This document shows, piece after piece, positions 1 to 64,000 of a stretch of DNA of 64,000 bases. Below the pieces are notes generated by a model that saw only the letters and a list, made by a program, of their open reading frames with translations, did not search any database and was not told the DNA's origin. Source of the DNA: Sphaerisporangium rubeum (lineage in GTDB: Bacteria > Actinomycetota > Actinomycetes > Streptosporangiales > Streptosporangiaceae); contig NZ_JACHIU010000001.1 of assembly GCF_014207705.1 (NCBI RefSeq), positions 5,696,501 to 5,760,500 on the forward strand. The letters are read 5' to 3'. Both the position numbers and the translations under genes were made by a program. Within the stretch, counting starts at the first letter, position 1. Every line of letters starts with the position of its first letter.

Positions 1-21
1 GTTCTCCAGGATCGCCGTCAC
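1..21 (-). CDS. Start of second ABC permease (partial)
   Basis: Only the first seven codons are inside the window, reading GTG then Thr-Ala-Ile-Leu-Glu-Asn. A strong ribosome-binding sequence, GGAAAGGAGG, lies just upstream of the GTG (complement of 26-35). It follows the permease at 44-1075 by 22 bases on the same strand. In peptide/nickel importer operons the order binding protein, DppB-type permease, DppC-type permease is standard, so a DppC-type permease is the likely product. That identity is inferred from position only; the start itself is well supported. Confidence 0.6.
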
Positions 22-43
22 GGCGCCTCCTTTCCACGGGGGC

Positions 44-1075
44 TCACGCCGCCGTCCTCACCCTGGGGTCGATCACGGCGTACAGCAGGTCGGCCGCGAT
101 GTTCGCCACGATGATCGCCACGGTGGTGATCAGGAACGTGCCTCCCATGAGCGCGTAGTCGCGCGCGCCGATGCTGTTGACGAGCAGCAGCCCGAGGCCC
201 GGGTAGTTGAAGATGCGCTCGATGAAGATCGCGCCGCCGAACAGCATGCCGAGCGACAACGCGAGGATGGTGAACAGCGGCAGGATCGCGTTGCGCGCCA
301 CGTACCGGAACAGCACGCCGCGCGACAGGCCGCGCAGCTCCGCCGCGAGGATGAAGTCGTCGCCGAGCACGGTCGCCACGCTGGACTTCATGGCGAGGAC
401 CCAGCCGCCGTAGCTGGCGAGCGCGTACGTCAGCACCGGCAGCGTGGCGTGCTGCACCAGCGAGGCCAGGTACGGCCCGTTGAACCCGGGGACGAACTCG
501 ACGTCCACCGGCCCGCCGGCCGGCAGGATCGGCCACAACGTGGTGAAGATCGCCAGCATGAGCAGGCCGATGACGTACTGCGGCACGCCGTGCAGCAGGG
601 AACCCGAGATGGACAGCAGGTCGCCGAGCTTGCCGGACCGCTTGATGCCGGCGTAGACGCCGAACGTCACGCCGAGCAGGAAGCTGAGCAGCGTGCCGCC
701 GAGCACCGGCAGGATCGTCCACTTGGCGGCGGCCCCGATGAGCGTGGTGACCTCGGTACCCGGTGTGCTGAGCGACTGGCCGAAGTCGCCGCGCAGCAGC
801 GCGCCGAGGTACTGCGTGTACTGCTCCCACAACGTGCCTTTCGGCAGGAAGCCGTACAACGCGGCGGTGGCCCGCTCGGCCGCGTCCGGTGACATGCCGC
901 GCTCGATCAGTTTCTCGTACTGGCCGCGCACGGGGTCGCCGGGGATGCTGCGGATGATCACGAAGCTGATCGTGGTGACGACCCAGATCATGGCGAGCGC
1001 GCGGGCCAGGTGGCCCATGACGCGTCGCGTGACGGCGTTCGCCCGGAGCCGGCCCCGGGGCGGAGGTGTCTTCAT
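44..1075 (-). CDS. ABC transporter permease, DppB/OppB type
   Basis: Inner-membrane permease of a dipeptide/oligopeptide/nickel-class importer, 343 residues. It has an N-terminal membrane segment followed by the family's periplasmic stretch (SIPGDPVRG), then several further membrane segments. The cytoplasmic EAA loop that docks the ATPase is visible as AAELRGLSRGVLFRYVARNA, and the C-terminal family signature is FNYPGLGLLLVNSI. The ATG lies 3 bases past the stop of the binding-protein gene, so the two are co-transcribed and probably translationally coupled. The substrate cannot be read from the permease. The ATPase genes must lie beyond the left edge. Confidence 0.93.
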   Translation of the reverse strand: MKTPPPRGRLRANAVTRRVMGHLARALAMIWVVTTISFVIIRSIPGDPVRGQYEKLIERGMSPDAAERATAALYGFLPKGTLWEQYTQYLGALLRGDFGQSLSTPGTEVTTLIGAAAKWTILPVLGGTLLSFLLGVTFGVYAGIKRSGKLGDLLSISGSLLHGVPQYVIGLLMLAIFTTLWPILPAGGPVDVEFVPGFNGPYLASLVQHATLPVLTYALASYGGWVLAMKSSVATVLGDDFILAAELRGLSRGVLFRYVARNAILPLFTILALSLGMLFGGAIFIERIFNYPGLGLLLVNSIGARDYALMGGTFLITTVAIIVANIAADLLYAVIDPRVRTAA

Positions 1076-1078
1076 GCG

Positions 1079-2866
1079 CTACTTCTTCTTGATCATGCCG
1101 AGCTGCATCCACACGCCGGCAGGCAGGCGGAGCGCCTCACTGCCCGGCGGCGGCCAGCCGGTGTAGCGGGTGGTGTTGACGAACTGCGTGTTGACGTAGT
1201 CGTAGATCTGGATCACCGGAAGCTGCTCGTTGGTGAACTTCGCCAGGTCGCCGACGATGCGCTTCTGCTCCTCGGGGGTGGCGAGGTTGAGCCGGTTGGT
1301 CAGCTCGCCGGGGTTCACCCCGCCGGCCGTCTCCGGTCCCCCCATCCAGTTTCCCTGCGTGCCGGCCGGCACGTGCGTGAGGCGGCCGGCGAGCAGCTGC
1401 CAGCCGTTGGCCGAGCCGTAGAGCCGCTGGAAGATGTTGTACGGCGACGGGCCGAGGCCCATCAGCCAGAAGCCGACGTCGTACTTGCCGGCGGCGAGCT
1501 CGTCGAGGTACAGGATGTAGTCGGCCGAGGTGACCACCGAGGCGCGCACGCCGTGGTCGCCGAGCTGGCTGGCGACCGACTTGGCGGCGGCCACCCAGTC
1601 GGAGAACGACGCCGGCACGTTGATGCGCACCGTCCACGGCGAGCCGTCCGGCATGGCCCAGAACCCCCCCTGCTTGACCATGCCGGCGGCCTTCAGCTCG
1701 CGGTCGGCCGCGGCGGGGTCGACCTTGTAGGGGTCGAGCGTGGCGAGGCCGTCGCCGAGCCACGCCTTGGCGGCGCTGGCGTGGATGCCGGAGGTGGTGA
1801 CGGCGGGTGTGCCGGCCTCCGGGGACGCGACCTTGGTGACCTGGCCGCGGTCGATGAGGTAGGCGAGCGCGCGGCGTACGTGCAGGTTGTCGTACGGCTT
1901 GTGCGACTGGTTGAACGCCAGCGCCGCCGCCACCGGGGAATAGCCCTTGCGCACCTCGTTGCCGGGGGTGCGCTCGATGCGGTGCATCACGGCGGCCGGC
2001 ACGGCGGTGAACGGCGCGCTGTCGAGCTTGCCGGAGACGAGGTAGTTCCAGATCTGCTCGTTGCCGGTGTAGTTGAGGACCTTCACCTTGCTCGGCGCGA
2101 TGCGGTCCGCGTCGTAGAAGTAGGGGTTCTTGGTGAGCAGCGCGGCACCGGGGTTGACGCGTTCCAGCACGAACGGCCCGGCGGAGACGTCCTTGGCCGG
2201 CGCGAACGCGATGACGCGCTGGCCGAGGCCGGTGATGGCGGCCTTGGCCTGCTCGGCGGCGGGGCCGGTGCCTCTGGCGGCCGTGAGCGTCTGCCAGAAA
2301 TCGGACGGCAGCAGGTGGCCGAACACGTGGGCCGGGACGACGATGGTGGACAGCACGTTGCGCAGGAACGCGTTGCTGCGGTTGGACCCTTGCGTGACCT
2401 TGATGGTCTTGCCGTCCACGACGGTGATGTCGGCCGCCGCGCCGGCGGCCCCGGCGTTCACGGTGTACGCGCTGCCGCCTTGGGTGTAGGCGAGCCCGAC
2501 GGACACCCGGACGTCCTCGCTGGTCACCGGCTTGCCGTCCGACCAGCGTGCGTCCGGCTGCAGGTGGATGACCACCTCCCCCTGGCCCGGCGTGACCGTC
2601 CAGCTCTCGGCGATGCCGGGGTAGAACTGGTCGGCGTCGAGCAGGCTGTTCTTCGGCCAGGCCAGCGACATGGCGTCGTAGCCCGCGAAGGTGCTGCCCT
2701 GCGGGTTGAACGGATTGATCGGCGCGGTCGCGTCGATCTGCTTCGATCCGTCGATGGTGGTGTAGATGCCGCCAGGACCGGCGGCGCCGTTTTCCGTGGC
2801 GCCACATGCCGCGGTGGCCGTGGCGAGCGCGGCGAAGGCCGCGACCGCTGCGAGTCGTCGCTTCAA
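1079..2866 (-). CDS. ABC transporter substrate-binding lipoprotein, SBP family 5
   Basis: Extracellular solute-binding lipoprotein that captures peptides or related solutes for the downstream permeases. I choose the TTG at 2866 because GGAG sits 6 bases upstream and the protein then begins with a clean lipoprotein signal: KRR, a hydrophobic core and lipobox ATAAC with Cys21. An ATG 11 codons further upstream (2899) is the alternative. At 595 residues it is the usual size for family-5 binding proteins. Family features include HLQPDARWSDGKPVTSEDV and a long DppA-like C-terminal lobe. First gene of the importer operon. Confidence 0.92.
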   Translation of the reverse strand: MKRRLAAVAAFAALATATAACGATENGAAGPGGIYTTIDGSKQIDATAPINPFNPQGSTFAGYDAMSLAWPKNSLLDADQFYPGIAESWTVTPGQGEVVIHLQPDARWSDGKPVTSEDVRVSVGLAYTQGGSAYTVNAGAAGAAADITVVDGKTIKVTQGSNRSNAFLRNVLSTIVVPAHVFGHLLPSDFWQTLTAARGTGPAAEQAKAAITGLGQRVIAFAPAKDVSAGPFVLERVNPGAALLTKNPYFYDADRIAPSKVKVLNYTGNEQIWNYLVSGKLDSAPFTAVPAAVMHRIERTPGNEVRKGYSPVAAALAFNQSHKPYDNLHVRRALAYLIDRGQVTKVASPEAGTPAVTTSGIHASAAKAWLGDGLATLDPYKVDPAAADRELKAAGMVKQGGFWAMPDGSPWTVRINVPASFSDWVAAAKSVASQLGDHGVRASVVTSADYILYLDELAAGKYDVGFWLMGLGPSPYNIFQRLYGSANGWQLLAGRLTHVPAGTQGNWMGGPETAGGVNPGELTNRLNLATPEEQKRIVGDLAKFTNEQLPVIQIYDYVNTQFVNTTRYTGWPPPGSEALRLPAGVWMQLGMIKKK

Positions 2867-3013
2867 AGTGTGCTCCAGGTCCCCGATTGCCGAGACCATA
2901 CGGGCGCCAGGGTGGACCGGTCAAATCTTTTCTCTATGCCATCCTAGCATGAAGCTTTTTTACCTACCCCTGTTCACCTGCACAAACGCACCTGCGAGGA
3001 CCCCAAGACACGG

Positions 3014-3045
3014 CGAAGGACCCCGGCGGTGGCCGGGGTCCTTCG
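3014..3045 (-). terminator. Terminator downstream of lysS
   Basis: Perfect 13-bp inverted repeat (CGAAGGACCCCGG and its complement) with a 6-base loop, 41 bases past the lysS stop. No clear U-tract follows, as is usual in high-GC actinomycetes. The AT-rich stretch at about 2930-2990 separates it from the binding-protein gene and probably carries that operon's promoter; I could not assign a convincing -35/-10 pair there. Confidence 0.75.
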
Positions 3046-3086
3046 TGGAGGGGAACACGCCGTGTCAGGTCACGGCAGCGGCGGGC

Positions 3087-4823
3087 TCAGCCCCCGAGAA
3101 GCCCGCGGACGCGGGACGCGCCGGCCGCGAGGAGCAGCGTGGGAAGGCGGGGGCCGGTGTCGCGGCCGACGAGCAGGGTGTACAGCAGTGCGAAGAACTC
3201 ACGCTGCGCCACCTTGAGCTCGGGGGTCGGCTTGGCGTCGGGGCTGAGGCCCGCCTGGACCTTCGGCACGCCGTACACCAGCGTGGTCAGGCCCTCAAGG
3301 GACCAGTGGTCGTCCAGGCCGTCGAGCAGCAGGCGCAGCGACTCGCGGTCGCGCTCGCCGAGCGAGGCGAGCAGCTCGGCGTGCGGCTCGTCGCGCACGC
3401 GGGTGCGCTGCTCGGCCGGGACCTGGGTGGTGATCCAGTGCGCCGCGCGGTCCAGCCGGGGCCGGGCCTCGTCGAGGGACGTGATCGGGTCGGCCGGGTC
3501 GAGCTCGCGCAGGATGCGCAGGGTCTGCGCCGGGTCGCCGGTGGTGACGTCCACGATGGAGGCCAGCGTGCGGTACGGCAGGGGACGCGGGGTGACCGGC
3601 AGCGGGCCGGCGGCGGTGGAGGACGCACGGGTGTGCGCCGCGACGTCCGCCGGCTGGGCCACACCCTCGGCGACCTTGCGGCCGAGGGTGTCCCACTCGT
3701 CGTACATGCGCTGGATCTCCTGGTCGAAGGCGACCTTGAACGACTGGTTGGGCCTGCGGCGCGCGTACAGCCAGCGCAGCAGCGGCGCCTCCATGATCTG
3801 CAGCGCGTCGGCGGCGGTCGGCACGGCCCCCTTGGAACTGCTCATCTTGGCCATGCCGCTGATGCCGACGAACGCGTACATGGGGCCGATCGGCTGCTCG
3901 CCGCCGAAGATCTCGCGCACGATCTGGCCGCCGACCACCCAGGAGGACCCCGACGAGTGGTGGTCGACGCCGGACGGCTCGAACACCACACCCTCGTAGG
4001 CCCAGCGCATCGGCCAGTCGACCTTCCACACCAGCTTGCCGCGATTGTGCTCCGACAGCAGCACGGTCTCCGAATGACCGCAGGGACAGGTGTAGGACAG
4101 CGCGGTGGTCGCGTCGTCGTACCCGGTGACCGTGGTCAGGTCGCGCTCGCAGACCGAGCAGTACGGCTTGTACGGGAAGTACCCCGCCGCGGCGGTGCCG
4201 TCGTCCTCGCTCGCGGCCCCCGAGCCCTCGGCGGCCTCGGCCGCCGCCGCGGCGTCCGCCTCGTCCATCGGGCCCTGCTTGGCGGGCTTGGCGAGCTTCT
4301 CAGGGGCCGGCTTGTCCTTGGTGCGGTAGCGCGCAAGGATCTCGTCGATGCGGGCCCGCTCGCGCATGGCCAGCAGGATCTGCTCGCGGTAGACGCCTGA
4401 GGTGTACTGCTCGGTCTGGCTGATGCCGCGCACCTCGATGCCCATCTCACGCATCGCGGCGATCATCGGCGCCTTGAAGTGCTCGGCCCAGTTGGGGTAC
4501 TCGCTCCCCGGCGGGGCCGGCACCGACGTCAGCGGCTTGCCGATGTGCTCCGACCACGAGGAGTCGACGCCGGCGGGGACCTTGCGGAACCGGTCGTAGT
4601 CGTCCCACGACACGATGTGGACGACGTCGTGACCCCGGCGCCTGATCTCGTCGGCCACCAGGTGCGGCGTCATGACCTCGCGGAGGTTGCCGAGATGCAC
4701 GGGACCCGACGGGCTGAGCCCCGACGCGCAGACGATCGTTTTGCCAGGCGCGCGACGCTCCGCCTCGGCGATGACCTCGTCCGCGAATCGTGAGACCCAG
4801 TCGGCCTCAGCACTCATAGCCAC
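3087..4823 (-). CDS. lysS: Lysyl-tRNA synthetase, class I
   Basis: Charges tRNA-Lys in the cytoplasm. This is the class I (Rossmann) enzyme: HIGH-type motif HLGN at residues 43-46 and KMSSS at 326-330. Two Cys pairs (CxxC at 222-225, CxC at 246-248) look like a zinc knuckle. An Ala/Glu-rich insertion at about 185-212 is low complexity. GTG at 4823 is chosen because AAGGAA sits 6 bases upstream; an ATG two codons later is the alternative. At 578 residues it matches actinobacterial LysK/LysS. Most bacteria use class II LysRS; class I is common in this phylum. It lies 83 bases downstream of zur. Confidence 0.96.
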   Translation of the reverse strand: MAMSAEADWVSRFADEVIAEAERRAPGKTIVCASGLSPSGPVHLGNLREVMTPHLVADEIRRRGHDVVHIVSWDDYDRFRKVPAGVDSSWSEHIGKPLTSVPAPPGSEYPNWAEHFKAPMIAAMREMGIEVRGISQTEQYTSGVYREQILLAMRERARIDEILARYRTKDKPAPEKLAKPAKQGPMDEADAAAAAEAAEGSGAASEDDGTAAAGYFPYKPYCSVCERDLTTVTGYDDATTALSYTCPCGHSETVLLSEHNRGKLVWKVDWPMRWAYEGVVFEPSGVDHHSSGSSWVVGGQIVREIFGGEQPIGPMYAFVGISGMAKMSSSKGAVPTAADALQIMEAPLLRWLYARRRPNQSFKVAFDQEIQRMYDEWDTLGRKVAEGVAQPADVAAHTRASSTAAGPLPVTPRPLPYRTLASIVDVTTGDPAQTLRILRELDPADPITSLDEARPRLDRAAHWITTQVPAEQRTRVRDEPHAELLASLGERDRESLRLLLDGLDDHWSLEGLTTLVYGVPKVQAGLSPDAKPTPELKVAQREFFALLYTLLVGRDTGPRLPTLLLAAGASRVRGLLGG

Positions 4824-4906
4824 GATCGGTTCCTTCCTCGGAAAGCTGACCCTGCCTATTGTCCCGGACCCGCCGGGGTGGCGAGTCCCACCTGTGGACG
4901 GCGGGT

Positions 4907-5329
4907 CTAGGCGCAGTCGGGACAGCGGCCGAAGATCTCGACGGTGTGGTCGACGTCCACGAACCCCGCCTCGGCCGCGACCCGCTCGGCCCAGCGCTCC
5001 ACGGCGGTGCCCTCGACCTCGACGCTGCGGCCACAGGCGCGGCACGTGACGTGGTGGTGGTGGCCGCCGGTGTTGCAGCGGCGGTACAGCGTCTCGCCGT
5101 TCTCGTCGCGTATCGCGTCCACCGTGTCCCCCTGGCTGAGGACCTGCAGGTGGCGGTACACCGTGGTGAGGCCGACACGCTCGCCCCTGCGGCGCAGCTC
5201 GGCGTGGATGTCCTGCGCGCTGTGGAAACCGGTGAGGTTGCCGAGGACGGACACGAGCGCCTCGGCCTGCCGGGTGCCGCGCACCCGTGTGCCCCGAGCG
5301 GGGGATGACTGAGGTGATGGCGTGGTCAT
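4907..5329 (-). CDS. zur: Fur-family zinc uptake regulator Zur
   Basis: Zinc-sensing repressor of zinc-uptake genes. The sequence has an N-terminal winged helix (GFHSAQDIHAELRRRG, VGLTTVYRHLQVL), the metal-rich hinge GGHHHHVTCRACG and a C-terminal CPDC; the two CxxC pairs form the structural zinc site. HTVEIFGRCPDC is characteristic of actinobacterial Zur rather than Fur or PerR. I chose ATG 5329; a GTG at 5344 gives five extra residues, and neither has a strong ribosome-binding site. No zinc transporter is adjacent, so its targets are elsewhere. Zur rather than another Fur paralogue is a family-level judgement. Confidence 0.88.
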   Translation of the reverse strand: MTTPSPQSSPARGTRVRGTRQAEALVSVLGNLTGFHSAQDIHAELRRRGERVGLTTVYRHLQVLSQGDTVDAIRDENGETLYRRCNTGGHHHHVTCRACGRSVEVEGTAVERWAERVAAEAGFVDVDHTVEIFGRCPDCA

Positions 5330-5370
5330 GCTGAGCGTCGTCACCCGCCTTCGCTACGCGGCCCTGCGTG

Positions 5371-5410
5371 CCTGACGCGGCGAGGGCGCGCGCGTCCCCC
5401 CGGCGTCAGG
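5371..5410 (-). terminator. Possible terminator after asnB
   Basis: Eight-bp inverted repeat (CCTGACGC at 5371-5378 and GCGTCAGG at 5403-5410) enclosing a GC-rich loop, between the asnB stop and the zur start. The long loop makes this weaker than the other hairpins in the window. Confidence 0.35.
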
Positions 5411-5463
5411 AAGAACACTACCAAGCACCCCGATCTCTCCCGGGTCCTCCGCCGGCGGCGCGG

Positions 5464-7323
5464 TCAGACGGCGACCCGGACCCCGTCGCGGCCGGCCCAC
5501 ATGGCGAACTGGAGGAACCCCTCCAGCGCGGGCCGCACGTCGTCGGTGACCGAGGGGTCCTGCGGACGGTTGAGCAGCGCGCGCACCTTGGCGAGGTCGA
5601 TCACCCCGCCGGGGACATGGCCCCGGTCCACCAGGCCGGCGGCTTCCTCGCGCAGGGCCTTCTCGTAGCCGGGGTCCTGGATGGCCGGGTAGGGGCTCTT
5701 GCGGCGGTCGAGGATCGCGGCGGGGAGCACGTCGCGCGCGGCGGCCCGCAGCAGGCTCTTCTCCCTGCCGTCGAAGGTCTTCATGGCCCAGGGTGCGTTG
5801 AAGACGTACTCGACCAGGCGGTGATCGCAGAACGGCACGCGGACCTCCAGGCCGCCGGCCATGCTCATCCGGTCCTTGCGATCCAGCAGGACCTGCACGA
5901 ACCGGGTCAGATGCAGGTGGCTGATCTCCCGCATCCGCGCCTCGAGGCCGGTCTCGCCGGGGATGCGCGGCACCTCGTCGAGGGCCTGCCGGTAGCAGCG
6001 GGCCCGGTACGCCGGCAGGTCCAGCTCGGCGCGTACGTCGTCGCGCAGCACCTCCTCGAGCGCGGTGAAGCGCGGCGCCGCGGCCCCCGCCAGCCACGGG
6101 AAGGTGTCCGCGCCGACGGACTCAGGGTCGTGGAACCAGCGGTACCCGCCGAACACCTCGTCGGCCGACTCGCCGGACAGCGCGACCGTCGACTGGCGCC
6201 GTATCGCCTGGAACAGCAGGTAGAGCGAGGTGTCCAGGTCGCCGATGCCGATCGGCAGGTCCCTGGCCCGCAGCACCGCCGCCCGCACCGCGGGGCTCAT
6301 CAGGTCGGCCGAGTCGAGCACGATGTCGTGGTGCTCGACGCCGAGCGGCGCGAGGTAGGCGGCCAGGTCGTGCACGAACGGCGCGTCGGGGGTGTCACGC
6401 ATGTCGTCGGGGCTGAAGTGCTCGGTGTACCCGGCGAAGTCCACCGAGAACGACCGCAGCGCGCCGCCGTTCCCCTCCTCGCGCAGCGCGTGCGCCGCGA
6501 GCGCGGTCACGGAGCTGGAGTCCAGGCCGCCGGACAGCAGGGAGCACAGCGGCACGTCGGAGATGAGCTGGCGCCGCACGATGTCGTCCAGCAGCTCACG
6601 CACGGTGCGTACGGTGGTGTCCAGGTCGTCGGGATGCTCACGCGCCTCCAGCCGCCAGTACCGGTCCCGCGCGATCCCGTCCCTGCCGACGCGCACCACA
6701 CCGCCGGGCCGCACCTCGTACATGCCGCGGTAGACCGCGCACTCCGGCGTCTTGACGAACCCCATGAGCTCGCGCAGCCCCTCGGCGTCCACGACGGCCT
6801 CGGCGGCCGGGTTGGCGAGGATGGCCTTGGGCTCGGAGCCGAACAGCACGCCGCAGGGGGTCGGGTAGTAGTAGAGGGGCTTGATCCCCATGCGGTCGCG
6901 CACCAGCAGCAGTTCCTCGCTCACGGTGTCCCAGATGCCGAAGGCGTACATGCCGTTGAGCCGGGACCCGAGGTCGGAGCCCCATTCGAGGTAGGCGCGC
7001 AGCACCACCTCGGTGTCGCTGCGCGTGCGGAACGCGTGACCGCGAGCGGCGAGTTCCTCGCGCAGCTCACGGTAGTTGTAGACCTCGCCGCTGTAGGTGA
7101 GCACGGCGGTCGTGGCGCCGTCCTCCTCGGCGGTCATCGGCTGGCGGCCGCCTTCGATGTCGATGATCGCCAGTCGCCGGTGTCCCACCGCGCCGTGCGG
7201 GGAGATCCACATCCCCTCGTCGTCGGGTCCCCGGCAGGCCATGGTGGCGGTCATCGCCGCCAGCACGTCCCGCGATTCCTGTAGATCTCCGGAGAAATCC
7301 ACCCAGCCACAGATTCCGCACAT
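5464..7323 (-). CDS. asnB: Asparagine synthase (glutamine-hydrolysing)
   Basis: Converts aspartate, glutamine and ATP to asparagine. The protein begins MCGICGWVDF, so Cys2 becomes the N-terminal nucleophile of the class II glutaminase domain after Met removal. This fixes the start at 7323 and excludes the upstream in-frame codons. The C-terminal synthetase domain has the PP-loop SLLSGGLDSSS, and GESADEVFGGYRWF is the downstream family motif. At 619 residues it is typical of actinobacterial AsnB. It stands upstream of zur on the same strand with a possible terminator between. Some paralogues act in secondary metabolism, but no biosynthetic cluster is nearby, so a housekeeping role is likely. 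Confidence 0.94.
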   Translation of the reverse strand: MCGICGWVDFSGDLQESRDVLAAMTATMACRGPDDEGMWISPHGAVGHRRLAIIDIEGGRQPMTAEEDGATTAVLTYSGEVYNYRELREELAARGHAFRTRSDTEVVLRAYLEWGSDLGSRLNGMYAFGIWDTVSEELLLVRDRMGIKPLYYYPTPCGVLFGSEPKAILANPAAEAVVDAEGLRELMGFVKTPECAVYRGMYEVRPGGVVRVGRDGIARDRYWRLEAREHPDDLDTTVRTVRELLDDIVRRQLISDVPLCSLLSGGLDSSSVTALAAHALREEGNGGALRSFSVDFAGYTEHFSPDDMRDTPDAPFVHDLAAYLAPLGVEHHDIVLDSADLMSPAVRAAVLRARDLPIGIGDLDTSLYLLFQAIRRQSTVALSGESADEVFGGYRWFHDPESVGADTFPWLAGAAAPRFTALEEVLRDDVRAELDLPAYRARCYRQALDEVPRIPGETGLEARMREISHLHLTRFVQVLLDRKDRMSMAGGLEVRVPFCDHRLVEYVFNAPWAMKTFDGREKSLLRAAARDVLPAAILDRRKSPYPAIQDPGYEKALREEAAGLVDRGHVPGGVIDLAKVRALLNRPQDPSVTDDVRPALEGFLQFAMWAGRDGVRVAV

Positions 7324-7464
7324 CTTCGAAGGCCCCACGTCTCCCCGGCGGCACATTCGCCGTTCTGCCTGGTCGGACTCCTTCCAGACTGCGCCTCTCC
7401 CCGGCGGGCCCCGACGGCGGCCCCCGTTTTCGCGGCGGCCCGCGCGGCGGGTCAAGATGGTCGG

Positions 7465-8094
7465 GTGAACGTTCGCCCGGTCTCCCCCTCTGCCCTGGTG
7501 GACCTCCTCGCCGACCGCATCGCCGGTGCCGGCGGCGGTTCGTGGGTGCGGGCCGCGATCGACGGCGCACCCGCCACCGGGCCGGACGAGCTGGCCGACG
7601 CGCTGGTGGGGCCGCTGCGGCTGCGGGGCCGTGAGGTGCTCAGGGTCTCGGCCGCCGACTTCCTGCGTCCGGCCTCACTGCGGTTCGAGCACGGCCGCAC
7701 CGACCCCGACGCCTACTTCTCCGACCATCTGGACCACGGCGGCCTGCTCCGTGAGGTGCTCGGCCCGCTCGACCCCGGCGGCACGGGGAAGGTCCTGCCG
7801 TCGCTGTGGGACGCCGCCGCCGACCGCGCCACCCGTGCGCCGTACGTCACGCTGCCTCCCGGCGCGGTGCTGCTGCTGTCCGGCACGCTGCTGCTCGGCC
7901 ACTGGCTGCCGTTCGAGGTGACGGCCCACCTGTGGATGTCGCCGGGGGCCCTGGCCCGCCGCACCCCGGCCGGCGAGCGGTGGACGCTGCCGGCCTTCGC
8001 GCGGTACGAAGAGGAGGTCGCGCCGGCGGACACGGCCGATCTGGTGGTCCGGATGGACGATCCACGGCACCCGGCCCTGGTCGTCCGTCCCTGA
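7465..8094 (+). CDS. Uridine kinase-like P-loop protein with degenerate Walker A
   Basis: A 209-residue protein resembling the actinobacterial uridine kinase-like family (VSAADFLRPASLRFEHGRTDPDAYF, then PPGAVLLLSGTLLLG). Active relatives carry an N-terminal Walker A of the form DGxxxxGKT. Here the equivalent stretch is AIDGAPATGPDELAD, without the Lys-Thr/Ser that binds ATP phosphates. It may therefore be catalytically altered or inactive. It starts at GTG 7465 and diverges from asnB across a 141-base gap. A nucleoside-kinase fold is well supported; uridine kinase activity is not. Confidence 0.7.
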   Translation: MNVRPVSPSALVDLLADRIAGAGGGSWVRAAIDGAPATGPDELADALVGPLRLRGREVLRVSAADFLRPASLRFEHGRTDPDAYFSDHLDHGGLLREVLGPLDPGGTGKVLPSLWDAAADRATRAPYVTLPPGAVLLLSGTLLLGHWLPFEVTAHLWMSPGALARRTPAGERWTLPAFARYEEEVAPADTADLVVRMDDPRHPALVVRP

Positions 8095-8497
8095 CTCGGC
8101 CCTTGACTCGTCGCCGCGGCGACGTCCAGTGACCGTTTCGCGAAAATTTCATTGCCGTTTCATCCGATGAATCGGTACAAAACCGCCGATCATGGCTTCT
8201 ACCTGCAGTGGGATCGCTCCCACGACGTTCGTCCATTTAGCCCCCGCACCGCACGGTTTCCTCCGGGGTGAGCGGCGACTTACAGTTTTTCCCGCGTGAG
8301 CGCTTTCGCATTCGCTGGTCGGCAGTCGGCGGCTGTTCGCCCCACGGCGGCGACCGGTTACTTCATGGGTCCCCGGCGACCCCCACACGTGCTTGTCGTT
8401 CAAGCTCGCTTCACGCGTGCCTGACGTGCTGCCGCGATGGACGTGCCCTTGGAGGGCCGCCGAGGACCTCCAGACGTAACCCCTCGAAAGGTACTTG
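8095..8497 (+). promoter_or_regulatory. Intergenic region upstream of the LPMO gene
   Basis: About 400 bases without a convincing gene; the minus-strand frame crossing it runs into the LPMO coding region and is an antisense shadow. It holds three short palindromes: GTCGCCGCGGCGAC (8110-8123), TTTCGCGAAA (8136-8145) and CCGATGAATCGG (8164-8175). It presumably carries the promoter and operators of the LPMO gene. I found no DasR-like (TGGTCTAGACCA) or CebR-like (TGGGAGCGCTCCCA) site. Just before the start, GAAAGG lies 6 bases from the ATG. Confidence 0.45.
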
Positions 8498-9610
8498 ATG
8501 AGACAGAGACGGAAGTTCTCACTCACCGGCGGGGCCGCCCTGATCGCGGCCATGCTGATGGTCGTACTCCTGCCGAGTTCGGCGTCGGCCCACGGCGCGA
8601 TGATGATCCCGGGCAGCCGCACCTACCTGTGCTGGCTGGACAGCGTCGGCTCCAACGGCGCGGCCAACCCCACCAACCCCGCCTGTCAGGCCGCCGTGGC
8701 CCAGAGCGGCACCAACTCGATCTACAACTGGTTCGCCGTGCTGCGTTCCGACGGCGCCGGCCGCATGAGCGGCTTCATCCCCGACGGCAAGCTGTGCAGC
8801 GGCGGCGCGGTCGTGTACGACTTCAGCGGTTACGACCTGGCCCGCAACGACTGGCCGGTGACCCACCTGACCTCCGGGGCCAACATCCAGTTCCGGTACA
8901 ACAAGTGGGCCGCGCACCCCGGCACGTTCCGCACCTACATCACCAAGGACTCCTGGAGCCCGACCCGCTCGCTGGCCTGGAGCGACCTCGAGTCCACGCC
9001 GTTCTACGCCGCGACCGACCCGCCGAGCGTCGGCAACGTCGGCACCGTGGACGGCTACTACTACTGGAACGCGCGTCTGCCGAGCGGTAAGAGCGGCCGT
9101 CACATCATCTACTCGGTGTGGCAGCGCTCCGACAGCAACGAGACCTTCTACAACTGCTCCGACGTCGTCTTCGACGGCGGCAACGGCGAGGTCACCGGCA
9201 TCCGCGGCACCGGCCCCAACCCGACGCCGACCGTGACCCCGACCGTCACCCCCACGGCCACCCCGACCGCGACGCCGACCGCGACGCCGACCGTCACCCC
9301 GACCAGCGGCCCCGGCGGCTGCTCGGCCACCTACAAGACCATCAGCTCGTGGGGTAACGGCTACCAGGGTGAGGTCACCGTCCGCAACACCGGCAACAGC
9401 TCCATCAGCGGCTGGACCGCGCGCTGGAACCTCAACTCCGGCACGACGATCAACAGCCTCTGGAACGGCAACTACACCCTGAGCGGCACCGCCATCACGG
9501 TGAAGAACGCTCCGCACAACGGCAGCCTCGGCGCCGGCGCCACCACGACCTTCGGGTACGTGGCGCAGGGCACCGCCGGCACGCCGACCCTCACCTGCAC
9601 CAGCCCCTGA
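8498..9610 (+). CDS. Secreted AA10 lytic polysaccharide monooxygenase with CBM2
   Basis: Copper-dependent oxidative enzyme that cleaves crystalline polysaccharide, 370 residues. A signal peptide ends at Ala31, exposing His32 (HGAMMIPGSRTYLCW) as the first ligand of the histidine brace; His140 in KWAAHPGTFRTY is the second. The catalytic domain ends in CSDVVFDGGNGEVTGI, as in the cellulose-oxidising CelS2 subgroup, so cellulose is more likely than chitin. A Thr-Pro linker (about 240-265) leads to a C-terminal CBM2 with the spaced aromatics of a flat cellulose-binding face. ATG 8498 is preferred over the adjoining TTG. Substrate preference is inferred from subgroup similarity. Confidence 0.94.
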   Translation: MRQRRKFSLTGGAALIAAMLMVVLLPSSASAHGAMMIPGSRTYLCWLDSVGSNGAANPTNPACQAAVAQSGTNSIYNWFAVLRSDGAGRMSGFIPDGKLCSGGAVVYDFSGYDLARNDWPVTHLTSGANIQFRYNKWAAHPGTFRTYITKDSWSPTRSLAWSDLESTPFYAATDPPSVGNVGTVDGYYYWNARLPSGKSGRHIIYSVWQRSDSNETFYNCSDVVFDGGNGEVTGIRGTGPNPTPTVTPTVTPTATPTATPTATPTVTPTSGPGGCSATYKTISSWGNGYQGEVTVRNTGNSSISGWTARWNLNSGTTINSLWNGNYTLSGTAITVKNAPHNGSLGAGATTTFGYVAQGTAGTPTLTCTSP

Positions 9611-9650
9611 CGCTCACCATCGGTGAGCCGACGGGGTCGTGAGTGACTCC

Positions 9651-9696
9651 CGGGCGGCACCCGGCTCCGGCATCGACCGGAGCCGGGTGCCGCCCG
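9651..9696 (+). terminator. Strong hairpin terminator after the LPMO gene
   Basis: Perfect 20-bp inverted repeat (arms 9651-9670 and 9677-9696) with loop CATCGA, 40 bases past the LPMO stop. One of the most stable hairpins in the window. Confidence 0.85.
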
Positions 9697-9715
9697 ATCC
9701 ACGTCCGGAGGCGGT

Positions 9716-9808
9716 GTCCACCTAGGTCCACCTGCGTCCACCTGCGTCCACCTGCGTCCACCTGGGTCCACGGCGGTGTTCACGGCGGTGTTCACGGCGG
9801 TGTCCACG
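9716..9808. repeat. Two adjoining short tandem repeats
   Basis: Five copies plus a partial copy of the 10-bp unit GTCCACCTGC (9716-9770) run directly into three copies of a 12-bp unit GGCGGTGTTCAC ending near 9808. GTCCAC recurs at both ends. The block lies between the LPMO terminator and the sialidase-like gene, about 90 bases before its ATG. The 10-bp period matches one turn of the helix. It could be a phased regulator-binding array or neutral slippage. Confidence 0.85.
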
Positions 9809-9895
9809 GGGACACGGTGAGTGGCGCGTGAATTCCCGATGAAGTGACGGTGGAGTGCCTGCGGTCCCGCACCGCGGTCGGGTTCGCTTGGCGGC

Positions 9896-12241
9896 ATGAG
9901 CCCGACTCCGGACCGCGCCGGCGCGCGTTCCTGGCCCGACGTGGACGCCGTCGGCCCCGCGGTGAGCGAACCCGTGATCGCCTACGGCAAGACCGAGCGC
10001 ACCCCGGCCGGTGAGCTGCCGCACGAAGGCAACCGCGTGCCGGACATCGTGGCGCTGGACCCGCGCACGCTCGTGGTGGCCTGGCGCGCCGGGGTGGCCG
10101 ACTCCCGCGACCCCTCGCCGGGTGACCAGGGGTCCATCCTGTTCGCGCGGTCCGCCGACGGCGGCAGGACGTGGCGCACCGGCACACTGGCCGCGGCCAC
10201 CGCCACGCACCGCTACCACTACGTGATCTTCCTGAACGACGGCGGCACGCTGTACGCGCTGCTCGGCCGGATCACCGTCGCCGAGGACCGTGACGCGAGC
10301 GGCCAGGTCAACGGCTTCCCCGTCACGCTGACCGCCAAGCGGAGCGTGGACGCGGGACGCACATGGTCGGACTTCCCCGTCAGCGTGGACGTCCCCGCCA
10401 ACCGTGCCGGGGTGGTGCTCGCCGGCAAGCCCCTGTGGCACGACGGCCTGTGGTTGCTGCCCTACTGGCGCGACGCCGGCGGCGTGACCCGGTGCGGTGT
10501 GCTGCGCTCGGCCGGCCTGTCCCGGTGGACCTCCGGAGCGCTCGCCGCCAACCCTCCCGGCGTGCGGGCCGAGGAGCCGCAACTCGTCGTCTCGCAGGAC
10601 GACCCCGGCACGCTGCTCATGGTGGCCCGCACGCTCGACCTCACCGGCGGTTCCTCGGCGGAGCAGAAGGACGCCTACTACCGGGCCAACCCCGTCCACG
10701 CCGCGGTCACCACCAGCACCGACGGCGGCCTCACCTGGGCCCCGATGACCCTCGACAGGGAACTGCCGAACTACTACGTCAAGCCGTTCTTCGCCAAGGA
10801 CGCCGAGGGCCGCTACCTCACGATCTACAACACGCTCGCCGGGCCGTTCACCGGGTCCGCGCCGGCCAAGCCCGACCAGTACCGGGAGGTGCTGTGCTAC
10901 AAGCTCAAGCGTCCCGGCGCTCCGTGGGGCCCCGGCCGGCTGTTCGCCGACGGCACGCGCCTCACCAAAGGCAACGCGCGCGGTTGGGACGTCTACGCCA
11001 GCGCCGACGAGTACGAACCCGGCCGTTTCCATGTCACCTGGGAGCACAACCAGATCAACATCAAGGTCGCGCGGCTGGACGTCTCCGACGCCTTCACCGG
11101 TGTCGGCCCCGGCTTCGGCGACCTGCGCGGCTGGACGGTGACCCCCGGCGGCGGCACCGCGGCGGCCGGCGCGGCGGGAAGCCTGCGCCTGGCGAACGCC
11201 GGACCGGCCGCCGTCGGAGGCGCGGCGGGCTTCTCGGGGGTGACGCACCCCTACGGCCCCTCCGGCGGTTTCCTGCTCACCGTGCGCGCGCGGGTCACCG
11301 CGTACTCGCGGCTGGACCCCGCCACCGGCGCCGGCGCCACGCTCGCCGTCAAGGTCGCCACCGGGGCCCGCCGGCTGATGCTGGCGTTCCAGCAGGACGG
11401 CGTGTACTCGTTCGTGCAGGGCACCGCCGGCTGGACCCGGGTGCACACCCGGCCGGGTGACACGGCCGTCCATGTGTGGCAGGTGTCGGTCGGCGGCGAC
11501 GGCGCCGCGGCCCTGTACCTCGACGGCGCCGAGACCGCCGCGCGGTGGACCGTCGCGTCGTCACCTGACACCCCGCAGGTGGCGGTGTGGAGCTCCGGCA
11601 CCGGCGCGGCCCCCGCCGCGGCCGTCGTGGAGCGGTTCGAGGTGGCCGACAACGTCGCGAGCAGCACCTGGGACACCTTCGGCGACTGGACGCTCGACCG
11701 CTCCGGCGGCGCCGCCGAGGTCGAGGACGGCCGGTTGCGGCTGCGCAGCATCGGCCGCACCGCCGCGCGCGCGTCACTCGGGCTGGACGTCGCCGAGGGC
11801 TGCGACTTCACCCTGGAGTTCCGCGGCTCCGTGCTGGACGACAGCGCGCTGAACCCCGCCGACGGCGACGGCGTCAGCCTCGGCACCAAGGTCGCCAACG
11901 GCTACATGCGGCTCATGCTGACGGTGCAGAAATCCGGGGTGTGGACCATCAAGAAGGGTTCGTCCACCTGGGAGAAGGTCTACTCCTCCCCCACCGCCGG
12001 CGCGCCGTCCACCTGGCACGTGCGGGTGGACAGCGCCGGCGTGGCCCGCCTGCGGCGCGACGGGACCGACACCGGCGCCACCTGGACCGTGCAGAACAGC
12101 AGGGAGAGCCCGCAGATCACCCACTGGGTGACCGGGACCCCCGGCGGCAACGCGGCCGAGGCCCTGGTCGAGTGGACCAGGGTCACGGCCACGCGAGGTT
12201 CGTCGGCGCAGGACGCGGGGGTCGGCCCCGAGACGGTGTGA
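9896..12241 (+). CDS. Sialidase-like Asp-box propeller protein with two C-terminal LamG-like modules
   Basis: A 781-residue protein. Residues about 25-400 resemble the six-bladed exo-sialidase fold: a sialidase-type RVP motif in GNRVPDIVAL and Asp-boxes SADGGRTW (about 86), SVDAGRTW (about 150) and STDGGLTW (about 265). Two similar beta-sandwich-like repeats follow (about 410-590 and 600-770), each with a LMLAFQQDGVYSFVQGTAGW or LMLTVQKSGVWTIKKGSSTW type core, like laminin-G/concanavalin-like modules. No signal peptide is visible from this ATG, and the ribosome-binding site is poor, so the start is uncertain. A glycosidase acting on sialylated or related glycans is plausible. The substrate is not established. 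Confidence 0.75.
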   Translation: MSPTPDRAGARSWPDVDAVGPAVSEPVIAYGKTERTPAGELPHEGNRVPDIVALDPRTLVVAWRAGVADSRDPSPGDQGSILFARSADGGRTWRTGTLAAATATHRYHYVIFLNDGGTLYALLGRITVAEDRDASGQVNGFPVTLTAKRSVDAGRTWSDFPVSVDVPANRAGVVLAGKPLWHDGLWLLPYWRDAGGVTRCGVLRSAGLSRWTSGALAANPPGVRAEEPQLVVSQDDPGTLLMVARTLDLTGGSSAEQKDAYYRANPVHAAVTTSTDGGLTWAPMTLDRELPNYYVKPFFAKDAEGRYLTIYNTLAGPFTGSAPAKPDQYREVLCYKLKRPGAPWGPGRLFADGTRLTKGNARGWDVYASADEYEPGRFHVTWEHNQINIKVARLDVSDAFTGVGPGFGDLRGWTVTPGGGTAAAGAAGSLRLANAGPAAVGGAAGFSGVTHPYGPSGGFLLTVRARVTAYSRLDPATGAGATLAVKVATGARRLMLAFQQDGVYSFVQGTAGWTRVHTRPGDTAVHVWQVSVGGDGAAALYLDGAETAARWTVASSPDTPQVAVWSSGTGAAPAAAVVERFEVADNVASSTWDTFGDWTLDRSGGAAEVEDGRLRLRSIGRTAARASLGLDVAEGCDFTLEFRGSVLDDSALNPADGDGVSLGTKVANGYMRLMLTVQKSGVWTIKKGSSTWEKVYSSPTAGAPSTWHVRVDSAGVARLRRDGTDTGATWTVQNSRESPQITHWVTGTPGGNAAEALVEWTRVTATRGSSAQDAGVGPETV

Positions 12242-12320
12242 CAGGCGGAGGGTGATGAACTCGTCGTCCTCCGGCTTGCCGGGGTGCGGCCGGAGGAGAA
12301 CGGGACGTCGTCGTCCGGCT

Positions 12321-12348
12321 CCGGCACCGGATGACCCGCCGGTGCCGG
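12321..12348 (+). terminator. Terminator after the sialidase-like gene
   Basis: Perfect 10-bp inverted repeat (CCGGCACCGG and its complement) with an 8-base loop, 80 bases past the stop at 12241. Confidence 0.65.
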
Positions 12349-12463
12349 GCCGATGGCACCCGATGACCTTCCCCTGCGGGGCCGCCGGTCATGACGGATC
12401 TCTCTACCGCATAGGGTGACCAGCGGTTTTACCGAGACACCGATGTACGAGCCACACCGCTTC

Positions 12464-12480
12464 GACTACTATATGTAGTC
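12464..12480. promoter_or_regulatory. Possible BlaI/CopY-type operator
   Basis: GACTACTATATGTAGTC has 6-bp inverted arms (GACTAC / GTAGTC) around TATAT. It resembles the BlaI/MecI operator core (CTACATATGTAG) with one extra central base. It lies 28 bases upstream of the GTG of the small membrane-protein gene. No BlaI/CopY gene is present in the window, so any regulator would act from elsewhere. Confidence 0.4.
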
Positions 12481-12508
12481 ATCTGCATGCTGCGGGTAGC
12501 GGGGTGGT

Positions 12509-12898
12509 GTGTTGGCGGAGCGCTGGTGCGACTGGCGGGTGGTGCTTCGCGTCCTGGTGTCGGCCGCCGTCGTCCTGCTGCTCCTGCATGGTCTCGGAGC
12601 GCACACCTCACTCGGCGCCGCGCTGCCGGTGCCGGCGGACGCGGCGCCTGGGGACGGCTCGGGGCCGGCGTCCGACCACGACGGCTGCCCCGAGCAGGGT
12701 GAGCAGACCGGCGAGGCGGGCTGCGTACGGCCGCCGTCGCAGCAGTGCCGCGACCACTGCCGGCGGTCTTGCGGCCGTGCGTCGGCCGGCGAGCCGGGTT
12801 CAGCCGGCCGCGCCGCCATCAGGTCCACCGGGTCCACCGGGGCCACGGGGTCCCCCGGCCGCCGCTCGGAGTCGCTGCTTTCGGTCTTCCGCTGCTGA
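12509..12898 (+). CDS. Small membrane protein, possibly DUF6153-like
   Basis: A 129-residue protein with one N-terminal hydrophobic segment (about 12-30, VVLRVLVSAAVVLLLLHGLG). A Cys-, Pro- and Gly-rich extracytoplasmic tail follows, including HDGC, GCVRPPSQQCRDHCRRSC. This layout resembles the small actinobacterial DUF6153 family, but the match is by eye. The end of the ORF (STGSTGATGSPGRRS) is low complexity. GTG 12509 is the first in-frame start after the palindrome at 12464; its ribosome-binding site is weak. It precedes the carbonic anhydrase by 63 bases on the same strand, so they may share a transcript. Confidence 0.5.
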   Translation: MLAERWCDWRVVLRVLVSAAVVLLLLHGLGAHTSLGAALPVPADAAPGDGSGPASDHDGCPEQGEQTGEAGCVRPPSQQCRDHCRRSCGRASAGEPGSAGRAAIRSTGSTGATGSPGRRSESLLSVFRC

Positions 12899-12961
12899 GG
12901 AGCAGGCGCCACATCGGGTCCTGCCTTCCTTTTCGTCCTCAGCACGAAGGAGTCCTCCGTC

Positions 12962-13546
12962 ATGCAGTCGTTGATCGACCATGCCCGCACGTTCCACCAA
13001 AGACTCAGCGGCGACCGGGAGCGGACGGCCGTCCCCGGGGAGGGGGTCTCCCCTCAGGCCATGTTCATCACCTGCTCCGACGCGCACGTCATCCCCTCGC
13101 TGATCACCGGGGCCAGGCCCGGTGAGCTGGTGGAGCTGCGCACCGCCGGCAACGTCATCCCGCCGTACCGCATCGGCCGCCTCACCGCCGAGGCGGCCAC
13201 CATCGAGTACGCCGTCAACATCCTCGGCGTCGAGGATGTCATCGTCTGCGGCCACACCCGCTGCGGCGCCGTGCAGGGCCGCGTACGCTCCTGGACGCTG
13301 CGCTCGGCGCCGACCACCCGCTGGTGGCTGCTGCAGACCCACCGCTGGCGCGAGTGGCCCGGCTGCGGCGACGAGGACCCCGGCCGCAGCCACCTGGTCG
13401 CGCAACTCGACAAGCTGCGCCGCTACCCGCGCGTCGCCAGACGCCTCGCCTCGGGCCGTCTGCGCCTGCACGGCTGGTTCTACCAGGTCGACACCGGGGA
13501 GGTCTCCAACTACCGGCCCGACACCGGTTCCTTCACCCCGTTGTGA
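12962..13546 (+). CDS. Beta-class carbonic anhydrase-like protein with altered active-site dyad
   Basis: Zinc enzyme family interconverting CO2 and bicarbonate, 194 residues. The zinc ligands are Cys38 (CSDAH), His98 and Cys101 (GHTRCG), and the flanking signatures ITGARPGELVELRTAGNVIP and ATIEYAVNILGVEDVIVCGH are typical. In nearly all beta-CAs the first motif reads C-x-D-x-R; here the Arg is His42. That Arg normally pairs with Asp40 and keeps it off the zinc, so activity or its regulation may differ. GAAGGAG lies 9 bases before the ATG. Actinobacterial relatives are often next to SulP transporters, but none is here. Confidence 0.88.
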   Translation: MQSLIDHARTFHQRLSGDRERTAVPGEGVSPQAMFITCSDAHVIPSLITGARPGELVELRTAGNVIPPYRIGRLTAEAATIEYAVNILGVEDVIVCGHTRCGAVQGRVRSWTLRSAPTTRWWLLQTHRWREWPGCGDEDPGRSHLVAQLDKLRRYPRVARRLASGRLRLHGWFYQVDTGEVSNYRPDTGSFTPL

Positions 13547-13669
13547 GGCCCACGGGGACCGTGCACGTCCACGAGACCGTGCGTGTCCGAGGGGCCCGGG
13601 GACCGCGTGCGTCCAGGGCCCGGGGACATGCGTTTCCGTGACTCGACAGCAGGCCGACGAGTTCTTACA

Positions 13670-13684
13670 CTTCGACATATGAAG
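13670..13684. promoter_or_regulatory. Possible ArsR/SmtB operator over the start codon
   Basis: CTTCGACATATGAAG has 4-bp inverted arms around a 7-base centre, and the ATG of the ArsR gene sits inside it. ArsR/SmtB repressors commonly bind such AT-centred dyads at their own promoter. The arms are short, so this is tentative. No ribosome-binding site is visible, which fits a leaderless mRNA. Confidence 0.35.
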
Positions 13685-14083
13685 AGTCGTTCAACTGTTG
13701 TGGCGCTGGACCCCGCCACCTGTCCGGCGCCGGTCGTGGACGCCGAGCGGGTCTCGGCGGTGCGGCGCAGCCTGCCGGCCGAGGAGACGGTGCAGGACCT
13801 CGCGCAGGTGTTCGGCCTTCTCGCCGACCCGGGCCGGCTGCGCATGATGGCCGCGCTCCTCGAAGGCGGCGAGATGTGCGTCTGTGATCTCGCCGCCGCC
13901 ACAGGGCAGAGCATGTCGGGGGCCTCGCACGCGCTGCGGCTGCTGCGCATGCGCCGCGTCGTGAAGGTCCGCAGGTCCGGCCGCATGGCCTACTACAGCC
14001 TCGCCGACGGCCACGTCCGCATGCTGTTCGACCTGGCCATCACGCACGCGCGCCACGCCGAGGAGGACCGGTCCGATGGGTGA
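13679..14083 (+). CDS. ArsR/SmtB-family metal-sensing repressor
   Basis: Winged-helix repressor, 134 residues, probably controlling the overlapping cation-efflux gene. The alpha-3 metal motif CVCDL (Cys67, Cys69 in GGEMCVCDLAAATG) precedes the recognition helix (SMSGASHALRLLRMRRVV). A C-terminal alpha-5 site is also present: Asp110, His112, His123, His126 in ADGHVRMLFDLAITHARH. That is the SmtB/CzrA-type zinc site, so zinc is the most likely ligand. I use ATG 13679 rather than the longer upstream frame, because family similarity starts here. Its stop overlaps the CDF start by 8 bases, implying coupling. Confidence 0.92.
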   Translation: MKSRSTVVALDPATCPAPVVDAERVSAVRRSLPAEETVQDLAQVFGLLADPGRLRMMAALLEGGEMCVCDLAAATGQSMSGASHALRLLRMRRVVKVRRSGRMAYYSLADGHVRMLFDLAITHARHAEEDRSDG

Positions 14084-15128
14084 GACCGGCGTGGACCACG
14101 GCCGCCGGTCGTGGAACCCGTTCAGAGGCGGCCCGAGAGCCGGTCGCGGCGCGGGTCACGGACACGGCGGTGCGGGTCACGGACACGGGGTCTCGGCGGG
14201 GGCCGACCGGCGGTACCTGCTCGGCGCGCTGGCGCTGATCGTCGGGTTCATGGCGGCCGAGGTGGTCGTCGGCGTCGTCGCGCGGTCGCTGGCGCTGATC
14301 TCCGACGCGGGCCACATGCTGACCGACGCCGTCGCCATCGCGTTCGCGCTGATCGCGATGCGCATCGCGCAGCGTCCGCCGCAAGGCGGGTTCACCTACG
14401 GGCTCAAGCGGGCCGAGATCGTGTCCGCGCAGATCAACGGCATCACCCTGCTGCTGCTCAGCGTGTTCTTCGTCTACGAGGGGATCAGCCGCCTAATCTC
14501 CCCGCCGCAGGTGCAGGCCGTCTACGTGGTGGTCACCGGCCTCGCGGGGATCGTGGTCAACATCGGGGCCACCTGGCTGCTGAGCCGCGCCGACCGGTCC
14601 AGCCTCAACGTCGAAGGCGCGTTCCAGCACGTGCTCAACGACCTGTACGCGTTCCTCGCCACCACCGCCGCGGGTGCGGTCATCTGGGTGACCGGGTGGA
14701 ACCGCGCCGACGCGCTGGCCGCGCTCGTGGTGGCGGGGCTCATGCTCAAGGCGGGGTGGGGCCTGGTGCGCGACTCGGGCCGGGTCTTCATGGAGGCCGC
14801 ACCCGCCGGCATGAACCCCGCCGAGATCGGCAGGCGCACGGCGGCGCTCGACCAGGTCGTCGAGGTGCACGACCTGCACATCTGGGAGGTCACCTCCGGG
14901 TACGCGGCGCTGTCGGCGCACGTCCTCGTCGCACCCGGCGCCGACTGCCACGCCGTGCGCGTGCGGGCCGAGCGCATGTTCCACGACGAGTACGGCATCG
15001 GTCACACCACCCTCCAGGTGGACCACGCCACACCGGAGCTGCTCACCATCGGCCGCGACGAGGGCCACTGCGCCGACCCGCACGGCCCGGTGCACCGCGC
15101 CGGCCCCGGCGAGCACGCCGGGGAGTGA
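14076..15128 (+). CDS. Cation diffusion facilitator (zinc/cadmium efflux), CzcD/ZitB type
   Basis: Inner-membrane proton-coupled exporter of divalent metal ions, 350 residues. It has a His-rich N terminus (GHGHGGAGHGHG), six predicted membrane helices, and the metal-site residues in SDAGHMLTDA (helix II) and HVLNDLYAF (helix V). A C-terminal cytoplasmic dimerisation domain contains VVEVHDLHIWEVTSGYAALS, which is diagnostic of the zinc-type CDF subfamily. A His-rich C-terminal tail follows. It overlaps the ArsR gene by 8 bases, forming a sensor-exporter operon probably induced by zinc, with cadmium or cobalt as alternatives. Confidence 0.95.
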   Translation: MGETGVDHGRRSWNPFRGGPRAGRGAGHGHGGAGHGHGVSAGADRRYLLGALALIVGFMAAEVVVGVVARSLALISDAGHMLTDAVAIAFALIAMRIAQRPPQGGFTYGLKRAEIVSAQINGITLLLLSVFFVYEGISRLISPPQVQAVYVVVTGLAGIVVNIGATWLLSRADRSSLNVEGAFQHVLNDLYAFLATTAAGAVIWVTGWNRADALAALVVAGLMLKAGWGLVRDSGRVFMEAAPAGMNPAEIGRRTAALDQVVEVHDLHIWEVTSGYAALSAHVLVAPGADCHAVRVRAERMFHDEYGIGHTTLQVDHATPELLTIGRDEGHCADPHGPVHRAGPGEHAGE

Positions 15129-15371
15129 TCCGGGCCGCGCCGTGCGGCACCGGACTCCACCGAGAGGTGCGCGAGCACCACTTCGGCCGTACCGTGCACC
15201 TCCGCGACGCAGATCTTCCACCCCGCGGGTTCCCGCCGGCGGCGCATCAGGCGATTTCCGGGAATCGGGCCGATGAGTAGGCGATAATTCACCCACGGTA
15301 GCCACGGCCGGAGGCGGCACGCCGAGATCGCGTCGGCGGTCGGTCCCGATCCCCCGGCCGCACGGGCCGAC

Positions 15372-17093
15372 ATGTCGTTCGTCGATGACGCAGGGGGTCC
15401 GGTGGCGCACGCGACGGGATCGGAGCCGCGGACGGGTGGTCTGCGCCGTCCGCGGCCATGGGCCCCGCATCTGAGTGGGGTCGCCGCCGTCCTCCTCGAC
15501 GAGGAGGGCCGGGTCACGCAGTGGGGTGGGGCCGCGGCGTGGCTGTTCGCACGGCCTCCCGAGCGGGCCGTCGGCCGCCATCTCGCCGAGCTGCTGCCAG
15601 GCGCGCGCGCCGAGACCGTGCTGCGCGCCGTGGCGGACGCTGTCGGCGGCACGCCTGGCAGCGACCTGCTGCAGGTGGAGTCCGGGGACGGCCGAGCGCG
15701 TGAGATCGCCTTCACGTGGGAGCCGCTGCACCGGCCGGGGCCGTGGGGTGCGGTGCTGGTCACCGCGGCCGCCACGGCGCAGGCCCGTGAGACGGCGGGG
15801 CCAGGCGCCGAGCGTCTCGCGCTGCTCCACGAGCTGAGCACCAGGGCCGGCGCCACGCTCGACCCGCTGCGCGTCGCCGAGGACGCCGTGAGCGTCGCGG
15901 TGCCCCGGTTCGCCGACTCGGCGGGGCTGTACGTCGCCGAGGGCCTGCTGCGGGACGAGACCTACCCCGACCACGCCGACGGCTCCCTGGCGCTGCGGCG
16001 GCTCGCGCTGCGTCTCACCCCGCGCGAGCTCCAGGTCACCGGCTGGCCGACGGCCTTCCCCTCCGGCGAGATCGTCCGCTACTACGCGCGGCACCCGGCG
16101 CACCGCTGCATGGCGACCGGCCGGCCGGTCGTCTACACCGTGGAGGAGCTCGACCCCGCCGAGGCCGGCCGCATCGCCGGTGTCCTCGGCGGCGCGAGGC
16201 CCGGGCTGCTGGACGAGACCACGTTCCTCGCCGTGCCGCTGACGGCGCGCGGCATGGTGCTCGGTTTCCTGTCGTTCATCCGGGGCCCCGGCCGTCCGCG
16301 GTTCGCCGGCGACGACATCAAGCTCGCCGAGGACGTCGCGGGCCGGGTCGCGGTGTGCCTGGACAACGCGCGCCTGTACAGCCGTGAGCGGCGCACCGCG
16401 CGGGCCCTGCAGCAGAACCTCGCGCCGCAGTCGTTCCACGTGCCGCCGGGCCTTGAGGTCGCGCACCGCTACCTGCCGGTGAGCGCGATGACGGTCGGCG
16501 GCGACTGGTACGACGTGATCTCGCTGTCGGACACCCGGGTGGCGCTCGTGGTGGGGGACGCAATGGGCCACGGCGCGGTCGCGGCCGGGGCCATGACGCA
16601 GTTGCGCGCGTCGGTCCGCACGCTGGCGGGGTTCGACCTGCCGCCGGACGAGGTGCTGCGCCGGCTCGACCTCATGGCCGGCGACCTGGACGCCATCCAG
16701 TGCGCGACCTGCCTGTACGCGGTCATCGACCTGCCGGCCCGCACGTGCGCGCTGTCGCGCGCGGGTCACCCGCCGCCGATCCTGGTCCACCCCGACGGCA
16801 CCGCGACCGTGCTCGACCTGCCGGCCGGTCTCGCGCTCGGTGTCGGCGACCCCGAGCACTCCCTGGTGTTCGAGACGACCCACGTCACCGTCCCGGCCGG
16901 CGCCACGCTGGCGCTGTACACCGACGGGCTGGTCGAGAGCCGCGAGCAGGACATCGACACCGGCATCGCCACGCTGCGCGACCACCTGCGGTCACCGGGT
17001 CCCACGCTGGACGCGACCTGCGCCGCCGTCATCGACGCGCTTCCCGTTCAGTACGACGACGTGGCGCTGCTGCTGGCCCGCGTGGCCCGGTGA
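15372..17093 (+). CDS. PAS-GAF-SpoIIE (PP2C-type) serine phosphatase
   Basis: A 573-residue cytoplasmic regulator. Domains in order: N-terminal PAS-like (about 35-135, VAAVLLDEEGRVTQWGGAAA), GAF (about 155-335) and a C-terminal SpoIIE/RsbU phosphatase (about 345-573). Metal-binding acidic motifs are VGGDWYDV, VVGDAMGHG and YTDGLVESR. Such enzymes dephosphorylate anti-anti-sigma factors and so control alternative sigma factors. No anti-sigma or anti-anti-sigma partner is adjacent, so the target is unknown. ATG 15372 has no clear ribosome-binding site. The 243-base gap upstream contains GGGAAT (about 15258-15263) ahead of GATAAT, a possible but weak promoter. Confidence 0.9.
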   Translation: MSFVDDAGGPVAHATGSEPRTGGLRRPRPWAPHLSGVAAVLLDEEGRVTQWGGAAAWLFARPPERAVGRHLAELLPGARAETVLRAVADAVGGTPGSDLLQVESGDGRAREIAFTWEPLHRPGPWGAVLVTAAATAQARETAGPGAERLALLHELSTRAGATLDPLRVAEDAVSVAVPRFADSAGLYVAEGLLRDETYPDHADGSLALRRLALRLTPRELQVTGWPTAFPSGEIVRYYARHPAHRCMATGRPVVYTVEELDPAEAGRIAGVLGGARPGLLDETTFLAVPLTARGMVLGFLSFIRGPGRPRFAGDDIKLAEDVAGRVAVCLDNARLYSRERRTARALQQNLAPQSFHVPPGLEVAHRYLPVSAMTVGGDWYDVISLSDTRVALVVGDAMGHGAVAAGAMTQLRASVRTLAGFDLPPDEVLRRLDLMAGDLDAIQCATCLYAVIDLPARTCALSRAGHPPPILVHPDGTATVLDLPAGLALGVGDPEHSLVFETTHVTVPAGATLALYTDGLVESREQDIDTGIATLRDHLRSPGPTLDATCAAVIDALPVQYDDVALLLARVAR

Positions 17094-17100
17094 GGCGCGC

Positions 17101-17859
17101 TCAGAAGGACGTCTTGCTCAGCCAGCGGCCGAGCAGGCCGGTGTCGCCGAACACCTGGTAGCGAGGGTCGCCGGGCCGCACGCGGCCGTACAGCAGGAGC
17201 AGCAGGTCGCTCGCCGTGCCGCGCACGGCGACGTCGCCTTTGCCGTGGCCGTGGGTCCAGCTCATGCCGCCGGGCTCGGCCGTGACCATCCATTCGCCGC
17301 CGTCCGTGTCGGTGGCGTGGAAGTGCAGCGTGCCGGTGTCGTCCAGGTCGGCGAGCGCCGTGAAGGACCGGCCGGCCGCGGCGAGGTTGCCGAGGAACTC
17401 GTCCACCCCGTCGGCCGCGACGGCGGCCTCGACCCGGGGTTCCGCGCCGAGCGCGAACTCGGCGTCGGCGCGGTGCACGGCCGTCTCGAACAGCATGCGC
17501 CGGGACCAGAAGGCCGCGCCGTGTCCACCTCCCCACGACCAGATCGGCGCGTCGAGCGGCGCCGTGCGCAGGGTGTCCACCAGGGCCGCGCCGCCGTCGG
17601 CGATCCACCGGGGGTAGTCCGCGGGGTCGCCGGGGACGCCGGCGGGGACCTGACGCGGCGGCACCGGTTCCGCCGACCGGTTGCGCACCATGTGCTCGGC
17701 CCACCGGTGTGCGATGCCGACGTGTTTGAGCAGCTTGGCGACCGTCCAGCCGGGGCACGTCGGCACCTGCGCCGCCGGGTCGGCCGAGGCCGCGACGGCG
17801 GCGAAGCGGTGGAGTTCGGCTTCGAGTTCGGTGCAGTGGTCCTGGTGCGTCCGGCTCAT
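17101..17859 (-). CDS. DinB/maleylpyruvate isomerase-fold protein
   Basis: A 252-residue protein of the mycothiol-dependent maleylpyruvate isomerase/DinB superfamily. N-terminal four-helix metal-binding bundle: VPTCPGWTVAKLLKHVGIAHRW supplies the first His, and the FETAVHRADAE segment supplies the Glu-x3-His pair. The C-terminal MDMPI_C-like domain contains GTASDLLLLLYGR. Many members use mycothiol as cofactor for isomerisation or thiol transfer, but individual substrates are mostly unknown. ATG 17859 is chosen over an upstream in-frame start because family similarity begins at MSRTHQDHC. Its stop is 7 bases from that of the phosphatase gene (convergent). Confidence 0.87.
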   Translation of the reverse strand: MSRTHQDHCTELEAELHRFAAVAASADPAAQVPTCPGWTVAKLLKHVGIAHRWAEHMVRNRSAEPVPPRQVPAGVPGDPADYPRWIADGGAALVDTLRTAPLDAPIWSWGGGHGAAFWSRRMLFETAVHRADAEFALGAEPRVEAAVAADGVDEFLGNLAAAGRSFTALADLDDTGTLHFHATDTDGGEWMVTAEPGGMSWTHGHGKGDVAVRGTASDLLLLLYGRVRPGDPRYQVFGDTGLLGRWLSKTSF

Positions 17860-17915
17860 GGGTTCCGATCGTAGATCCAGCCGGGCCGTACCGGAACGAG
17901 GCGTGCGGCCGGACA

Positions 17916-17944
17916 TTGACTGGCGATCCGGACAGATGTACGTT
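17916..17944 (+). promoter_or_regulatory. Sigma-70-type promoter of the chitinase gene
   Basis: TTGACT (17916-17921) and TACGTT (17939-17944) separated by exactly 17 bases, reading toward the chitinase gene. This predicts a leader of about 110 bases. The leader is AT-rich (AATTAAAAGG, CTTAAAAATTAAG) and contains the inverted repeat CGGGACCACGTCCCG (17990-18004), a candidate operator. No DasR consensus is seen. Confidence 0.65.
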
Positions 17945-18063
17945 CGCGTTAATTAAAAGGAAAGCTTCTTAAAAATTAAGTCTCTGACGCGGGACCACGT
18001 CCCGTACACGACGTCCTGAACGACCCCCCATCTCAACCCAGCCAGACGGACGTGGAGCAGCAC

Positions 18064-20337
<2,274 letters not shown>

Positions 20338-20352
20338 CGCCATGGCAGGCGC

Positions 20353-20380
20353 GGGGAGCCGGGGCTCGTCCCGGCTCCCC
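20353..20380. terminator. Bidirectional terminator between chitinase and SHOCT genes
   Basis: Perfect 11-bp inverted repeat (GGGGAGCCGGG and its complement) with loop GCTCGT, 16 bases past the chitinase stop and in a convergent gene arrangement. Confidence 0.75.
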
Positions 20381-20487
20381 GTTCGTGTGTCCGATTCACG
20401 CGTCCGAAGGGCCTCGTGGACGCGCGCCGGACGGTGGACGAGCAGCGGGTGACCGTGACGGTCACGCGAGAACAGGGTGGCGGACGC

Positions 20488-20691
20488 CTACCAGTCCTGG
20501 GACAGACCCGACATCCGGCGCAGATACTCGTCCTCGTCGATCTCACCGGCCGCGTAGCGCCGCCTGAGGATCTCCTTGGGGTCGTTCGTGGGGGCCGGTG
20601 CGGCGCGGCGTGCCGGTATCCACGTGCGGACCAGGATGAGGACGCAGCTCAGGATCACGATGATCCCGATGAGTGCCAGCAGAACCTTCAC
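20488..20691 (-). CDS. Small SHOCT-domain membrane protein
   Basis: A 67-residue protein with one N-terminal membrane helix ([18 protein letters not shown]) and a C-terminal SHOCT motif ([20 protein letters not shown]). SHOCT is a short oligomerisation element found at the ends of many membrane or signalling proteins; these stand-alone forms have no defined function. GTG 20691 is preferred over GTG 20703 because GGAGG sits 5 bases upstream of it. Convergent with chitinase and divergent from tex. Confidence 0.8.
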
Positions 20692-20871
20692 TACATCCTC
20701 CACTTCCCCGCGTACCGCAGCCTATCCCGCCGGACGCCGATCGTCTCCGGCGGCGAGGTCAGGGCCGCGGTCGTCCACAGGCTAGGCGTCCGGCGCGACA
20801 AGCGGGCCCGCGAGCATGCAGAATCTTCCCCGGACCTTCGACGTCCTCGATATGAAGGCGGGCCAGCAATC

Positions 20872-23226
20872 GTGACGACCTCCATCCACCAGCAGATCGC
20901 CGGCGAGCTCGGCGTGCGTGAGCGGCAGGTGCGGGCCGCCGTCGAGCTCCTCGACGGCGGCGCCACCGTGCCGTTCATCGCTCGCTACCGCAAGGAGGCG
21001 ACCGAGATGCTCGACGACACGCAGTTGCGTGCGCTCGAGGAGCGGTTGCGCTACCTGCGTGAGCTGGAGGACCGGCGCGCCGCGATCCTGGAGTCGATCC
21101 GTTCGCAGGGCAAGCTCGACGACGCGCTGGAAGCGCAGATCATGGCGGCCGACTCCAAGGCGCGCCTTGAGGACATCTACCTGCCGTACAAGCCGAAGCG
21201 CCGCACCAAGGCCATGATCGCGCGGGAGGCGGGCCTTGAGCCGCTGGCCGACGGCCTGCTGGCGGACCCCTCGCGCGACCCGATGGCCGCCGCCGCCATG
21301 TTCGTGGACGCAGAAAAGGGAGTGGCCGACGCCGCCGCGGCGCTCGAAGGCGCGCGGGCCATCCTGATCGAGCGGTTCGCCGAGGACGCCGACCTCATCG
21401 GCGAGCTGCGCGAGCGCATGTGGACGCGCGGCCGGGTGGTGTCCAAGGTCCGTGACGGCAAGGAGGAGTCGGGGGCCAAGTTCTCCGACTACTTCGACTT
21501 CGCCGAGCCGTTCACCAAGCTGCCGTCCCACCGCGTGCTCGCGCTGTTCCGCGGCGAGAAGGAAGAGACGCTCACCGTCACGCTGGAGCCCGAGCAGGAG
21601 CCCGTCGAGGGCCCCACGGGGTACGAGACGCGCATCGCGCAGCGGTTCGGCGTCGCCGACCGCGGCAGGCCGGCGGACCGGTGGCTGCTCGACACCGTGC
21701 GGTGGGCCTGGCGCACCCGCGTGCTCGTGCACCTCGGCATCGACCTGCGCATGCGGCTGTGGCAGGCCGCCGAGGACGAAGCGGTGCGGGTCTTCGCCGC
21801 CAACCTGCGCGACCTGCTGCTCGCCGCTCCGGCCGGCACGCGCGCGACCATGGGCCTGGACCCGGGGCTGCGCACCGGCGTGAAGGTCGCCGTGGTCGAC
21901 GCCACCGGCAAGGTCGTCGCCACCGCCACGATCTACCCGCACGAGCCGCGGCGGCGCTGGGACGAGTCCGTCGAGGTCCTGGCCCGGCTGGCGCGCGAGC
22001 ACGGCGTGGAGCTGATCGCCATCGGCAACGGCACCGCGTCCCGCGAGACCGACAAGCTCGCGGCCGACCTCATCAAGCGCCACCCCGATCTGTCCCTCAC
22101 CAAGATCGTGGTGTCGGAGGCCGGCGCGTCGGTCTACTCGGCGTCGCCGTACGCCGCGCAGGAGCTGCCTGAGCTCGACGTGTCGCTGCGCGGCGCGGTC
22201 TCCATCGCGAGGCGCCTGCAGGACCCGCTGGCCGAGCTTGTCAAGATCGACCCCAAGTCCATCGGCGTCGGCCAGTACCAGCACGACGTGGCCGAGACCA
22301 AGCTGTCCCGTTCGCTCGACGCCGTCGTCGAGGACTGCGTGAACGCCGTCGGCGTGGACGTCAACACCGCCTCGGCCCCGCTGCTGACCCGGGTCTCCGG
22401 CATCGGCTCCGGCCTCGCCGAGAACATCGTGCTCCACCGCGACGCCAACGGCCCGTTCCGCACGCGGCGCGCGCTCAAGGACGTGCCGCGGCTCGGGCCG
22501 AAGGCGTTCGAGCAGTGCGCGGGGTTCCTGCGCATCCCCGGCGGCGACGACCCGCTGGACGCCTCCAGCGTGCACCCGGAGTCCTACCCGGTGGTCCACC
22601 GCATCCTGGCCGGCACCGGAGGTCAGCTTCGTGAGCTGATCGGCAACGGCGCGGTGCTGCGTTCGCTCAGGCCGTCGGACTTCGCCGACGACACCTTCGG
22701 CCTGCCGACCGTCACCGACATCCTCAAGGAACTGGAGAAGCCCGGCCGCGACCCCCGTCCGGCGTTCCGCGCCGCCACGTTCAAGGAAGGCGTCGACAAG
22801 ATCTCCGACCTGGAGCCCGGCATGCTCCTTGAGGGGGTCGTCACCAACGTCGCGGCGTTCGGCGCGTTCGTGGACGTCGGCGTCCACCAGGACGGCCTGG
22901 TGCACGTCTCGGCGATGTCCGACCGTTTCGTGAAGGACCCGCGCGAGGTCGTCAAGCCCGGTGACATCGTCCGCGTGAAGGTCCTCGACGTCGACATCCC
23001 CCGCAAGCGCATCTCCCTCACCCTGCGCCTGGACGACGACACCAAGCCCGCAGGCGGCGGCCCCCGCGCCGGCCGTGCCGACGACGGCCAGCGCCGCGGC
23101 GACCGCCGCTCCGGCGGGCCGCAGCGGCGCGGCGGCGGTGGCCGTCCCGCCAGGCAGGACCCGCCGCCGAGCGGCGCTCTGGCCGAGGCCCTGCGCAAGG
23201 CCGGCCTGGACAAGGGCCCGCGCTGA
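20872..23226 (+). CDS. tex: Tex-family RNA-binding protein
   Basis: Cytoplasmic nucleic-acid-binding protein with a role in transcription, 784 residues, the usual length. Domains: N-terminal helical Tex domain (from [20 protein letters not shown], with [18 protein letters not shown]), a YqgF-like RNase H fold ([16 protein letters not shown]), helix-hairpin-helix motifs ([37 protein letters not shown]) and a C-terminal S1 domain ([20 protein letters not shown]). A basic Gly/Arg-rich tail follows. GTG 20872 is the first codon consistent with family alignment; the longer frame to 20416 overlaps the antisense SHOCT gene. The ribosome-binding site is weak. Its transcript probably ends at the hairpin 23281-23317. 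Confidence 0.95.
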
Positions 23227-23280
23227 CGTGCCGGTGCGCCGCACCCCGGCCGGCCGCGACAAGGGCCTCAGCCGAGGCCG

Positions 23281-23317
23281 GCCGTGCGCCGCACCCAGGC
23301 CGGGTGTGGCGCACGGC
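23281..23317 (+). terminator. tex terminator, 3' arm shared with a tandem array
   Basis: 16-bp stem (GCCGTGCGCCGCACCC at 23281-23296 pairing with 23302-23317, one G-U pair) and loop AGGCC, 54 bases past the tex stop. The 3' arm is contained in the first copies of the 17-bp repeat array that follows. Confidence 0.7.
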
Positions 23318-23458
23318 CGGGTGTGGCGCACGGCCGGGTGTGGCGCACGGCCGGGTGTGGCGCACGGCCGGGTGTGGCGCACGGCCGGGTGTGGCGCACG
23401 GCCGGGTGTGGCGCACGGCCGGGTGTGGCGCACGGCCGGGTGTGGCGCACGGCCGGGT
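23299..23458. repeat. Nine-copy 17-bp perfect tandem repeat
   Basis: Nine identical copies of GCCGGGTGTGGCGCACG (23299-23451) plus a 7-base partial copy ending inside the stop codon region of the phosphotriesterase-like gene. There are no spacers, so this is not a CRISPR. The unit is not a multiple of 3 and carries no stop, which is why spurious repetitive reading frames cross it. Copy number is likely to vary between strains. Confidence 0.97.
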
Positions 23459-24432
23459 CAGGAGAAGTATCGGCGTGGGTTGACGACCATCATCTGGTGG
23501 ATCGCGGCGTCGGGGACGCCTTCGGCTCTCAGGGCCGGTAGGACGTCGTCGAGTATGTGGTCGAAGCGCCAGTTGGGGGCGACCAGCGGGAGGTCGTCCC
23601 AGGAGGGGCCGAAGTAGTCCATGAAGCACGCCGTGTCGTGGCTGAGGACCATGCGGTCGGTGTAGCCGCGGTGGTGCAGGGCCGCGACGGTGGCCACGCG
23701 GTCGGCGGTGGGGTTGTACAGGTCCAGGCCGAAGCGGTCCATGCCGAGGGTGGCGCCGGTGTCGGCCATGCGCATCAGGTAGTCCAGGTCGTTGGAGTCC
23801 CCCGCGTGGCCCACCACGACCTTGGTGAGGTCGACGCCTTCCTTGGCGAACAGGTCGAGCGCCGGCAGGCCGGAACACGCGAAGGCGTCGGTGTGCACGG
23901 TGATGGGGGCCCCGGTGCGCACGTGCGTGCGGGCCACGGCACGGCAGATCCGCTCGACCCCCTCGGTCATGCCTTTGCTCTCGACGACGCACTTGAGGAA
24001 CGCGGCCTTCACGCCGGTGTCGGCGATGCCGTCGGTGATGTCGCGGGTGAAGTCCTCGATCATCGGGTCCGGCATGTCGAACAACAGGCCGGGGCCTCGG
24101 TGGGTGTACTGGTGCGGCACCTCGTCGAAGCAGTAGAGGCCGGTCGCCACGATGATGTTCAGGCCCGGCACCTCGGCGGCGACCCGCTGGATGCGCGGGA
24201 TGTACCGGCCGAGGCCCCAGACCGTGGGGTCGGCGATGGTGGTGACCCCCTTGGCGACGAGCGCGCGCAGCTTCGCGACGGCGTCGGCGACGCGGGCCTC
24301 CTCGTCCCACCACGCGCCACGTCCGTAGTTGTCGACGTGCTCAGGGGACAGCACGAAGACGTGCTCGTGCATGAGTGTGCGGCCGAGGGTGTCCGCGTCG
24401 ACCGGTCCGCGCACGGTTTCTACCATGGGCAT
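23458..24432 (-). CDS. Phosphotriesterase-family metal-dependent hydrolase
   Basis: Amidohydrolase-superfamily enzyme with a binuclear metal centre, 324 residues. Ligands are all visible: His22 and His24 (LMHEHVFV), Lys147 (AAFLKCVV, the carboxylated bridge), His180 (ITVHTD), His209 (VVVGHAGD) and Asp266 (VLSHDTACF). Relatives include organophosphate hydrolases, PLL lactonases and uncharacterised phosphotriesterase homology proteins; which substrate applies here is unknown. ATG 24432 is preceded by GGAGG with 6-base spacing; the upstream extension to 24681 overlaps the mdh start region and is rejected. Convergent with tex across the repeat array. Confidence 0.9.
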   Translation of the reverse strand: MPMVETVRGPVDADTLGRTLMHEHVFVLSPEHVDNYGRGAWWDEEARVADAVAKLRALVAKGVTTIADPTVWGLGRYIPRIQRVAAEVPGLNIIVATGLYCFDEVPHQYTHRGPGLLFDMPDPMIEDFTRDITDGIADTGVKAAFLKCVVESKGMTEGVERICRAVARTHVRTGAPITVHTDAFACSGLPALDLFAKEGVDLTKVVVGHAGDSNDLDYLMRMADTGATLGMDRFGLDLYNPTADRVATVAALHHRGYTDRMVLSHDTACFMDYFGPSWDDLPLVAPNWRFDHILDDVLPALRAEGVPDAAIHQMMVVNPRRYFS

Positions 24433-24529
24433 GGGTGACCTCCGGAGCTTGCCGAGGTGCGGTGCCCGAACCCTAGGACCGGCGGGCCCGGTCGTCAACG
24501 GACGCGCCAAGGTGATCACGGTGATGATT

Positions 24530-24558
24530 CCTGTGGATGACGAGGGGTTGTCCACAGG
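24530..24558. promoter_or_regulatory. Inverted repeat with DnaA-box-like sequence upstream of mdh
   Basis: Perfect 8-bp arms CCTGTGGA (24530-24537) and TCCACAGG (24551-24558). The right arm lies in TTGTCCACA (24548-24556), the actinomycete DnaA-box consensus. The left arm read on the other strand gives TCATCCACA, a two-mismatch version. It sits about 90 bases before the mdh start. Confidence 0.4.
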
Positions 24559-24574
24559 CACCGGACCTGCGTGA

Positions 24575-25636
<1,062 letters not shown>

Positions 25637-25652
25637 CGAACCCGTCCCGGCT

Positions 25653-25758
25653 GTTCGCACGCCGGGGTGCTGGAACGGCCCGCCTTACGCGTGGCCGCTG
25701 GTCACAGCCCTGGTTCGCATGCCGGTGTGGTGGAGCGGCCCGCCCCCGCGTGGCCGCT
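25653..25758. repeat. Imperfect direct repeat after mdh
   Basis: Two 46-47-bp copies offset by 60 bp (25653-25699 and 25713-25758). Both run from GTTCGCA to CGCGTGGCCGCT with several mismatches. They lie between the mdh stop and the convergent DUF998 gene. Function unknown. Confidence 0.75.
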
Positions 25759-25800
25759 CCGCCGACCGGTGTCCGCTGTGGTCCGGCGCCGGCGTGGTGG

Positions 25801-26442
25801 TCATCGAGCCGCCGCGGCGGACACGCGGCGGGTGAGGCGGGCCGGTGCGGCGCCGAGGCGGCCCGTGGTGGTGACGAGGCCGATGAGGGCCAGCACGCCG
25901 ACCTCGGTGACGACCACGAGGCGCTGGGTGAGGCCGGCGGGGACGGTGAGGGTGTCGGCGCCGGCCATCCGCAGGCCGTAGGGGATCAGCACCAGCACGA
26001 GGAAGACGCCGGCCGCGAGGCTCAGCCGGCGCAGCAGGCGTGCGTGCCGTCCGCCGTGTGCCGCCACCAGCAACCCGGCCGCCGGCATCACGACGAAAGC
26101 CGCGAACGCCGCGTATCTATGGATCCCTCCGGCCATCGACAGGGACACCCCGGGCCGGTCCGTGGGGAAGGCCGCGATCATCAGCATGCAGCAGCTCCAC
26201 ACCGTCACCAGCCCCACCACCGCCGCCGGCGCTCCCCGCCGCGCCAGGTCCATGGCGAACAACGCCGACCCGCCGGCGAACGCCGTCAGCGACACCGCGA
26301 GCAGCACGCCGTACGGGTGGAACGCGTACTCGCTGATCATGCCGTACAGCGGGTTCACGTCCGACATCACATGCACCGCGGTCATGGCCCCCGCACCGGC
26401 CGTGATCGCCACGAAACCCCAGGAGGAAAGTCGATTCGTCAT
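25801..26442 (-). CDS. DUF998-family membrane protein
   Basis: A 213-residue integral membrane protein with about six hydrophobic segments. The opening resembles DUF998 proteins: an early membrane helix, then HVMSDVNPLYGMISEYAFHPYGVLL with the conserved Ser-Glu-Tyr. Later, AAFPTDRPGVSLSMAGGIHRYAAFAAF fits the family's FP-D...H pattern. No enzymatic role is established. ATG 26442 sits in the loop of an inverted repeat (26425-26455). Its ribosome-binding sequence GGGAAAG lies in the 5' arm, so translation could be structure-controlled. Confidence 0.8.
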   Translation of the reverse strand: MTNRLSSWGFVAITAGAGAMTAVHVMSDVNPLYGMISEYAFHPYGVLLAVSLTAFAGGSALFAMDLARRGAPAAVVGLVTVWSCCMLMIAAFPTDRPGVSLSMAGGIHRYAAFAAFVVMPAAGLLVAAHGGRHARLLRRLSLAAGVFLVLVLIPYGLRMAGADTLTVPAGLTQRLVVVTEVGVLALIGLVTTTGRLGAAPARLTRRVSAAAAR

Positions 26443-26455
26443 AATCCGACTTTCC
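26425..26455 (-). promoter_or_regulatory. Hairpin over the DUF998 ribosome-binding site and start codon
   Basis: Nine-bp arms (GGAAAGTCG at 26425-26433, CGACTTTCC at 26447-26455) with 13 bases between them. In the minus-strand mRNA the 5' arm includes the likely ribosome-binding sequence and the loop contains the AUG. Confidence 0.55.
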
Positions 26456-26712
26456 CGGCGCACCCCCTTCCCCGGCATCGGAGATCGGCCCCGGCACCCC
26501 CCTGAGCCGACCCCCGGCCCGACCCCGAACCCCCCTGGCGGCGCGGCCCGCGCCGCTCAGGGTCGTCCGGAGTTCCCCTCAGGGTCCACCACCGCCGAGC
26601 ACCGCGAACACCCGGCCCGCGGACCCGGATCTCTCACCGGCGGCGGACCGGGAACGCGACGCAGGCGGCCCCTGCCATGGGACTGCCTGCGGTGGTCACG
26701 CTGCCGGCGGTC

Positions 26713-28422
26713 TCAGTCGGGGGACTGTGTGTCGGCGATGTCCGCGGAGTCGGCCGGGGCCTCCTCCGGGGACGAGGCGCGCAGCCAGCGGCAACCGTAC
26801 GGGGCCATGTCGAACCTCGTGCGGCCGTCCGAGGGGACCTTCACGGTGCCTTCGATGAGGAGGTCGGTCAGGACCTCGTCCTCGTCGAGGCCCTCGATGA
26901 GGACTTCGCAGGTGACGTCCTGGCCGGAGAAGTTGTGCAGGACCACCATGGTCTCGCCGTCGATGTCGGCGCGGTGGGCCAGGACGGCGGGGGTGCCGCT
27001 GTCGAGGACCTGGTAGTCGCCCCAGGCCAGTTCGGGGGTCTCGCGGTAACGCTCGACCAGAGTGCTGATCCAGGTGAGCAGCGAGTCGGGGTCGCGGCGC
27101 TGCGCGCTGACGTTGACGTTCTTCGGGCCGAAGCGGCCTTCGACCAGGGGGACCGGCAGGGAGTCGGCGGTGGAGAAACCGGCGTTGCGGTGCGGGGTCC
27201 ACTGCATGGGGGTGCGGACCGCCTCGCGGCCCTTGAGGCTCAGGTTCTCCCCCATGCCGATCTCCTCGCCGTAGAACATCACGGGAGTGCCGGGGAGGGA
27301 GAACAGCAGGCTGTACACCATCTTGATCCGCCGCATGTCGCCGTCCAGCATCGGCGGCAGCCGGCGGCGCAGGCCACGGCCGTACACCTGCATGTCCTTG
27401 TCCGGGCCGAACGCGTCGAAGACCTCCTGGCGTTCGTCGTCGGTCAGCTTGTCCAGCGTCAGCTCGTCGTGGTTGCGGACGAACGTGGCCCAGTGGCAGT
27501 CCTTCGGCGGCGCCGGCCGTTCGCGCAGCGCCTCGGCGAGCGGGCTCGCGTCCTCGCGCGCCAGCGACAGGTACATGCGCTGCATGCCGATGAAGTCGAA
27601 ACACATGGTGACCTCGTCGCCGAGGTCGTCACCGAAGTACTTGCGCAGGTCGGGGTAGGGCAGGTTGACCTCGCCGAGCAGCATGGCGCCGCCGTTCCTG
27701 CGCTTCATGAACGCGCGCGTCTCCCGCAGGAAGGTGTGCACGTCCGGCAGCTTGCCGTCCCCTTCCTCGGAGTCGCCACCCATGTCCTCGACGAGGAACG
27801 GCACGGCGTCGACGCGGAACCCCGACAGGCCGAGCTCCATCCAGAAACCGAGGATGCGCGCGATCTCGTCACGCACCTCGGGGTTGGCGGTGTTGAGGTC
27901 CGGCTGGAACCGGTAGAACCGGTGGTAGTAGTACTGTCCGCTGCCTTCGTCGAACTCCCAGAGGCTGTCCTCCTCGTCGGGGAACACGACGCCGCTCGGG
28001 TCGTCCGGCTCGGGTTTGTCCGACCAGATGTACCAGTCGCGGTACGTGGAGTCCTTACTGGACCGCGCGTCCTTGAACCACGGGTGCTCGTCGGAGGTGT
28101 GGTTCACGACGAGGTCGGCGATGACCTTGATGCCGCGGTCGGCCGCGACCCGCATGAACTCCACGAAGTCCCCGAGAGTGCCGAGCCGGGGGTCGATGTT
28201 GTAGAAGTCGGTGATGTCGTACCCGTCGTCCCGGTCGGGACTCGGGAAGAACGGCATCAGCCAGATACAGGTGACGCCGAGCCGGTCGAGATGGTCGACG
28301 TGCTGCGCCAGGCCGCGGAAGTCTCCGATGCCGTCGCCGTTGCCGTCGGCGTAGGTCTCGACGTCAAGGCAGTAGATGACGGCGTTCTTCCACCATACGT
28401 CCGAGGTCGTGCTCAGTCTCAT
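26713..28422 (-). CDS. GH13 alpha-amylase-family protein, trehalose synthase-like
   Basis: A 569-residue TIM-barrel glycosidase. Conserved GH13 regions are DLVVNHTS (I), GFRVDAVP (II, nucleophile Asp), LLGEV (III, acid Glu) and VRNHDELTL (IV, Asp). The sequence follows trehalose synthase (TreS, GH13_16) closely, with VIYCLDVETYADGNGDGIGD near the N terminus and VRTPMQWTPHRNAGFSTAD further on. TreS isomerises maltose and trehalose in the glycogen/trehalose cycle. No maltokinase fusion or treY/Z/glgE neighbour is present, so hydrolase activity is also possible. ATG 28422 has no good ribosome-binding site. The 270-base gap downstream shows nothing recognisable. Confidence 0.85.
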   Translation of the reverse strand: MRLSTTSDVWWKNAVIYCLDVETYADGNGDGIGDFRGLAQHVDHLDRLGVTCIWLMPFFPSPDRDDGYDITDFYNIDPRLGTLGDFVEFMRVAADRGIKVIADLVVNHTSDEHPWFKDARSSKDSTYRDWYIWSDKPEPDDPSGVVFPDEEDSLWEFDEGSGQYYYHRFYRFQPDLNTANPEVRDEIARILGFWMELGLSGFRVDAVPFLVEDMGGDSEEGDGKLPDVHTFLRETRAFMKRRNGGAMLLGEVNLPYPDLRKYFGDDLGDEVTMCFDFIGMQRMYLSLAREDASPLAEALRERPAPPKDCHWATFVRNHDELTLDKLTDDERQEVFDAFGPDKDMQVYGRGLRRRLPPMLDGDMRRIKMVYSLLFSLPGTPVMFYGEEIGMGENLSLKGREAVRTPMQWTPHRNAGFSTADSLPVPLVEGRFGPKNVNVSAQRRDPDSLLTWISTLVERYRETPELAWGDYQVLDSGTPAVLAHRADIDGETMVVLHNFSGQDVTCEVLIEGLDEDEVLTDLLIEGTVKVPSDGRTRFDMAPYGCRWLRASSPEEAPADSADIADTQSPD

Positions 28423-28496
28423 GCGCCGCGACTACCCAGCGGCACGCCGGACTATCGGACCATTTCGCCACTACGCCACGTACGTGGAAAGCAGTC

Positions 28497-28526
28497 GGGC
28501 CCGCACCGGCGAGGCGGCACGGGCCC
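28497..28526 (-). terminator. Probable terminator of the cold-shock gene
   Basis: Seven-bp arms GGGCCCG (28497-28503) and CGGGCCC (28520-28526), 15 bases past the csp stop, with partial inner pairing. Confidence 0.5.
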
Positions 28527-28540
28527 AGACGGAACGAACG

Positions 28541-28744
28541 TCAGAGGATCGTGACCTCTTCGGCCTGGGGCCCCTTGGCCCCCTGGACGGTCACGTAAGC
28601 GACGCGCTGGTTCTCGTCCAGGCTGCGGTAGCCACGGCCGCTGATAGCGGAGTAGTGCACGAACACGTCGGCACCACCGTCGTCAGGGGCGATGAAACCA
28701 AAGCCCTTCTCGGCGTTGAACCACTTGACGGTGCCTTCAGACAA
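28541..28744 (-). CDS. Cold-shock domain protein, CspA family
   Basis: Small single-stranded nucleic-acid-binding protein (67 residues, exactly family size) acting as an RNA chaperone. RNP1 is KGFGFI and RNP2 is [22 protein letters not shown] at the N terminus is diagnostic. The start is TTG 28744 with GGGAG seven bases upstream. The longer frame to 28930 is leader, not protein. A good promoter at 28927-28955 predicts an mRNA leader of about 175 bases, a common feature of csp mRNAs that refold with temperature. Confidence 0.94.
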
Positions 28745-28926
28745 CTGCTTTCTCCCTGGTATGGGGTGACACACCGGGTCGCCAGGTCGGCGACGCGGGG
28801 CTGCGCGGCGGAACGAACCGGCTCGCCGTGGCAGCCACGGTGGCGCCGGATCGCGACCGCACGTCAGGAAACTTCCCGCGAGCGTTTGGTAATGCCGAAC
28901 GAGAGAACCACGACCGCAACAGCACG

Positions 28927-28955
28927 ACAATAACCCCTCGCACCTCCGATCACAA
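28927..28955 (-). promoter_or_regulatory. Sigma-70-type promoter of the cold-shock gene
   Basis: On the minus strand, TTGTGA (28955-28950) and TATTGT (28932-28927) with a 17-base spacer. Transcription would begin near 28920, leaving a long 5' leader to the TTG start at 28744. Confidence 0.6.
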
Positions 28956-29056
28956 ACGGGTTACGCGTGTCTTGACCTCCCGAGTTTCACGCTCGCGACC
29001 GGCAAAAGACAGGACGCCTCCGCCACGTTTCGTCCTACCCAGGTGACCCGCTGTCG

Positions 29057-30178
29057 TCACTCCTTGTCATCGCTCTGCGCGTCCATTTCGCGCAGCACCC
29101 GCGAGGCGACGCCGAAGGCCGCGTTGGCCGCCGGGACGCCGCAGTAGACCGCCGTCTGGAGCAGCACCTCCGCGATCTCGTCGGGGGTCAGGCCGACCCG
29201 CAGCGCGGCACGCACATGCAGGGCCAGCTCGTCCAGGTGGCCCCGCGCGACCAGAGCGGTGAGCGTGATGACGCTGCGGGTGCGGCGGTCCAGTCCCGGC
29301 CGGATCCAGATGTCCCCCCAGGCGTACCGGGTGATGAACTCCTGGAAGTCGGCGGTCAGGCCGGAGGCCGCGCCGGACGCCAGGGCCCGGTCGACGTACT
29401 CCTCCCCCAGCACCTCGCGGCGGGCCTTCATGCCGCGGCCGTGGCCGAGGAAACGCGACATCAGCCCGGCCACCACGGCGGGCCGCTCGACGTTGGCCAG
29501 GTGCGCGGCCTCCGGCACCACGGCGAGCCGCGCACCGGGGATGCCTTCGCCGAGCAGTTCGGCGTGCTCGATCGGGGTGGCCGGGTCGCGGTCCCCCGCG
29601 ATCACCAGGGTGCGCGCGGTGACCCGGGGCAGGTGGTCGCGCAGGTCGTACGTGGCGAGCGCGTCGCAGGCCAGCGCGTACGACTCGGCGTCGGTGCCGA
29701 GCAGGGACGACTGCATCGGCTCGGCCACCGCGGACTCCGCGCCGTGGGTGAACCAGCGCGCGGTCACCATGCCGGCCAGCCATCCCATGCCTTCGGCCCG
29801 CACCCGCGCGGCCCGCTGCCGCCAGGTCGCCGGGTCGCCGAACCGCGCGGAGGTGCAGCACAGAACGAGCTCCGACACCCGTCCGGGGTGGTTCACCGCG
29901 ATGGACAGGGCGACGGCGCCGCCGAACGAGACGCCGCCGACGGCGAACCTGCCGGGACCGGCGAGGGCCAGCACGGCGTCGGCGACGTCGGCGACGCCGA
30001 ACGGCTCCGTGGCCGCGGGTGAGGCGCCGTGGCCCGGCAGGTCGTACCGCAGGACCCGCCAGGTGCGGGCCAGCTCGGGGATCTGGGGGTCCCACAGGTG
30101 CGTCGTCGTGCCGAGGGAGGGACCGAGCACCAGCAGGGGTGCGTCGTCGGGCCCGTCGATCCGGTGGCGCAGCTCCAC
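29057..30178 (-). CDS. pcaL: 3-oxoadipate enol-lactonase / 4-carboxymuconolactone decarboxylase fusion
   Basis: Bifunctional enzyme of the protocatechuate branch of the beta-ketoadipate pathway, 373 residues. The N-terminal alpha/beta hydrolase (PcaD, about 1-250) has nucleophile Ser84 in GGVSFGGAV, with the acid in AGDRDPATP and the His in PEAAHLANVE. The C-terminal decarboxylase (PcaC, about 255-365) has RALASGAASGLTADFQEF and VGLTPDEIAEVLLQTAVYCG. The fusion is standard in actinomycetes. GTG 30178 is preceded by AAGGAG at 5 bases. It follows pcaB by 53 bases on the same strand. Confidence 0.95.
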   Translation of the reverse strand: MELRHRIDGPDDAPLLVLGPSLGTTTHLWDPQIPELARTWRVLRYDLPGHGASPAATEPFGVADVADAVLALAGPGRFAVGGVSFGGAVALSIAVNHPGRVSELVLCCTSARFGDPATWRQRAARVRAEGMGWLAGMVTARWFTHGAESAVAEPMQSSLLGTDAESYALACDALATYDLRDHLPRVTARTLVIAGDRDPATPIEHAELLGEGIPGARLAVVPEAAHLANVERPAVVAGLMSRFLGHGRGMKARREVLGEEYVDRALASGAASGLTADFQEFITRYAWGDIWIRPGLDRRTRSVITLTALVARGHLDELALHVRAALRVGLTPDEIAEVLLQTAVYCGVPAANAAFGVASRVLREMDAQSDDKE

Positions 30179-30231
30179 GCCGACTCCTTCGATCGTCTTG
30201 GGGGGTGACGGCCGGGACGCCGCCGCCGCGC

Positions 30232-31401
30232 TCAGGCGGGGCTCGCCCGGTACTCTTCCAGCGCACGGGCCACAAGATCACCGGACGCGCCGAGTCCGCC
30301 GTCCAGCGCACCGGTGATCTTCATGTTGGCCCGCATGCGGTCCGCGGACACCCTCAGCCCGGCGCACAGCTCCGCCGCCGTCTCCGCCGCGCCGCCGGTC
30401 AGGCGCAGGCACTCGCGCAGCGGCAGCCACTCGGCGTGCCACGCGCCGGTCGGCCGTTCGTGTGCCGAGATGAGGGATGTGTGGAGAATCTGGGACAGTG
30501 CGGGGACCTGAGCGGCGGCCGAGGCGACGAGGACCGACAGCACGGGGTTGCGTTTGTGCGCCATCGCCGACGACCCGCCGCGACCAGGAGCGGGGGGTTC
30601 CTCCAGTTCCGCCACCTCGTCCTGGGTCATCAGGGTCACGTCCGCCGCGATCTTCCCCAGCGCTCCGGTCGTGGTGGCGAGCGCGGCGCCGAGGGCCGCC
30701 ACGGGGGTGCGGCGGGTGTGCCAGGGGGTGGCCGGGGTCGCGAGGCCCAGCTCCGCCGCGTACGCCTCGATGAGGCCCGCGGGGCCGAGCCCTTCGAGGG
30801 TGCCGGCCGCGCCGCCGAGCTGCACCGGGGGGTGGGTGCGGCGCAGCATGTCGCGCGCGTCCAGGACCAGGAGCAGCCAGTTGGCGGCTTTCAGGCCGAA
30901 CGTGATGGGGACGGCGTGTTTGCCGAGGGTGCGGCCCGGCATGGGGGTCGCCACGTGGTCGGCGGTGATGATGGCCAGCGCGTCGAGCACGCGCCGCAGG
31001 TCGGCCAGGATGACGTCCCTGGCTCTGGCGGCCGTCAGCATCAGCGCCGTGTCGACGATGTCCTGACTTGTCGCGCCATGGTGGAGGTACGCGGCGGCGT
31101 CTCCCCCCGGCGCGCGCAGCCGGGCCAGCAGCGGCACGACCGGGTTCCCCGCCGCGCGTGCGCGGTGCGCCAGGTCGGCCACGTCGATGCCGGCCGCCGC
31201 GCACAGCCGGGTGACGGCCTCCCCGGCGCCGCGCGGCAGCACCCCGAGGCGTTCCTGGGTCCGCGCGAGCGCCGCCTCGGCGTCCAGCATCGCGCGCAGG
31301 AACGCACGCTCCGTGGTGACCGACTCGACGGCCGTGCCGGCGCGGACCGGTGAGAACAGACCGGCGTCCGGGTCGGGGAGGTGCGGTGGCTCGGCGTGCA
31401 C
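30232..31401 (-). CDS. pcaB: 3-carboxy-cis,cis-muconate cycloisomerase
   Basis: Fumarase/argininosuccinate lyase superfamily enzyme that lactonises 3-carboxymuconate in protocatechuate catabolism, 389 residues. The superfamily signature is GSSAMAHKRNP; earlier motifs are GNPVVPLL and HHGATSQDIVDTAL. GTG 31401 has GAGGAA upstream at suitable spacing. It is first in an operon with pcaL. Protocatechuate 3,4-dioxygenase (pcaGH) and the later pathway genes are not in the window. A PcaR-type regulator is likewise absent. It diverges from mrpA across 143 bases that must hold both promoters. Confidence 0.94.
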   Translation of the reverse strand: MHAEPPHLPDPDAGLFSPVRAGTAVESVTTERAFLRAMLDAEAALARTQERLGVLPRGAGEAVTRLCAAAGIDVADLAHRARAAGNPVVPLLARLRAPGGDAAAYLHHGATSQDIVDTALMLTAARARDVILADLRRVLDALAIITADHVATPMPGRTLGKHAVPITFGLKAANWLLLVLDARDMLRRTHPPVQLGGAAGTLEGLGPAGLIEAYAAELGLATPATPWHTRRTPVAALGAALATTTGALGKIAADVTLMTQDEVAELEEPPAPGRGGSSAMAHKRNPVLSVLVASAAAQVPALSQILHTSLISAHERPTGAWHAEWLPLRECLRLTGGAAETAAELCAGLRVSADRMRANMKITGALDGGLGASGDLVARALEEYRASPA

Positions 31402-31544
31402 GGAGATTTCCTCGCATCGTCACGAGACGGACACCGGGTGGTCCCGGCGGCGGCTCATATTCTGCCTGATCCGGCCGCCGGGTACACCAGGCGGTCACCG
31501 GTTCCGGCGGTGTCCCCGCTCACGGGGCCGGGTAGGAGCCACCG

Positions 31545-34265
31545 GTGATCGTTTTCGTCGCGCTCGTCTCGATGAGCGCGCTGGCCGTCGCGGCTCCTGT
31601 CCTGGCCCGGCGCCTCGGCAGGAACGCCGGCTACGTGATCGCGGCGGGCTTCGTCGCGGTGGCGGCGCTGCTTTCCACGGAGTGGCCGGACGTCCTGGCC
31701 GGACGTCCCCCCGGCGTGTCGTGGCCGTGGCTCCCCGCGCTCGGTGTGTCCTTCACGCTGCGGCTCGACGGGCTGGCCTCCCTGTTCTGCCTGCTGGTGC
31801 TCGTCGTGGGTGCGCTGATCATGGCGTACTGTCCCCGCTACCTGACGCCGGACGGCCGCCACGGCGAGATCTACTTCCTGCTGACCGCGTTCGGCGGCGC
31901 GATGTTCGGCCTGGTGCTCGCCGGGGACCTGGTCCTGCTGCTGGTGTTCTGGGAGACGACCAGCATCCTGTCGTTCTTCCTGATCGCGAGCGCCGGCGGC
32001 AAAGGCGAGCGGCCCGCCACGCGGGCCCTGCTCGTCACCGGCGCGGGTGGGCTGGCCCTGCTGCTCGCGGTGGTGCTGATCGCGGCCACCGTGGGGAGCA
32101 CCGACATCGAGACCGTGCTCGCGGCACGGCTACGGGTGCTCGCCTCGCCGGTGGCGCCGGCGATCGGGGGACTGCTGATCCTCGCGGCGTTCACCAAGTC
32201 GGCGCAGGTGCCGTTCCACTTCTGGCTGCCCGGCGCGATGGTGGCCATCACCCCGGTCAGCGCCTACCTGCACGCGGCGACCATGGTGAAGGCCGGCATC
32301 TACCTGCTGACCCGGTTCTCCACGCTGTTCGCGGGCCGTACGGGCTGGGCCCTGGTGCTGATCGGCACCGGCCTGGTCACCGCTCTGCTCGGCGCCGTGC
32401 TGGCGCTGCGTGAACACGACCTCAAGGCGCTGCTGGCCTACTCCACGGTCAGCCAGCTCGGCCTGCTGGTCGCCGCGATCGGCGTCGGCACGACGGTCGC
32501 GCTGGCGGCGGCGATCCTGCACACGTTCGCGCACGCGCTGTTCAAGGCGACCCTGTTCATGCTGGTCGGCATCATCGACCGGGAGGCGGGGAGCCGCGAC
32601 ATCCGGCGGCTGTCGGGACTGATGCGGGTCATGCCGGTCACCGCCACGTTGACCGGTCTCGCCGGACTGTCGCTCGCGGGGGTCGCGCCGCTGATCGGGT
32701 TCGTGAGCAAGGAGTCGCTGTTCCAGGGGTTCGCCGGCGCGCGCGTCTTCCCCGGCAGCGGTGTGGTCACCGGTGCGCTCGCGGTGGCCGCGTCGGCGCT
32801 GACGTTCAGCTACGGCGTGCGCATCTTCTACGGCGCGTTCGCCGGGCCCACGCTGCAACGGCTGTACGAGCCCTCCTGGGCCTTCCTCGCGCCTGCGGCG
32901 GTGGCCGCGGTGGCGGGTACGGTGCTCGGCCCCGCGGTGACGGTGCTGAACCCGTTGGTGCGGCGGGCCACGCTCGACGTCGAGCCGTGGGAGCGTCCGC
33001 CGCACTTCTCGCTGTGGCACGGCTTCAGCGCCGAACTGCTCATGTCCGGCGTCACCATCGGGATCGGCCTCGTGCTTTTCCTGGCGCGTGCGCCGGTCGA
33101 CAGAGCGCTGCAACGCCTACCTTCGCCGGTCGGCGAGAAGGTGTTCGACAGCATCCACCAGGCATTGATCAGGCTGGGGAACGTGGTCGGCCGACCGGAC
33201 CGCAGGGACTCGGTGGCGGCGTTCCTCGCGCGTCCGGTGGCCGGGGTCGTGCTGCTCGGCGCGGCCGGCCTGGTGCTGCTCGGCGCGCCGCCGGACCTCA
33301 GGGTGGCGGACGGGCCGGCGGACCGGGTGGTGCTCGCGCTGCTCACGGCCTCGGTCATCGGGGTGGCGGCGGCGCGTTCCGCGCTGGCGGCGGTGGCGCT
33401 GCTCGGCGCGGTGGGGCTGGTCGTGACGGTGTGGTTCCTGCTCGCCGGTGGACCGGACGTGGCGCTGACGTTGCTGCTGGTGGAGATCCTCACCGCGATG
33501 ATCGCGGCGTTCGTGCTGCGTGACCTGCCGCGCCGCTTCCCCCGCACCACGCGCCGCGTGCGTCTCGCCGCCGGGGTGGCGGCGGCTCTCGCCGGGCTCG
33601 CCGCGGCGACCGGCACGGCGGCGCTGACCGGTCGCGGCGAGCCGTCGGCCGCCGGGGAGTTCTTCCTGCGGGCCGCCGAGCCGCGGACCGGTGGACGCAA
33701 CGTCGTGAACACCATCCTGGTGGACTTCCGCGGCCTGGACACCCTCGGTGAGACGAGCGTGCTCGCCGCCGCCGCGCTCGGTCTGCTGCTCCTCCCCGGC
33801 GTGGCCCGCGCGCGGGCCGGCCTCGGTCCCGGGCCGGTGCTCGGGCCGGCCCGCCGCCTGTTCGTGCCGGTCATCGGGGTGCTGTCGGCCTACCTGTTCC
33901 TGCGTGGCCACAACGAGCCAGGCGGGGGGTTCGCCGCCGCGCTGGTCGGCGGCATCGCGATCGCGTTCGGCGCGCTGGTCGGCCACCGGAGCCGCGTCGG
34001 CCCGCCGCGTTCGCGGGCCATGCCGTTCCTGTCGGCCGGTCTGCTGCTCTGCTCGGCGGTGGGCCTGTTCGCCATGGCGCTCGGCGGCCCGTTCCTCACC
34101 CCGCTCACGGCGACCTTCACCGTGCCGCCATTCGGCGCCGTGGGGCTCTCCTCGTCGCTGCTGTTCGACCTCGGGGTGTACCTGCTGGTGTTCGGCCTGC
34201 TGGTCACGGCCGTCGGCAGGCTCGGCGGCGAGATGAGCGTGGCGAGCGAGGTGAGCGCGCGGTGA
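31545..34265 (+). CDS. mrpA: Mrp Na+/H+ antiporter subunit A (fused A/B)
   Basis: Largest subunit of the hetero-oligomeric Mrp antiporter, 906 residues, homologous to the proton-pumping NuoL subunit of complex I. The N-terminal region is NuoL-like (FWETTSILSFFLI, HAATMVKAGIYLL, LAYSTVSQLGLL, HALFKATLFMLVG). The C-terminal part carries the MrpB-like segment (TILVDFRGLDTLGE, LFLRGHNEPGGGF), so no separate mrpB gene is needed, as is usual in actinobacteria. GTG 31545 has TAGGAG six bases upstream. First gene of a six-gene operon whose stop overlaps the next start (GTGA). Exports sodium, contributing to alkali and salt tolerance. Confidence 0.96.
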   Translation: MIVFVALVSMSALAVAAPVLARRLGRNAGYVIAAGFVAVAALLSTEWPDVLAGRPPGVSWPWLPALGVSFTLRLDGLASLFCLLVLVVGALIMAYCPRYLTPDGRHGEIYFLLTAFGGAMFGLVLAGDLVLLLVFWETTSILSFFLIASAGGKGERPATRALLVTGAGGLALLLAVVLIAATVGSTDIETVLAARLRVLASPVAPAIGGLLILAAFTKSAQVPFHFWLPGAMVAITPVSAYLHAATMVKAGIYLLTRFSTLFAGRTGWALVLIGTGLVTALLGAVLALREHDLKALLAYSTVSQLGLLVAAIGVGTTVALAAAILHTFAHALFKATLFMLVGIIDREAGSRDIRRLSGLMRVMPVTATLTGLAGLSLAGVAPLIGFVSKESLFQGFAGARVFPGSGVVTGALAVAASALTFSYGVRIFYGAFAGPTLQRLYEPSWAFLAPAAVAAVAGTVLGPAVTVLNPLVRRATLDVEPWERPPHFSLWHGFSAELLMSGVTIGIGLVLFLARAPVDRALQRLPSPVGEKVFDSIHQALIRLGNVVGRPDRRDSVAAFLARPVAGVVLLGAAGLVLLGAPPDLRVADGPADRVVLALLTASVIGVAAARSALAAVALLGAVGLVVTVWFLLAGGPDVALTLLLVEILTAMIAAFVLRDLPRRFPRTTRRVRLAAGVAAALAGLAAATGTAALTGRGEPSAAGEFFLRAAEPRTGGRNVVNTILVDFRGLDTLGETSVLAAAALGLLLLPGVARARAGLGPGPVLGPARRLFVPVIGVLSAYLFLRGHNEPGGGFAAALVGGIAIAFGALVGHRSRVGPPRSRAMPFLSAGLLLCSAVGLFAMALGGPFLTPLTATFTVPPFGAVGLSSSLLFDLGVYLLVFGLLVTAVGRLGGEMSVASEVSAR

Positions 34266-34582
34266 CGGCGGCCGTCGCGGTGGGGGTCCTGGTCGCCGGT
34301 GGCGTCTACCTGGTCCTGTGTCCGGGGCTGGTGCGCGTCACCTTCGGCTTCGTGCTGCTCGGCCACGCGGTGAACATCCTGCTGGTGACCTCGGGGGGCC
34401 TCACGCGGCGGGCCGCGCCGCTGGCCGGCTCAGGCGACCCGGCACAGATGGCCGACCCGCTGCCGCAGGCGTTCGTGCTCACCGCGATCGTCATCACGTT
34501 CGGCATCACCGTGTACCTGCTCGCGCTCGCCGGGGCCGAGCACCACGGGGAGCCCACCGGCCCTGAGGAGCCTTCCTCGTGA
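34262..34582 (+). CDS. mrpC: Mrp antiporter subunit C
   Basis: A 106-residue, three-helix membrane subunit homologous to NuoK of complex I. RVTFGFVLLGHAVNILLVT and DPLPQAFVLTAIVITFGITV are family signatures, the latter with the conserved LPQALVLTAIVI pattern. It begins at a GTG overlapping the mrpA stop and ends in a GTGA overlap with mrpD, so translation is coupled through the operon. Confidence 0.96.
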   Translation: MTAAVAVGVLVAGGVYLVLCPGLVRVTFGFVLLGHAVNILLVTSGGLTRRAAPLAGSGDPAQMADPLPQAFVLTAIVITFGITVYLLALAGAEHHGEPTGPEEPSS

Positions 34583-36036
34583 TCGGCGCGGCGCTCGTCC
34601 TGCCGACGGCGCTGGCGCTGCCGGCCGCCGGGCTGCTGCTCGCCGTCCCCGGCCGCCGCGCGCTGCACCGCCTGACCGGCGCCGCGGCCGGCGTGGTGGC
34701 GTTGCTGACCGGCGGCGCGCTGCTGGCCGCCACCCTGGACGGCGCGGTTCCCGCGCAGGACGTCGGCGGCTGGGCCGGTCACGGCATCGTGTTCGCCGCC
34801 GACGTCCTCAGCGCGCTCATGGTGTGCGTCAGCGCGGTGCTGGTGCTCGCCGGGCTCGCCATGGCCGCCGCGACCGGCGAGGACGCCGACCCGAGGTTCG
34901 TGCCGCTCGTCCTGCTGCTGTCGGCCGGCATGTACGGCGCGCTGCTCACCGCGGACCTGTTCAACCTGTTCGTGTTCGTCGAGGTCATGCTGGTGCCGTC
35001 GTACGCGCTGCTGGTCATGGGTGGCGGCGCGCGGCGCGTCGCGGCCGGTCGTGTCTACGTGACGGTCAACCTGTTCGCGTCCACGACCCTCCTCGCCGGG
35101 ATCGGCCTGCTGTACGCGGTCACCGGCAGCGTGAACCTCGGTGAGCTGGCCGGTGCGGCGCGGCACAGCGGGGCCGCCGCGGCGGCCGGCGCGGTCGTGC
35201 TGCTGGCGCTGGCGGTCAAGACGGCCGTGGTCCCGCTGCACGGCTGGCTGCCGCGCAGCTACCCCTGCGCGCCGCCTGCCGTCACCGTGCTGTTCTCCGG
35301 CCTGCTCACGAAGATCGGCCTGTACGCGATCATCCGGATCTACGCGGTGGTCTTCGCCGGGGCCCCCGAGGTCCGCTGGGTGATCATGACGGCGGCGCTG
35401 CTGACCATGGTGATCGGCGTCCTCGGCGCCGTCGGCGAGGACACGATGCGGAGCATCCTGGTGTTCCACATGGTCAGCCAGATCGGCTACATCCTGCTCG
35501 GCCTGGCGCTGTTCACCGCTTTCGGGCTGGCCGCCGCGATCTTCTACCTGGCGCAGTACATCCTGGTCAAGGCCGCGCTGCTGGCCTGTGCGGGTGCCGT
35601 CGAGACCACACGCGGCACCGGCAGGCTCGGCGCGCTCGGCGGCGTGGCCTCGGCGGACCCGCTGCTCGCCACGACCTTCATGCTCGCGGCCCTCTCCCTG
35701 GCCGGCCTGCCGCCGTTGTCCGGGTTCGTCGCCAAACTGAGCCTGGTACGCGCGGCCGTCCCCGCCGGGGAGCACCTCGCCGCCGCCACCGCCGTCGCGG
35801 TCAGCCTGATCACCCTGACGTCGATGATCAAGATCTGGAGCGGTGTCTTCCGGGGGACACCCCCTCCCGGTTCCGCACCGCCGCGCGGACGGCTCGCGCT
35901 GACCGCGCCGGCGCTCGCGCTCGCCGTGCCGTCCCTGGTGCTCGGCGCCGGGGCCCAGCCGCTGCTCACGGTCGCCGGCGCGGCCGCGGCCGGGCTCGTC
36001 GACACCTCGGCGTACGTGAGAGCGGTGACACCGTGA
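34579..36036 (+). CDS. mrpD: Mrp antiporter subunit D
   Basis: A 485-residue NuoN/NuoM-like membrane subunit forming part of the ion path. Signature segments are LFNLFVFVEVMLVPSYALLV, ALAVKTAVVPLHGWLPRSYP (with the conserved Lys) and FHMVSQIGYILLGLALF. Starts at a GTG overlapping the mrpC stop. Its last residues, AVTP-stop, are part of a 38-bp unit repeated three times into mrpE. Confidence 0.96.
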   Translation: MIGAALVLPTALALPAAGLLLAVPGRRALHRLTGAAAGVVALLTGGALLAATLDGAVPAQDVGGWAGHGIVFAADVLSALMVCVSAVLVLAGLAMAAATGEDADPRFVPLVLLLSAGMYGALLTADLFNLFVFVEVMLVPSYALLVMGGGARRVAAGRVYVTVNLFASTTLLAGIGLLYAVTGSVNLGELAGAARHSGAAAAAGAVVLLALAVKTAVVPLHGWLPRSYPCAPPAVTVLFSGLLTKIGLYAIIRIYAVVFAGAPEVRWVIMTAALLTMVIGVLGAVGEDTMRSILVFHMVSQIGYILLGLALFTAFGLAAAIFYLAQYILVKAALLACAGAVETTRGTGRLGALGGVASADPLLATTFMLAALSLAGLPPLSGFVAKLSLVRAAVPAGEHLAAATAVAVSLITLTSMIKIWSGVFRGTPPPGSAPPRGRLALTAPALALAVPSLVLGAGAQPLLTVAGAAAAGLVDTSAYVRAVTP

Positions 36037-36135
36037 CCGGGCCGGTCCTCGGCAGCATGGCGGTGAGACCGTGACCGGGCCGGTACTCGATGAAGTGGCG
36101 GTGACACCGTGACCGGGCCGGCCCTCGGCGGTGTG
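36022..36135 (+). repeat. 38-bp triplication of the mrpD/mrpE junction creating two coupled mini-ORFs
   Basis: Three 38-bp tandem copies begin at 36022, 36060 and 36098. Each contains CCGTGACCGGGCCGG, in which GTGA is both a start (GTG) and the last bases of a preceding stop (TGA). Because 38 is not a multiple of 3, the mrpD stop overlaps GTG 36033, which opens a 13-codon ORF ending at 36074. That stop overlaps GTG 36071, opening a second 13-codon ORF ending at 36112. That in turn overlaps the mrpE GTG at 36109. Both mini-peptides begin MTGPVL and end AVRP or AVTP. Confidence 0.93.
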
Positions 36136-36489
36136 CGGCGCGCGGCCGTACGCGCCGCACGTGCGGCGGCGTTCCTCGGTCACTACGGCCGGAGTTTCCT
36201 GGTGGCCAACCTGACCGTCGCCTGGGAGATCGTCACCCCCGGCAGCGGGCTCGCCCCGGCCATCGTCGAGCTGCGGCTGCGCGCGCGTACACCGTTCGAG
36301 ATAGTCGCGATGGCGCACCTCGTCGCGCTGACCCCCGGCACGCTCGTCATCGAGGTGCGCACCGACCCACCCACCCTGTTCGTGCACGCCATGCACGCCG
36401 CCGACCCCGGCGCGCTCCTGGCCACGCTCGGCGACCTGGAGCGCCGGCTGCTCGCCGTGCTGCGACCGGCAGGAGGCGAGCTCTCGTGA
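36109..36489 (+). CDS. mrpE: Mrp antiporter subunit E
   Basis: A 126-residue subunit with an N-terminal membrane region (FLVANLTVAWEIVTPG, the family signature) and a short cytoplasmic C-terminal domain (LTPGTLVIEVRTDPPTLFVH). This is shorter than many MrpE proteins (about 150-170). GTG 36109 lies in the third copy of the 38-bp junction repeat and overlaps the stop of the second mini-ORF, so translation may reach it through two short reinitiation steps. The stop overlaps mrpF by GTGA. Confidence 0.93.
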   Translation: MTGPALGGVRRAAVRAARAAAFLGHYGRSFLVANLTVAWEIVTPGSGLAPAIVELRLRARTPFEIVAMAHLVALTPGTLVIEVRTDPPTLFVHAMHAADPGALLATLGDLERRLLAVLRPAGGELS

Positions 36490-36743
36490 CCGTCGTCGAC
36501 CTCATGCTCGGCGTCCTCGCCGTGATCTTCCTCGTGGCGCTCCGGAGCCTGGTGACCGGGCCGTCCGACGCCGACCGCCTGGTCGCGCTGGACCTCGGGT
36601 TCGTCGTGTTCGTGGCGGCCGTGGCCCTGCTCGCGGTACGGCAGCGTGCCCCCTGGATGCTGATCCTCGTGCTCGCCGCCACGCTGGTCGGGTTCCTCGC
36701 CACGGTCGCGGTGGCGCACCTGCTGGACCGGCGGTCGCGATGA
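36486..36743 (+). CDS. mrpF: Mrp antiporter subunit F
   Basis: An 85-residue, three-helix membrane subunit. RSLVTGPSDADRLVALDLGF is the family signature (GP-x-xDR-x-VALD). Overlaps mrpE (GTGA) and mrpG (ATGA), keeping the whole operon translationally coupled. Confidence 0.95.
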   Translation: MTVVDLMLGVLAVIFLVALRSLVTGPSDADRLVALDLGFVVFVAAVALLAVRQRAPWMLILVLAATLVGFLATVAVAHLLDRRSR

Positions 36744-37087
36744 CGGCGATCGGCACCGTCCTCGCGCTCCTCGGCACCGGCCTCATGGTGGTGGCGGCCG
36801 TCGGCCTGCTCCGCCTCCCCGACGCCTACAACAAGGTCAACGCGGTGGCGAAGGCCGCGGTCTCCGGCGTGATGTGCGTCCTGCTCGGCACACTGCTGCT
36901 CCTGCCGGGCCTGGACACCGCCGCCGTCCTCCTCGTCGGCGTCGCGCTGCAGGTCCTCACCTCACCGTTCGGCACGTACGCGATCGGCCGCGCGTCCTAC
37001 CGCAGCGGGGCCCCGCTCACCGAGGCCACCCATCGGGACGACCTGGCCGCCGGCCCTCGTGACGGCCCCCGGGGAACCGCGCCGTGA
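36740..37087 (+). CDS. mrpG: Mrp antiporter subunit G
   Basis: A 115-residue, three-helix membrane subunit; last gene of the antiporter operon. VGLLRLPDAYNKVNAVAKAA is the family signature (RLPD-Y-R/N). Starts at an ATG overlapping the mrpF stop. A GC-rich partial inverted repeat in the 70 bases before the convergent phosphotransferase gene may end transcription. Confidence 0.95.
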   Translation: MTAIGTVLALLGTGLMVVAAVGLLRLPDAYNKVNAVAKAAVSGVMCVLLGTLLLLPGLDTAAVLLVGVALQVLTSPFGTYAIGRASYRSGAPLTEATHRDDLAAGPRDGPRGTAP

Positions 37088-37157
37088 ACCACGACCGGCC
37101 ACCGCGCGGTGTGCCGGACCGTGGCCGGACGGTGTGCCGCGCTGTGCCGGACGGCGG

Positions 37158-38057
37158 TCAGGCGGGTTCGGCGAGGTACCAGCGGGCCCGGCCGTCGCCT
37201 CGGGTGAGGCTGTCGAGGCGGCGGGGCAGCTCCTTGCGCGAGAAGGGGTCGCGGGCCGCGTTGCGGATGTGGATGCCGACGGCGTACATGTCGCGGATCT
37301 CCATCAGCGTGGGGTAGCCGCCCCAGTGGCGCAGGTCGCTGCCGTAGGCCCCGGCGAAGTCGTCGACCTCGGCCTCGGTGAGGCCGAAGCGGCGCTGGCC
37401 GTGGTAGGTGTGCACGAGGTCCCACTCGCGCGGGCCCACGGCGACGCCGTCCCAGTCGCACAGCACGGCGTGGCCGTCCTGGCAGCGCAGCAGGTTGTCG
37501 ATCCAGGCGTCGCCGTGCAGCAGCACGTGGGGTCCTGAGGAGTCCAGCGAGTCCCAGCGGCTGGTGAGCTCGGCGATGCGGTCACGCAGCCAGGCGCGCT
37601 GGCAGGGGGTGAGGACCTCATTGCGGCGCTCCACCGAGTCGCGGACCTCCGCCAGCGGGTCGGCGAGACGCTTCAGCGCGAACGGCGGCACGGGAAGCCG
37701 GTGCAGGTCGCGCAGGATGTCGCCGAGCTGCGTGGTGGTGGGACGACCCGAGGCGGGGACGTAGTGCCAGAACGTGACGACGCGGCCGTCGTACACGAGC
37801 GGCTGGTCGCACAGCTCGTCGGCGGGCCGCACGGCGGGGAACCCCTGCTCGGCGAGCCAGCGCGCCACGGCGAGCACGACCGGCAGGCGGGTCAGCGCGT
37901 CAGGCGCGGTGGCGATGCGCACGACGATCTCGTCGCGGAGCTTGAAGACCGCGTTGCTGCGCACCCGCAGGAGCTGGGCCCCCGTCGCGTCGAGACCGAC
38001 GCTCTCGCAGACTTCCCCCAGGATCGCGGCGGCCTCGTCCGCCAGCATGCCTTTCAA
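37158..38057 (-). CDS. Aminoglycoside phosphotransferase-fold (APH) kinase
   Basis: A 299-residue protein-kinase-like small-molecule phosphotransferase. Brenner's catalytic motif is HGDAWIDN, followed by the metal-binding LCDWDG (DFG equivalent); the N-lobe has NAVFKLRDEIVVRIA. The APH family includes antibiotic, choline and homoserine kinases, so the substrate cannot be assigned. The TTG at 38057 overlaps the stop of the upstream XRE-TPR gene (TTGA); ATG 38048 is the alternative. The overlap makes a two-gene operon with that regulator likely. Confidence 0.82.
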   Translation of the reverse strand: MKGMLADEAAAILGEVCESVGLDATGAQLLRVRSNAVFKLRDEIVVRIATAPDALTRLPVVLAVARWLAEQGFPAVRPADELCDQPLVYDGRVVTFWHYVPASGRPTTTQLGDILRDLHRLPVPPFALKRLADPLAEVRDSVERRNEVLTPCQRAWLRDRIAELTSRWDSLDSSGPHVLLHGDAWIDNLLRCQDGHAVLCDWDGVAVGPREWDLVHTYHGQRRFGLTEAEVDDFAGAYGSDLRHWGGYPTLMEIRDMYAVGIHIRNAARDPFSRKELPRRLDSLTRGDGRARWYLAEPA

Positions 38058-39568
38058 CGGTCCACCACGAGCTGCGGTCCGGCCTCGGCGACCAGGTCGT
38101 GCAGGTGACGCGCGGCCGGGATGCGGCGCTGGTTCGGCGGCACGCTGGACAGCAGGGCTCGCGCGCGGTTCACCACGATGGACGTGCGATGCTCAGGCGG
38201 CACCTGCACGAGCGCCTGCTCGGCGAGCCGGCACGCCTCGTCGTAGCCGCCTTCGCGCGCGACGTGCGCCGCCTGGTCGAGCAGCACCAGCGCGGGGTCG
38301 ATGGTGTAGGGGCTCGCGGGCCGCGCGATCCACTCCTGCACCTGCTCGGTCTCGCCGAGCTCGATGAGCGTGCCCATGCGGTAGAACTGCAGCCGCCGCT
38401 CGGAGAACCGGAACGCCAGGTGGTCGTCCTCCGGCGGCATGCGCGAGAAGATGCGCTCGGCCTCGGCGAGCGCCACCCTGGCCGCCTGGTGCTCCCCCAT
38501 GCGCGCGAGCGCGCGCGCCTCGGCGGCGGCGCCGAGCGCGGCGGGGGAGCTTGGAGCGCTCCCTGCGAGCATGCGTGCCTCGCGCGCCAGCCGGAGGGTC
38601 TCGGTGAGATCGCCGTAATGGTAGGGAAGCATGGCTTCCTGCGCGCGCACGAGCGCACGCAGCCGCACCTCGCCGACGTCGTCGGACGCGGTGCGCGCGG
38701 TGCCGTACCAGGCGTGGGCCTGCCGGGTGTCGCCGAGCTTCATCAGCGCGTCGGCGGACAGCAGCGCGAGCATGGTGGTGGCGTTGAGCAGGCGGCGCTG
38801 GGTGAGCGCGGGCTGGCGCACCGACACGAGCCGCCGCACGTCGGAGATCTCCAGCATGAGGCGGTACAGCATCGGCAGCGGCGCGCTCTTGATGTACTCG
38901 CGGCGGTACCGCAGCACCTGCTCGTCGAGCCGGTCGAGCTGGTCCTCGTTGACCGACCCGGTGGCGAGGGTGCGGTCCATGTCCTGCCGGGTGCGCTCCA
39001 CCTCGGCGAGCAGGCGGCCGTTGAGCGGGATGCCGGAGCTGAGCAGCGCGTGGTGGAACAGCGCGCGCCGCTCGGTCTCGTCGTCGAAGTCCTGCACGAA
39101 GCCCTGGACGGGGCCGGGGACGGCCGGCTGCGACGGCACGGTGACGGCGCGGGACTGCGGCGACGGCGTGTCCTGCTCGGTGCGGGCCGGCGCGACGATC
39201 ACGACGTTGCCGGCGTCACCGTCGTCGGAGAAGTCGGCGGCCAGGCCGAGACGCACGGCGTTGGCGGAGTACAGCCGCGCGATCTGGTCGATGGTCTGGG
39301 GCCGTGGCCTCGCGCGGTTGTTCTCCCAGGCGTTGAGCAGGTCGATGCTGGCGCGCGGCAGGCCGAGCGCGTGCGTCTCGCACAGCCGCTCGAGCTCCTC
39401 GATGGCTTGACGGGCCGACCATCCGCGAGCGAGTCTGTGGGCCTTGAGCAAGCTCACCCCGCAGCAGCTGTGGATGGCCTGGGAGGTCTGCCACAGCGAC
39501 CACTGACGGGACACCGCCTGCTCACGCCAGCGTCGTGCGCACGCCGGGGAATGTTCTCCTCGGGCCAT
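38054..39568 (-). CDS. XRE-type regulator with TPR-like C-terminal domain
   Basis: A 504-residue actinobacterial regulator. The N-terminal helix-turn-helix region (about 38-110) includes SLLKAHRLARGWSARQAIEE and IDLLNAWENNRARPRPQTID. A Pro/Gln-rich linker (about 125-155) precedes a helical repeat region (about 165-490) with TPR-like helices. Such proteins are abundant in Streptomyces-type genomes and probably respond to a peptide or small ligand. GGAGG lies 6 bases before the ATG. It precedes and overlaps the APH-fold kinase gene and diverges from the small ORF at 39809 across about 240 bases. Confidence 0.82.
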   Translation of the reverse strand: MARGEHSPACARRWREQAVSRQWSLWQTSQAIHSCCGVSLLKAHRLARGWSARQAIEELERLCETHALGLPRASIDLLNAWENNRARPRPQTIDQIARLYSANAVRLGLAADFSDDGDAGNVVIVAPARTEQDTPSPQSRAVTVPSQPAVPGPVQGFVQDFDDETERRALFHHALLSSGIPLNGRLLAEVERTRQDMDRTLATGSVNEDQLDRLDEQVLRYRREYIKSAPLPMLYRLMLEISDVRRLVSVRQPALTQRRLLNATTMLALLSADALMKLGDTRQAHAWYGTARTASDDVGEVRLRALVRAQEAMLPYHYGDLTETLRLAREARMLAGSAPSSPAALGAAAEARALARMGEHQAARVALAEAERIFSRMPPEDDHLAFRFSERRLQFYRMGTLIELGETEQVQEWIARPASPYTIDPALVLLDQAAHVAREGGYDEACRLAEQALVQVPPEHRTSIVVNRARALLSSVPPNQRRIPAARHLHDLVAEAGPQLVVDR

Positions 39569-39808
39569 GTCTGCCCTCCGCCACTGGGTGTGTTCGGCCT
39601 TACGGATGTTTCCCCGATGTTAACCAGTCGGCACCTAATGGCCCAGAGCGTTATGGGACTGATGCTTTGCCATTCGCGGCCTTTCCACGTAAACCCCAGG
39701 CCCAACCCTCGGTATTCCACTTATCAGTGGATTTGCTCGGATTGCCGGTAGCCGCATGCGGGTTCAGTGTTGTCCCGTCCGGCCCCGACGTCCCCGCTGG
39801 AGACCACG

Positions 39809-40108
39809 ATGAAGACGATAGATTCGAGGACCCAGACGGCCGAAGCCATCGACCACCTGGAACGACTCGCCGCACAGTTGGAGGCGCACGCCTTCCAGGT
39901 GCGCCTCACCGCGCGCACCGGCCTGTATCCGCGTCTTCGGGTGATCAACCCCATGGCTCCCGCCGTGACGGAGGACGTGCTGGCGGCCAACGCCGCCGAC
40001 GGCGAGTGGTGGTTCTGGCTGTCCTGGGCCGGCCGCATCGGCCACGCCTCCGACATCGTGACGGCCGCCGAGCGCATCGCGAGCGTGCTCCACGTCATCC
40101 GGCGCTGA
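39809..40108 (+). CDS. Small hypothetical protein
   Basis: A 99-residue protein of unknown function. N-terminal amphipathic helix (TAEAIDHLERLAAQLEAHAF), a strand-like middle (RLRVINPMAPAVTEDVLAA) and a Trp-rich segment (GEWWFWLSWAGRIG). No signal peptide or membrane segment. GGAG lies 7 bases before the ATG. It diverges from the XRE-TPR regulator, and similar short proteins often accompany such regulators, so it may be a target or partner. That is inferred from position. Confidence 0.7.
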   Translation: MKTIDSRTQTAEAIDHLERLAAQLEAHAFQVRLTARTGLYPRLRVINPMAPAVTEDVLAANAADGEWWFWLSWAGRIGHASDIVTAAERIASVLHVIRR

Positions 40109-40131
40109 CGGCCGCGCTTCCTGACCGAGCT

Positions 40132-40171
40132 CGTACGGCTCGCGCCTCCGTGCCCCGGCGCGAGCCGTACG
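40132..40171 (+). terminator. Terminator after the small hypothetical gene
   Basis: Perfect 15-bp inverted repeat (arms 40132-40146 and 40157-40171, CGTACGGCTCGCGCC) with a 10-base loop. Confidence 0.8.
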
Positions 40172-40223
40172 TATGTCCGAGCAGGTGGCGGCGTGGCGGC
40201 GCCACCTGCGACCATGGCGTGCC

Positions 40224-41402
40224 ATGAGGACGCGCCTGCCGATCGCCGCGGCCTGCCTCGCGATGGCCGCGGCCTGCGGCGGCCCCGGCACGCCGTCGGC
40301 CGGTCCGTCGCGCTCGGCGTCCCCCGGCGCGACGGCCGGCCCGGCGCCGAGCGGCGAGATCGCCGCCTCGCCGGAGTGGCGTCTCGTGCCGCGTGCGCGC
40401 ACGCGGCCGGCCTCGGCGCTGCTCGACGTCGCCGCGACCGGGCCCGACGACGCGTGGGCCGCCGGGTACGAGCGGGCCGCCGAGGACAACGAGGGTGGCC
40501 CCGCGCTCCAGCACTGGGACGGCGAGCGGTGGAAACGCGTCAAACCACCCCCTGGCGCCGTGCGCCTCACCGGCGTGGCCGCGCGCGGCCCCCGCGACGC
40601 CTGGGTCGTCGGCCACGGCAGCTACGGCTACGCGGCCCACTGGGACGGTGAGCGCTGGACCGCCTACCAGCCGTTCGGCGTGGCCGCCGAGCACTTCCTG
40701 ACCGGCGTGGCGGTCACCAAGGACGTCACCTGGATGACCGCGCACAACGGCACCCGGGGTCAGGTGGTCGGGTGGGACGGCCGGCGGTTCCGCCTCGCGT
40801 TCCAGGCCGACGGCCAGTTCCTCGGGGTGTCCGCGACCGGCGGCCACGTGTGGGCCGTCGGCACCGACGCGGCCGGAGCCGAGCGGGGCTCCCCGATGGT
40901 GTGGCACGGCAAGGCCGAGCGAGGCGGCGCGTACTCCTGGCAGCGCGGCCGCACCCCCGACATCCCCGGCGGGGTGCTCCAAGCGGTCTGGGCCGTGTCG
41001 CCGTCGCAGGTGTGGGCCGTGGGGACGGTGACCGCCGAGGACGGTGTCAGCAGGACGCCGCTGGTGCTGCGCTCGGACGGCGAGGCCTGGTGGCGGGTCC
41101 CCCTGCCGGTGGCGGCAGGCGTCCTCGGCGGCGTCACCGCGCTCGCCGACGACGACGTCTGGATCAGCGGCGTGGACGCGGCGCACCCCGGTCAGGTGCT
41201 GATCCTGCGGTTCGACGGCGGCGCGTGGACCACCTCGTACGGCCCGCTGATGCGGCGCGAGCAGGAGGAGCAGCAGTACCCGGAGTCCGACCAGGTGGGC
41301 CGGGCCACCATCGCGCCGGTCCCCGGCACCTCCCGCCTGTGGGTGGCGGGTGCGGTCGGCTGGGGTGACGACGAGGACGGCTTCTTCCTGGGTCGTGGAT
41401 GA
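40224..41402 (+). CDS. Beta-propeller-like lipoprotein
   Basis: A 392-residue exported lipoprotein. Signal MRTRLPIAAACLAMAAACGG has a lipobox ending at Cys18, then a Ser/Pro/Gly-rich linker. The rest contains at least six repeats ending in an aspartate/valine-Trp-x-x-Gly pattern: DAWAAGY, DAWVVGH, VWAVGTD, VWAVGTV, DVWISGV, LWVAGAV. This suggests a six- or seven-bladed propeller at the cell surface. No catalytic motif is visible; a binding or scaffold role is likely. ATG 40224 is chosen because it gives the lipoprotein signal; the frame upstream overlaps the terminator. Confidence 0.8.
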   Translation: MRTRLPIAAACLAMAAACGGPGTPSAGPSRSASPGATAGPAPSGEIAASPEWRLVPRARTRPASALLDVAATGPDDAWAAGYERAAEDNEGGPALQHWDGERWKRVKPPPGAVRLTGVAARGPRDAWVVGHGSYGYAAHWDGERWTAYQPFGVAAEHFLTGVAVTKDVTWMTAHNGTRGQVVGWDGRRFRLAFQADGQFLGVSATGGHVWAVGTDAAGAERGSPMVWHGKAERGGAYSWQRGRTPDIPGGVLQAVWAVSPSQVWAVGTVTAEDGVSRTPLVLRSDGEAWWRVPLPVAAGVLGGVTALADDDVWISGVDAAHPGQVLILRFDGGAWTTSYGPLMRREQEEQQYPESDQVGRATIAPVPGTSRLWVAGAVGWGDDEDGFFLGRG

Positions 41403-41492
41403 CCCTTTCCTGGAGGAATGCGGGTCAGCTGATCGGGTAAGGACCCGAGACCTTCGCCCGGCACGACGGTCCACCGCACGAAAGGCCAGCAT

Positions 41493-42512
41493 ATGATCCA
41501 CTCACCATGGGGATGGCTGGCCGTCGTCGGGATCGTGGTGGCGCTGCTCGTCCTCGACTTCGTCATCGCCGCGCGCCGGCCCCACACCGTGCACCTGCGC
41601 GAGGCCGCGCTGTGGAGCGTGTTCTACATCGCGGTGGCGCTCGCGTTCGGCGCCGCGTTGTTCCTGATGGAAGGCCACGACGTCGCGACCGAGTACTTCG
41701 CCGGCTGGGTCGTGGAGAAAAGCCTGTCGGTGGACAACCTCTTCGTCTTCGTCATCATCATGGCGAAGTTCGCCGTCCCTCCCGAGCACCAGCAGAAAGC
41801 CCTGCTGTTCGGCATCGCCGCCGCGCTGGCGCTGCGCGCCGTGCTGATCCTGGTCGGCGCCGCCGCGGTGAGCGCCTTCTCGCCGACGTTCCTGCTGTTC
41901 GGCCTGTTGCTGCTGTGGACGGCGGTGCAGCTCATCCGGCACCGCAACGACGATCCCGACGTCGAAGGGACGTGGGTGGTCCGCTGGGCACGCAAGCGGC
42001 TTCCCGTGACCGAGGAGCTCCACAACGGCAAGCTGCTCGTCAAGGAGGACGGCCAGCGCGTCGCCACGCCGCTTTTCCTGGTCTTCGTCGCGATCGGCGG
42101 CACCGACCTGCTGTTCGCGCTCGACTCCATCCCGGCGATCTTCGGGATCACGCGCGAGCCGCTGATCGTGTTCTCCGCCAACGCGTTCGCGCTGCTCGGG
42201 CTGCGCGCGCTGTACTTCCTCATCGAGGGCCTGCTGGAACGGCTGGTGTACCTGTCCATCGGCCTGTCGGTCATCCTCGCGTTCATCGGGATCAAGCTGG
42301 TGATGGCCTTCCTGCACCAGGACGTGTGGAAGTCGGTCCCCGAGATCCCGACCCCGATCTCGCTCCTGGTGATCCTGCTGGTGCTGCTCGTCACGGTCGT
42401 GGCGAGCCTGCTGCGGGTGCGCGAGCACCCCGAGGAGCGTGCGCACGCGGGCCGCATCGGGCTGCGGCGCAGGCAACAGCAGCAGCAGGGTGACGAGACC
42501 TCGCGTCACTGA
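41493..42512 (+). CDS. TerC/Alx-family membrane protein
   Basis: A 339-residue polytopic membrane protein with about nine helices. TerC signatures: EKSLSVDNLFVFVIIM and GGTDLLFALDSIPAIFGIT, which carry the conserved acidic residues within membrane helices. Family members are linked to tellurite resistance and, in better-studied cases (Alx, MeeF/YceF), to manganese export. A basic Gln-rich tail ends the protein. GAAAGG lies 7 bases before the ATG. Its 90-base leader has a small hairpin (TCGGGT-AAGG-ACCCGA, 41433-41448) but no match to the manganese riboswitch that I can recognise. Confidence 0.9.
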   Translation: MIHSPWGWLAVVGIVVALLVLDFVIAARRPHTVHLREAALWSVFYIAVALAFGAALFLMEGHDVATEYFAGWVVEKSLSVDNLFVFVIIMAKFAVPPEHQQKALLFGIAAALALRAVLILVGAAAVSAFSPTFLLFGLLLLWTAVQLIRHRNDDPDVEGTWVVRWARKRLPVTEELHNGKLLVKEDGQRVATPLFLVFVAIGGTDLLFALDSIPAIFGITREPLIVFSANAFALLGLRALYFLIEGLLERLVYLSIGLSVILAFIGIKLVMAFLHQDVWKSVPEIPTPISLLVILLVLLVTVVASLLRVREHPEERAHAGRIGLRRRQQQQQGDETSRH

Positions 42513-42597
42513 ATGCGTAATTAGCCGTGGATCAGCCGCGGCGCGGGTGTCATCCTCACCTCACGAGTTCGTACACCGTGGGGAGTGGAAACGAAGC

Positions 42598-43155
42598 GTG
42601 CTACGTCAACTGAGCAGGGCCCTCGGCGCACACCGTCCCGTCGCGAGTCCCGAGGAGGAGGCCGTCGCGTACGCCAAGCGGCTGCTGTCCGACGCGCGCG
42701 ACGAGATCAGCAAGGCGGACGGCAAGGCGCAGGTGCTCCTCGGCATCGTCGGGATCGCCATCGGCGCCGTCGCGGGAGGCCTCGCGGCGGGGGGCTGGTC
42801 GCCGTTCGAGCTGTCCGACACGGTGGAGTGGCTGTGGTGGGCCGGCGTCGCCATGGCGCTGGCCACGCTGGCGTGCCTGGCCGGCGCGGTGTACCCGCGC
42901 CTCGGCGGGCCACCGGGGGACGCCGTCGAGTACTTCGGTGACGTCGTGCGGTACGAGAGCGGTGACGCGCTCGCCGCGGCCCTGCTCGCGGCCCGCGGCC
43001 ATGAACTGCGGCGCCTCTCCGGCCAGGTACGGCGGGTCGGTCAGATCGTGAGCCGCAAGTACCTGCTGATCCGCTGGGGTTTCTGGCTGCTGTCGGGGGC
43101 GATCCTGTCGACGATGACGGCGGTGGCCCTGGACCTGCTGATCCGGGGGGTGTGA
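42598..43155 (+). CDS. Pycsar effector-like two-helix membrane protein (DUF5706/PycTM)
   Basis: A 185-residue membrane protein. It has a helical N-terminal segment with ARDEISKADGKAQVLLGIVG, two membrane helices, the family's YPRL...EYFGDVVRYESGD middle, a cytoplasmic helix (RRLSGQVRRVGQIVSRKY) and a final membrane helix. This order matches the PycTM effector of Pycsar anti-phage systems, which disrupts the membrane when a cyclic pyrimidine nucleotide is made. No pyrimidine cyclase or other CBASS-like gene is in the window, so it is a stand-alone homologue. GTG 42598 is the best start but its ribosome-binding site is weak. Confidence 0.75.
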   Translation: MLRQLSRALGAHRPVASPEEEAVAYAKRLLSDARDEISKADGKAQVLLGIVGIAIGAVAGGLAAGGWSPFELSDTVEWLWWAGVAMALATLACLAGAVYPRLGGPPGDAVEYFGDVVRYESGDALAAALLAARGHELRRLSGQVRRVGQIVSRKYLLIRWGFWLLSGAILSTMTAVALDLLIRGV

Positions 43156-43514
43156 TCACGCGCCGTGACGTCCGATGGCCTACCCGGGCCGCTTACCGAA
43201 GTGTGAGATTGCAACAAACCATGACACTTTTCGAAACATGAGCTTTTTACTCTGCCGATATGCCGACCCGCCGCACCACTCCAGGCAGGGGCACCCCCAC
43301 CCGCCCCCCAGCCTGCCGACAGGTGGCCACCCGTAGGGGTTACCACCCTCATCAAGATCGAAGAAACTGGGGTCGCGAACGTCTGCGATAGGGCGGTAAA
43401 GGGTAAACAGGAGGTGAGGCCGGGTCCACCCAACCTCGGCTCGCCGCGCCGTCCGCCGACCCGATCGCCGACGAGGAACGAGGGAAGCGTGCACCCGTAC
43501 CAAAGGAGCAGGCC
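43156..43514 (+). promoter_or_regulatory. AT-richer leader region before a 31-residue ORF
   Basis: About 360 bases without a larger gene. Composition is lower in GC than its surroundings, with TTGCAACAAACCATGACAC (from about 43209) and AAAGGGTAAACAGGAGGTG (from about 43396). The minus-strand frames here look like shadows. It probably holds the promoter and leader of the short ORF at 43515. I could not fix a promoter. Confidence 0.4.
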
Positions 43515-43610
43515 ATGAAGCGGATCCTCATCACCCAGCGACCCAAGCCCACCAGCTCCCCCGCCCCCCTGGACCTTCGCACCCCCACGGGCCGGGTCCT
43601 CCCCTTCTGA
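43515..43610 (+). CDS. 31-residue ORF with strong ribosome-binding site
   Basis: Reads MKRILITQRPKPTSSPAPLD then LRTPTGRVLPF-stop. It is preceded by AAAGGAG with ideal 6-base spacing, one of the best initiation sites in the window. The peptide is basic and Pro/Ser/Thr-rich, with no Cys and no membrane segment. I do not recognise it. A leader peptide, a RiPP precursor or a small regulatory protein are all possible. The neighbouring methyltransferase is convergent, so a precursor/modifier pairing is only speculation. Confidence 0.5.
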   Translation: MKRILITQRPKPTSSPAPLDLRTPTGRVLPF

Positions 43611-43660
43611 CCTTTCTGACCTGCCGCACCCCCGCCGTACCCCCGACGGGGCCAGGCCTG

Positions 43661-44272
43661 TCAGCTGAGGGCCACGAACCACCGTCCAGCCTCGTCCCAG
43701 TGGTCGGCCGAAGGAAAGCCGCACCGCCTGGCGAGCACGCCGGCACCGTCGGCCGGGACCGTGGCCCATGGGAACCACTCGGCCGCCTGTCCTCCGCTGC
43801 GCAGCCGCACCCGGTGCACGGCCGCCGGTGACCCCGGTGGCGCCAGCTCGGCGATCACCGTGCCGCCGGGCCGCACGAGCTCACGCAGCCGCAGCAGCAG
43901 GGCCGCGGGATCACCGCCGATCCCGATGTTGCCGTCGGCCAGCAACGCCACGGCCCAGTGGCCGGTGCGCGGCAGCGGCTCGAAGACGCTCGCGCACAGC
44001 GCCGTCCCCCCGGCCCGCCGGGTCAGCGCGACGGCGACAGGGGAGATGTCGACGCCGAGTGCCGCGACGCCTCTGCGCGCCAGCGCCGCGGTCAGCCGGC
44101 CGGGCCCCGAACCCACGTCGAGCGTCGGCGCCGCGCATCTGGCCAGCACCTCTTCGTCCCCGGGGATGGGCCGCGTCCAGCGCTCGGCGGCCAGCGGCCG
44201 TACCCGGCCGTCGGCGTACTCGATGTCGACGTCCCCGCCTCTCAGCGCGTCCTCGTAGAAGGCCCCGATCAC
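43661..44272 (-). CDS. SAM-dependent class I methyltransferase
   Basis: A 203-residue Rossmann-fold methyltransferase. Motif I is LDVGSGPGRLTAALARRG, motif II GVDISPVAVALTRR, then WAVALLADGNIGIGGDPAALL and VRPGGTVIAELAPPG. The substrate is unknown. In other actinobacteria, similar methyltransferases occur next to molybdopterin oxidoreductase genes, and here a molybdenum formate dehydrogenase follows. GTG 44272 is a reasonable start without a strong ribosome-binding site; it diverges from the formate dehydrogenase operon. Confidence 0.82.
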   Translation of the reverse strand: MIGAFYEDALRGGDVDIEYADGRVRPLAAERWTRPIPGDEEVLARCAAPTLDVGSGPGRLTAALARRGVAALGVDISPVAVALTRRAGGTALCASVFEPLPRTGHWAVALLADGNIGIGGDPAALLLRLRELVRPGGTVIAELAPPGSPAAVHRVRLRSGGQAAEWFPWATVPADGAGVLARRCGFPSADHWDEAGRWFVALS

Positions 44273-44433
44273 GATGCGACGCTATCGGCGATCACGGCCG
44301 TTGATCCTTACGGATCCGTGACGTCGGACGCGGGACCAGGACCGCCGGGTTTTGCCTGATCAGCACACCGCGCCGGTTTTCCGTCGCGCGGCCGCCGGGG
44401 ACAGCTCCACCGGACGATCACCGGGAGCATGCC

Positions 44434-47400
44434 ATGCCGACCAACCAGCGGACCCTTGCGCTGATCGCCGCGTGGCCCGTCCTGCGGCAGCTCACCGGCC
44501 GCGACCGGTACGGCCGCGGCGCCGCCGTCATGTCCGCGCGGACCCGTGCGCTGACCGCGCGGACCGCCACGGCCGACCGGGTCGTGAAGTCGATATGTCC
44601 GTACTGCGCGGTGGGCTGCGCGCAGAACGTGTACGTCCGCGACGAGAAGGTCGTCCACATCGAAGGCGACCCCGACTCCCCCGTGAGCCGCGGCAGGCTC
44701 TGTCCCAAAGGCGCCGCCACGCTCCAGCTCACCACCGGCCCGGGCCGCCTCGACACGTGCCTCTATCGCGCGCCGCACGCGGCAGGGTGGCAGGAGATCG
44801 ACCTCGGCACCGCGATGGACATGGTCGCCGATCGCGTCATCGCCACCCGGCGCGCGACCTGGGAATGGGAGCACGACGGCAGGCGTACGGCACGCACCAT
44901 GGGGATCGCGAGCCTCGGCGGCGCGACGCTCGACAACGAGGAGAACTACCTCATCAAGAAGCTGCTGACCGCGCTCGGCGTCGTGCAGATCGAGAACCAG
45001 GCGCGGGTCTGCCACAGCTCCACCGTCGTCGGGCTCGGCACGTCGTTCGGCAGAGGCGGCGCCACGACGTTCCTGCAGGACCTGCAGCACTCCGACTGCA
45101 TCGTGATCGAGGGTTCCAACTTCGCCGAGGCGCATCCGGTGGGTTTCCAATGGGTGACGCGGGCCAAGGCGCGCGGGGCCGTCGTGATCCACGTCGACCC
45201 GCGGTTCACCAGGACCAGTGCGCTGGCGGACCTGTACGTGCCGATCCGGGCCGGCACCGACGTGGCGTTCATCGGCGGCATCATCAGGCACGTCCTGGAG
45301 AACGACCTGTACTTCCGTGAGTTCGTGCTGAACTACACCAACGCCGCTGTGATCATCAACGAGGACTTCCGCGACACCGAGGACCTCGACGGCCTGTTCT
45401 CCGGCTACAACGCCGGCACCAGGCACTACGACTTCGGCACCTGGCAGTACGAAGGCATGGAGGTCGTGCCGGCGTCCGGGGAGCGCGACGAGGCGTACGA
45501 CGAACGCACCGGCCGGGAGAGCTCGATCCGGTCGGCCGGTGTCAGCGAGACGCACGGCGCCGGCGGGGCCACCATGCGCGGCACCCCGAGGCGCGACGAG
45601 AGCATGCGGGACCCTCGCTGCGTCCTGCAGATACTCAGACGGCACTTCTCCCGCTACACCCCCGAGATGGTCGAACGGATCTGCGGCATCTCACCGGACC
45701 TGTTCGCCGAGGTCTGCCGCCACCTCACCGAGAACTCCGGCCCGGAACGCACCGCCGAGTTCGTCTACGCCGTCGGCTGGACCCAGCACAGCGACGGGTC
45801 GCAGTTCATCAGGGCCGCGTCCATCCTGCAGTTGCTGCTCGGCAACATGGGCCGGCCGGGAGGCGGCATCCAGGCGCTGCGCGGCCACGCGAGCATCCAG
45901 GGGTCCAGTGACATCCCGACCCTGTTCAACCTGCTGCCGGGCTACATCCCGATGCCGCACGCGCACACGCACGAGACCCTCGACGACTTCCTGCGGGCCG
46001 ACAGCCCCCACAAGGGCTACTGGGCCGACATGCGCGGGTACATGGTGAGCCTGCTCAAGGCGTGGTGGGGGCCGAAGGCGCAGCCGGACAACGACTTCTG
46101 TTTCGGCCACCTGCCGAGGATCACCGGCAGCCACAGCACGTACGACACGGTCATGGCGCAGCTCGACGGGGTGTGCAAGGGCTACTTCCTGCTCGGGGAG
46201 AACCCGGCGGTCGGGTCGGCGAACGCCAGGACGCAGCGGCTCGGCATGGCGAATCTCGACTGGCTCGTGGTGCGCGACTTCAGCCTGATCGAGAGCGCCA
46301 CCTGGTGGCGGGACGGCCCGGAGATCGAGTCCGGCGAATCGCGCACCGCGGACATCGGCACCGAGGTCTTCTTCTTCCCCGCCGCCGCGCACACCGAGAA
46401 GAGCGGCTCGTTCACCAACACCAACCGCATGCTCCAGTGGCACCACCAGGCCGTCGAGCCGACCGGCGACACCCGCAGCGACCTGTGGTTCATGTACCAC
46501 CTCGGCCGGATCATCCGCGGCAAGCTCGCCGGCTCCACCGACCCGATGGACGCGCCGCTGCTCGACCTCACCTGGGACTACCCCACCGAGGGCCCGCACG
46601 ACGAGCCGGTCGCCGAGGCCGTACTCGCGGAGATCAACGGGTGGGACGCCACGGGGACGCCGCTGCGCAGGTACACCGACATCAAGGGTGACGGCTCCAC
46701 CGCCTGCGGCTGCTGGATCTACTGCGGCGTGTACGCCGGCGGGGTGAACCAGGCGGCGCGCCGCAAGCCCGGCGACCAGCAGGACTGGCTGGCCGCCGAA
46801 TGGGCCTGGGCCTGGCCGGACAACCGGCGGCTGATGTACAACCGCGCCTCGGCCCGGCCGGACGGCCGGCCGTGGAGCGAGCGCAAGAAGCTCGTCTGGT
46901 GGGACGAGGCCGCCTCCGAATGGACCGGCTACGACGTGCCGGACTTCGACGCGCGCAAGCACCCGGACTACCGTCCGCCTGACGACGCGACCGGCAGCGA
47001 CGCGCTGTCGGGGATCGACCCGTTCATCATGCAACCCGACGGCAAGGGATGGCTGTTCGCGCCGGCCGGCGTGGTGGACGGCCCGCTGCCGGTCCACTAC
47101 GAGCCGCAGGACTCACCGGTGGCCAACCCGCTGTACCGGCGGCAGCGCAGCCCGGCACGCATGCTCTTCCCCCGCGAGGACAACCGGTACCACCCGAGCG
47201 GGGACGAACCCGGCGCCGGCATGTACCCGTACGTCGTCACCACCTACCGGCTCACCGAGCACTTCACCGCCGGCGGCATGAGCCGCAACACGCCGTACCT
47301 GGCCGAGTTGCAGCCGGAGATGTTCTGCGAGGTGTCTCCCGAGCTGGCCGCCGAACGCGGCCTGGAGAACGGCGGATGGGCCACGATCGTCACCGCGCGC

Positions 47401-47700
47401 AGCGCCATCGAGGCTCGGGTGCTGGTGACGCGCCGCATGACGCCGCTGCGTGCCGACGGCCAGGTGGTGCACCAGATCGGGCTGCCGTTCCACTGGGGCC
47501 CGAACGGCATGACCAGCGGGGACGCGGCCAACGAGCTGTCATCGATCGTGCTGGACCCGAACTCGCACATCCAGGAGGTCAAGGCGTTCTCCGCCGACAT
47601 CCTGCCGGGCCGGCGGCCCCGCGGCGCCGCGCGTACGGCCCTGGTGCGGGAGTACCGGCGCCAGGCCGGCGTCACCGATCGCACCGGGATGGAGATGTGA
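44434..47700 (+). CDS. Formate dehydrogenase, molybdopterin catalytic (alpha) subunit
   Basis: Oxidises formate to CO2 at a bis-MGD Mo/W centre, 1088 residues. An N-terminal [4Fe-4S] cluster is bound by Cys55, 58, 62 and 90 (CPYCAVGC...RLCPKG). The metal ligand is Cys193 in ARVCHSSTVVGLG, where many homologues have selenocysteine; no in-frame TGA is used here. The partner His follows directly. GNMGRPGGGIQALRGHASIQ and ENPAVGSANA are further motifs. It lacks a twin-arginine signal, so the enzyme probably faces the cytoplasm. GGGAG lies 6 bases before the ATG. It overlaps the beta-subunit gene by one base (TGATG). Confidence 0.95.
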   Translation: MPTNQRTLALIAAWPVLRQLTGRDRYGRGAAVMSARTRALTARTATADRVVKSICPYCAVGCAQNVYVRDEKVVHIEGDPDSPVSRGRLCPKGAATLQLTTGPGRLDTCLYRAPHAAGWQEIDLGTAMDMVADRVIATRRATWEWEHDGRRTARTMGIASLGGATLDNEENYLIKKLLTALGVVQIENQARVCHSSTVVGLGTSFGRGGATTFLQDLQHSDCIVIEGSNFAEAHPVGFQWVTRAKARGAVVIHVDPRFTRTSALADLYVPIRAGTDVAFIGGIIRHVLENDLYFREFVLNYTNAAVIINEDFRDTEDLDGLFSGYNAGTRHYDFGTWQYEGMEVVPASGERDEAYDERTGRESSIRSAGVSETHGAGGATMRGTPRRDESMRDPRCVLQILRRHFSRYTPEMVERICGISPDLFAEVCRHLTENSGPERTAEFVYAVGWTQHSDGSQFIRAASILQLLLGNMGRPGGGIQALRGHASIQGSSDIPTLFNLLPGYIPMPHAHTHETLDDFLRADSPHKGYWADMRGYMVSLLKAWWGPKAQPDNDFCFGHLPRITGSHSTYDTVMAQLDGVCKGYFLLGENPAVGSANARTQRLGMANLDWLVVRDFSLIESATWWRDGPEIESGESRTADIGTEVFFFPAAAHTEKSGSFTNTNRMLQWHHQAVEPTGDTRSDLWFMYHLGRIIRGKLAGSTDPMDAPLLDLTWDYPTEGPHDEPVAEAVLAEINGWDATGTPLRRYTDIKGDGSTACGCWIYCGVYAGGVNQAARRKPGDQQDWLAAEWAWAWPDNRRLMYNRASARPDGRPWSERKKLVWWDEAASEWTGYDVPDFDARKHPDYRPPDDATGSDALSGIDPFIMQPDGKGWLFAPAGVVDGPLPVHYEPQDSPVANPLYRRQRSPARMLFPREDNRYHPSGDEPGAGMYPYVVTTYRLTEHFTAGGMSRNTPYLAELQPEMFCEVSPELAAERGLENGGWATIVTARSAIEARVLVTRRMTPLRADGQVVHQIGLPFHWGPNGMTSGDAANELSSIVLDPNSHIQEVKAFSADILPGRRPRGAARTALVREYRRQAGVTDRTGMEM

Positions 47701-48536
47701 TGACTCCGCCGGAACTGTTCGACCCGGCCACCGCGGCCGGACACACCGATCACCCCGAACGTGTGGGGTTCTTCACCGACACGAGCATCTGCATCGGCTG
47801 CAAGGCGTGCGAGGTGGCCTGCAAGGAGTGGAACGGCATCCCCGACGACGGGCTGACGTTCACCGGAATGTCGTACGACAACAGCATCGGCCTCGGCGCC
47901 GACACCTGGAGGCATGTCGCGTTCATCGAGCAGCCCCGCAGGCTCGGCCACCAGGAGGCCGGGGAGACCGAGTTCCGCTGGCTCATGGCGTCCGACGTCT
48001 GCAAACACTGCACACACGCCGCCTGCCTGGACGTGTGTCCCACCGGTGCGCTGCTGCGCACCGAGTTCGGCACCGTCGTCGTGCAGGAGGACGTGTGCAA
48101 CGGCTGCGGCTACTGCGTCCCCGCCTGCCCCTACGGCGTGATCGACCAGCGCAAGGACGACGGCCGGGTCTGGAAGTGCACCATGTGCTACGACCGTCTC
48201 TCGGCCGGCCAGGAACCGGCGTGCGCCAAGACCTGCCCCACCGACTCCATCCAGTTCGGCGACCTCGCGGAACTGCGCGAACGCGCCGACCGCCGCGTCC
48301 GCGACCTCCACGACGCCGGCGTCACCTCCGCACGCCTGTACGGCCACGACCCCGCCGACGGCGTCGGCGGCACCGGCGCCTTCTTCCTCCTGCTCGACGA
48401 CCCCGAGGTGTACGGCCTCCCCCCCGACCCCGTGGTCACCACCCGCGACCTCCCCGCCATGTGGCGCCACGCCGCCGTGGCCGCCGCCACCCTGGCTGCC
48501 TGCGTCACCCTGGCGACCCTGATCAGGCGCCGATGA
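47700..48536 (+). CDS. Formate dehydrogenase iron-sulfur (beta) subunit
   Basis: Electron-transfer subunit of 278 residues with four ferredoxin-type Cys clusters: CIGCKACEVACK, CKHCTHAACLDVCP, CNGCGYCVPACP and CTMCYDRLSAGQEPACAKTCP. They carry electrons from the catalytic subunit to the membrane partner. A C-terminal membrane anchor (AAVAAATLAACVTLATLI) is present, as in FdnH. The ATG overlaps the alpha stop (TGATG) with GGAG upstream. The long in-frame extension back to 47049 is an out-of-phase shadow of the alpha gene. Confidence 0.94.
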   Translation: MTPPELFDPATAAGHTDHPERVGFFTDTSICIGCKACEVACKEWNGIPDDGLTFTGMSYDNSIGLGADTWRHVAFIEQPRRLGHQEAGETEFRWLMASDVCKHCTHAACLDVCPTGALLRTEFGTVVVQEDVCNGCGYCVPACPYGVIDQRKDDGRVWKCTMCYDRLSAGQEPACAKTCPTDSIQFGDLAELRERADRRVRDLHDAGVTSARLYGHDPADGVGGTGAFFLLLDDPEVYGLPPDPVVTTRDLPAMWRHAAVAAATLAACVTLATLIRRR

Positions 48537-48570
48537 CCACCGGCGCCGCGACGTCCCGGAGAAGGTGCGC

Positions 48571-49608
48571 ATGGACGCCGTGAACCAGACCGACGTCCGC
48601 CTGGACGACGCCCCGGCGGTGCGGCCGGAACGGGACGCGCTGATCGGGTCGGCCGGACGGCCGGAGCGGCGGCGCGGGCCCCGCGAGCGGATCCTGGCCC
48701 CTGAGCCGGACTTCCGCTCCTACTACGGCCTGCCGGTGCTCAACCCGCCGACCTGGAAGGACGCCGACATCGCGGCGTACCTGTTCCTCGGCGGCCTCGC
48801 CGGCGCCTCCTCGGCGCTGGCCGCCGCCGCCGACCTGACCGGCCGGCCCCACCTGGCGCGCGCGTGCAAGGCAGGAGCCATGGGGGCCCTCGGCGGCTCG
48901 CTGTACGGCCTCGTCCACGACCTCGGCCGTCCGGAGCGCTTCCTCAACATGCTGCGCGTCTTCAAGATCACCTCCCCCATGAGCGTCGGAAGCTGGCTCC
49001 TGTCCGTGTACGGCCCGCAGGCCGCCGCCGCGGCGGCCACGGCCCTCACCGGCCGCCTGCCGCGAACGGGCCGCGCCGCGACCATCGGGGCCGGGCTCCT
49101 CGGAACCGCCGTCGCCACGTACACCGCCGTCCTGATCGCCGACACCGCCGTACCGGTGTGGCACGACGGCCACCGTGAGCTGCCGTACCTGTTCGCCGGC
49201 TCCGCCACCGCGTCCGCCGCCGGCCTCGGCCTGCTGGCCGCTCCCCCCGCCGAGACCGGCCCGGCCCGCCGGGCCGCCGTCGCCGGTCTGGCCCTGGAGT
49301 TCACCGCGCTCAAACGGATGGAACGCCGCCTCGGCCCGATCGCCGAACCCCTGCGGCACGGCACCGGTGGACGCCTCCTGCGCCTCGGCACCGCACTGTC
49401 CCTCACCGGGGTCGCCGCCGCGGCCCTCGCCGGCCCCCGTGACCGCGCCACCACGGCCGCCGCCGGCGTGGCCCTCCTCGCCGGCGCCGTCTGCACCCGC
49501 TTCGGCGTCTTCCACGCCGGCCTCGCCTCGGCCCGCGACCCCAAGTACACGGTCGGCCCCCAGCGCCGCCGCCTCACCGAAGCCACCGAGGAGGAAGCCA
49601 CCCCATGA
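48571..49608 (+). CDS. NrfD/PsrC-type membrane (gamma) subunit
   Basis: A 345-residue polytopic membrane protein of the NrfD/polysulfide reductase family. After a charged N terminus it has PVLNPPTWKDADIAAYLFLGGLAGASSALA, typical of NrfD, and VHDLGRPERFLNMLRVFKITSPMSVGSW, the conserved quinone-site region. It takes the place of a b-type cytochrome gamma subunit and would pass electrons to menaquinone. ATG 48571 has AGAAGG 5 bases upstream. Its stop overlaps the next short ORF (ATGA). Confidence 0.92.
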   Translation: MDAVNQTDVRLDDAPAVRPERDALIGSAGRPERRRGPRERILAPEPDFRSYYGLPVLNPPTWKDADIAAYLFLGGLAGASSALAAAADLTGRPHLARACKAGAMGALGGSLYGLVHDLGRPERFLNMLRVFKITSPMSVGSWLLSVYGPQAAAAAATALTGRLPRTGRAATIGAGLLGTAVATYTAVLIADTAVPVWHDGHRELPYLFAGSATASAAGLGLLAAPPAETGPARRAAVAGLALEFTALKRMERRLGPIAEPLRHGTGGRLLRLGTALSLTGVAAAALAGPRDRATTAAAGVALLAGAVCTRFGVFHAGLASARDPKYTVGPQRRRLTEATEEEATP

Positions 49609-49871
49609 AGAAGATCGCGTCATACCTGCCGTTCGCGGCGTTCGTCCTCGCGACCTGCGCCGCCGCCTGCCTCGCCGGCCGCCTGAGGCAACCCGCGCAC
49701 GAGGACCGTCACGATCTCCGTGCCGTGCTCGCCGACAGGCTCACGCCTGTCCGGTGGCGAGCTTGTACGACTGCTCGAAACCCGCGAGGACGTTCGGCCA
49801 GGCGCAGCGCGTGGGTTCCGTGGCACGGTTGTTCCCGGCGATCGACTCGCGCAGATCACGGTCCCGGGTGA
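49605..49871 (+). CDS. Small membrane ORF at the end of the formate dehydrogenase operon
   Basis: An 88-codon ORF starting at an ATGA overlap with the NrfD gene and preceded by GAGGAAG. The first 45 residues look real: a hydrophobic helix (YLPFAAFVLATCAAACLAG) and a charged stretch. From 49741 onward it runs antisense through the end of the convergent glycosyltransferase gene, and that part looks like shadow sequence. It may be a genuine small subunit with a fortuitous tail, or the remnant of a longer gene cut at this junction. Confidence 0.45.
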   Translation: MKKIASYLPFAAFVLATCAAACLAGRLRQPAHEDRHDLRAVLADRLTPVRWRACTTARNPRGRSARRSAWVPWHGCSRRSTRADHGPG

Positions 49872-50847
49872 GCCGCGCCACCGCCACGACCAGCTCATGG
49901 AAACTCCGGCCGAGCAGCCCCTCCTTGCCGGGCCGTACGAAGTCCGCGACCCCGCTCTGCGCACGCGCGACCACCGGCACACCGGCCGCGCGCGCCTCCA
50001 GCGCCGCGATCCCGAAGGACTCACGAGGCGCCGGCGCGACGAACACATCGGCCGACATGAGCAGGGACCGGATCTGCTCACGGGTGTAACGGCCCGGCAG
50101 CGAAACCCAGCCGTCCATGCCGTGCGACCGGGAGAACCGCTCCATGGCCCCCCGCGCGGGACCGTCCCCCACCAACGTGGCCCGCATCGGAATCGACCTC
50201 GGCACCCGCTGCCGGGCCTCGTGCAGCAGCTTCAGTAACCGGACCGGCTGCTTCCTCGGCGCCAGCCGGCCCACCGCCACGATGTGCACCTCGTCCCCGC
50301 GAACCGGAAGCACCTCACCGGGCCGCGGCCGCCACGACGACAGATCGAGCCCGTTCGACACCACGTCCACCGGCACCCGCGGCCCCGCCACAGCCCGAAC
50401 CGGCCGCGCCGCCGCACGGCTCACCGCCGTGGCCGCCACCGGCCACCGGCTCCACCCGAACACCGAATCCAGCCCGCGATACAGCACCCGCGTCACCGGA
50501 TCCCACATGCTGTGCACCGTCACCACCACCGGCACCCCGGCCCGCACCGCGGCCCGCACCCCCATCCACGCGAACGGCGACACCGCTCCGGTGTGCACAT
50601 GCACCACGTCAGGCCGCCGCGCCGTCATCAGCCGCAGCATGTGCACCACCCCCCGAGGATGCACGGGAAGATCGAACGGCATAGGCGCCACAACCCGATG
50701 CACCCCGGCGATGGGCTCACCCGGCGTGGCCGTCACCACCTCGACCTCGTACCCGGCCTCACCCTGTGCCTGTACCAGATCGGCCACCTGCACCTCGATC
50801 CCACCGAGCCGAGGCAGATAACAGTCACTGACATGGAGGATCCGCAC
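49741..50847 (-). CDS. GT4-family glycosyltransferase
   Basis: A 368-residue retaining glycosyltransferase of the GT-B fold. The N-terminal acceptor domain has the Gly-rich loop PRLGGIEVQVADLV. The C-terminal nucleotide-sugar domain has VAVGRLAPRKQPVRLL and the ESFGIAALEA motif with the E-x7-E pair. The substrate is unknown; sequence is not close enough to MshA to call mycothiol synthesis. GTG 50847. It diverges from the PIG-L deacetylase gene across 169 bases, and a sugar transfer/deacetylation pair for a cell-envelope glycolipid is plausible. Confidence 0.88.
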   Translation of the reverse strand: MRILHVSDCYLPRLGGIEVQVADLVQAQGEAGYEVEVVTATPGEPIAGVHRVVAPMPFDLPVHPRGVVHMLRLMTARRPDVVHVHTGAVSPFAWMGVRAAVRAGVPVVVTVHSMWDPVTRVLYRGLDSVFGWSRWPVAATAVSRAAARPVRAVAGPRVPVDVVSNGLDLSSWRPRPGEVLPVRGDEVHIVAVGRLAPRKQPVRLLKLLHEARQRVPRSIPMRATLVGDGPARGAMERFSRSHGMDGWVSLPGRYTREQIRSLLMSADVFVAPAPRESFGIAALEARAAGVPVVARAQSGVADFVRPGKEGLLGRSFHELVVAVARLTRDRDLRESIAGNNRATEPTRCAWPNVLAGFEQSYKLATGQA

Positions 50848-50890
50848 CCCTCAAGCCTGTCAGAGCCCTCCCCCCGCATCAAACGCGACA

Positions 50891-50982
50891 AAAGAAAAAC
50901 CCGTCCCCACCAGGAGGCCTCCCGCCTTCGTGCGACCGGAGGCGGCCGAAGAAGAACCCGACCCCCACCAGGAGACCCCCGC
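50891..50982. repeat. Direct repeat between the GT4 and PIG-L genes
   Basis: Two 35-bp imperfect copies (50891-50925 and 50948-50982) share AAGAA.AACCCG and CCCCACCAGGAG. They lie in the shared divergent promoter region and may be regulator-binding sites. Confidence 0.6.
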
Positions 50983-51016
50983 ATTCCGCCGGAACCCGCC
51001 GTGGGATCATTGAGCG

Positions 51017-51841
51017 ATGGCACGCACCGCGGTGTTCTTCCACGCTCATCCCGACGACGAGGCCCTGCTGACGGCCGGGACCATGGCGATGCTCGCGGCC
51101 GAGGGCCACCGTGTGGTCCTCGTCGTCGCCACCGCCGGCGAACGCGGCCTCGCCGACCTCCCCCACGGCGACCAACTGGCCGAGGCGCGCACCGCCGAGT
51201 TGTACGCGTCCGCCGCCGTCCTAGGCGTGGCCCGCGTCGTCCTCCTCGGCTACGGCGACTCCGGTCTCACCCAGGCCGGCGACGGCGGCGAGGACCGTCC
51301 CGACAACGCCTTCATGGACACCGACATAGAGGAGGCCGCGCACCGCCTGGCCACCATCCTCAAAGAGGAGAACGCCGACCTCCTCACCATCTACGACCCC
51401 GCCGGCGGCTACGGCCACCCCGACCACGTCCAGGTCTACCGCGTAGGCACCCGCGCCGCCGTCCTGGCCGGCACCCCCATAGTCCTGGAGGCGACGGTCA
51501 ACCGAGACCCCTTGGTCAAAGCCCTCCGCCTGGCCCAGAAGTTCTACCGCTTCCCTCCCGAGTTCGACATGCGCTCCTTCGAACTCGCCTACTCCCCCGC
51601 CGAGTCCATCACCCACCGCGTCAACGTCCGTAAATACATCAAACAAAAACGCGCCAGCATGTCGGCCCACACCAGCCAGGCCACCGGCGGCACCTCCGAC
51701 CGCACCCTCGCCGTAATGCTGAGAATCCCACCCCCCTTGTACCGCCTCATCTTCGGCACCGAGTGGTACGTCCGCCGCGACCTCCCCCCTAAAACCCACC
51801 TGAAACACCCCTTCTCCCCTTCTCCTGGCGACCCCTCGTAG
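51017..51841 (+). CDS. PIG-L/LmbE-family zinc deacetylase
   Basis: A 274-residue metal-dependent N-deacetylase. The first zinc motif is HPDDE (residues 11-15) and the second GYGHPDH (about 130). Family members act on N-acetylglucosaminyl conjugates: GlcNAc-PI, GlcNAc-inositol (MshB) or glycosylated antibiotics. The sequence is not diagnostic of MshB. RYIKQKRASMSAHTSQ-type basic segments near the C terminus fit the mycothiol-conjugate-amidase-like side of the family. ATG 51017 has only a weak ribosome-binding site. It diverges from the GT4 gene. Confidence 0.88.
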   Translation: MARTAVFFHAHPDDEALLTAGTMAMLAAEGHRVVLVVATAGERGLADLPHGDQLAEARTAELYASAAVLGVARVVLLGYGDSGLTQAGDGGEDRPDNAFMDTDIEEAAHRLATILKEENADLLTIYDPAGGYGHPDHVQVYRVGTRAAVLAGTPIVLEATVNRDPLVKALRLAQKFYRFPPEFDMRSFELAYSPAESITHRVNVRKYIKQKRASMSAHTSQATGGTSDRTLAVMLRIPPPLYRLIFGTEWYVRRDLPPKTHLKHPFSPSPGDPS

Positions 51842-51938
51842 AACCTGAAACTTTCGCGAGAGCTCTGGCATGCCCCGTGATTCATGCTGCGGAAGTGAAG
51901 ATTATTCCTCATTTCGGACATCCCATTTCAGCGCAATA

Positions 51939-51968
51939 TTGACAATGCACTGATAGGCGCCGTCAATC
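51939..51968 (+). promoter_or_regulatory. Possible promoter of the small secreted protein gene
   Basis: A consensus -35 TTGACA (51939-51944) in an unusually AT-rich stretch, with a weak -10 (TCAATC, 51963-51968) at 18-base spacing. The rest of the 51842-52055 gap shows nothing else I can name. Confidence 0.35.
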
Positions 51969-52055
51969 GTGAGGTGACCCCGGCGAAGATCGGCCGGACG
52001 TCGATGACACCCCTCTACGCGTGAGTCCTTTGCGCGCCTGAACAGAAGGGAAGCC

Positions 52056-52421
52056 ATGAGATCCGCTCATCGATTCCTCCTCACCGCGCTGGCACTGTCC
52101 GTCCTGCTGGTGACCCCGCTCGGCACGGCGTGGGCCTCGTCGAGCACCGCGGCGGCCGGCGACTTCCGCACCACCGCCTGGAAGACCCTGCCGAAGGACG
52201 TCACCGCGCCGGAGACGACGCTGGCCGCGGAGACGAGCTACTGCATCCCGGTGGCCGGACCAGGCGTGAAGATGACCTTCTACTGCGACCTCAAGGAACC
52301 GAACACGCTGTTCGTCTACTGCGAAGGCGTGACCGTCGAGATCCGGATGAACACCGGCAGATGGGCCCCGTCAGGCAGTTGCCCCGGATACCGCGGCTAC
52401 CGCCTGGTCCCCCGGGTCTGA
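52056..52421 (+). CDS. Small secreted protein with four cysteines
   Basis: A 121-residue exported protein of unknown function. Signal peptide about 1-27 (FLLTALALSVLLVTPLGTAWA). The mature part has four Cys in YCIP, YCDL, YCEG and SCPG, likely forming two disulfides. GAAGGGAAG precedes the ATG. It ends at a strong bidirectional terminator. Similar small Cys-containing exported proteins are common in actinomycetes, but I cannot assign a family. Confidence 0.75.
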   Translation: MRSAHRFLLTALALSVLLVTPLGTAWASSSTAAAGDFRTTAWKTLPKDVTAPETTLAAETSYCIPVAGPGVKMTFYCDLKEPNTLFVYCEGVTVEIRMNTGRWAPSGSCPGYRGYRLVPRV

Positions 52422-52472
52422 CCACCCCCACCTGACCCGGACCAAAACGCTCGCCAGGTACCCGAAACCCCA

Positions 52473-52502
52473 GCAGAGCCGGGAGTCCCCTCCCGGCTCT
52501 GC
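52473..52502. terminator. Bidirectional terminator between convergent genes
   Basis: Perfect 13-bp inverted repeat (GCAGAGCCGGGAG and its complement) with loop TCCC, between the secreted-protein gene and the DUF397 operon. Confidence 0.85.
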
Positions 52503-52539
52503 GCGTCTCCCCGGCCCGGCGGATGACGAAGACGTCGCC

Positions 52540-52728
52540 TCAGGCGCCGGACGCCTTCCGCAGGAACACCCTCCACTCGGCAGCGGGAACGACCAGCGCG
52601 GGCCCGTCCAGGTTCTTGCTGTCCCGTACGGCGACGACACCCGGCAGGTTGGTGGCCACCTCCACACATTGGCCTCCGTCACCGCTGGAACGAGAGGACT
52701 TCCGCCACTGCCACCCACTCCTGACCAT
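52540..52728 (-). CDS. DUF397 protein (second copy)
   Basis: A 62-residue DUF397 protein: WRKSSRSSGDGGQCVEVATN, VAVRDSKNLDGPALVVPAAEW. DUF397 proteins are small partners of XRE/DUF5753 regulators in the AbaA/WhiJ type of locus and are thought to bind or modulate the regulator. GGAG lies 5 bases before the ATG. It begins one base past the stop of the first DUF397 gene, and the two are clear paralogues. Confidence 0.9.
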   Translation of the reverse strand: MVRSGWQWRKSSRSSGDGGQCVEVATNLPGVVAVRDSKNLDGPALVVPAAEWRVFLRKASGA

Positions 52729-52729
52729 C

Positions 52730-52924
52730 TCAGCTCCATCCGTCCTTCGTCTTCCGAAGAAATGTCCGCCATCCGGCCGGAGTCACGACGAGAACGGGCC
52801 CCCTCGGGTTCTTGCTGTCGCGTACGGCGACAACATCCGGCAGGTCAGTGGTTACTTCGACACATGTTCCCCCATCGCCACTGGACCAAGAGGATTTGCG
52901 CCACTTCGCACCGGTCAAGTCCAC
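52730..52924 (-). CDS. DUF397 protein (first copy)
   Basis: A 64-residue DUF397 protein: GAKWRKSSWSSGDGGTCVEV, DVVAVRDSKNPRGPVLVVTP. GTG 52924 lies inside the 3' end of the XRE gene (10-base overlap), so translation is coupled. The longer frame to 53131 is antisense-free but overlaps the XRE coding region and has no family support. Its C terminus differs from its neighbour (FLRKTKDGWS versus FLRKASGA). Confidence 0.88.
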   Translation of the reverse strand: MDLTGAKWRKSSWSSGDGGTCVEVTTDLPDVVAVRDSKNPRGPVLVVTPAGWRTFLRKTKDGWS

Positions 52925-53736
52925 TGCGCCATCACTTCCTCGACGATGCCGAGCGAGAGACTCTGCGGGAAAGCCGCAGAGCGTAGAGCATCGAAACGCC
53001 CTACCAATGTCGCTATGGTCGCACGCTCTCCTATCGTGAGACCAGATGGTGCGCTTTCGACGTACACGCTGTGCGGTGACCCACGAAGTTCGGCGATCGT
53101 GAACGACGCCTGAAGCCCTACGGCGCACCATGCGGAATACGGGACGACTTGGATCGTTACTCGTGGATTCTTCACCATCTCCAGTAACCGTCCCATCTGG
53201 TCGCGCATCAGGCCCGCGTCACCCATAGGTCGTCGCAGTACCCCTTCGTCGATGACGCTCCAGACCATGGGCCCGCTGTCCCGTGCCAGCAGAGCTTGTC
53301 GCTGCATGCGGTGACAAACCCTCTGTTCCACTATTTCCGAGGTGATACCCGGCTCGGTCTCGAAGATCCGTCTCGCGTACGGCTCGGTCTGGAAGAGTCC
53401 GGGCACGAGCATGGGATCCCAGATCCGCAGTGCGGACGCCTGAGCCTCCAACTCCATGAAGTCGCGGAAGTGCTCGGGAGCCATCTCCCACCGGGTCTCT
53501 CTCCACAGCTCGTGGAAGACGCCGTCCAGCTTGAAGACCTTGTCGCAGGCGTCGGCGAAGTGGCGGTCCGGCTTGCGTCTGACGGTTTCCAGCATGCCGA
53601 CCGCGCTCGTGGAGACGGTCAGCACGCGGGCCAGTTGCCGCTGGGTCCATCCGGCGGCCAGGCGGTGCCGTCGGACCTCGTAGGCGAATCGCGCCAGGGG
53701 GGATTCCTCGGGGTTGACCTCTATGGGGTTAGGCAT
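52915..53736 (-). CDS. XRE-family regulator with DUF5753 domain (WhiJ/AbaA-like)
   Basis: A 273-residue DNA-binding regulator. N-terminal helix-turn-helix about 15-70 (RRHRLAAGWTQRQLARVL, STSAVGMLETVRRKP). The C-terminal DUF5753 region contains IWDPMLVPGLFQTEPYAR and a ligand-binding-like domain (VTIQVVPYSAWCAVGLQASF). This architecture matches WhiJ-type developmental regulators of Streptomyces. ATG 53736 has GGAG 8 bases upstream. It forms an operon with two DUF397 genes and diverges from a small ORF plus an RsbW-like ATPase. Repeated TCTCAC motifs in the intergenic region are probable operators. Confidence 0.9.
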   Translation of the reverse strand: MPNPIEVNPEESPLARFAYEVRRHRLAAGWTQRQLARVLTVSTSAVGMLETVRRKPDRHFADACDKVFKLDGVFHELWRETRWEMAPEHFRDFMELEAQASALRIWDPMLVPGLFQTEPYARRIFETEPGITSEIVEQRVCHRMQRQALLARDSGPMVWSVIDEGVLRRPMGDAGLMRDQMGRLLEMVKNPRVTIQVVPYSAWCAVGLQASFTIAELRGSPHSVYVESAPSGLTIGERATIATLVGRFDALRSAAFPQSLSLGIVEEVMAQWT

Positions 53737-53751
53737 ATCCGTTTCTCCAGC

Positions 53752-53807
53752 GATCTCACTTGATCTCACGGAGGTGGGGACGGTCTCACGAATGATGTGT
53801 GAGGACC
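53752..53807. promoter_or_regulatory. Helically phased TCTCAC operator array
   Basis: Direct copies GATCTCAC (53752), GATCTCAC (53762) and GGTCTCAC (53782) start at spacings of 10 and 20 bases, placing them on one face of the helix. An inverted partner GTGAGGACC occurs at 53799-53807. The array lies just upstream of the XRE gene in the divergent region, the expected place for autoregulation. Confidence 0.55.
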
Positions 53808-53892
53808 GTGAATGGTTTCCACCGCCAAAAATACCCGATGACCTGCACGCTTGGGGAACGAATTCCGCGGATGAAAGGCCACGGGAGGCCCC

Positions 53893-54159
53893 ATGAAAGC
53901 GCGAGACGCAAAACAGGAGCAATTCATTCATCTTGTCCGATTGGCCTGGGATCTCCACAAGCGCGGATTAAACGGTGCGGTGGACCTGTCACGAGGAAAA
54001 GAACCGGTCCTCCTGCTGTACCGGGTGCCTGTCCCGCTGACGGTGATGGCGTCGTTCCAGGAGGGACGCTGGTTCTTCACCTGGGGACGCGGACGCGACC
54101 AGCGGACACACGCGCTGGCCGAGGACGCGGCGGAACGGGTCTGGGAGGTGGCGCAGTGA
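53893..54159 (+). CDS. Small hypothetical protein of the XRE/ATPase locus
   Basis: An 88-residue cytoplasmic protein. FIHLVRLAWDLHKRGLNGAV begins it, then RVPVPLTVMASFQEGRWFFT and WGRGRDQRTHALAEDAAERV. No recognised domain. GGGAGG precedes the ATG. Its stop overlaps the start of the ATP-binding protein gene (GTGA), so the two are co-translated and likely act together. It shares a promoter region with the XRE regulator. Confidence 0.8.
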   Translation: MKARDAKQEQFIHLVRLAWDLHKRGLNGAVDLSRGKEPVLLLYRVPVPLTVMASFQEGRWFFTWGRGRDQRTHALAEDAAERVWEVAQ

Positions 54160-54554
54160 AGACAGCGGGACTTGCCGGCGCCGTCGAACTCCCCGGTGTC
54201 ACCGCCTCGGTGCCGCTCGCGCGTGCCTACGTGACGGTGGTCCTCCGATCGGCCGGTCGACACGCCGTGGACGACGCCGGGTTGCTGACCGGGGAACTCG
54301 TCGCGAACGCCGTCAGGCACTCCAGCTCGGGGGCCGGCGGAGCGGTTCGGGTAAAGGTGTTCGACGACGGACGGCGGGTGCGGGTGGAGGTGGGTGACGA
54401 CGGGCCGGCAGGGGATCTTCCAGACGTTCCGGCCCACGTGGATCCGCTGAGCGAGAGCGGCAGAGGGCTGTGGCTGGTCCGGACGCTGTCCTCCTCCTGG
54501 GGCTGGGAGAGGGACGGGGCCGGGCTGGTGGTCTGGTTCGAGGTGACGCCGTGA
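54156..54554 (+). CDS. RsbW-like GHKL ATP-binding protein
   Basis: A 132-residue single-domain histidine-kinase-like ATPase. N-box GELVANAVRHS (Glu47, Asn51), G1-box VGDDGPAG and G2-box ESGRGLWLV are present. Such proteins are anti-sigma-factor or regulator kinases in Streptomyces-type genomes. One often accompanies WhiJ/AbaA-type XRE and DUF397 genes, as here. GTG 54156 overlaps the upstream stop and has GGGAGG at good spacing. Confidence 0.9.
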   Translation: MKTAGLAGAVELPGVTASVPLARAYVTVVLRSAGRHAVDDAGLLTGELVANAVRHSSSGAGGAVRVKVFDDGRRVRVEVGDDGPAGDLPDVPAHVDPLSESGRGLWLVRTLSSSWGWERDGAGLVVWFEVTP

Positions 54555-54669
54555 GTGGCAGGGCCGGTACGGTGGGCCGTAGTTGATGGTGCGCGGCGGG
54601 TGTGACGGCCGAGCAGACTGGAGGGGCCGCCGGGGGTGGCGGTGACCGGGGGACGGCAAAGGGGTGCGG

Positions 54670-55734
54670 ATGGGGAACAAGTGGGTGCGGGCCGGAGCGT
54701 CGGCGGTTTCGCTGGTGCTGGCGGTGGCGCTTGTGGTGTTCCTGCCGCAGATCGTGCACGCGCTCACAGGGGCCACGGTGAGCTGGCAGGGGATCGGTGC
54801 GCAGTTCGCGGCGTTGAGCTGGCCGATGGTGCTGCTGATGACCGTCCTGTGGCTGGCCAGCCTTTGGGCCTACACGTACGTGATGACGTCGGCGTTGCCG
54901 GGGCTCGGCCACGTGCAGGCGCTGACGCTGAACGGCGCGGGGAGCGCGGTGAGCAACCTGCTGCCGTTCGGCGGAGCGGCGGGGGTGGCGCTGACGTTCG
55001 CGATGACCAAGGGGTGGGGATTCGCGACGCGGCCGGTGGTCGTGTACACGCTGGTGACCGGCATCTGGAACACCTTGTTCCGGTTCATCCTCCCCGCAGT
55101 CGGCATCGTGGGGCTGCTGCTCGCCGGTCGCATCCCCGACTCGCGGGTCACGACCGCCGCGTGGGGAGGCGCCGTCTCGATCCTCGTCCTCGTCGCCGTC
55201 GTCGCGGCGGCCCTCTACTGGGAACGCGCCGCCGACCTGCTCGGCCGCGCCGCCGACGGCGCACTGCGCGTGCTCCCCCGCAGGTTCCGGCCGTCCGAAC
55301 GCTTCGCCAGGGACGCCATCCACCGCCTCCGCGCCGACACCGCCGACATCGTCCACACCCGCTGGCCCGGCCTGTCCCTCGGCATGATCGCCTTCCTCAC
55401 CCTCCAGTGCCTGATCATGTCCGCCTGCCTGACCGCCACCGGCTCCTCCCCCGGCCCCGCGGAAACCGTGGCCGTCTTCGCGTTGAGCCGCGTCCTGACC
55501 AGCGCCGTGATCACCCCGAGCGGCGCCGGCATCATGGAAGGCGGCGTAGCGGCCCTCCTCATCGCCTTCGGCCAGCCCCCGGCCCCCGCCACCGCCGCCG
55601 CCATCCTCTTCGGCTTCTGGACCTACACCATAGAAATCCCCTGGGGCGGCCTCGCCTTCGGCGCCTGGACCCTCCTCCGCCGCCGCACCCCCACCGCCGA
55701 CTCCTCCACCCCGGAACCCGCGACCCGCGGCTGA
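54670..55734 (+). CDS. LPG-synthase-type transmembrane protein (UPF0104)
   Basis: A 354-residue polytopic membrane protein of the lysylphosphatidylglycerol synthase transmembrane family. SNLLPFGGAAGVALTF and VITPSGAGIMEGGVAALLIA are family motifs (the latter the conserved PGG/PSG-x2-E-G segment). It has the flippase-like membrane part only; there is no C-terminal aminoacyltransferase domain. It may transport lipids or act as a permease. ATG 54670 has AAAGGGG 5 bases upstream; GTG 54664 is the alternative. Ends before a 19-bp palindrome at 55777. Confidence 0.85.
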   Translation: MGNKWVRAGASAVSLVLAVALVVFLPQIVHALTGATVSWQGIGAQFAALSWPMVLLMTVLWLASLWAYTYVMTSALPGLGHVQALTLNGAGSAVSNLLPFGGAAGVALTFAMTKGWGFATRPVVVYTLVTGIWNTLFRFILPAVGIVGLLLAGRIPDSRVTTAAWGGAVSILVLVAVVAAALYWERAADLLGRAADGALRVLPRRFRPSERFARDAIHRLRADTADIVHTRWPGLSLGMIAFLTLQCLIMSACLTATGSSPGPAETVAVFALSRVLTSAVITPSGAGIMEGGVAALLIAFGQPPAPATAAAILFGFWTYTIEIPWGGLAFGAWTLLRRRTPTADSSTPEPATRG

Positions 55735-55776
55735 GGCCCTCATCGTCCAGTCGGCGGGTCCAGTGCGACGCCATTG

Positions 55777-55795
55777 CAGACATCGGAAATGTCTG
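55777..55795. promoter_or_regulatory. 19-bp palindrome before the toxin gene
   Basis: CAGACATCGGAAATGTCTG has perfect 7-bp arms around CGGAA. It lies 43 bases after the UPF0104 stop and 117 bases before the HigB start. It could be the operator of the toxin/antitoxin pair or a weak terminator. Confidence 0.45.
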
Positions 55796-55911
55796 GAGCC
55801 CCAGGTCACGATACCCCTGCGCCGGTTTCACGGCGATGGCAACATGACTCCCTGATGGAATCGGACGTTTACCTCATGGGTTAATACTGGATGTAGGAGG
55901 CAGGTCGATCC

Positions 55912-56238
55912 TTGGAGGTGTTCTACGACGATCCTAGGCTCGGGGACACGTGCCGGAACGATAAAGATCGCCGGCGCCAGTGGGGGTTCGATAACGCGAA
56001 GCGCCTCGCTCAACGGCTCACCGCGCTGTCCGCCGCCGAGACGCTGGACGACCTGCGTTACATGACAGGCCGGTGCCACGAACTGAAACACGACCGGAAC
56101 GGCCACCTCGCGATGGACCTTGCGGGAGGGATGCGATTGGTCTTCCGGCCGTTGGAGTGGGTCGAGCACACCGTCGGCGGACTGGACTGGAAGGCTGTGA
56201 CCGCTGTCGTGATCGTGGCTGTTGAGGACTACCACTGA
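55912..56238 (+). CDS. HigB/RelE-type toxin
   Basis: A 108-residue protein of the HigB/RelE (plasmid maintenance killer) family: FDNAKRLAQRLTALSAAETL, RCHELKHDRNGHLAMDLAGG, RLVFRPLEW. Such toxins cleave mRNA at the ribosome. AGGAGG lies 11 bases before TTG 55912, a little far; GTG 55918 is the alternative start. It precedes an XRE/ImmA-fusion gene by 25 bases, giving the inverted order (toxin first) typical of higBA. GC content is visibly lower than in most neighbours. Confidence 0.8.
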   Translation: MEVFYDDPRLGDTCRNDKDRRRQWGFDNAKRLAQRLTALSAAETLDDLRYMTGRCHELKHDRNGHLAMDLAGGMRLVFRPLEWVEHTVGGLDWKAVTAVVIVAVEDYH

Positions 56239-56263
56239 GGAAGAGGCAGAGGGAGTGAACCGC

Positions 56264-57379
56264 ATGACAACCGGGAACGACGCACCCCGGCTCTACCCGG
56301 CCGGAGACCTCGACCAGGCCATTCCACCCGGCGATACTCTGCGTGAGCTGCTCGACGAGCGGAACATGACGCAACGGGATCTCGCCACTCGGCTGGACAT
56401 GAGCCCTAAGCACGTCAACCAACTCATTCAAGGGCTGGTTCCGTTGTCATCCGATATGGCTCACCGTCTGGAACTGGTGACCGGGACACCTGCCCGGCTC
56501 TGGAACCGGTTGGAGGCCGAGTACCGGACGGCGTTGATCCGCCTACGGCCTGGGCTTCACACCTCCGAATACATGGAGTGGCTGCAGAACCAGCCGGTCA
56601 GGGAGCTCATCAAGCGCGGAGTGCTGCCTGACGGCAAGGTCGACGATCACAGTCGCATCGAGCAACTGCTCGCGTTCTTCGCCGTGGCCAACCTCGAGGC
56701 ATGGAAAGAGCTGTACGGTGCTCCAGCGGTCGCGTTCCGGAAATCGACGACCTTGTCGTCGAAGGCGCATGCGTTGCCGGCGTGGCTGAGGATGGGTGAG
56801 CTTCAGGCTGAGGAAGTCGTGTGTGATGCTTACGACGCCAGAGGACTCAGACGGTCGCTGACGGAGCTGCGAGCACTCACTCTGCGGGATCCCGCAGTCT
56901 TCAAGGACCAGATACAAGAGATCTGTGCCAGGTGCGGTGTCGCGGTGGTCTTCGTCGATGAGATCCAAGGATGCCGGGCGAGCGGTGCCACCCTGCATCG
57001 TGGAGCGAAGAAGATCATCATCCTCAGCTCACGATACAAGACAGACGATCACTTTTGGTTCACGCTCTTCCACGAGATCGGCCACGTCCTCAACCACCAA
57101 GAGGAGAAGGTGCGCATAGACGTCGAGGGCGCGCAGGAGAAGGATGCCAAAGAGCTGGAGGCGGACGCCTTCGCAAGTGAGCTTCTCATCCCTCGCGACT
57201 ACGTGGACGAGCTGCGCACATTGAAGTCCAAGGTGGACGTCGTACGCTTCGCCGACAAGATCGGCATAGCGCCGGGGATTGTAGTGGCACGGCTGCAGCG
57301 CGATCCGCAGTTCCCATCATGGGACTGGAAGGACGGGAACGGGCTCAAACGTAAGATCGAGTTCTCCAAGGGTACGTGA
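56264..57379 (+). CDS. HigA-like XRE antitoxin fused to ImmA/IrrE metallopeptidase
   Basis: A 371-residue fusion. N-terminal HigA-type helix-turn-helix (about 27-65, LDERNMTQRDLATRLDMSPK, HVNQLIQG). C-terminal ImmA/IrrE zinc peptidase with HEIGH at 270-274 and the third-ligand region ELEADAFASELLIP. ImmA-type proteases cut repressors, so this one may cleave its own DNA-binding half or another repressor when induced. ATG 56264 has GGGAG 8 bases upstream. It is co-transcribed with the HigB-like toxin. Base composition is lower in GC and codon use is less biased, suggesting acquisition. Confidence 0.88.
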   Translation: MTTGNDAPRLYPAGDLDQAIPPGDTLRELLDERNMTQRDLATRLDMSPKHVNQLIQGLVPLSSDMAHRLELVTGTPARLWNRLEAEYRTALIRLRPGLHTSEYMEWLQNQPVRELIKRGVLPDGKVDDHSRIEQLLAFFAVANLEAWKELYGAPAVAFRKSTTLSSKAHALPAWLRMGELQAEEVVCDAYDARGLRRSLTELRALTLRDPAVFKDQIQEICARCGVAVVFVDEIQGCRASGATLHRGAKKIIILSSRYKTDDHFWFTLFHEIGHVLNHQEEKVRIDVEGAQEKDAKELEADAFASELLIPRDYVDELRTLKSKVDVVRFADKIGIAPGIVVARLQRDPQFPSWDWKDGNGLKRKIEFSKGT

Positions 57380-57763
57380 CGGTTCACAGTGACCACAGTG
57401 ACTCGGTGCCGCACGCGTGAGCGCGGCAGCCTCGGGGGTGTGGGGGTGTCCCCCACATAGGACAGTCCTTGCGTCGTTCGCGCGAAGCGCCTCTCGCAAG
57501 GGCCGTTTCGTGGGTACGCGCGCCCTCTTCGACGGATCCGCGGGTGGCCACGCGCCACGTCGGGGTGACTGGGAGGAACCTGTTGGGGGGAGTTCGGGGG
57601 GTGTGGGGGGATTCATCGTTATGGTGCTGGGGCCGGGACCTGTAGCCTCAGCAGTCTGAAGGATCGCGTCGAGGCCCTGTTTTCCGGATGGGCAGGAAAG
57701 GATGGTGGGCCTTGACGTATATCTTGTGTGGGTTTGATGGGCCCGCATACCGTGGCGGCTGAG
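57380..57763 (+). promoter_or_regulatory. G-rich region upstream of the SARP-type regulator
   Basis: About 380 bases without a convincing gene. A small hairpin lies at 57440-57456. A G-rich stretch (57562-57610) carries GGGG, GGG and three runs of six G, a strong G-quadruplex candidate on the plus strand. TATATC (57718-57723) near TTGACG may be part of the regulator's promoter. Confidence 0.45.
57440..57456 (+). terminator. Possible terminator of the toxin/antitoxin operon
   Basis: GTGGGGG-TGT-CCCCCAC, a perfect 7-bp stem with a three-base loop, 60 bases past the stop of the XRE-ImmA gene. Confidence 0.4.
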
Positions 57764-60700
57764 ATGGTGACGTTCCGGGTTTTGGGGCCGGTCGAGGCGT
57801 ACGACGGCGATGACGAGGTGGACCTCGGGGGGCTGCGGCAGCGTGCGGTTCTCGCGCGATTACTGGTCGCGCGGGGGCAGGTCGTGCCGGTTGACACGCT
57901 GCTCTTCGACTTGTGGGCCGACGAAGGGGCCAAGGGTGCTCAGTCGGGGCTTCAGGTGTACATTTCGCGGCTGCGGCGGGTGCTGGAGCCGGGGCGGCCG
58001 CGTGGGGGGCCCAACCGGCTGCTGGTGACGGTGGCTTCGGGGTACGCGCTGCGTACGGCTCCTGACCAGGTGGACGCGCTGCGGTTCGAGTCGCTGGTGC
58101 GGTCGGCGGGGAAGTTCCTCGACAACGACGATCCGGACGCGGCGCGGGGTGCGCTGGAGACGGCGCTCGGGTTGTGGAGCGGCACGCCGTACGCGGACTT
58201 CGCCGAGCAGCAGTGGGCCGAGGCGGAGGTCAGCAGGCTGGCGGAGCTGCGGCTGGTGGCGCGGGAGCGGCATTCGGACGCGGGGCTGCGGCTGGGGCTG
58301 CACGCCGAGACGGTGCCTGATCTTGAGGCGCTGACCGGGGAGAACCCTCTGCGCGAGGAGGGCTGGCGGTTGCTGGCGCTCGGGCTGTACCGCTGCGGAC
58401 GGCAGGGGGACGCGCTCGCGGCGCTGCGGCGGGCCCGTACGACGCTGGCCGACGAGCTCGGCATCGACCCGGGGCCGGCGCTGCGCAAGATCGAGTCGGA
58501 CATCCTGTCGCAGGACCCCGGCCTGGAGCTCGTGCCGCATCAAAGGCCACGGGCCGAGGTGCGCGGCACCTGGCCGCCGCGTCCGGAAGAGCCGGACATG
58601 CCGCCTCTGTCGCCGGAGCCGTTCGTCGGCAGGGACGCCGAGCTGGCCCGGCTGACCGGCGCGGCGCCGCACGCGCGGTCGGGCCGGTTCACCGCGGCCG
58701 TGGTGGCCGGTGACCCGGGGGCCGGGAAGACCACGCTGATCCGCAGGCTCGCCGAGACGCTCGGCGGCCAGGGGTGGATCACCACGGCCGGTGGCTGTCC
58801 CGACAGCAGCGCCACGCCGCCGGGCTGGGCCTGGGTCGAGGTGCTGCGGTCGCTGGCGTCGGTGCGCGGCACCGGCGAGTACGGGCCGCTGCTGGCTCCT
58901 TTGCTGGACGACGCGGCCCCGGTGGACGAGGACGATCAGGCGTCCGGCGGTTTCCGGCTGCACCGCGCGGTCGGCGGCTACATCGCCGGCATCGCGAGGG
59001 ACGCTCCTGTGCTGGTGGTGCTCGAGGACCTGCACTGGGCCGACGACCAGACGCTGGCGTTGCTGCGCGCGTTGCCGAGCCTGCTCGCCACGAGCCGTGT
59101 GCTGCTGGTGGTGACCTGCCGGGACGGCGAGCTGAACGACCAGCAGTCCGACGTGCTCGCGGCGCTGGCGCGCCTCGGCCCGGTGCGGGTGGAGCTGGAG
59201 GGCCTGAGCGAGGAGGCCGTCGCCGAACTGGTGCGGGCCACCTGCGTGCGCGAGGTGGACGAGGACGCGGTCGGCACGATCATCGAGCGCACCGGCGGCA
59301 ACCCGTTCTTCGTGCGCGAGACGGTGCGCCTGCTGGACTCCGAGCCCGGCACCGGCAAGGCCACGGCCGCCGAGGTCATGTCGGAGGTCCCCTCCGGTGT
59401 GCGTGACGTGCTGCGCCGCCGCATCACGCGCCTGCCGTCCACGGCGCAGCAGATCCTGCTGCAGGCCGCGGTGATCGGCAGGGACGTCGACATCGACGTG
59501 CTCGTCGGCATCTCCGGTGACGAGGACGCCGTGGTGGACGCGGTCGAGGCGGCGCTGCTCGCGGGCCTCGTCACCGAGCCGGGGCCCGGCCGGCTGCGGT
59601 TCGACCACGACCTGGTGCGCGACACGTTGTACTCCGACGCGTCCCGGCTGCGCCGTTCGCGGCTGCACGCGGCCGTGGCGTACGTGATCGAGGAGCTGTC
59701 CCCGTCGGACGTCGCGGCGCTGGCGCATCACTACGACGCCGCCGGCACCGTCGAGACCGCCGCCAAGGCGGTGCACTACGCGGGGCTCGCCGCCGAGCAG
59801 GCCGAGCGCCGGTTCGCGCACCGCGAGGCCGCGACGCTGTGGGAGCGGGCCATCGCGGCGTTCGACCGCGCGCACCCCGAGGCCGGTGCCCCCAAGGAGC
59901 GGTTGCTGCTGCAACTGCGCCTGATCAAGGCGCTGGCGTTGTGCGGCGACATGACGGCCGCGCGGGCCCGCCGCCGTGAGGCCATGGACGCCGCGCTGCC
60001 GCTCGGCGACCTGGAGCTGACGGCGCGCATCGCCGCCTCGGTCGCGGTGCCGTACAAGGGCATCGCGCGCGACCTGACCCGCACGGCGTGGGAGATCGTG
60101 GACGTCACCGAGCGCGCGCTCATCGAGCTGCCGCCGAGTGAGCAGTCGCTGCGCGCGAGCCTGCTCGCGACGCTGGCCCTGGAGCTTGAGGGCTCGGCCA
60201 CCGGACGCGGGTACGAGGCGTCGCTGGAGGCCGAGGAGCTGGCGAGGCGCAGCGGCGACCCGGCGTTGCTGGCGGTCGCGCTGAGCGGCCGGCTGCGGCA
60301 GTCGTACGTCATCACCGTGGTGGACGAGCGGGAGGCCATCGGCCGTGAGCTGCTGGAGGTCGGCCAGGCGTCCGGTCAGATCGCGGTGCAGGCGCTGGCG
60401 CATCTGGTGCTGATGGAGTGCGCGGCGGCCCGCGGCGACTTCGCCGAGGCGGACGCGCAGATCAACGCGGCCGAGCGGCTCGCCAGGCGGTACGACCTGC
60501 CGGCCCCGTCGGCGGTCGGCGCCTGGTACGCGGGCCAGCGGCTGATGATCGCCGGTGACTTCGCGGGTGCCGAGCGCGCGTACCGCAACGCGGCGCGGCT
60601 CACCGCGCGGGCCGGCATGCTGGAGGGCCGCCAGGACCTGCCGCTGATCACGACGTTCTGCCTGCGCCTGGTCGAGGGCAAGGCGGCCGACATGGTGGAG

Positions 60701-61138
60701 CCCCTGGAGGAGGCGCATCGGCGCGGCGCCAAGTGGACGCTCGACGCGTACGCGGTGGCGCTGGCCTCGGCCGGTCACCTGAAGGACGCGCGCGCGGTCG
60801 CGGCGACCCGCACGGCGGTGCGGCCCGACTTCCTGTACGAGCTGGCGATGATGTGGCGGGCCCTGGCCGGCATGCTGCTCAACGACAGGGACCGCATGCA
60901 GGACGCCTATTCGACGCTCGGCCCGTTCTCCGACCGCATCGCGGGGGCCGGCACGGGTGTGGTGGCGTTGTGGCCGGTGGCGCAGACCCTCGGCGACCTC
61001 GCGGTGTGGCTCGGCCAGCCCGAGGAGGGCCACGCGCACTACGAGAAGGCACTTGCGGTGGCCGAGCGGGTCGGCGTGCCGCGCTGGGTGGCGGCGGCAC
61101 GCAAGTCGCTCAGCAGCTCACCCGGAACTTCTCACTGA
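57764..61138 (+). CDS. SARP/AfsR-like regulator: BTAD, AAA ATPase, TPR
   Basis: A large transcriptional regulator of 1124 residues. Domains: OmpR-type winged helix (about 1-95, FRVLGPVEAYDGDDEVDLGG, QVYISRLRRVLEP), bacterial activation domain (about 100-250), AAA ATPase with Walker A GDPGAGKTT (from residue 316) and Walker B VLVVLEDLHWADD (about 416), and C-terminal TPR repeats (about 660-1110). Relatives (AfsR, large SARPs) activate secondary-metabolite or developmental genes. ATG 57764 is chosen because family similarity begins at MVTFRVLGPVE; ATG 57737 and GTG 57728 are alternatives. No biosynthetic cluster adjoins, so the target is unknown. Its 3' end overlaps the convergent gene by 29 bases. 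Confidence 0.9.
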   Translation: MVTFRVLGPVEAYDGDDEVDLGGLRQRAVLARLLVARGQVVPVDTLLFDLWADEGAKGAQSGLQVYISRLRRVLEPGRPRGGPNRLLVTVASGYALRTAPDQVDALRFESLVRSAGKFLDNDDPDAARGALETALGLWSGTPYADFAEQQWAEAEVSRLAELRLVARERHSDAGLRLGLHAETVPDLEALTGENPLREEGWRLLALGLYRCGRQGDALAALRRARTTLADELGIDPGPALRKIESDILSQDPGLELVPHQRPRAEVRGTWPPRPEEPDMPPLSPEPFVGRDAELARLTGAAPHARSGRFTAAVVAGDPGAGKTTLIRRLAETLGGQGWITTAGGCPDSSATPPGWAWVEVLRSLASVRGTGEYGPLLAPLLDDAAPVDEDDQASGGFRLHRAVGGYIAGIARDAPVLVVLEDLHWADDQTLALLRALPSLLATSRVLLVVTCRDGELNDQQSDVLAALARLGPVRVELEGLSEEAVAELVRATCVREVDEDAVGTIIERTGGNPFFVRETVRLLDSEPGTGKATAAEVMSEVPSGVRDVLRRRITRLPSTAQQILLQAAVIGRDVDIDVLVGISGDEDAVVDAVEAALLAGLVTEPGPGRLRFDHDLVRDTLYSDASRLRRSRLHAAVAYVIEELSPSDVAALAHHYDAAGTVETAAKAVHYAGLAAEQAERRFAHREAATLWERAIAAFDRAHPEAGAPKERLLLQLRLIKALALCGDMTAARARRREAMDAALPLGDLELTARIAASVAVPYKGIARDLTRTAWEIVDVTERALIELPPSEQSLRASLLATLALELEGSATGRGYEASLEAEELARRSGDPALLAVALSGRLRQSYVITVVDEREAIGRELLEVGQASGQIAVQALAHLVLMECAAARGDFAEADAQINAAERLARRYDLPAPSAVGAWYAGQRLMIAGDFAGAERAYRNAARLTARAGMLEGRQDLPLITTFCLRLVEGKAADMVEPLEEAHRRGAKWTLDAYAVALASAGHLKDARAVAATRTAVRPDFLYELAMMWRALAGMLLNDRDRMQDAYSTLGPFSDRIAGAGTGVVALWPVAQTLGDLAVWLGQPEEGHAHYEKALAVAERVGVPRWVAAARKSLSSSPGTSH

Positions 61139-61619
61139 CGACGGCTTTGCCGTTCACCGCGAGCTGCACCCGGTACAGCCCGGGGTTGTCGACGATGCGG
61201 GGCTGCCAGGTGACGGCGCGGTCGCCGCCGGCGAACCCGGCGGTGGCGGAGGCGGTGTACGGCAGCCATTCGCGGCCGGTGGCGCTCCAGCGCTGCAACC
61301 GCCAGCCGTACAGCACGGCGTCCCCGCCGCCTGACTCGACGACGCTCTGCGCGCGGTAGGTGCGGACGCATCCGGTCCCCGGCTCGGCGGCGACGCTGAT
61401 GACACCGGTCGCGGGGACGCGGGTCTCCTCGGCCGGCATGGCCCGCGCCGACAGCACGACGGTGCGCGGCGCGTGCGCGGACACCGGTGGCGCGGCGTCG
61501 CCGCGGGTGGCCTCGACGCCGCTGTACGCGCCGGCGAACGCGAGGCTGGCGATCAGCAGCTTCACCGCCGTGGACGTACCGCTCCAGAGCGCCGGTACCA
61601 GTCCGCCTCGCGCGTCCAT
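61110..61619 (-). CDS. Membrane-anchored extracytoplasmic protein of unknown function
   Basis: A 169-residue protein with one N-terminal membrane segment (TAVKLLIASLAFAGAYSGV) and an exported domain. The domain has VISVAAEPGTGCVRTYRAQS, ESGGGDAVLYGWRLQRWSAT and ends in SEKFRVSC, so Cys in GCVR and the terminal Cys could pair. No family is recognised. ATG 61619 is preceded by GGGGAGG. Its 3' end overlaps the convergent SARP gene by 29 bases. Confidence 0.7.
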   Translation of the reverse strand: MDARGGLVPALWSGTSTAVKLLIASLAFAGAYSGVEATRGDAAPPVSAHAPRTVVLSARAMPAEETRVPATGVISVAAEPGTGCVRTYRAQSVVESGGGDAVLYGWRLQRWSATGREWLPYTASATAGFAGGDRAVTWQPRIVDNPGLYRVQLAVNGKAVVSEKFRVSC

Positions 61620-61753
61620 GCTGCCTCCCCTTTGTGTCATCCCAGGTGTACGCCTCGTCAGTTGCTCCCTGCTTGCCGTCCGCTTGCAGTCCCCGGCAGC
61701 GCCGTTCGGGGGGATATCCAGGCGCATCGCATGGAACGTGGGATCATGACCTG

Positions 61754-62575
61754 ATGCGCCTGCTGATCACCGCCGTGACGGTCGCCGTGCTGTCCGTCGC
61801 CGGACTCACGACCACCGCTCACGCGGAACGCGCGCTCAAGGTCAGCGCCGCCGAGGTGTACCTCGTCGACGCCACCGAAGGCACCGTGCGGTTCGCCAAA
61901 CGGGAGACCCGCCGGGTGCCGGTGGCGAGCCTCGCCAAGGTCATGACGGCGTACGTCGTGCGCAAGACCGCGCCGCTGTCCGACGTGGTGACGGTGTCGG
62001 CCTCCGACGTGCGGCACGCCGTCGCCGGCGGCGCCACCAGGGCCGGACTGCGCGCCGGTGAACGGCTGACGGTGCGCGACCTGCTGTACGGCATGATGCT
62101 GCCGTCCGGCGCGGACGCCTCGCAGGCGCTGGCCCGCACCTACGGCCCCGGTGTGCGGCGTTTCGTCGCGCGCATGAACGCCGCCGCGCGTTCGCTCGGC
62201 ATGCGGGACACCTGGTACGTCAACGCCGACGGCCTGCCGCGTCCCGGCGGGGACCACTCCACGGCCCGCGACCAGGTGCTCCTGGCCCAGGCCGCGCTGC
62301 GCGACCCGGTCATCGCGCAGGTCGCCGGCACGGCGCGGTACGCGGTGCCGAAGTCGAAGGCACATCGGTCGCATGTGTGGCGCAACACCAACGAACTGGT
62401 CCCCGGTGAGGCGTTCGGCGTGAAGACCGGCTACACCAAGGCCGCCGGTCACTGCCTGATGTTCGCCGCCGAACGGGACGGGCACGTACTGGTCGGCGTG
62501 CTGCTCGGCGACACCGGCGAGAAGGCGCGGTTCCGGACCGCGCGGCGACTGCTGGACGCCTCGGCGGCCACCTGA
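61754..62575 (+). CDS. D-alanyl-D-alanine carboxypeptidase (S11 / PBP5-like)
   Basis: Exported low-molecular-weight penicillin-binding protein trimming peptidoglycan stem peptides, 273 residues. Signal peptide about 1-24 (VAVLSVAGLTTTAHA). Active-site motifs: SLAK (Ser59, Lys62), SGA (118-120, where classical enzymes have SGN) and KTG (224-226). The Asn-to-Ala change in the second motif also occurs in some actinobacterial members. It lacks the C-terminal membrane anchor of PBP5, so it may be fully secreted. The ribosome-binding site is weak. It diverges from the membrane-anchored protein gene. Confidence 0.9.
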   Translation: MRLLITAVTVAVLSVAGLTTTAHAERALKVSAAEVYLVDATEGTVRFAKRETRRVPVASLAKVMTAYVVRKTAPLSDVVTVSASDVRHAVAGGATRAGLRAGERLTVRDLLYGMMLPSGADASQALARTYGPGVRRFVARMNAAARSLGMRDTWYVNADGLPRPGGDHSTARDQVLLAQAALRDPVIAQVAGTARYAVPKSKAHRSHVWRNTNELVPGEAFGVKTGYTKAAGHCLMFAAERDGHVLVGVLLGDTGEKARFRTARRLLDASAAT

Positions 62576-62601
62576 GCCCGCCGTCGCACAAAATGTAGAC
62601 G

Positions 62602-62620
62602 GGACCCGCCGTCCGGGTCC
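62602..62620 (+). terminator. Possible terminator of the carboxypeptidase gene
   Basis: GGACCCG-CCGTC-CGGGTCC, a perfect 7-bp stem, between the carboxypeptidase stop and the GntR start. Confidence 0.45.
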
Positions 62621-62644
62621 GGCGACGCTCTAGGAGGTGCGCGG

Positions 62645-63286
62645 GTGGAACCGGAGGGGGTGCTGCGTCCCCACAGCCTGGTCGAGCTGTCGATGCGGCG
62701 GATCAGGCACGAGATCCTCAGCGGCACGCTGGCCCCCGGCGAGCGGTTGATCGAGGAGCAGCTCACCCAGCGTTTCGGCACCAGCCGTGCGCCGCTGCGC
62801 GAGGCGTTGCGCCTGCTCGGCCAGCAGGGGCTGGTGGAGCACCTGCCGCGCAGGGGTGTACGGGTGGCCGAGCTGTCCCGCGCGGACGTGGACGAGCTGT
62901 TCGGCCTTCGTGACGTGCTGGAGCGGTACGCGGTGGAGACCGCGCTGCCGGGGGTGACCGACCTTCGGGACCTGGCCAAAGCGCTGGACGACATGGCGAC
63001 GGCCGTCGAGCAGGACGATCCGTACTCGGAGAACGAGGCGCACCGGCGTTACCACGTGGCGCTGGTGGCGCTGGCGGGGCACCGGCAGTTGCTGCTGGTG
63101 TACGAGCCCGTCATCCTCAAGCTCCAGCTGTACATGGCGGCCAACCTGCGGCGTGAGGCCGAGGTCCGCGCGCCGTCGGAAGGTGTGGAGCGGCACCAGC
63201 GGCTGTTCGACGCCATCGCCTCAGGCGACCCGGCGCTCGCGCTGGACGGGCTGGCCCGGCACGGCGCGCGGACGTACATCGGCTGA
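62645..63286 (+). CDS. GntR-family regulator, FCD subfamily
   Basis: A 213-residue repressor-type regulator. Winged helix about 10-78 (IRHEILSGTLAPGERLIEEQ, FGTSRAPLREALRLLGQQGL). FCD ligand-binding domain about 90-205 with the metal-binding pattern in ELFGLRDVLERYAVETA and HRRYHVALVALAGH. GTG 62645 has AGGAGG 7 bases upstream. A TTGTCGACAA palindrome between this gene and the following amidohydrolase gene suggests that it controls that gene. Ligand is probably the hydrolase substrate or product. Confidence 0.9.
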   Translation: MEPEGVLRPHSLVELSMRRIRHEILSGTLAPGERLIEEQLTQRFGTSRAPLREALRLLGQQGLVEHLPRRGVRVAELSRADVDELFGLRDVLERYAVETALPGVTDLRDLAKALDDMATAVEQDDPYSENEAHRRYHVALVALAGHRQLLLVYEPVILKLQLYMAANLRREAEVRAPSEGVERHQRLFDAIASGDPALALDGLARHGARTYIG

Positions 63287-63387
63287 GGCCCCCCTACCGC
63301 TCCCCTGTCTCCGCACGGCGTCACCCCGGCGGGTGATGACTGTCTCTAACAGAGCCGTAACCGGGGGGACCGGCGGCGGACACATTT

Positions 63388-63397
63388 TTGTCGACAA
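63388..63397. promoter_or_regulatory. GntR/FCD-type operator palindrome
   Basis: TTGTCGACAA, a perfect 10-bp palindrome of the kind bound by FCD-type GntR regulators, 36 bases before the GTG of the amidohydrolase gene. Confidence 0.5.
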
Positions 63398-63432
63398 TCG
63401 ACGAATGGAGGATCTGAGAGAACGGAGCCCAC

Positions 63433-64000
63433 GTGTCCGATCCGCTTCTCGTCGAGGCTGAGCCGTACGCCTACGGATTCGACCCCAGACACACGGCACT
63501 GCTGGTCATCGACATGCAACGCGACTTCGTCGAGCCCGGGGGATTCGGGGAGACCCTCGGGAACGACGTCACCATGCTCCGGCGGGTCATCCCGCCGCTG
63601 CGCGACACCTTGGCCGCCACCCGCGCGGCCGGCATCACCGTCATCCACACCCGCGAAGGTCACAAACCAGACCTTTCCGACTGCCCCCCGGCCAAGCTCA
63701 ACCGCGGCGCGCCGTCCCTGCGTATCGGCGACCCGGGGCCGAAGGGCCGCATCCTCATCAGAGGCGAGTACGGCCACGACATCATCGACGAACTCGCCCC
63801 TGTCGACGGCGAACTCGTCGTCGACAAACCCGGCAAAGGCTCGTTCTACGCCACCGGCCTGGACGAGACGCTCAAACAAGCCGGCATACGCAGCCTCGTC
63901 GTCACCGGGGTCACGACCGAGGTCTGCGTGCACACCACCGTCCGCGAGGCCAACGACCGGGGCTACGAATGCCTCGTGCTGTCGGACTGCGTGGGCTCCT
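63433..64000 (+). CDS. Isochorismatase-family cysteine hydrolase, biuret/ureidoacrylate amidohydrolase-like (partial)
   Basis: The first 189 codons are present and the gene runs off the right edge. Catalytic triad of the family: Asp27 ([10 protein letters not shown]), Lys in VDKPGKGSF (132/135) and nucleophile Cys165 ([10 protein letters not shown]). The segments [29 protein letters not shown] and [11 protein letters not shown] resemble biuret hydrolase and ureidoacrylate amidohydrolase (RutB-like), so it probably hydrolyses a urea-type amide in nitrogen catabolism. GTG 63433 has CGGAG 5 bases upstream. It follows the GntR gene by 146 bases with an operator-like palindrome between. Confidence 0.88.

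Follow-up and report, generated by a model that had tools for sequence, protein, structure and literature searches.

Coupling by termination and reinitiation has been described for gene pairs in which an ATGA or GTGA overlap joins the stop to the next start and the Shine-Dalgarno (SD) site lies within the upstream ORF (PMC6728339, PMC10666635). Strict coupling was found in 13 of the 14 pairs studied in PMC6728339. According to PMC10666635, coupling needs no more than the last 15 nt of the upstream gene, and in reporter tests it is nearly abolished at distances of about 20–38 nt. The coupling data of both papers come from E. coli and Haloferax. The delivery of ribosomes by short ORFs is an accepted idea as well as a synthetic tool: in the bicistronic design and in synthetic 'nonsense' short ORFs, a leader ORF with a ribosome-binding site (RBS) near its stop feeds the next start (PMC13255528, PMC12548453). 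The closest known case to the array described here is the mycobacterial MIRU, a dispersed and apparently mobile unit with an ORF that connects to a gene at a −4 nt spacing, which is proposed to let the insertion sit with little effect on expression (PMC12548453). MIRUs between senX3 and regX3 lie in tandem and vary in number, with either two or three 77-bp units or two of these together with a 53-bp one (PMC6615170, PMC4213456).

The array between mrpD and mrpE of Sphaerisporangium rubeum resembles all of these systems, and its unit has a local origin. Its small ORFs have the −4 spacing and its units are in tandem, as in MIRUs; in contrast to them, its unit has 38 nt, carries the SD of mrpE itself, is undispersed and is cut from the flanking genes. 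It has the GTGA overlap and the embedded SD of termination-reinitiation pairs, but these usually have one overlap, whereas the array has three in series with two 13-codon ORFs. As in bicistronic leaders, the codons of each mini-ORF contain the RBS of the next start, and stop and start overlap; unlike these leaders, the array is natural, lies within an operon, is fed by an upstream gene instead of a promoter, and comes in two serial copies. Outside MIRUs, we recognised no reiterated overlap or relayed gap in the open-licence literature, most of it represented by titles and abstracts. Nor did that literature, a few papers of which were available in part, yield a description of phase selection on relayed gaps.

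The window, i.e., the whole stretch of 64,000 nt that was analysed, belongs to a one-contig genome of 7.5 Mb. Its mrp operon has the order mrpA (906 aa, with a fused MnhB domain), C, D, E, F, and G, with consistent Pfam matches, and the nearest named relatives of mrpD are from actinomycetes. A 38-nt unit covering the mrpD stop and the mrpE start occurs three times in tandem at 36022–36135 (Table 1), with spacings of 38 and 38 nt and a Tandem Repeats Finder score of 160. Across their first 32 nt, copy 2 shares 88% and copy 3 shares 97% identity with copy 1. Each unit joins the SD and the stop/start overlap to roughly 20 nt of mrpE, and reads GCGGTGA, four bases, then GTGA. The order is thus mrpD, mini-ORF 1, mini-ORF 2, mrpE, every link being a GTGA overlap (at 36033, 36071, and 36109) on which the preceding ORF closes. 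The first-pass annotation had described three 38-bp units and a chain leading to mrpE through two 13-codon ORFs; its unit coordinates and counts are correct, and its positions for both ORFs and for the mrpE start are exact. The other junctions of the operon are, as it also stated, single 4-nt overlaps (GTGA at 34262, 34579, and 36486; ATGA at 36740).

Table 1. Features of the mrpD-mrpE junction, in window coordinates.
Feature	Coordinates	Strand	Description
mrpD	34579..36036	+	Pfam Proton_antipo_M, E 4e-54, and ORF list; TGA stop within unit 1
Repeat unit 1	36022..36059	+	SD-like GCGGTGA, CACC, GTGA overlap; 5' part read as ancestral mrpD end, aligns with mrpD ends of relatives
Mini-ORF 1	36033..36074	+	13 codons, VTGPVLGSMAVRP*; chimera of MrpE N-terminus and MrpD C-terminus
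Repeat unit 2	36060..36097	+	SD-like GCGGTGA and GTGA
Mini-ORF 2	36071..36112	+	13 codons, VTGPVLDEVAVTP*
Repeat unit 3	36098..36135	+	SD-like GCGGTGA and GTGA; 3' part read as ancestral mrpE start, aligned with start of relatives
mrpE	36109..36489	+	126 aa; short form, Pfam MNHE matched from profile position 43

Searches of this genome and of its family set the array apart. Its core 24-mer has no exact match elsewhere in the 7.5 Mb, and a single site matches it with three mismatches; a dispersed element was rejected because the core is otherwise unique to the array. The two-unit pattern was found in one of the 341 genomes of the family, namely this one. We then compared the junction with those of relatives, in which mrpD and mrpE were found side by side in 95 loci, giving 93 distinct junctions. 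The start of mrpE is at a single 4-nt overlap (−1 from the mrpD stop) in 87 of them; two others start at +2, three were not placed (L018, L094, L132), and the last is the array. Such a repeat is present only in this genome among the 93 distinct junctions: a self-match scan gave 26 for the array and at most 9 for any other.

The start in unit 3 aligns with the mrpE start of close relatives (VTG in L061, MTA in L085). A check for homologues in which mrpE would start upstream in another frame produced none calling for such a start, with the three junctions above not placed, and another mrpE start was rejected since the alignment of the relatives backs unit 3. A read-through fusion of mrpD and mrpE was also discarded: the frame they share is interrupted by additional stops, up to one just short of +60 relative to the mrpD stop. 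From these alignments, we read unit 1 as the old end of mrpD, unit 3 as the old start of mrpE, and the stretch between as duplicated. The unit does not look like a MIRU-type mobile insertion, as it is made of an mrpD end and an mrpE start like those at the junctions of relatives. The suggestion of the first-pass annotation that slippage added two reinitiation steps while leaving the chain unbroken is supported by this picture, in which one ancestral overlap, the state of 87 of the 93 junctions, was multiplied by tandem duplication; the steps themselves are possible ones. Its further suggestions, a lowered MrpE stoichiometry or a tunable element, find no such support.

Most relatives have GGCGGTGA or a similar sequence shortly before the mrpE start, within the final codons of mrpD, and GGTG occurs within 20 nt in 78 of 90 distinct junctions. 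These codons are biased: in relatives, terminal Ala-Val pairs of MrpD are encoded by GCGGTG in 67 of 77 cases, versus 188 of the 794 Ala-Val pairs inside the body of mrpD. In these counts, 90 of the 95 loci were kept (L001, L031, L094, L018, and one duplicate were dropped), and many rows come from related species and are not independent. The median SD duplex energy is −11.9 kcal/mol at mrpD-mrpE junctions versus −5.0 kcal/mol in control windows. The three successive starts of the array have energies of −11.7, −10.7, and −12.7 kcal/mol, and other starts of the mrp operon range from −7.8 to −13.9 kcal/mol; all were computed with what we take to be the sequence of the 16S tail. Every unit places GCGGTGA inside an upstream ORF, as relatives do with biased codons. 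Since each copy is a complete landing site—SD, stop, and start—a duplication of length 2 modulo 3 would keep the coupling.

The copies differ pairwise at 4, 7, and 8 of their 38 positions, and unevenly so. Only one site varies in columns 1–24 of the unit, which contain the SD, versus 8 of 14 in columns 25–38; 4 of 2,000 permutations were as extreme, a test that would be weakened if the six adjacent changes in columns 31–36 arose in one event, as they may have. This pattern fits an initiation region that has been kept. The closed chain itself follows from the length of the unit, 38 nt being 2 modulo 3, and from the lack of a stop in the relevant frame. Any duplication has about a 1-in-3 chance of falling in the phase of a chain, before other stops are counted, and a shuffle model gives a chance of 0.23 for a closed chain at the mrpD-mrpE gap. 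A duplication of length 0 modulo 3 would be expected simply to give the downstream protein N-terminal repeats. Two such cases were observed at overlaps, L237 at 13208 and L244 at 11656, with in-frame N-terminal repeats of 13 and 9 residues. The mrpD-mrpE locus alone, in one genome, is insufficient to show selection.

We scanned 1,752 junctions in four sets for junction-spanning duplications, blind to phase. They were found at 11 junctions, and at none in one shuffle of each junction. Their lags modulo 3 are 0 in six cases, 2 in five, and 1 in none, non-coupled pairs included. Upon inspection, six of the 11 are coupled pairs, with a lag of 2 in four, 0 in two, and 1 in none. The probability of this outcome by chance is 0.09, which is not significant, and we dropped the phase of all junction-spanning duplications as stand-alone evidence. 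Four of the six coupled pairs are in this genome—mrpD-mrpE, a TPR-protein junction (86 nt), an aminotransferase-AsnC junction (35 and 41 nt), and the in-frame L237—and two are in the congener G009: dprE1-dprE2 (32 nt, three copies) and the in-frame L244. The TPR junction has a single overlap in five congeners, and two others have in-frame N-terminal repeats that were not scored. At the aminotransferase-AsnC junction, congener G003 has a bridge made of one 107-nt relay. The junction downstream of hisH is chained in five of the 11 genomes of the genus, this one included, and not chained in six. It was left uncounted as a further instance because none of the 11 has a single overlap, which makes its ancestral state ambiguous. 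In one locus (L155, minus strand, 13738–13800; L270), hisH is joined to a gene for a small membrane protein by three mini-ORFs with a 35-nt repeat.

One gene pair was studied in depth across the family. It encodes an FAD-binding/ALO protein and a short-chain dehydrogenase, and is presumably dprE1-dprE2. In the genus, 8 of 11 genomes gave the pair, five of them with a single overlap. Congener G009 has a 32-nt unit in three copies, with two 11-codon mini-ORFs. In G007, which is close to G009 (93% identical protein), the copies span 33 and 32 nt, with an extra base in the first, but with their total length of 65 nt one 22-codon ORF still closes on dprE2. G004 has an unlike relay of 12 codons. A dprE match was present in 131 of the 341 family genomes, and we extended the analysis to 91 loci: eight came from the genus search, followed by 23 and then by the next 60 places, ranked by E-value and not by outcome. 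Eighty were usable and 11 lacked the full pair. This sample relied on simple ORF calling.

The 80 pairs comprise 22 with a single overlap, 29 in which dprE2 is displaced and chained, 26 in which it is displaced and unchained, and three with a gap above 250 nt. Among the displaced junctions whose dprE1 stop is start-capable, 29 of 45 are chained, versus 9.2 expected under random phase and 18.2 in shuffles of the same length. In 13 displaced junctions, the dprE2 start lacks a following A, which makes a relay of this type impossible; when both ends are overlap-capable, 29 of 32 are chained, and the eligible but unchained junctions are L323, L334, and L354. Clustering by gap similarity, a rough correction for kinship, leaves 21 of 24 chained, a number not attained in any of 200,000 simulations, versus 6.8 expected. 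The gap lengths of displaced junctions (n = 55) are 1 modulo 3, the relay phase, in 35 cases, 0 in 12, and 2 in eight. The relay ORFs are in another frame than either flanking gene, and hence are not explained as remnants of one of them. A CTGA stop is found in ten of the displaced junctions, which were entered as unchained; eight of the ten relay from a GTG four bases upstream, a post hoc count with no null. In these eight (L301–L304, L345–L347, and L349), dprE1 ends in GTGCTGA and the relay start lies four bases before the stop codon, an overlap longer than usual. In another genome, two successive relay mini-ORFs with the identical peptide VRPGGPVGRLGW are followed by a third relay ORF (L332, from G025). 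We interpret the sequence of this locus as a further duplication of the module, outside the genus.

Enrichment in mini-ORF bridges at large is weak or absent when the condition on both ends is not imposed: we observed 16 versus 10.4 expected in this genome, 5 versus 6.4 in G009, 8 versus 5.8 in G026, and 4 versus 3.1 in the mrp loci, and this generalisation was abandoned. With both ends overlap-capable, 32 of the 84 eligible pairs in samples from three family genomes and from the mrp loci are chained, versus 19.1 expected (P = 0.0009). The filter was set, for dprE and for the genome samples, after the unfiltered counts were known.

The reading that we find best, and hold to be probable, is a local duplication of the coupling module that was tolerated since the mini-ORFs relay ribosomes to mrpE. 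A ribosome ending mrpD would reinitiate at unit 1, make a 13-residue peptide with no role of its own, terminate at unit 2, repeat the cycle, and start mrpE. The dependence of mrpE translation on mrpD that this implies would have indirect backing from the phase counts at other junctions. If reinitiation is local, a gap of 75 nt would uncouple mrpE; the two mini-ORFs would restore the overlaps, each with its own SD, and act as relays holding mrpE coupled to mrpD over this distance. The duplication as such probably had little or no effect on fitness, and what we think was selected is its persistence with the chain unbroken. Judging from their sequences, relays of this kind at other junctions of the family seem to have been kept so that the hand-over does not fail. 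We lean slightly towards the view that interposed coupling relays are a recurrent, selected operon feature in this actinobacterial family, of which mrpD-mrpE is one instance. With the same slight preference, we expect a duplication or insertion between overlapping genes to be retained mainly when it can be read as stop-to-start mini-ORFs. Coupling has also been reported in synthetic constructs over 73 nt and over 150–850 nt (cited in PMC10666635), and a gap of 75 nt thus need not uncouple mrpE: the matter is disputed. This disputed scanning distance, together with the hisH junction, weighs slightly against the view that mini-ORFs relay ribosomes, and unit 3 has an SD that could bring in ribosomes without any relay.

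That last point is central to an explanation by neutral slippage, in which unit 3 starts mrpE de novo, aided by a general opening of the mRNA structure, and the mini-ORFs have no relay function. The duplex energy of GGCGGTGA before mrpE (−12.7 kcal/mol), the abundance of tandem repeats in the window (39 Tandem Repeats Finder entries with a score of at least 40, some overlapping), and a chance of roughly 1 in 4 for a closed chain all agree with it. Yet chained bridges are far above chance at dprE1-dprE2 (21 of 24 clusters versus 6.8) and above chance in the genome samples too, and a phase of 1 in none of the 11 junction-spanning duplications, a sample that includes non-coupled pairs, also speaks against it. 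We regard this explanation as rather doubtful. We give similarly little credit to an attenuator, compatible with a relay, in which ribosomes are lost at each reinitiation, the MrpE:MrpD ratio is lowered, and copy number is a tuning dial. Serial reinitiation that is less than fully efficient would multiply losses, and repeat number does vary between senX3 and regX3, with two or three copies of 77 bp (PMC6615170). But a solved Mrp structure places MrpE at the tip and at the dimer interface of every monomer (PMC7419157), so that too little MrpE should restrict the pump, and translation can be increased instead of lowered by a short ORF that lies immediately upstream and has an RBS of its own (PMC13255528).

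It is very improbable that the array works as a DNA or RNA element rather than in translation, i.e., as an internal promoter, terminator, regulator site, or structured RNA. The single-stranded DNA fold of the array is more stable than those of shuffled sequences (z = −2.6), which the repeat alone may produce, and expression of regX3 independent of senX3 has been reported from the MIRU-containing gap between these two genes (PMC4213456). The least variable part of the unit is the SD with the overlap, which the ordinary junctions of relatives also have, and this counts against such an element. RNA structure was dismissed after a fold z of −0.8 and no Rfam match, and a promoter or terminator after no sigma-70-type promoter-like or terminator-like site was found at 35500–36600. 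Tandem repeats are prone to assembly artefacts. Here, the array spans 114 nt in a one-contig genome, and its copies have diverged to an extent (4, 7, and 8 of 38 positions) that makes a collapsed or falsely expanded assembly unlikely; we consider an artefact next to negligible. The reading we retain is thus the duplicated module with relaying mini-ORFs, and selection for the continuity of relays is a more interesting part of it than the array itself.

If the family-wide result holds, many operon gaps of 20–150 nt that are taken as uncoupled need to be read again, and gene finders miss mini-ORFs whose role lies in their reading frame and not in their peptide. Phase selection on untranslated-looking gaps provides a statistical test for translated mini-ORFs without peptide conservation. 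Junctions in which near-identical landing sites occur once, twice, and three times form a natural series in which local reinitiation can be tested against ribosome scanning, and the loss per step assessed.

The mrpE gene is intact, and its nearest relatives are three Streptomyces loci (71–72% identity over the aligned part of mrpE, 58–66% over the best segment of mrpD), along with one genome of the same family (60% for mrpE, 64% for mrpD). A search of ten congeners gave no mrpE match at an E-value of 0.001, and the locus is thus patchy. The operon (31545–37087) may be absent from these congeners, perhaps pointing, with its nearest relatives in Streptomyces, to horizontal transfer. MrpE (36109–36489) lacks the N-terminal part of the family profile, the MNHE match beginning at position 43. 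Short forms of about 109–146 aa are common to many actinobacterial relatives, and one chain of known structure (7d3u) has 121 residues. In the Anoxybacillus Mrp complex, two N-terminal helices of MrpE form the dimer interface (PMC7419157), and dimerisation may therefore differ. Elsewhere in the window, a perfect tandem array at 23298–23458 has 9.5 copies of a 17-nt unit (Tandem Repeats Finder score 322), and a 285-nt unit is present in two tandem copies with 96% matches at 18635–19204.
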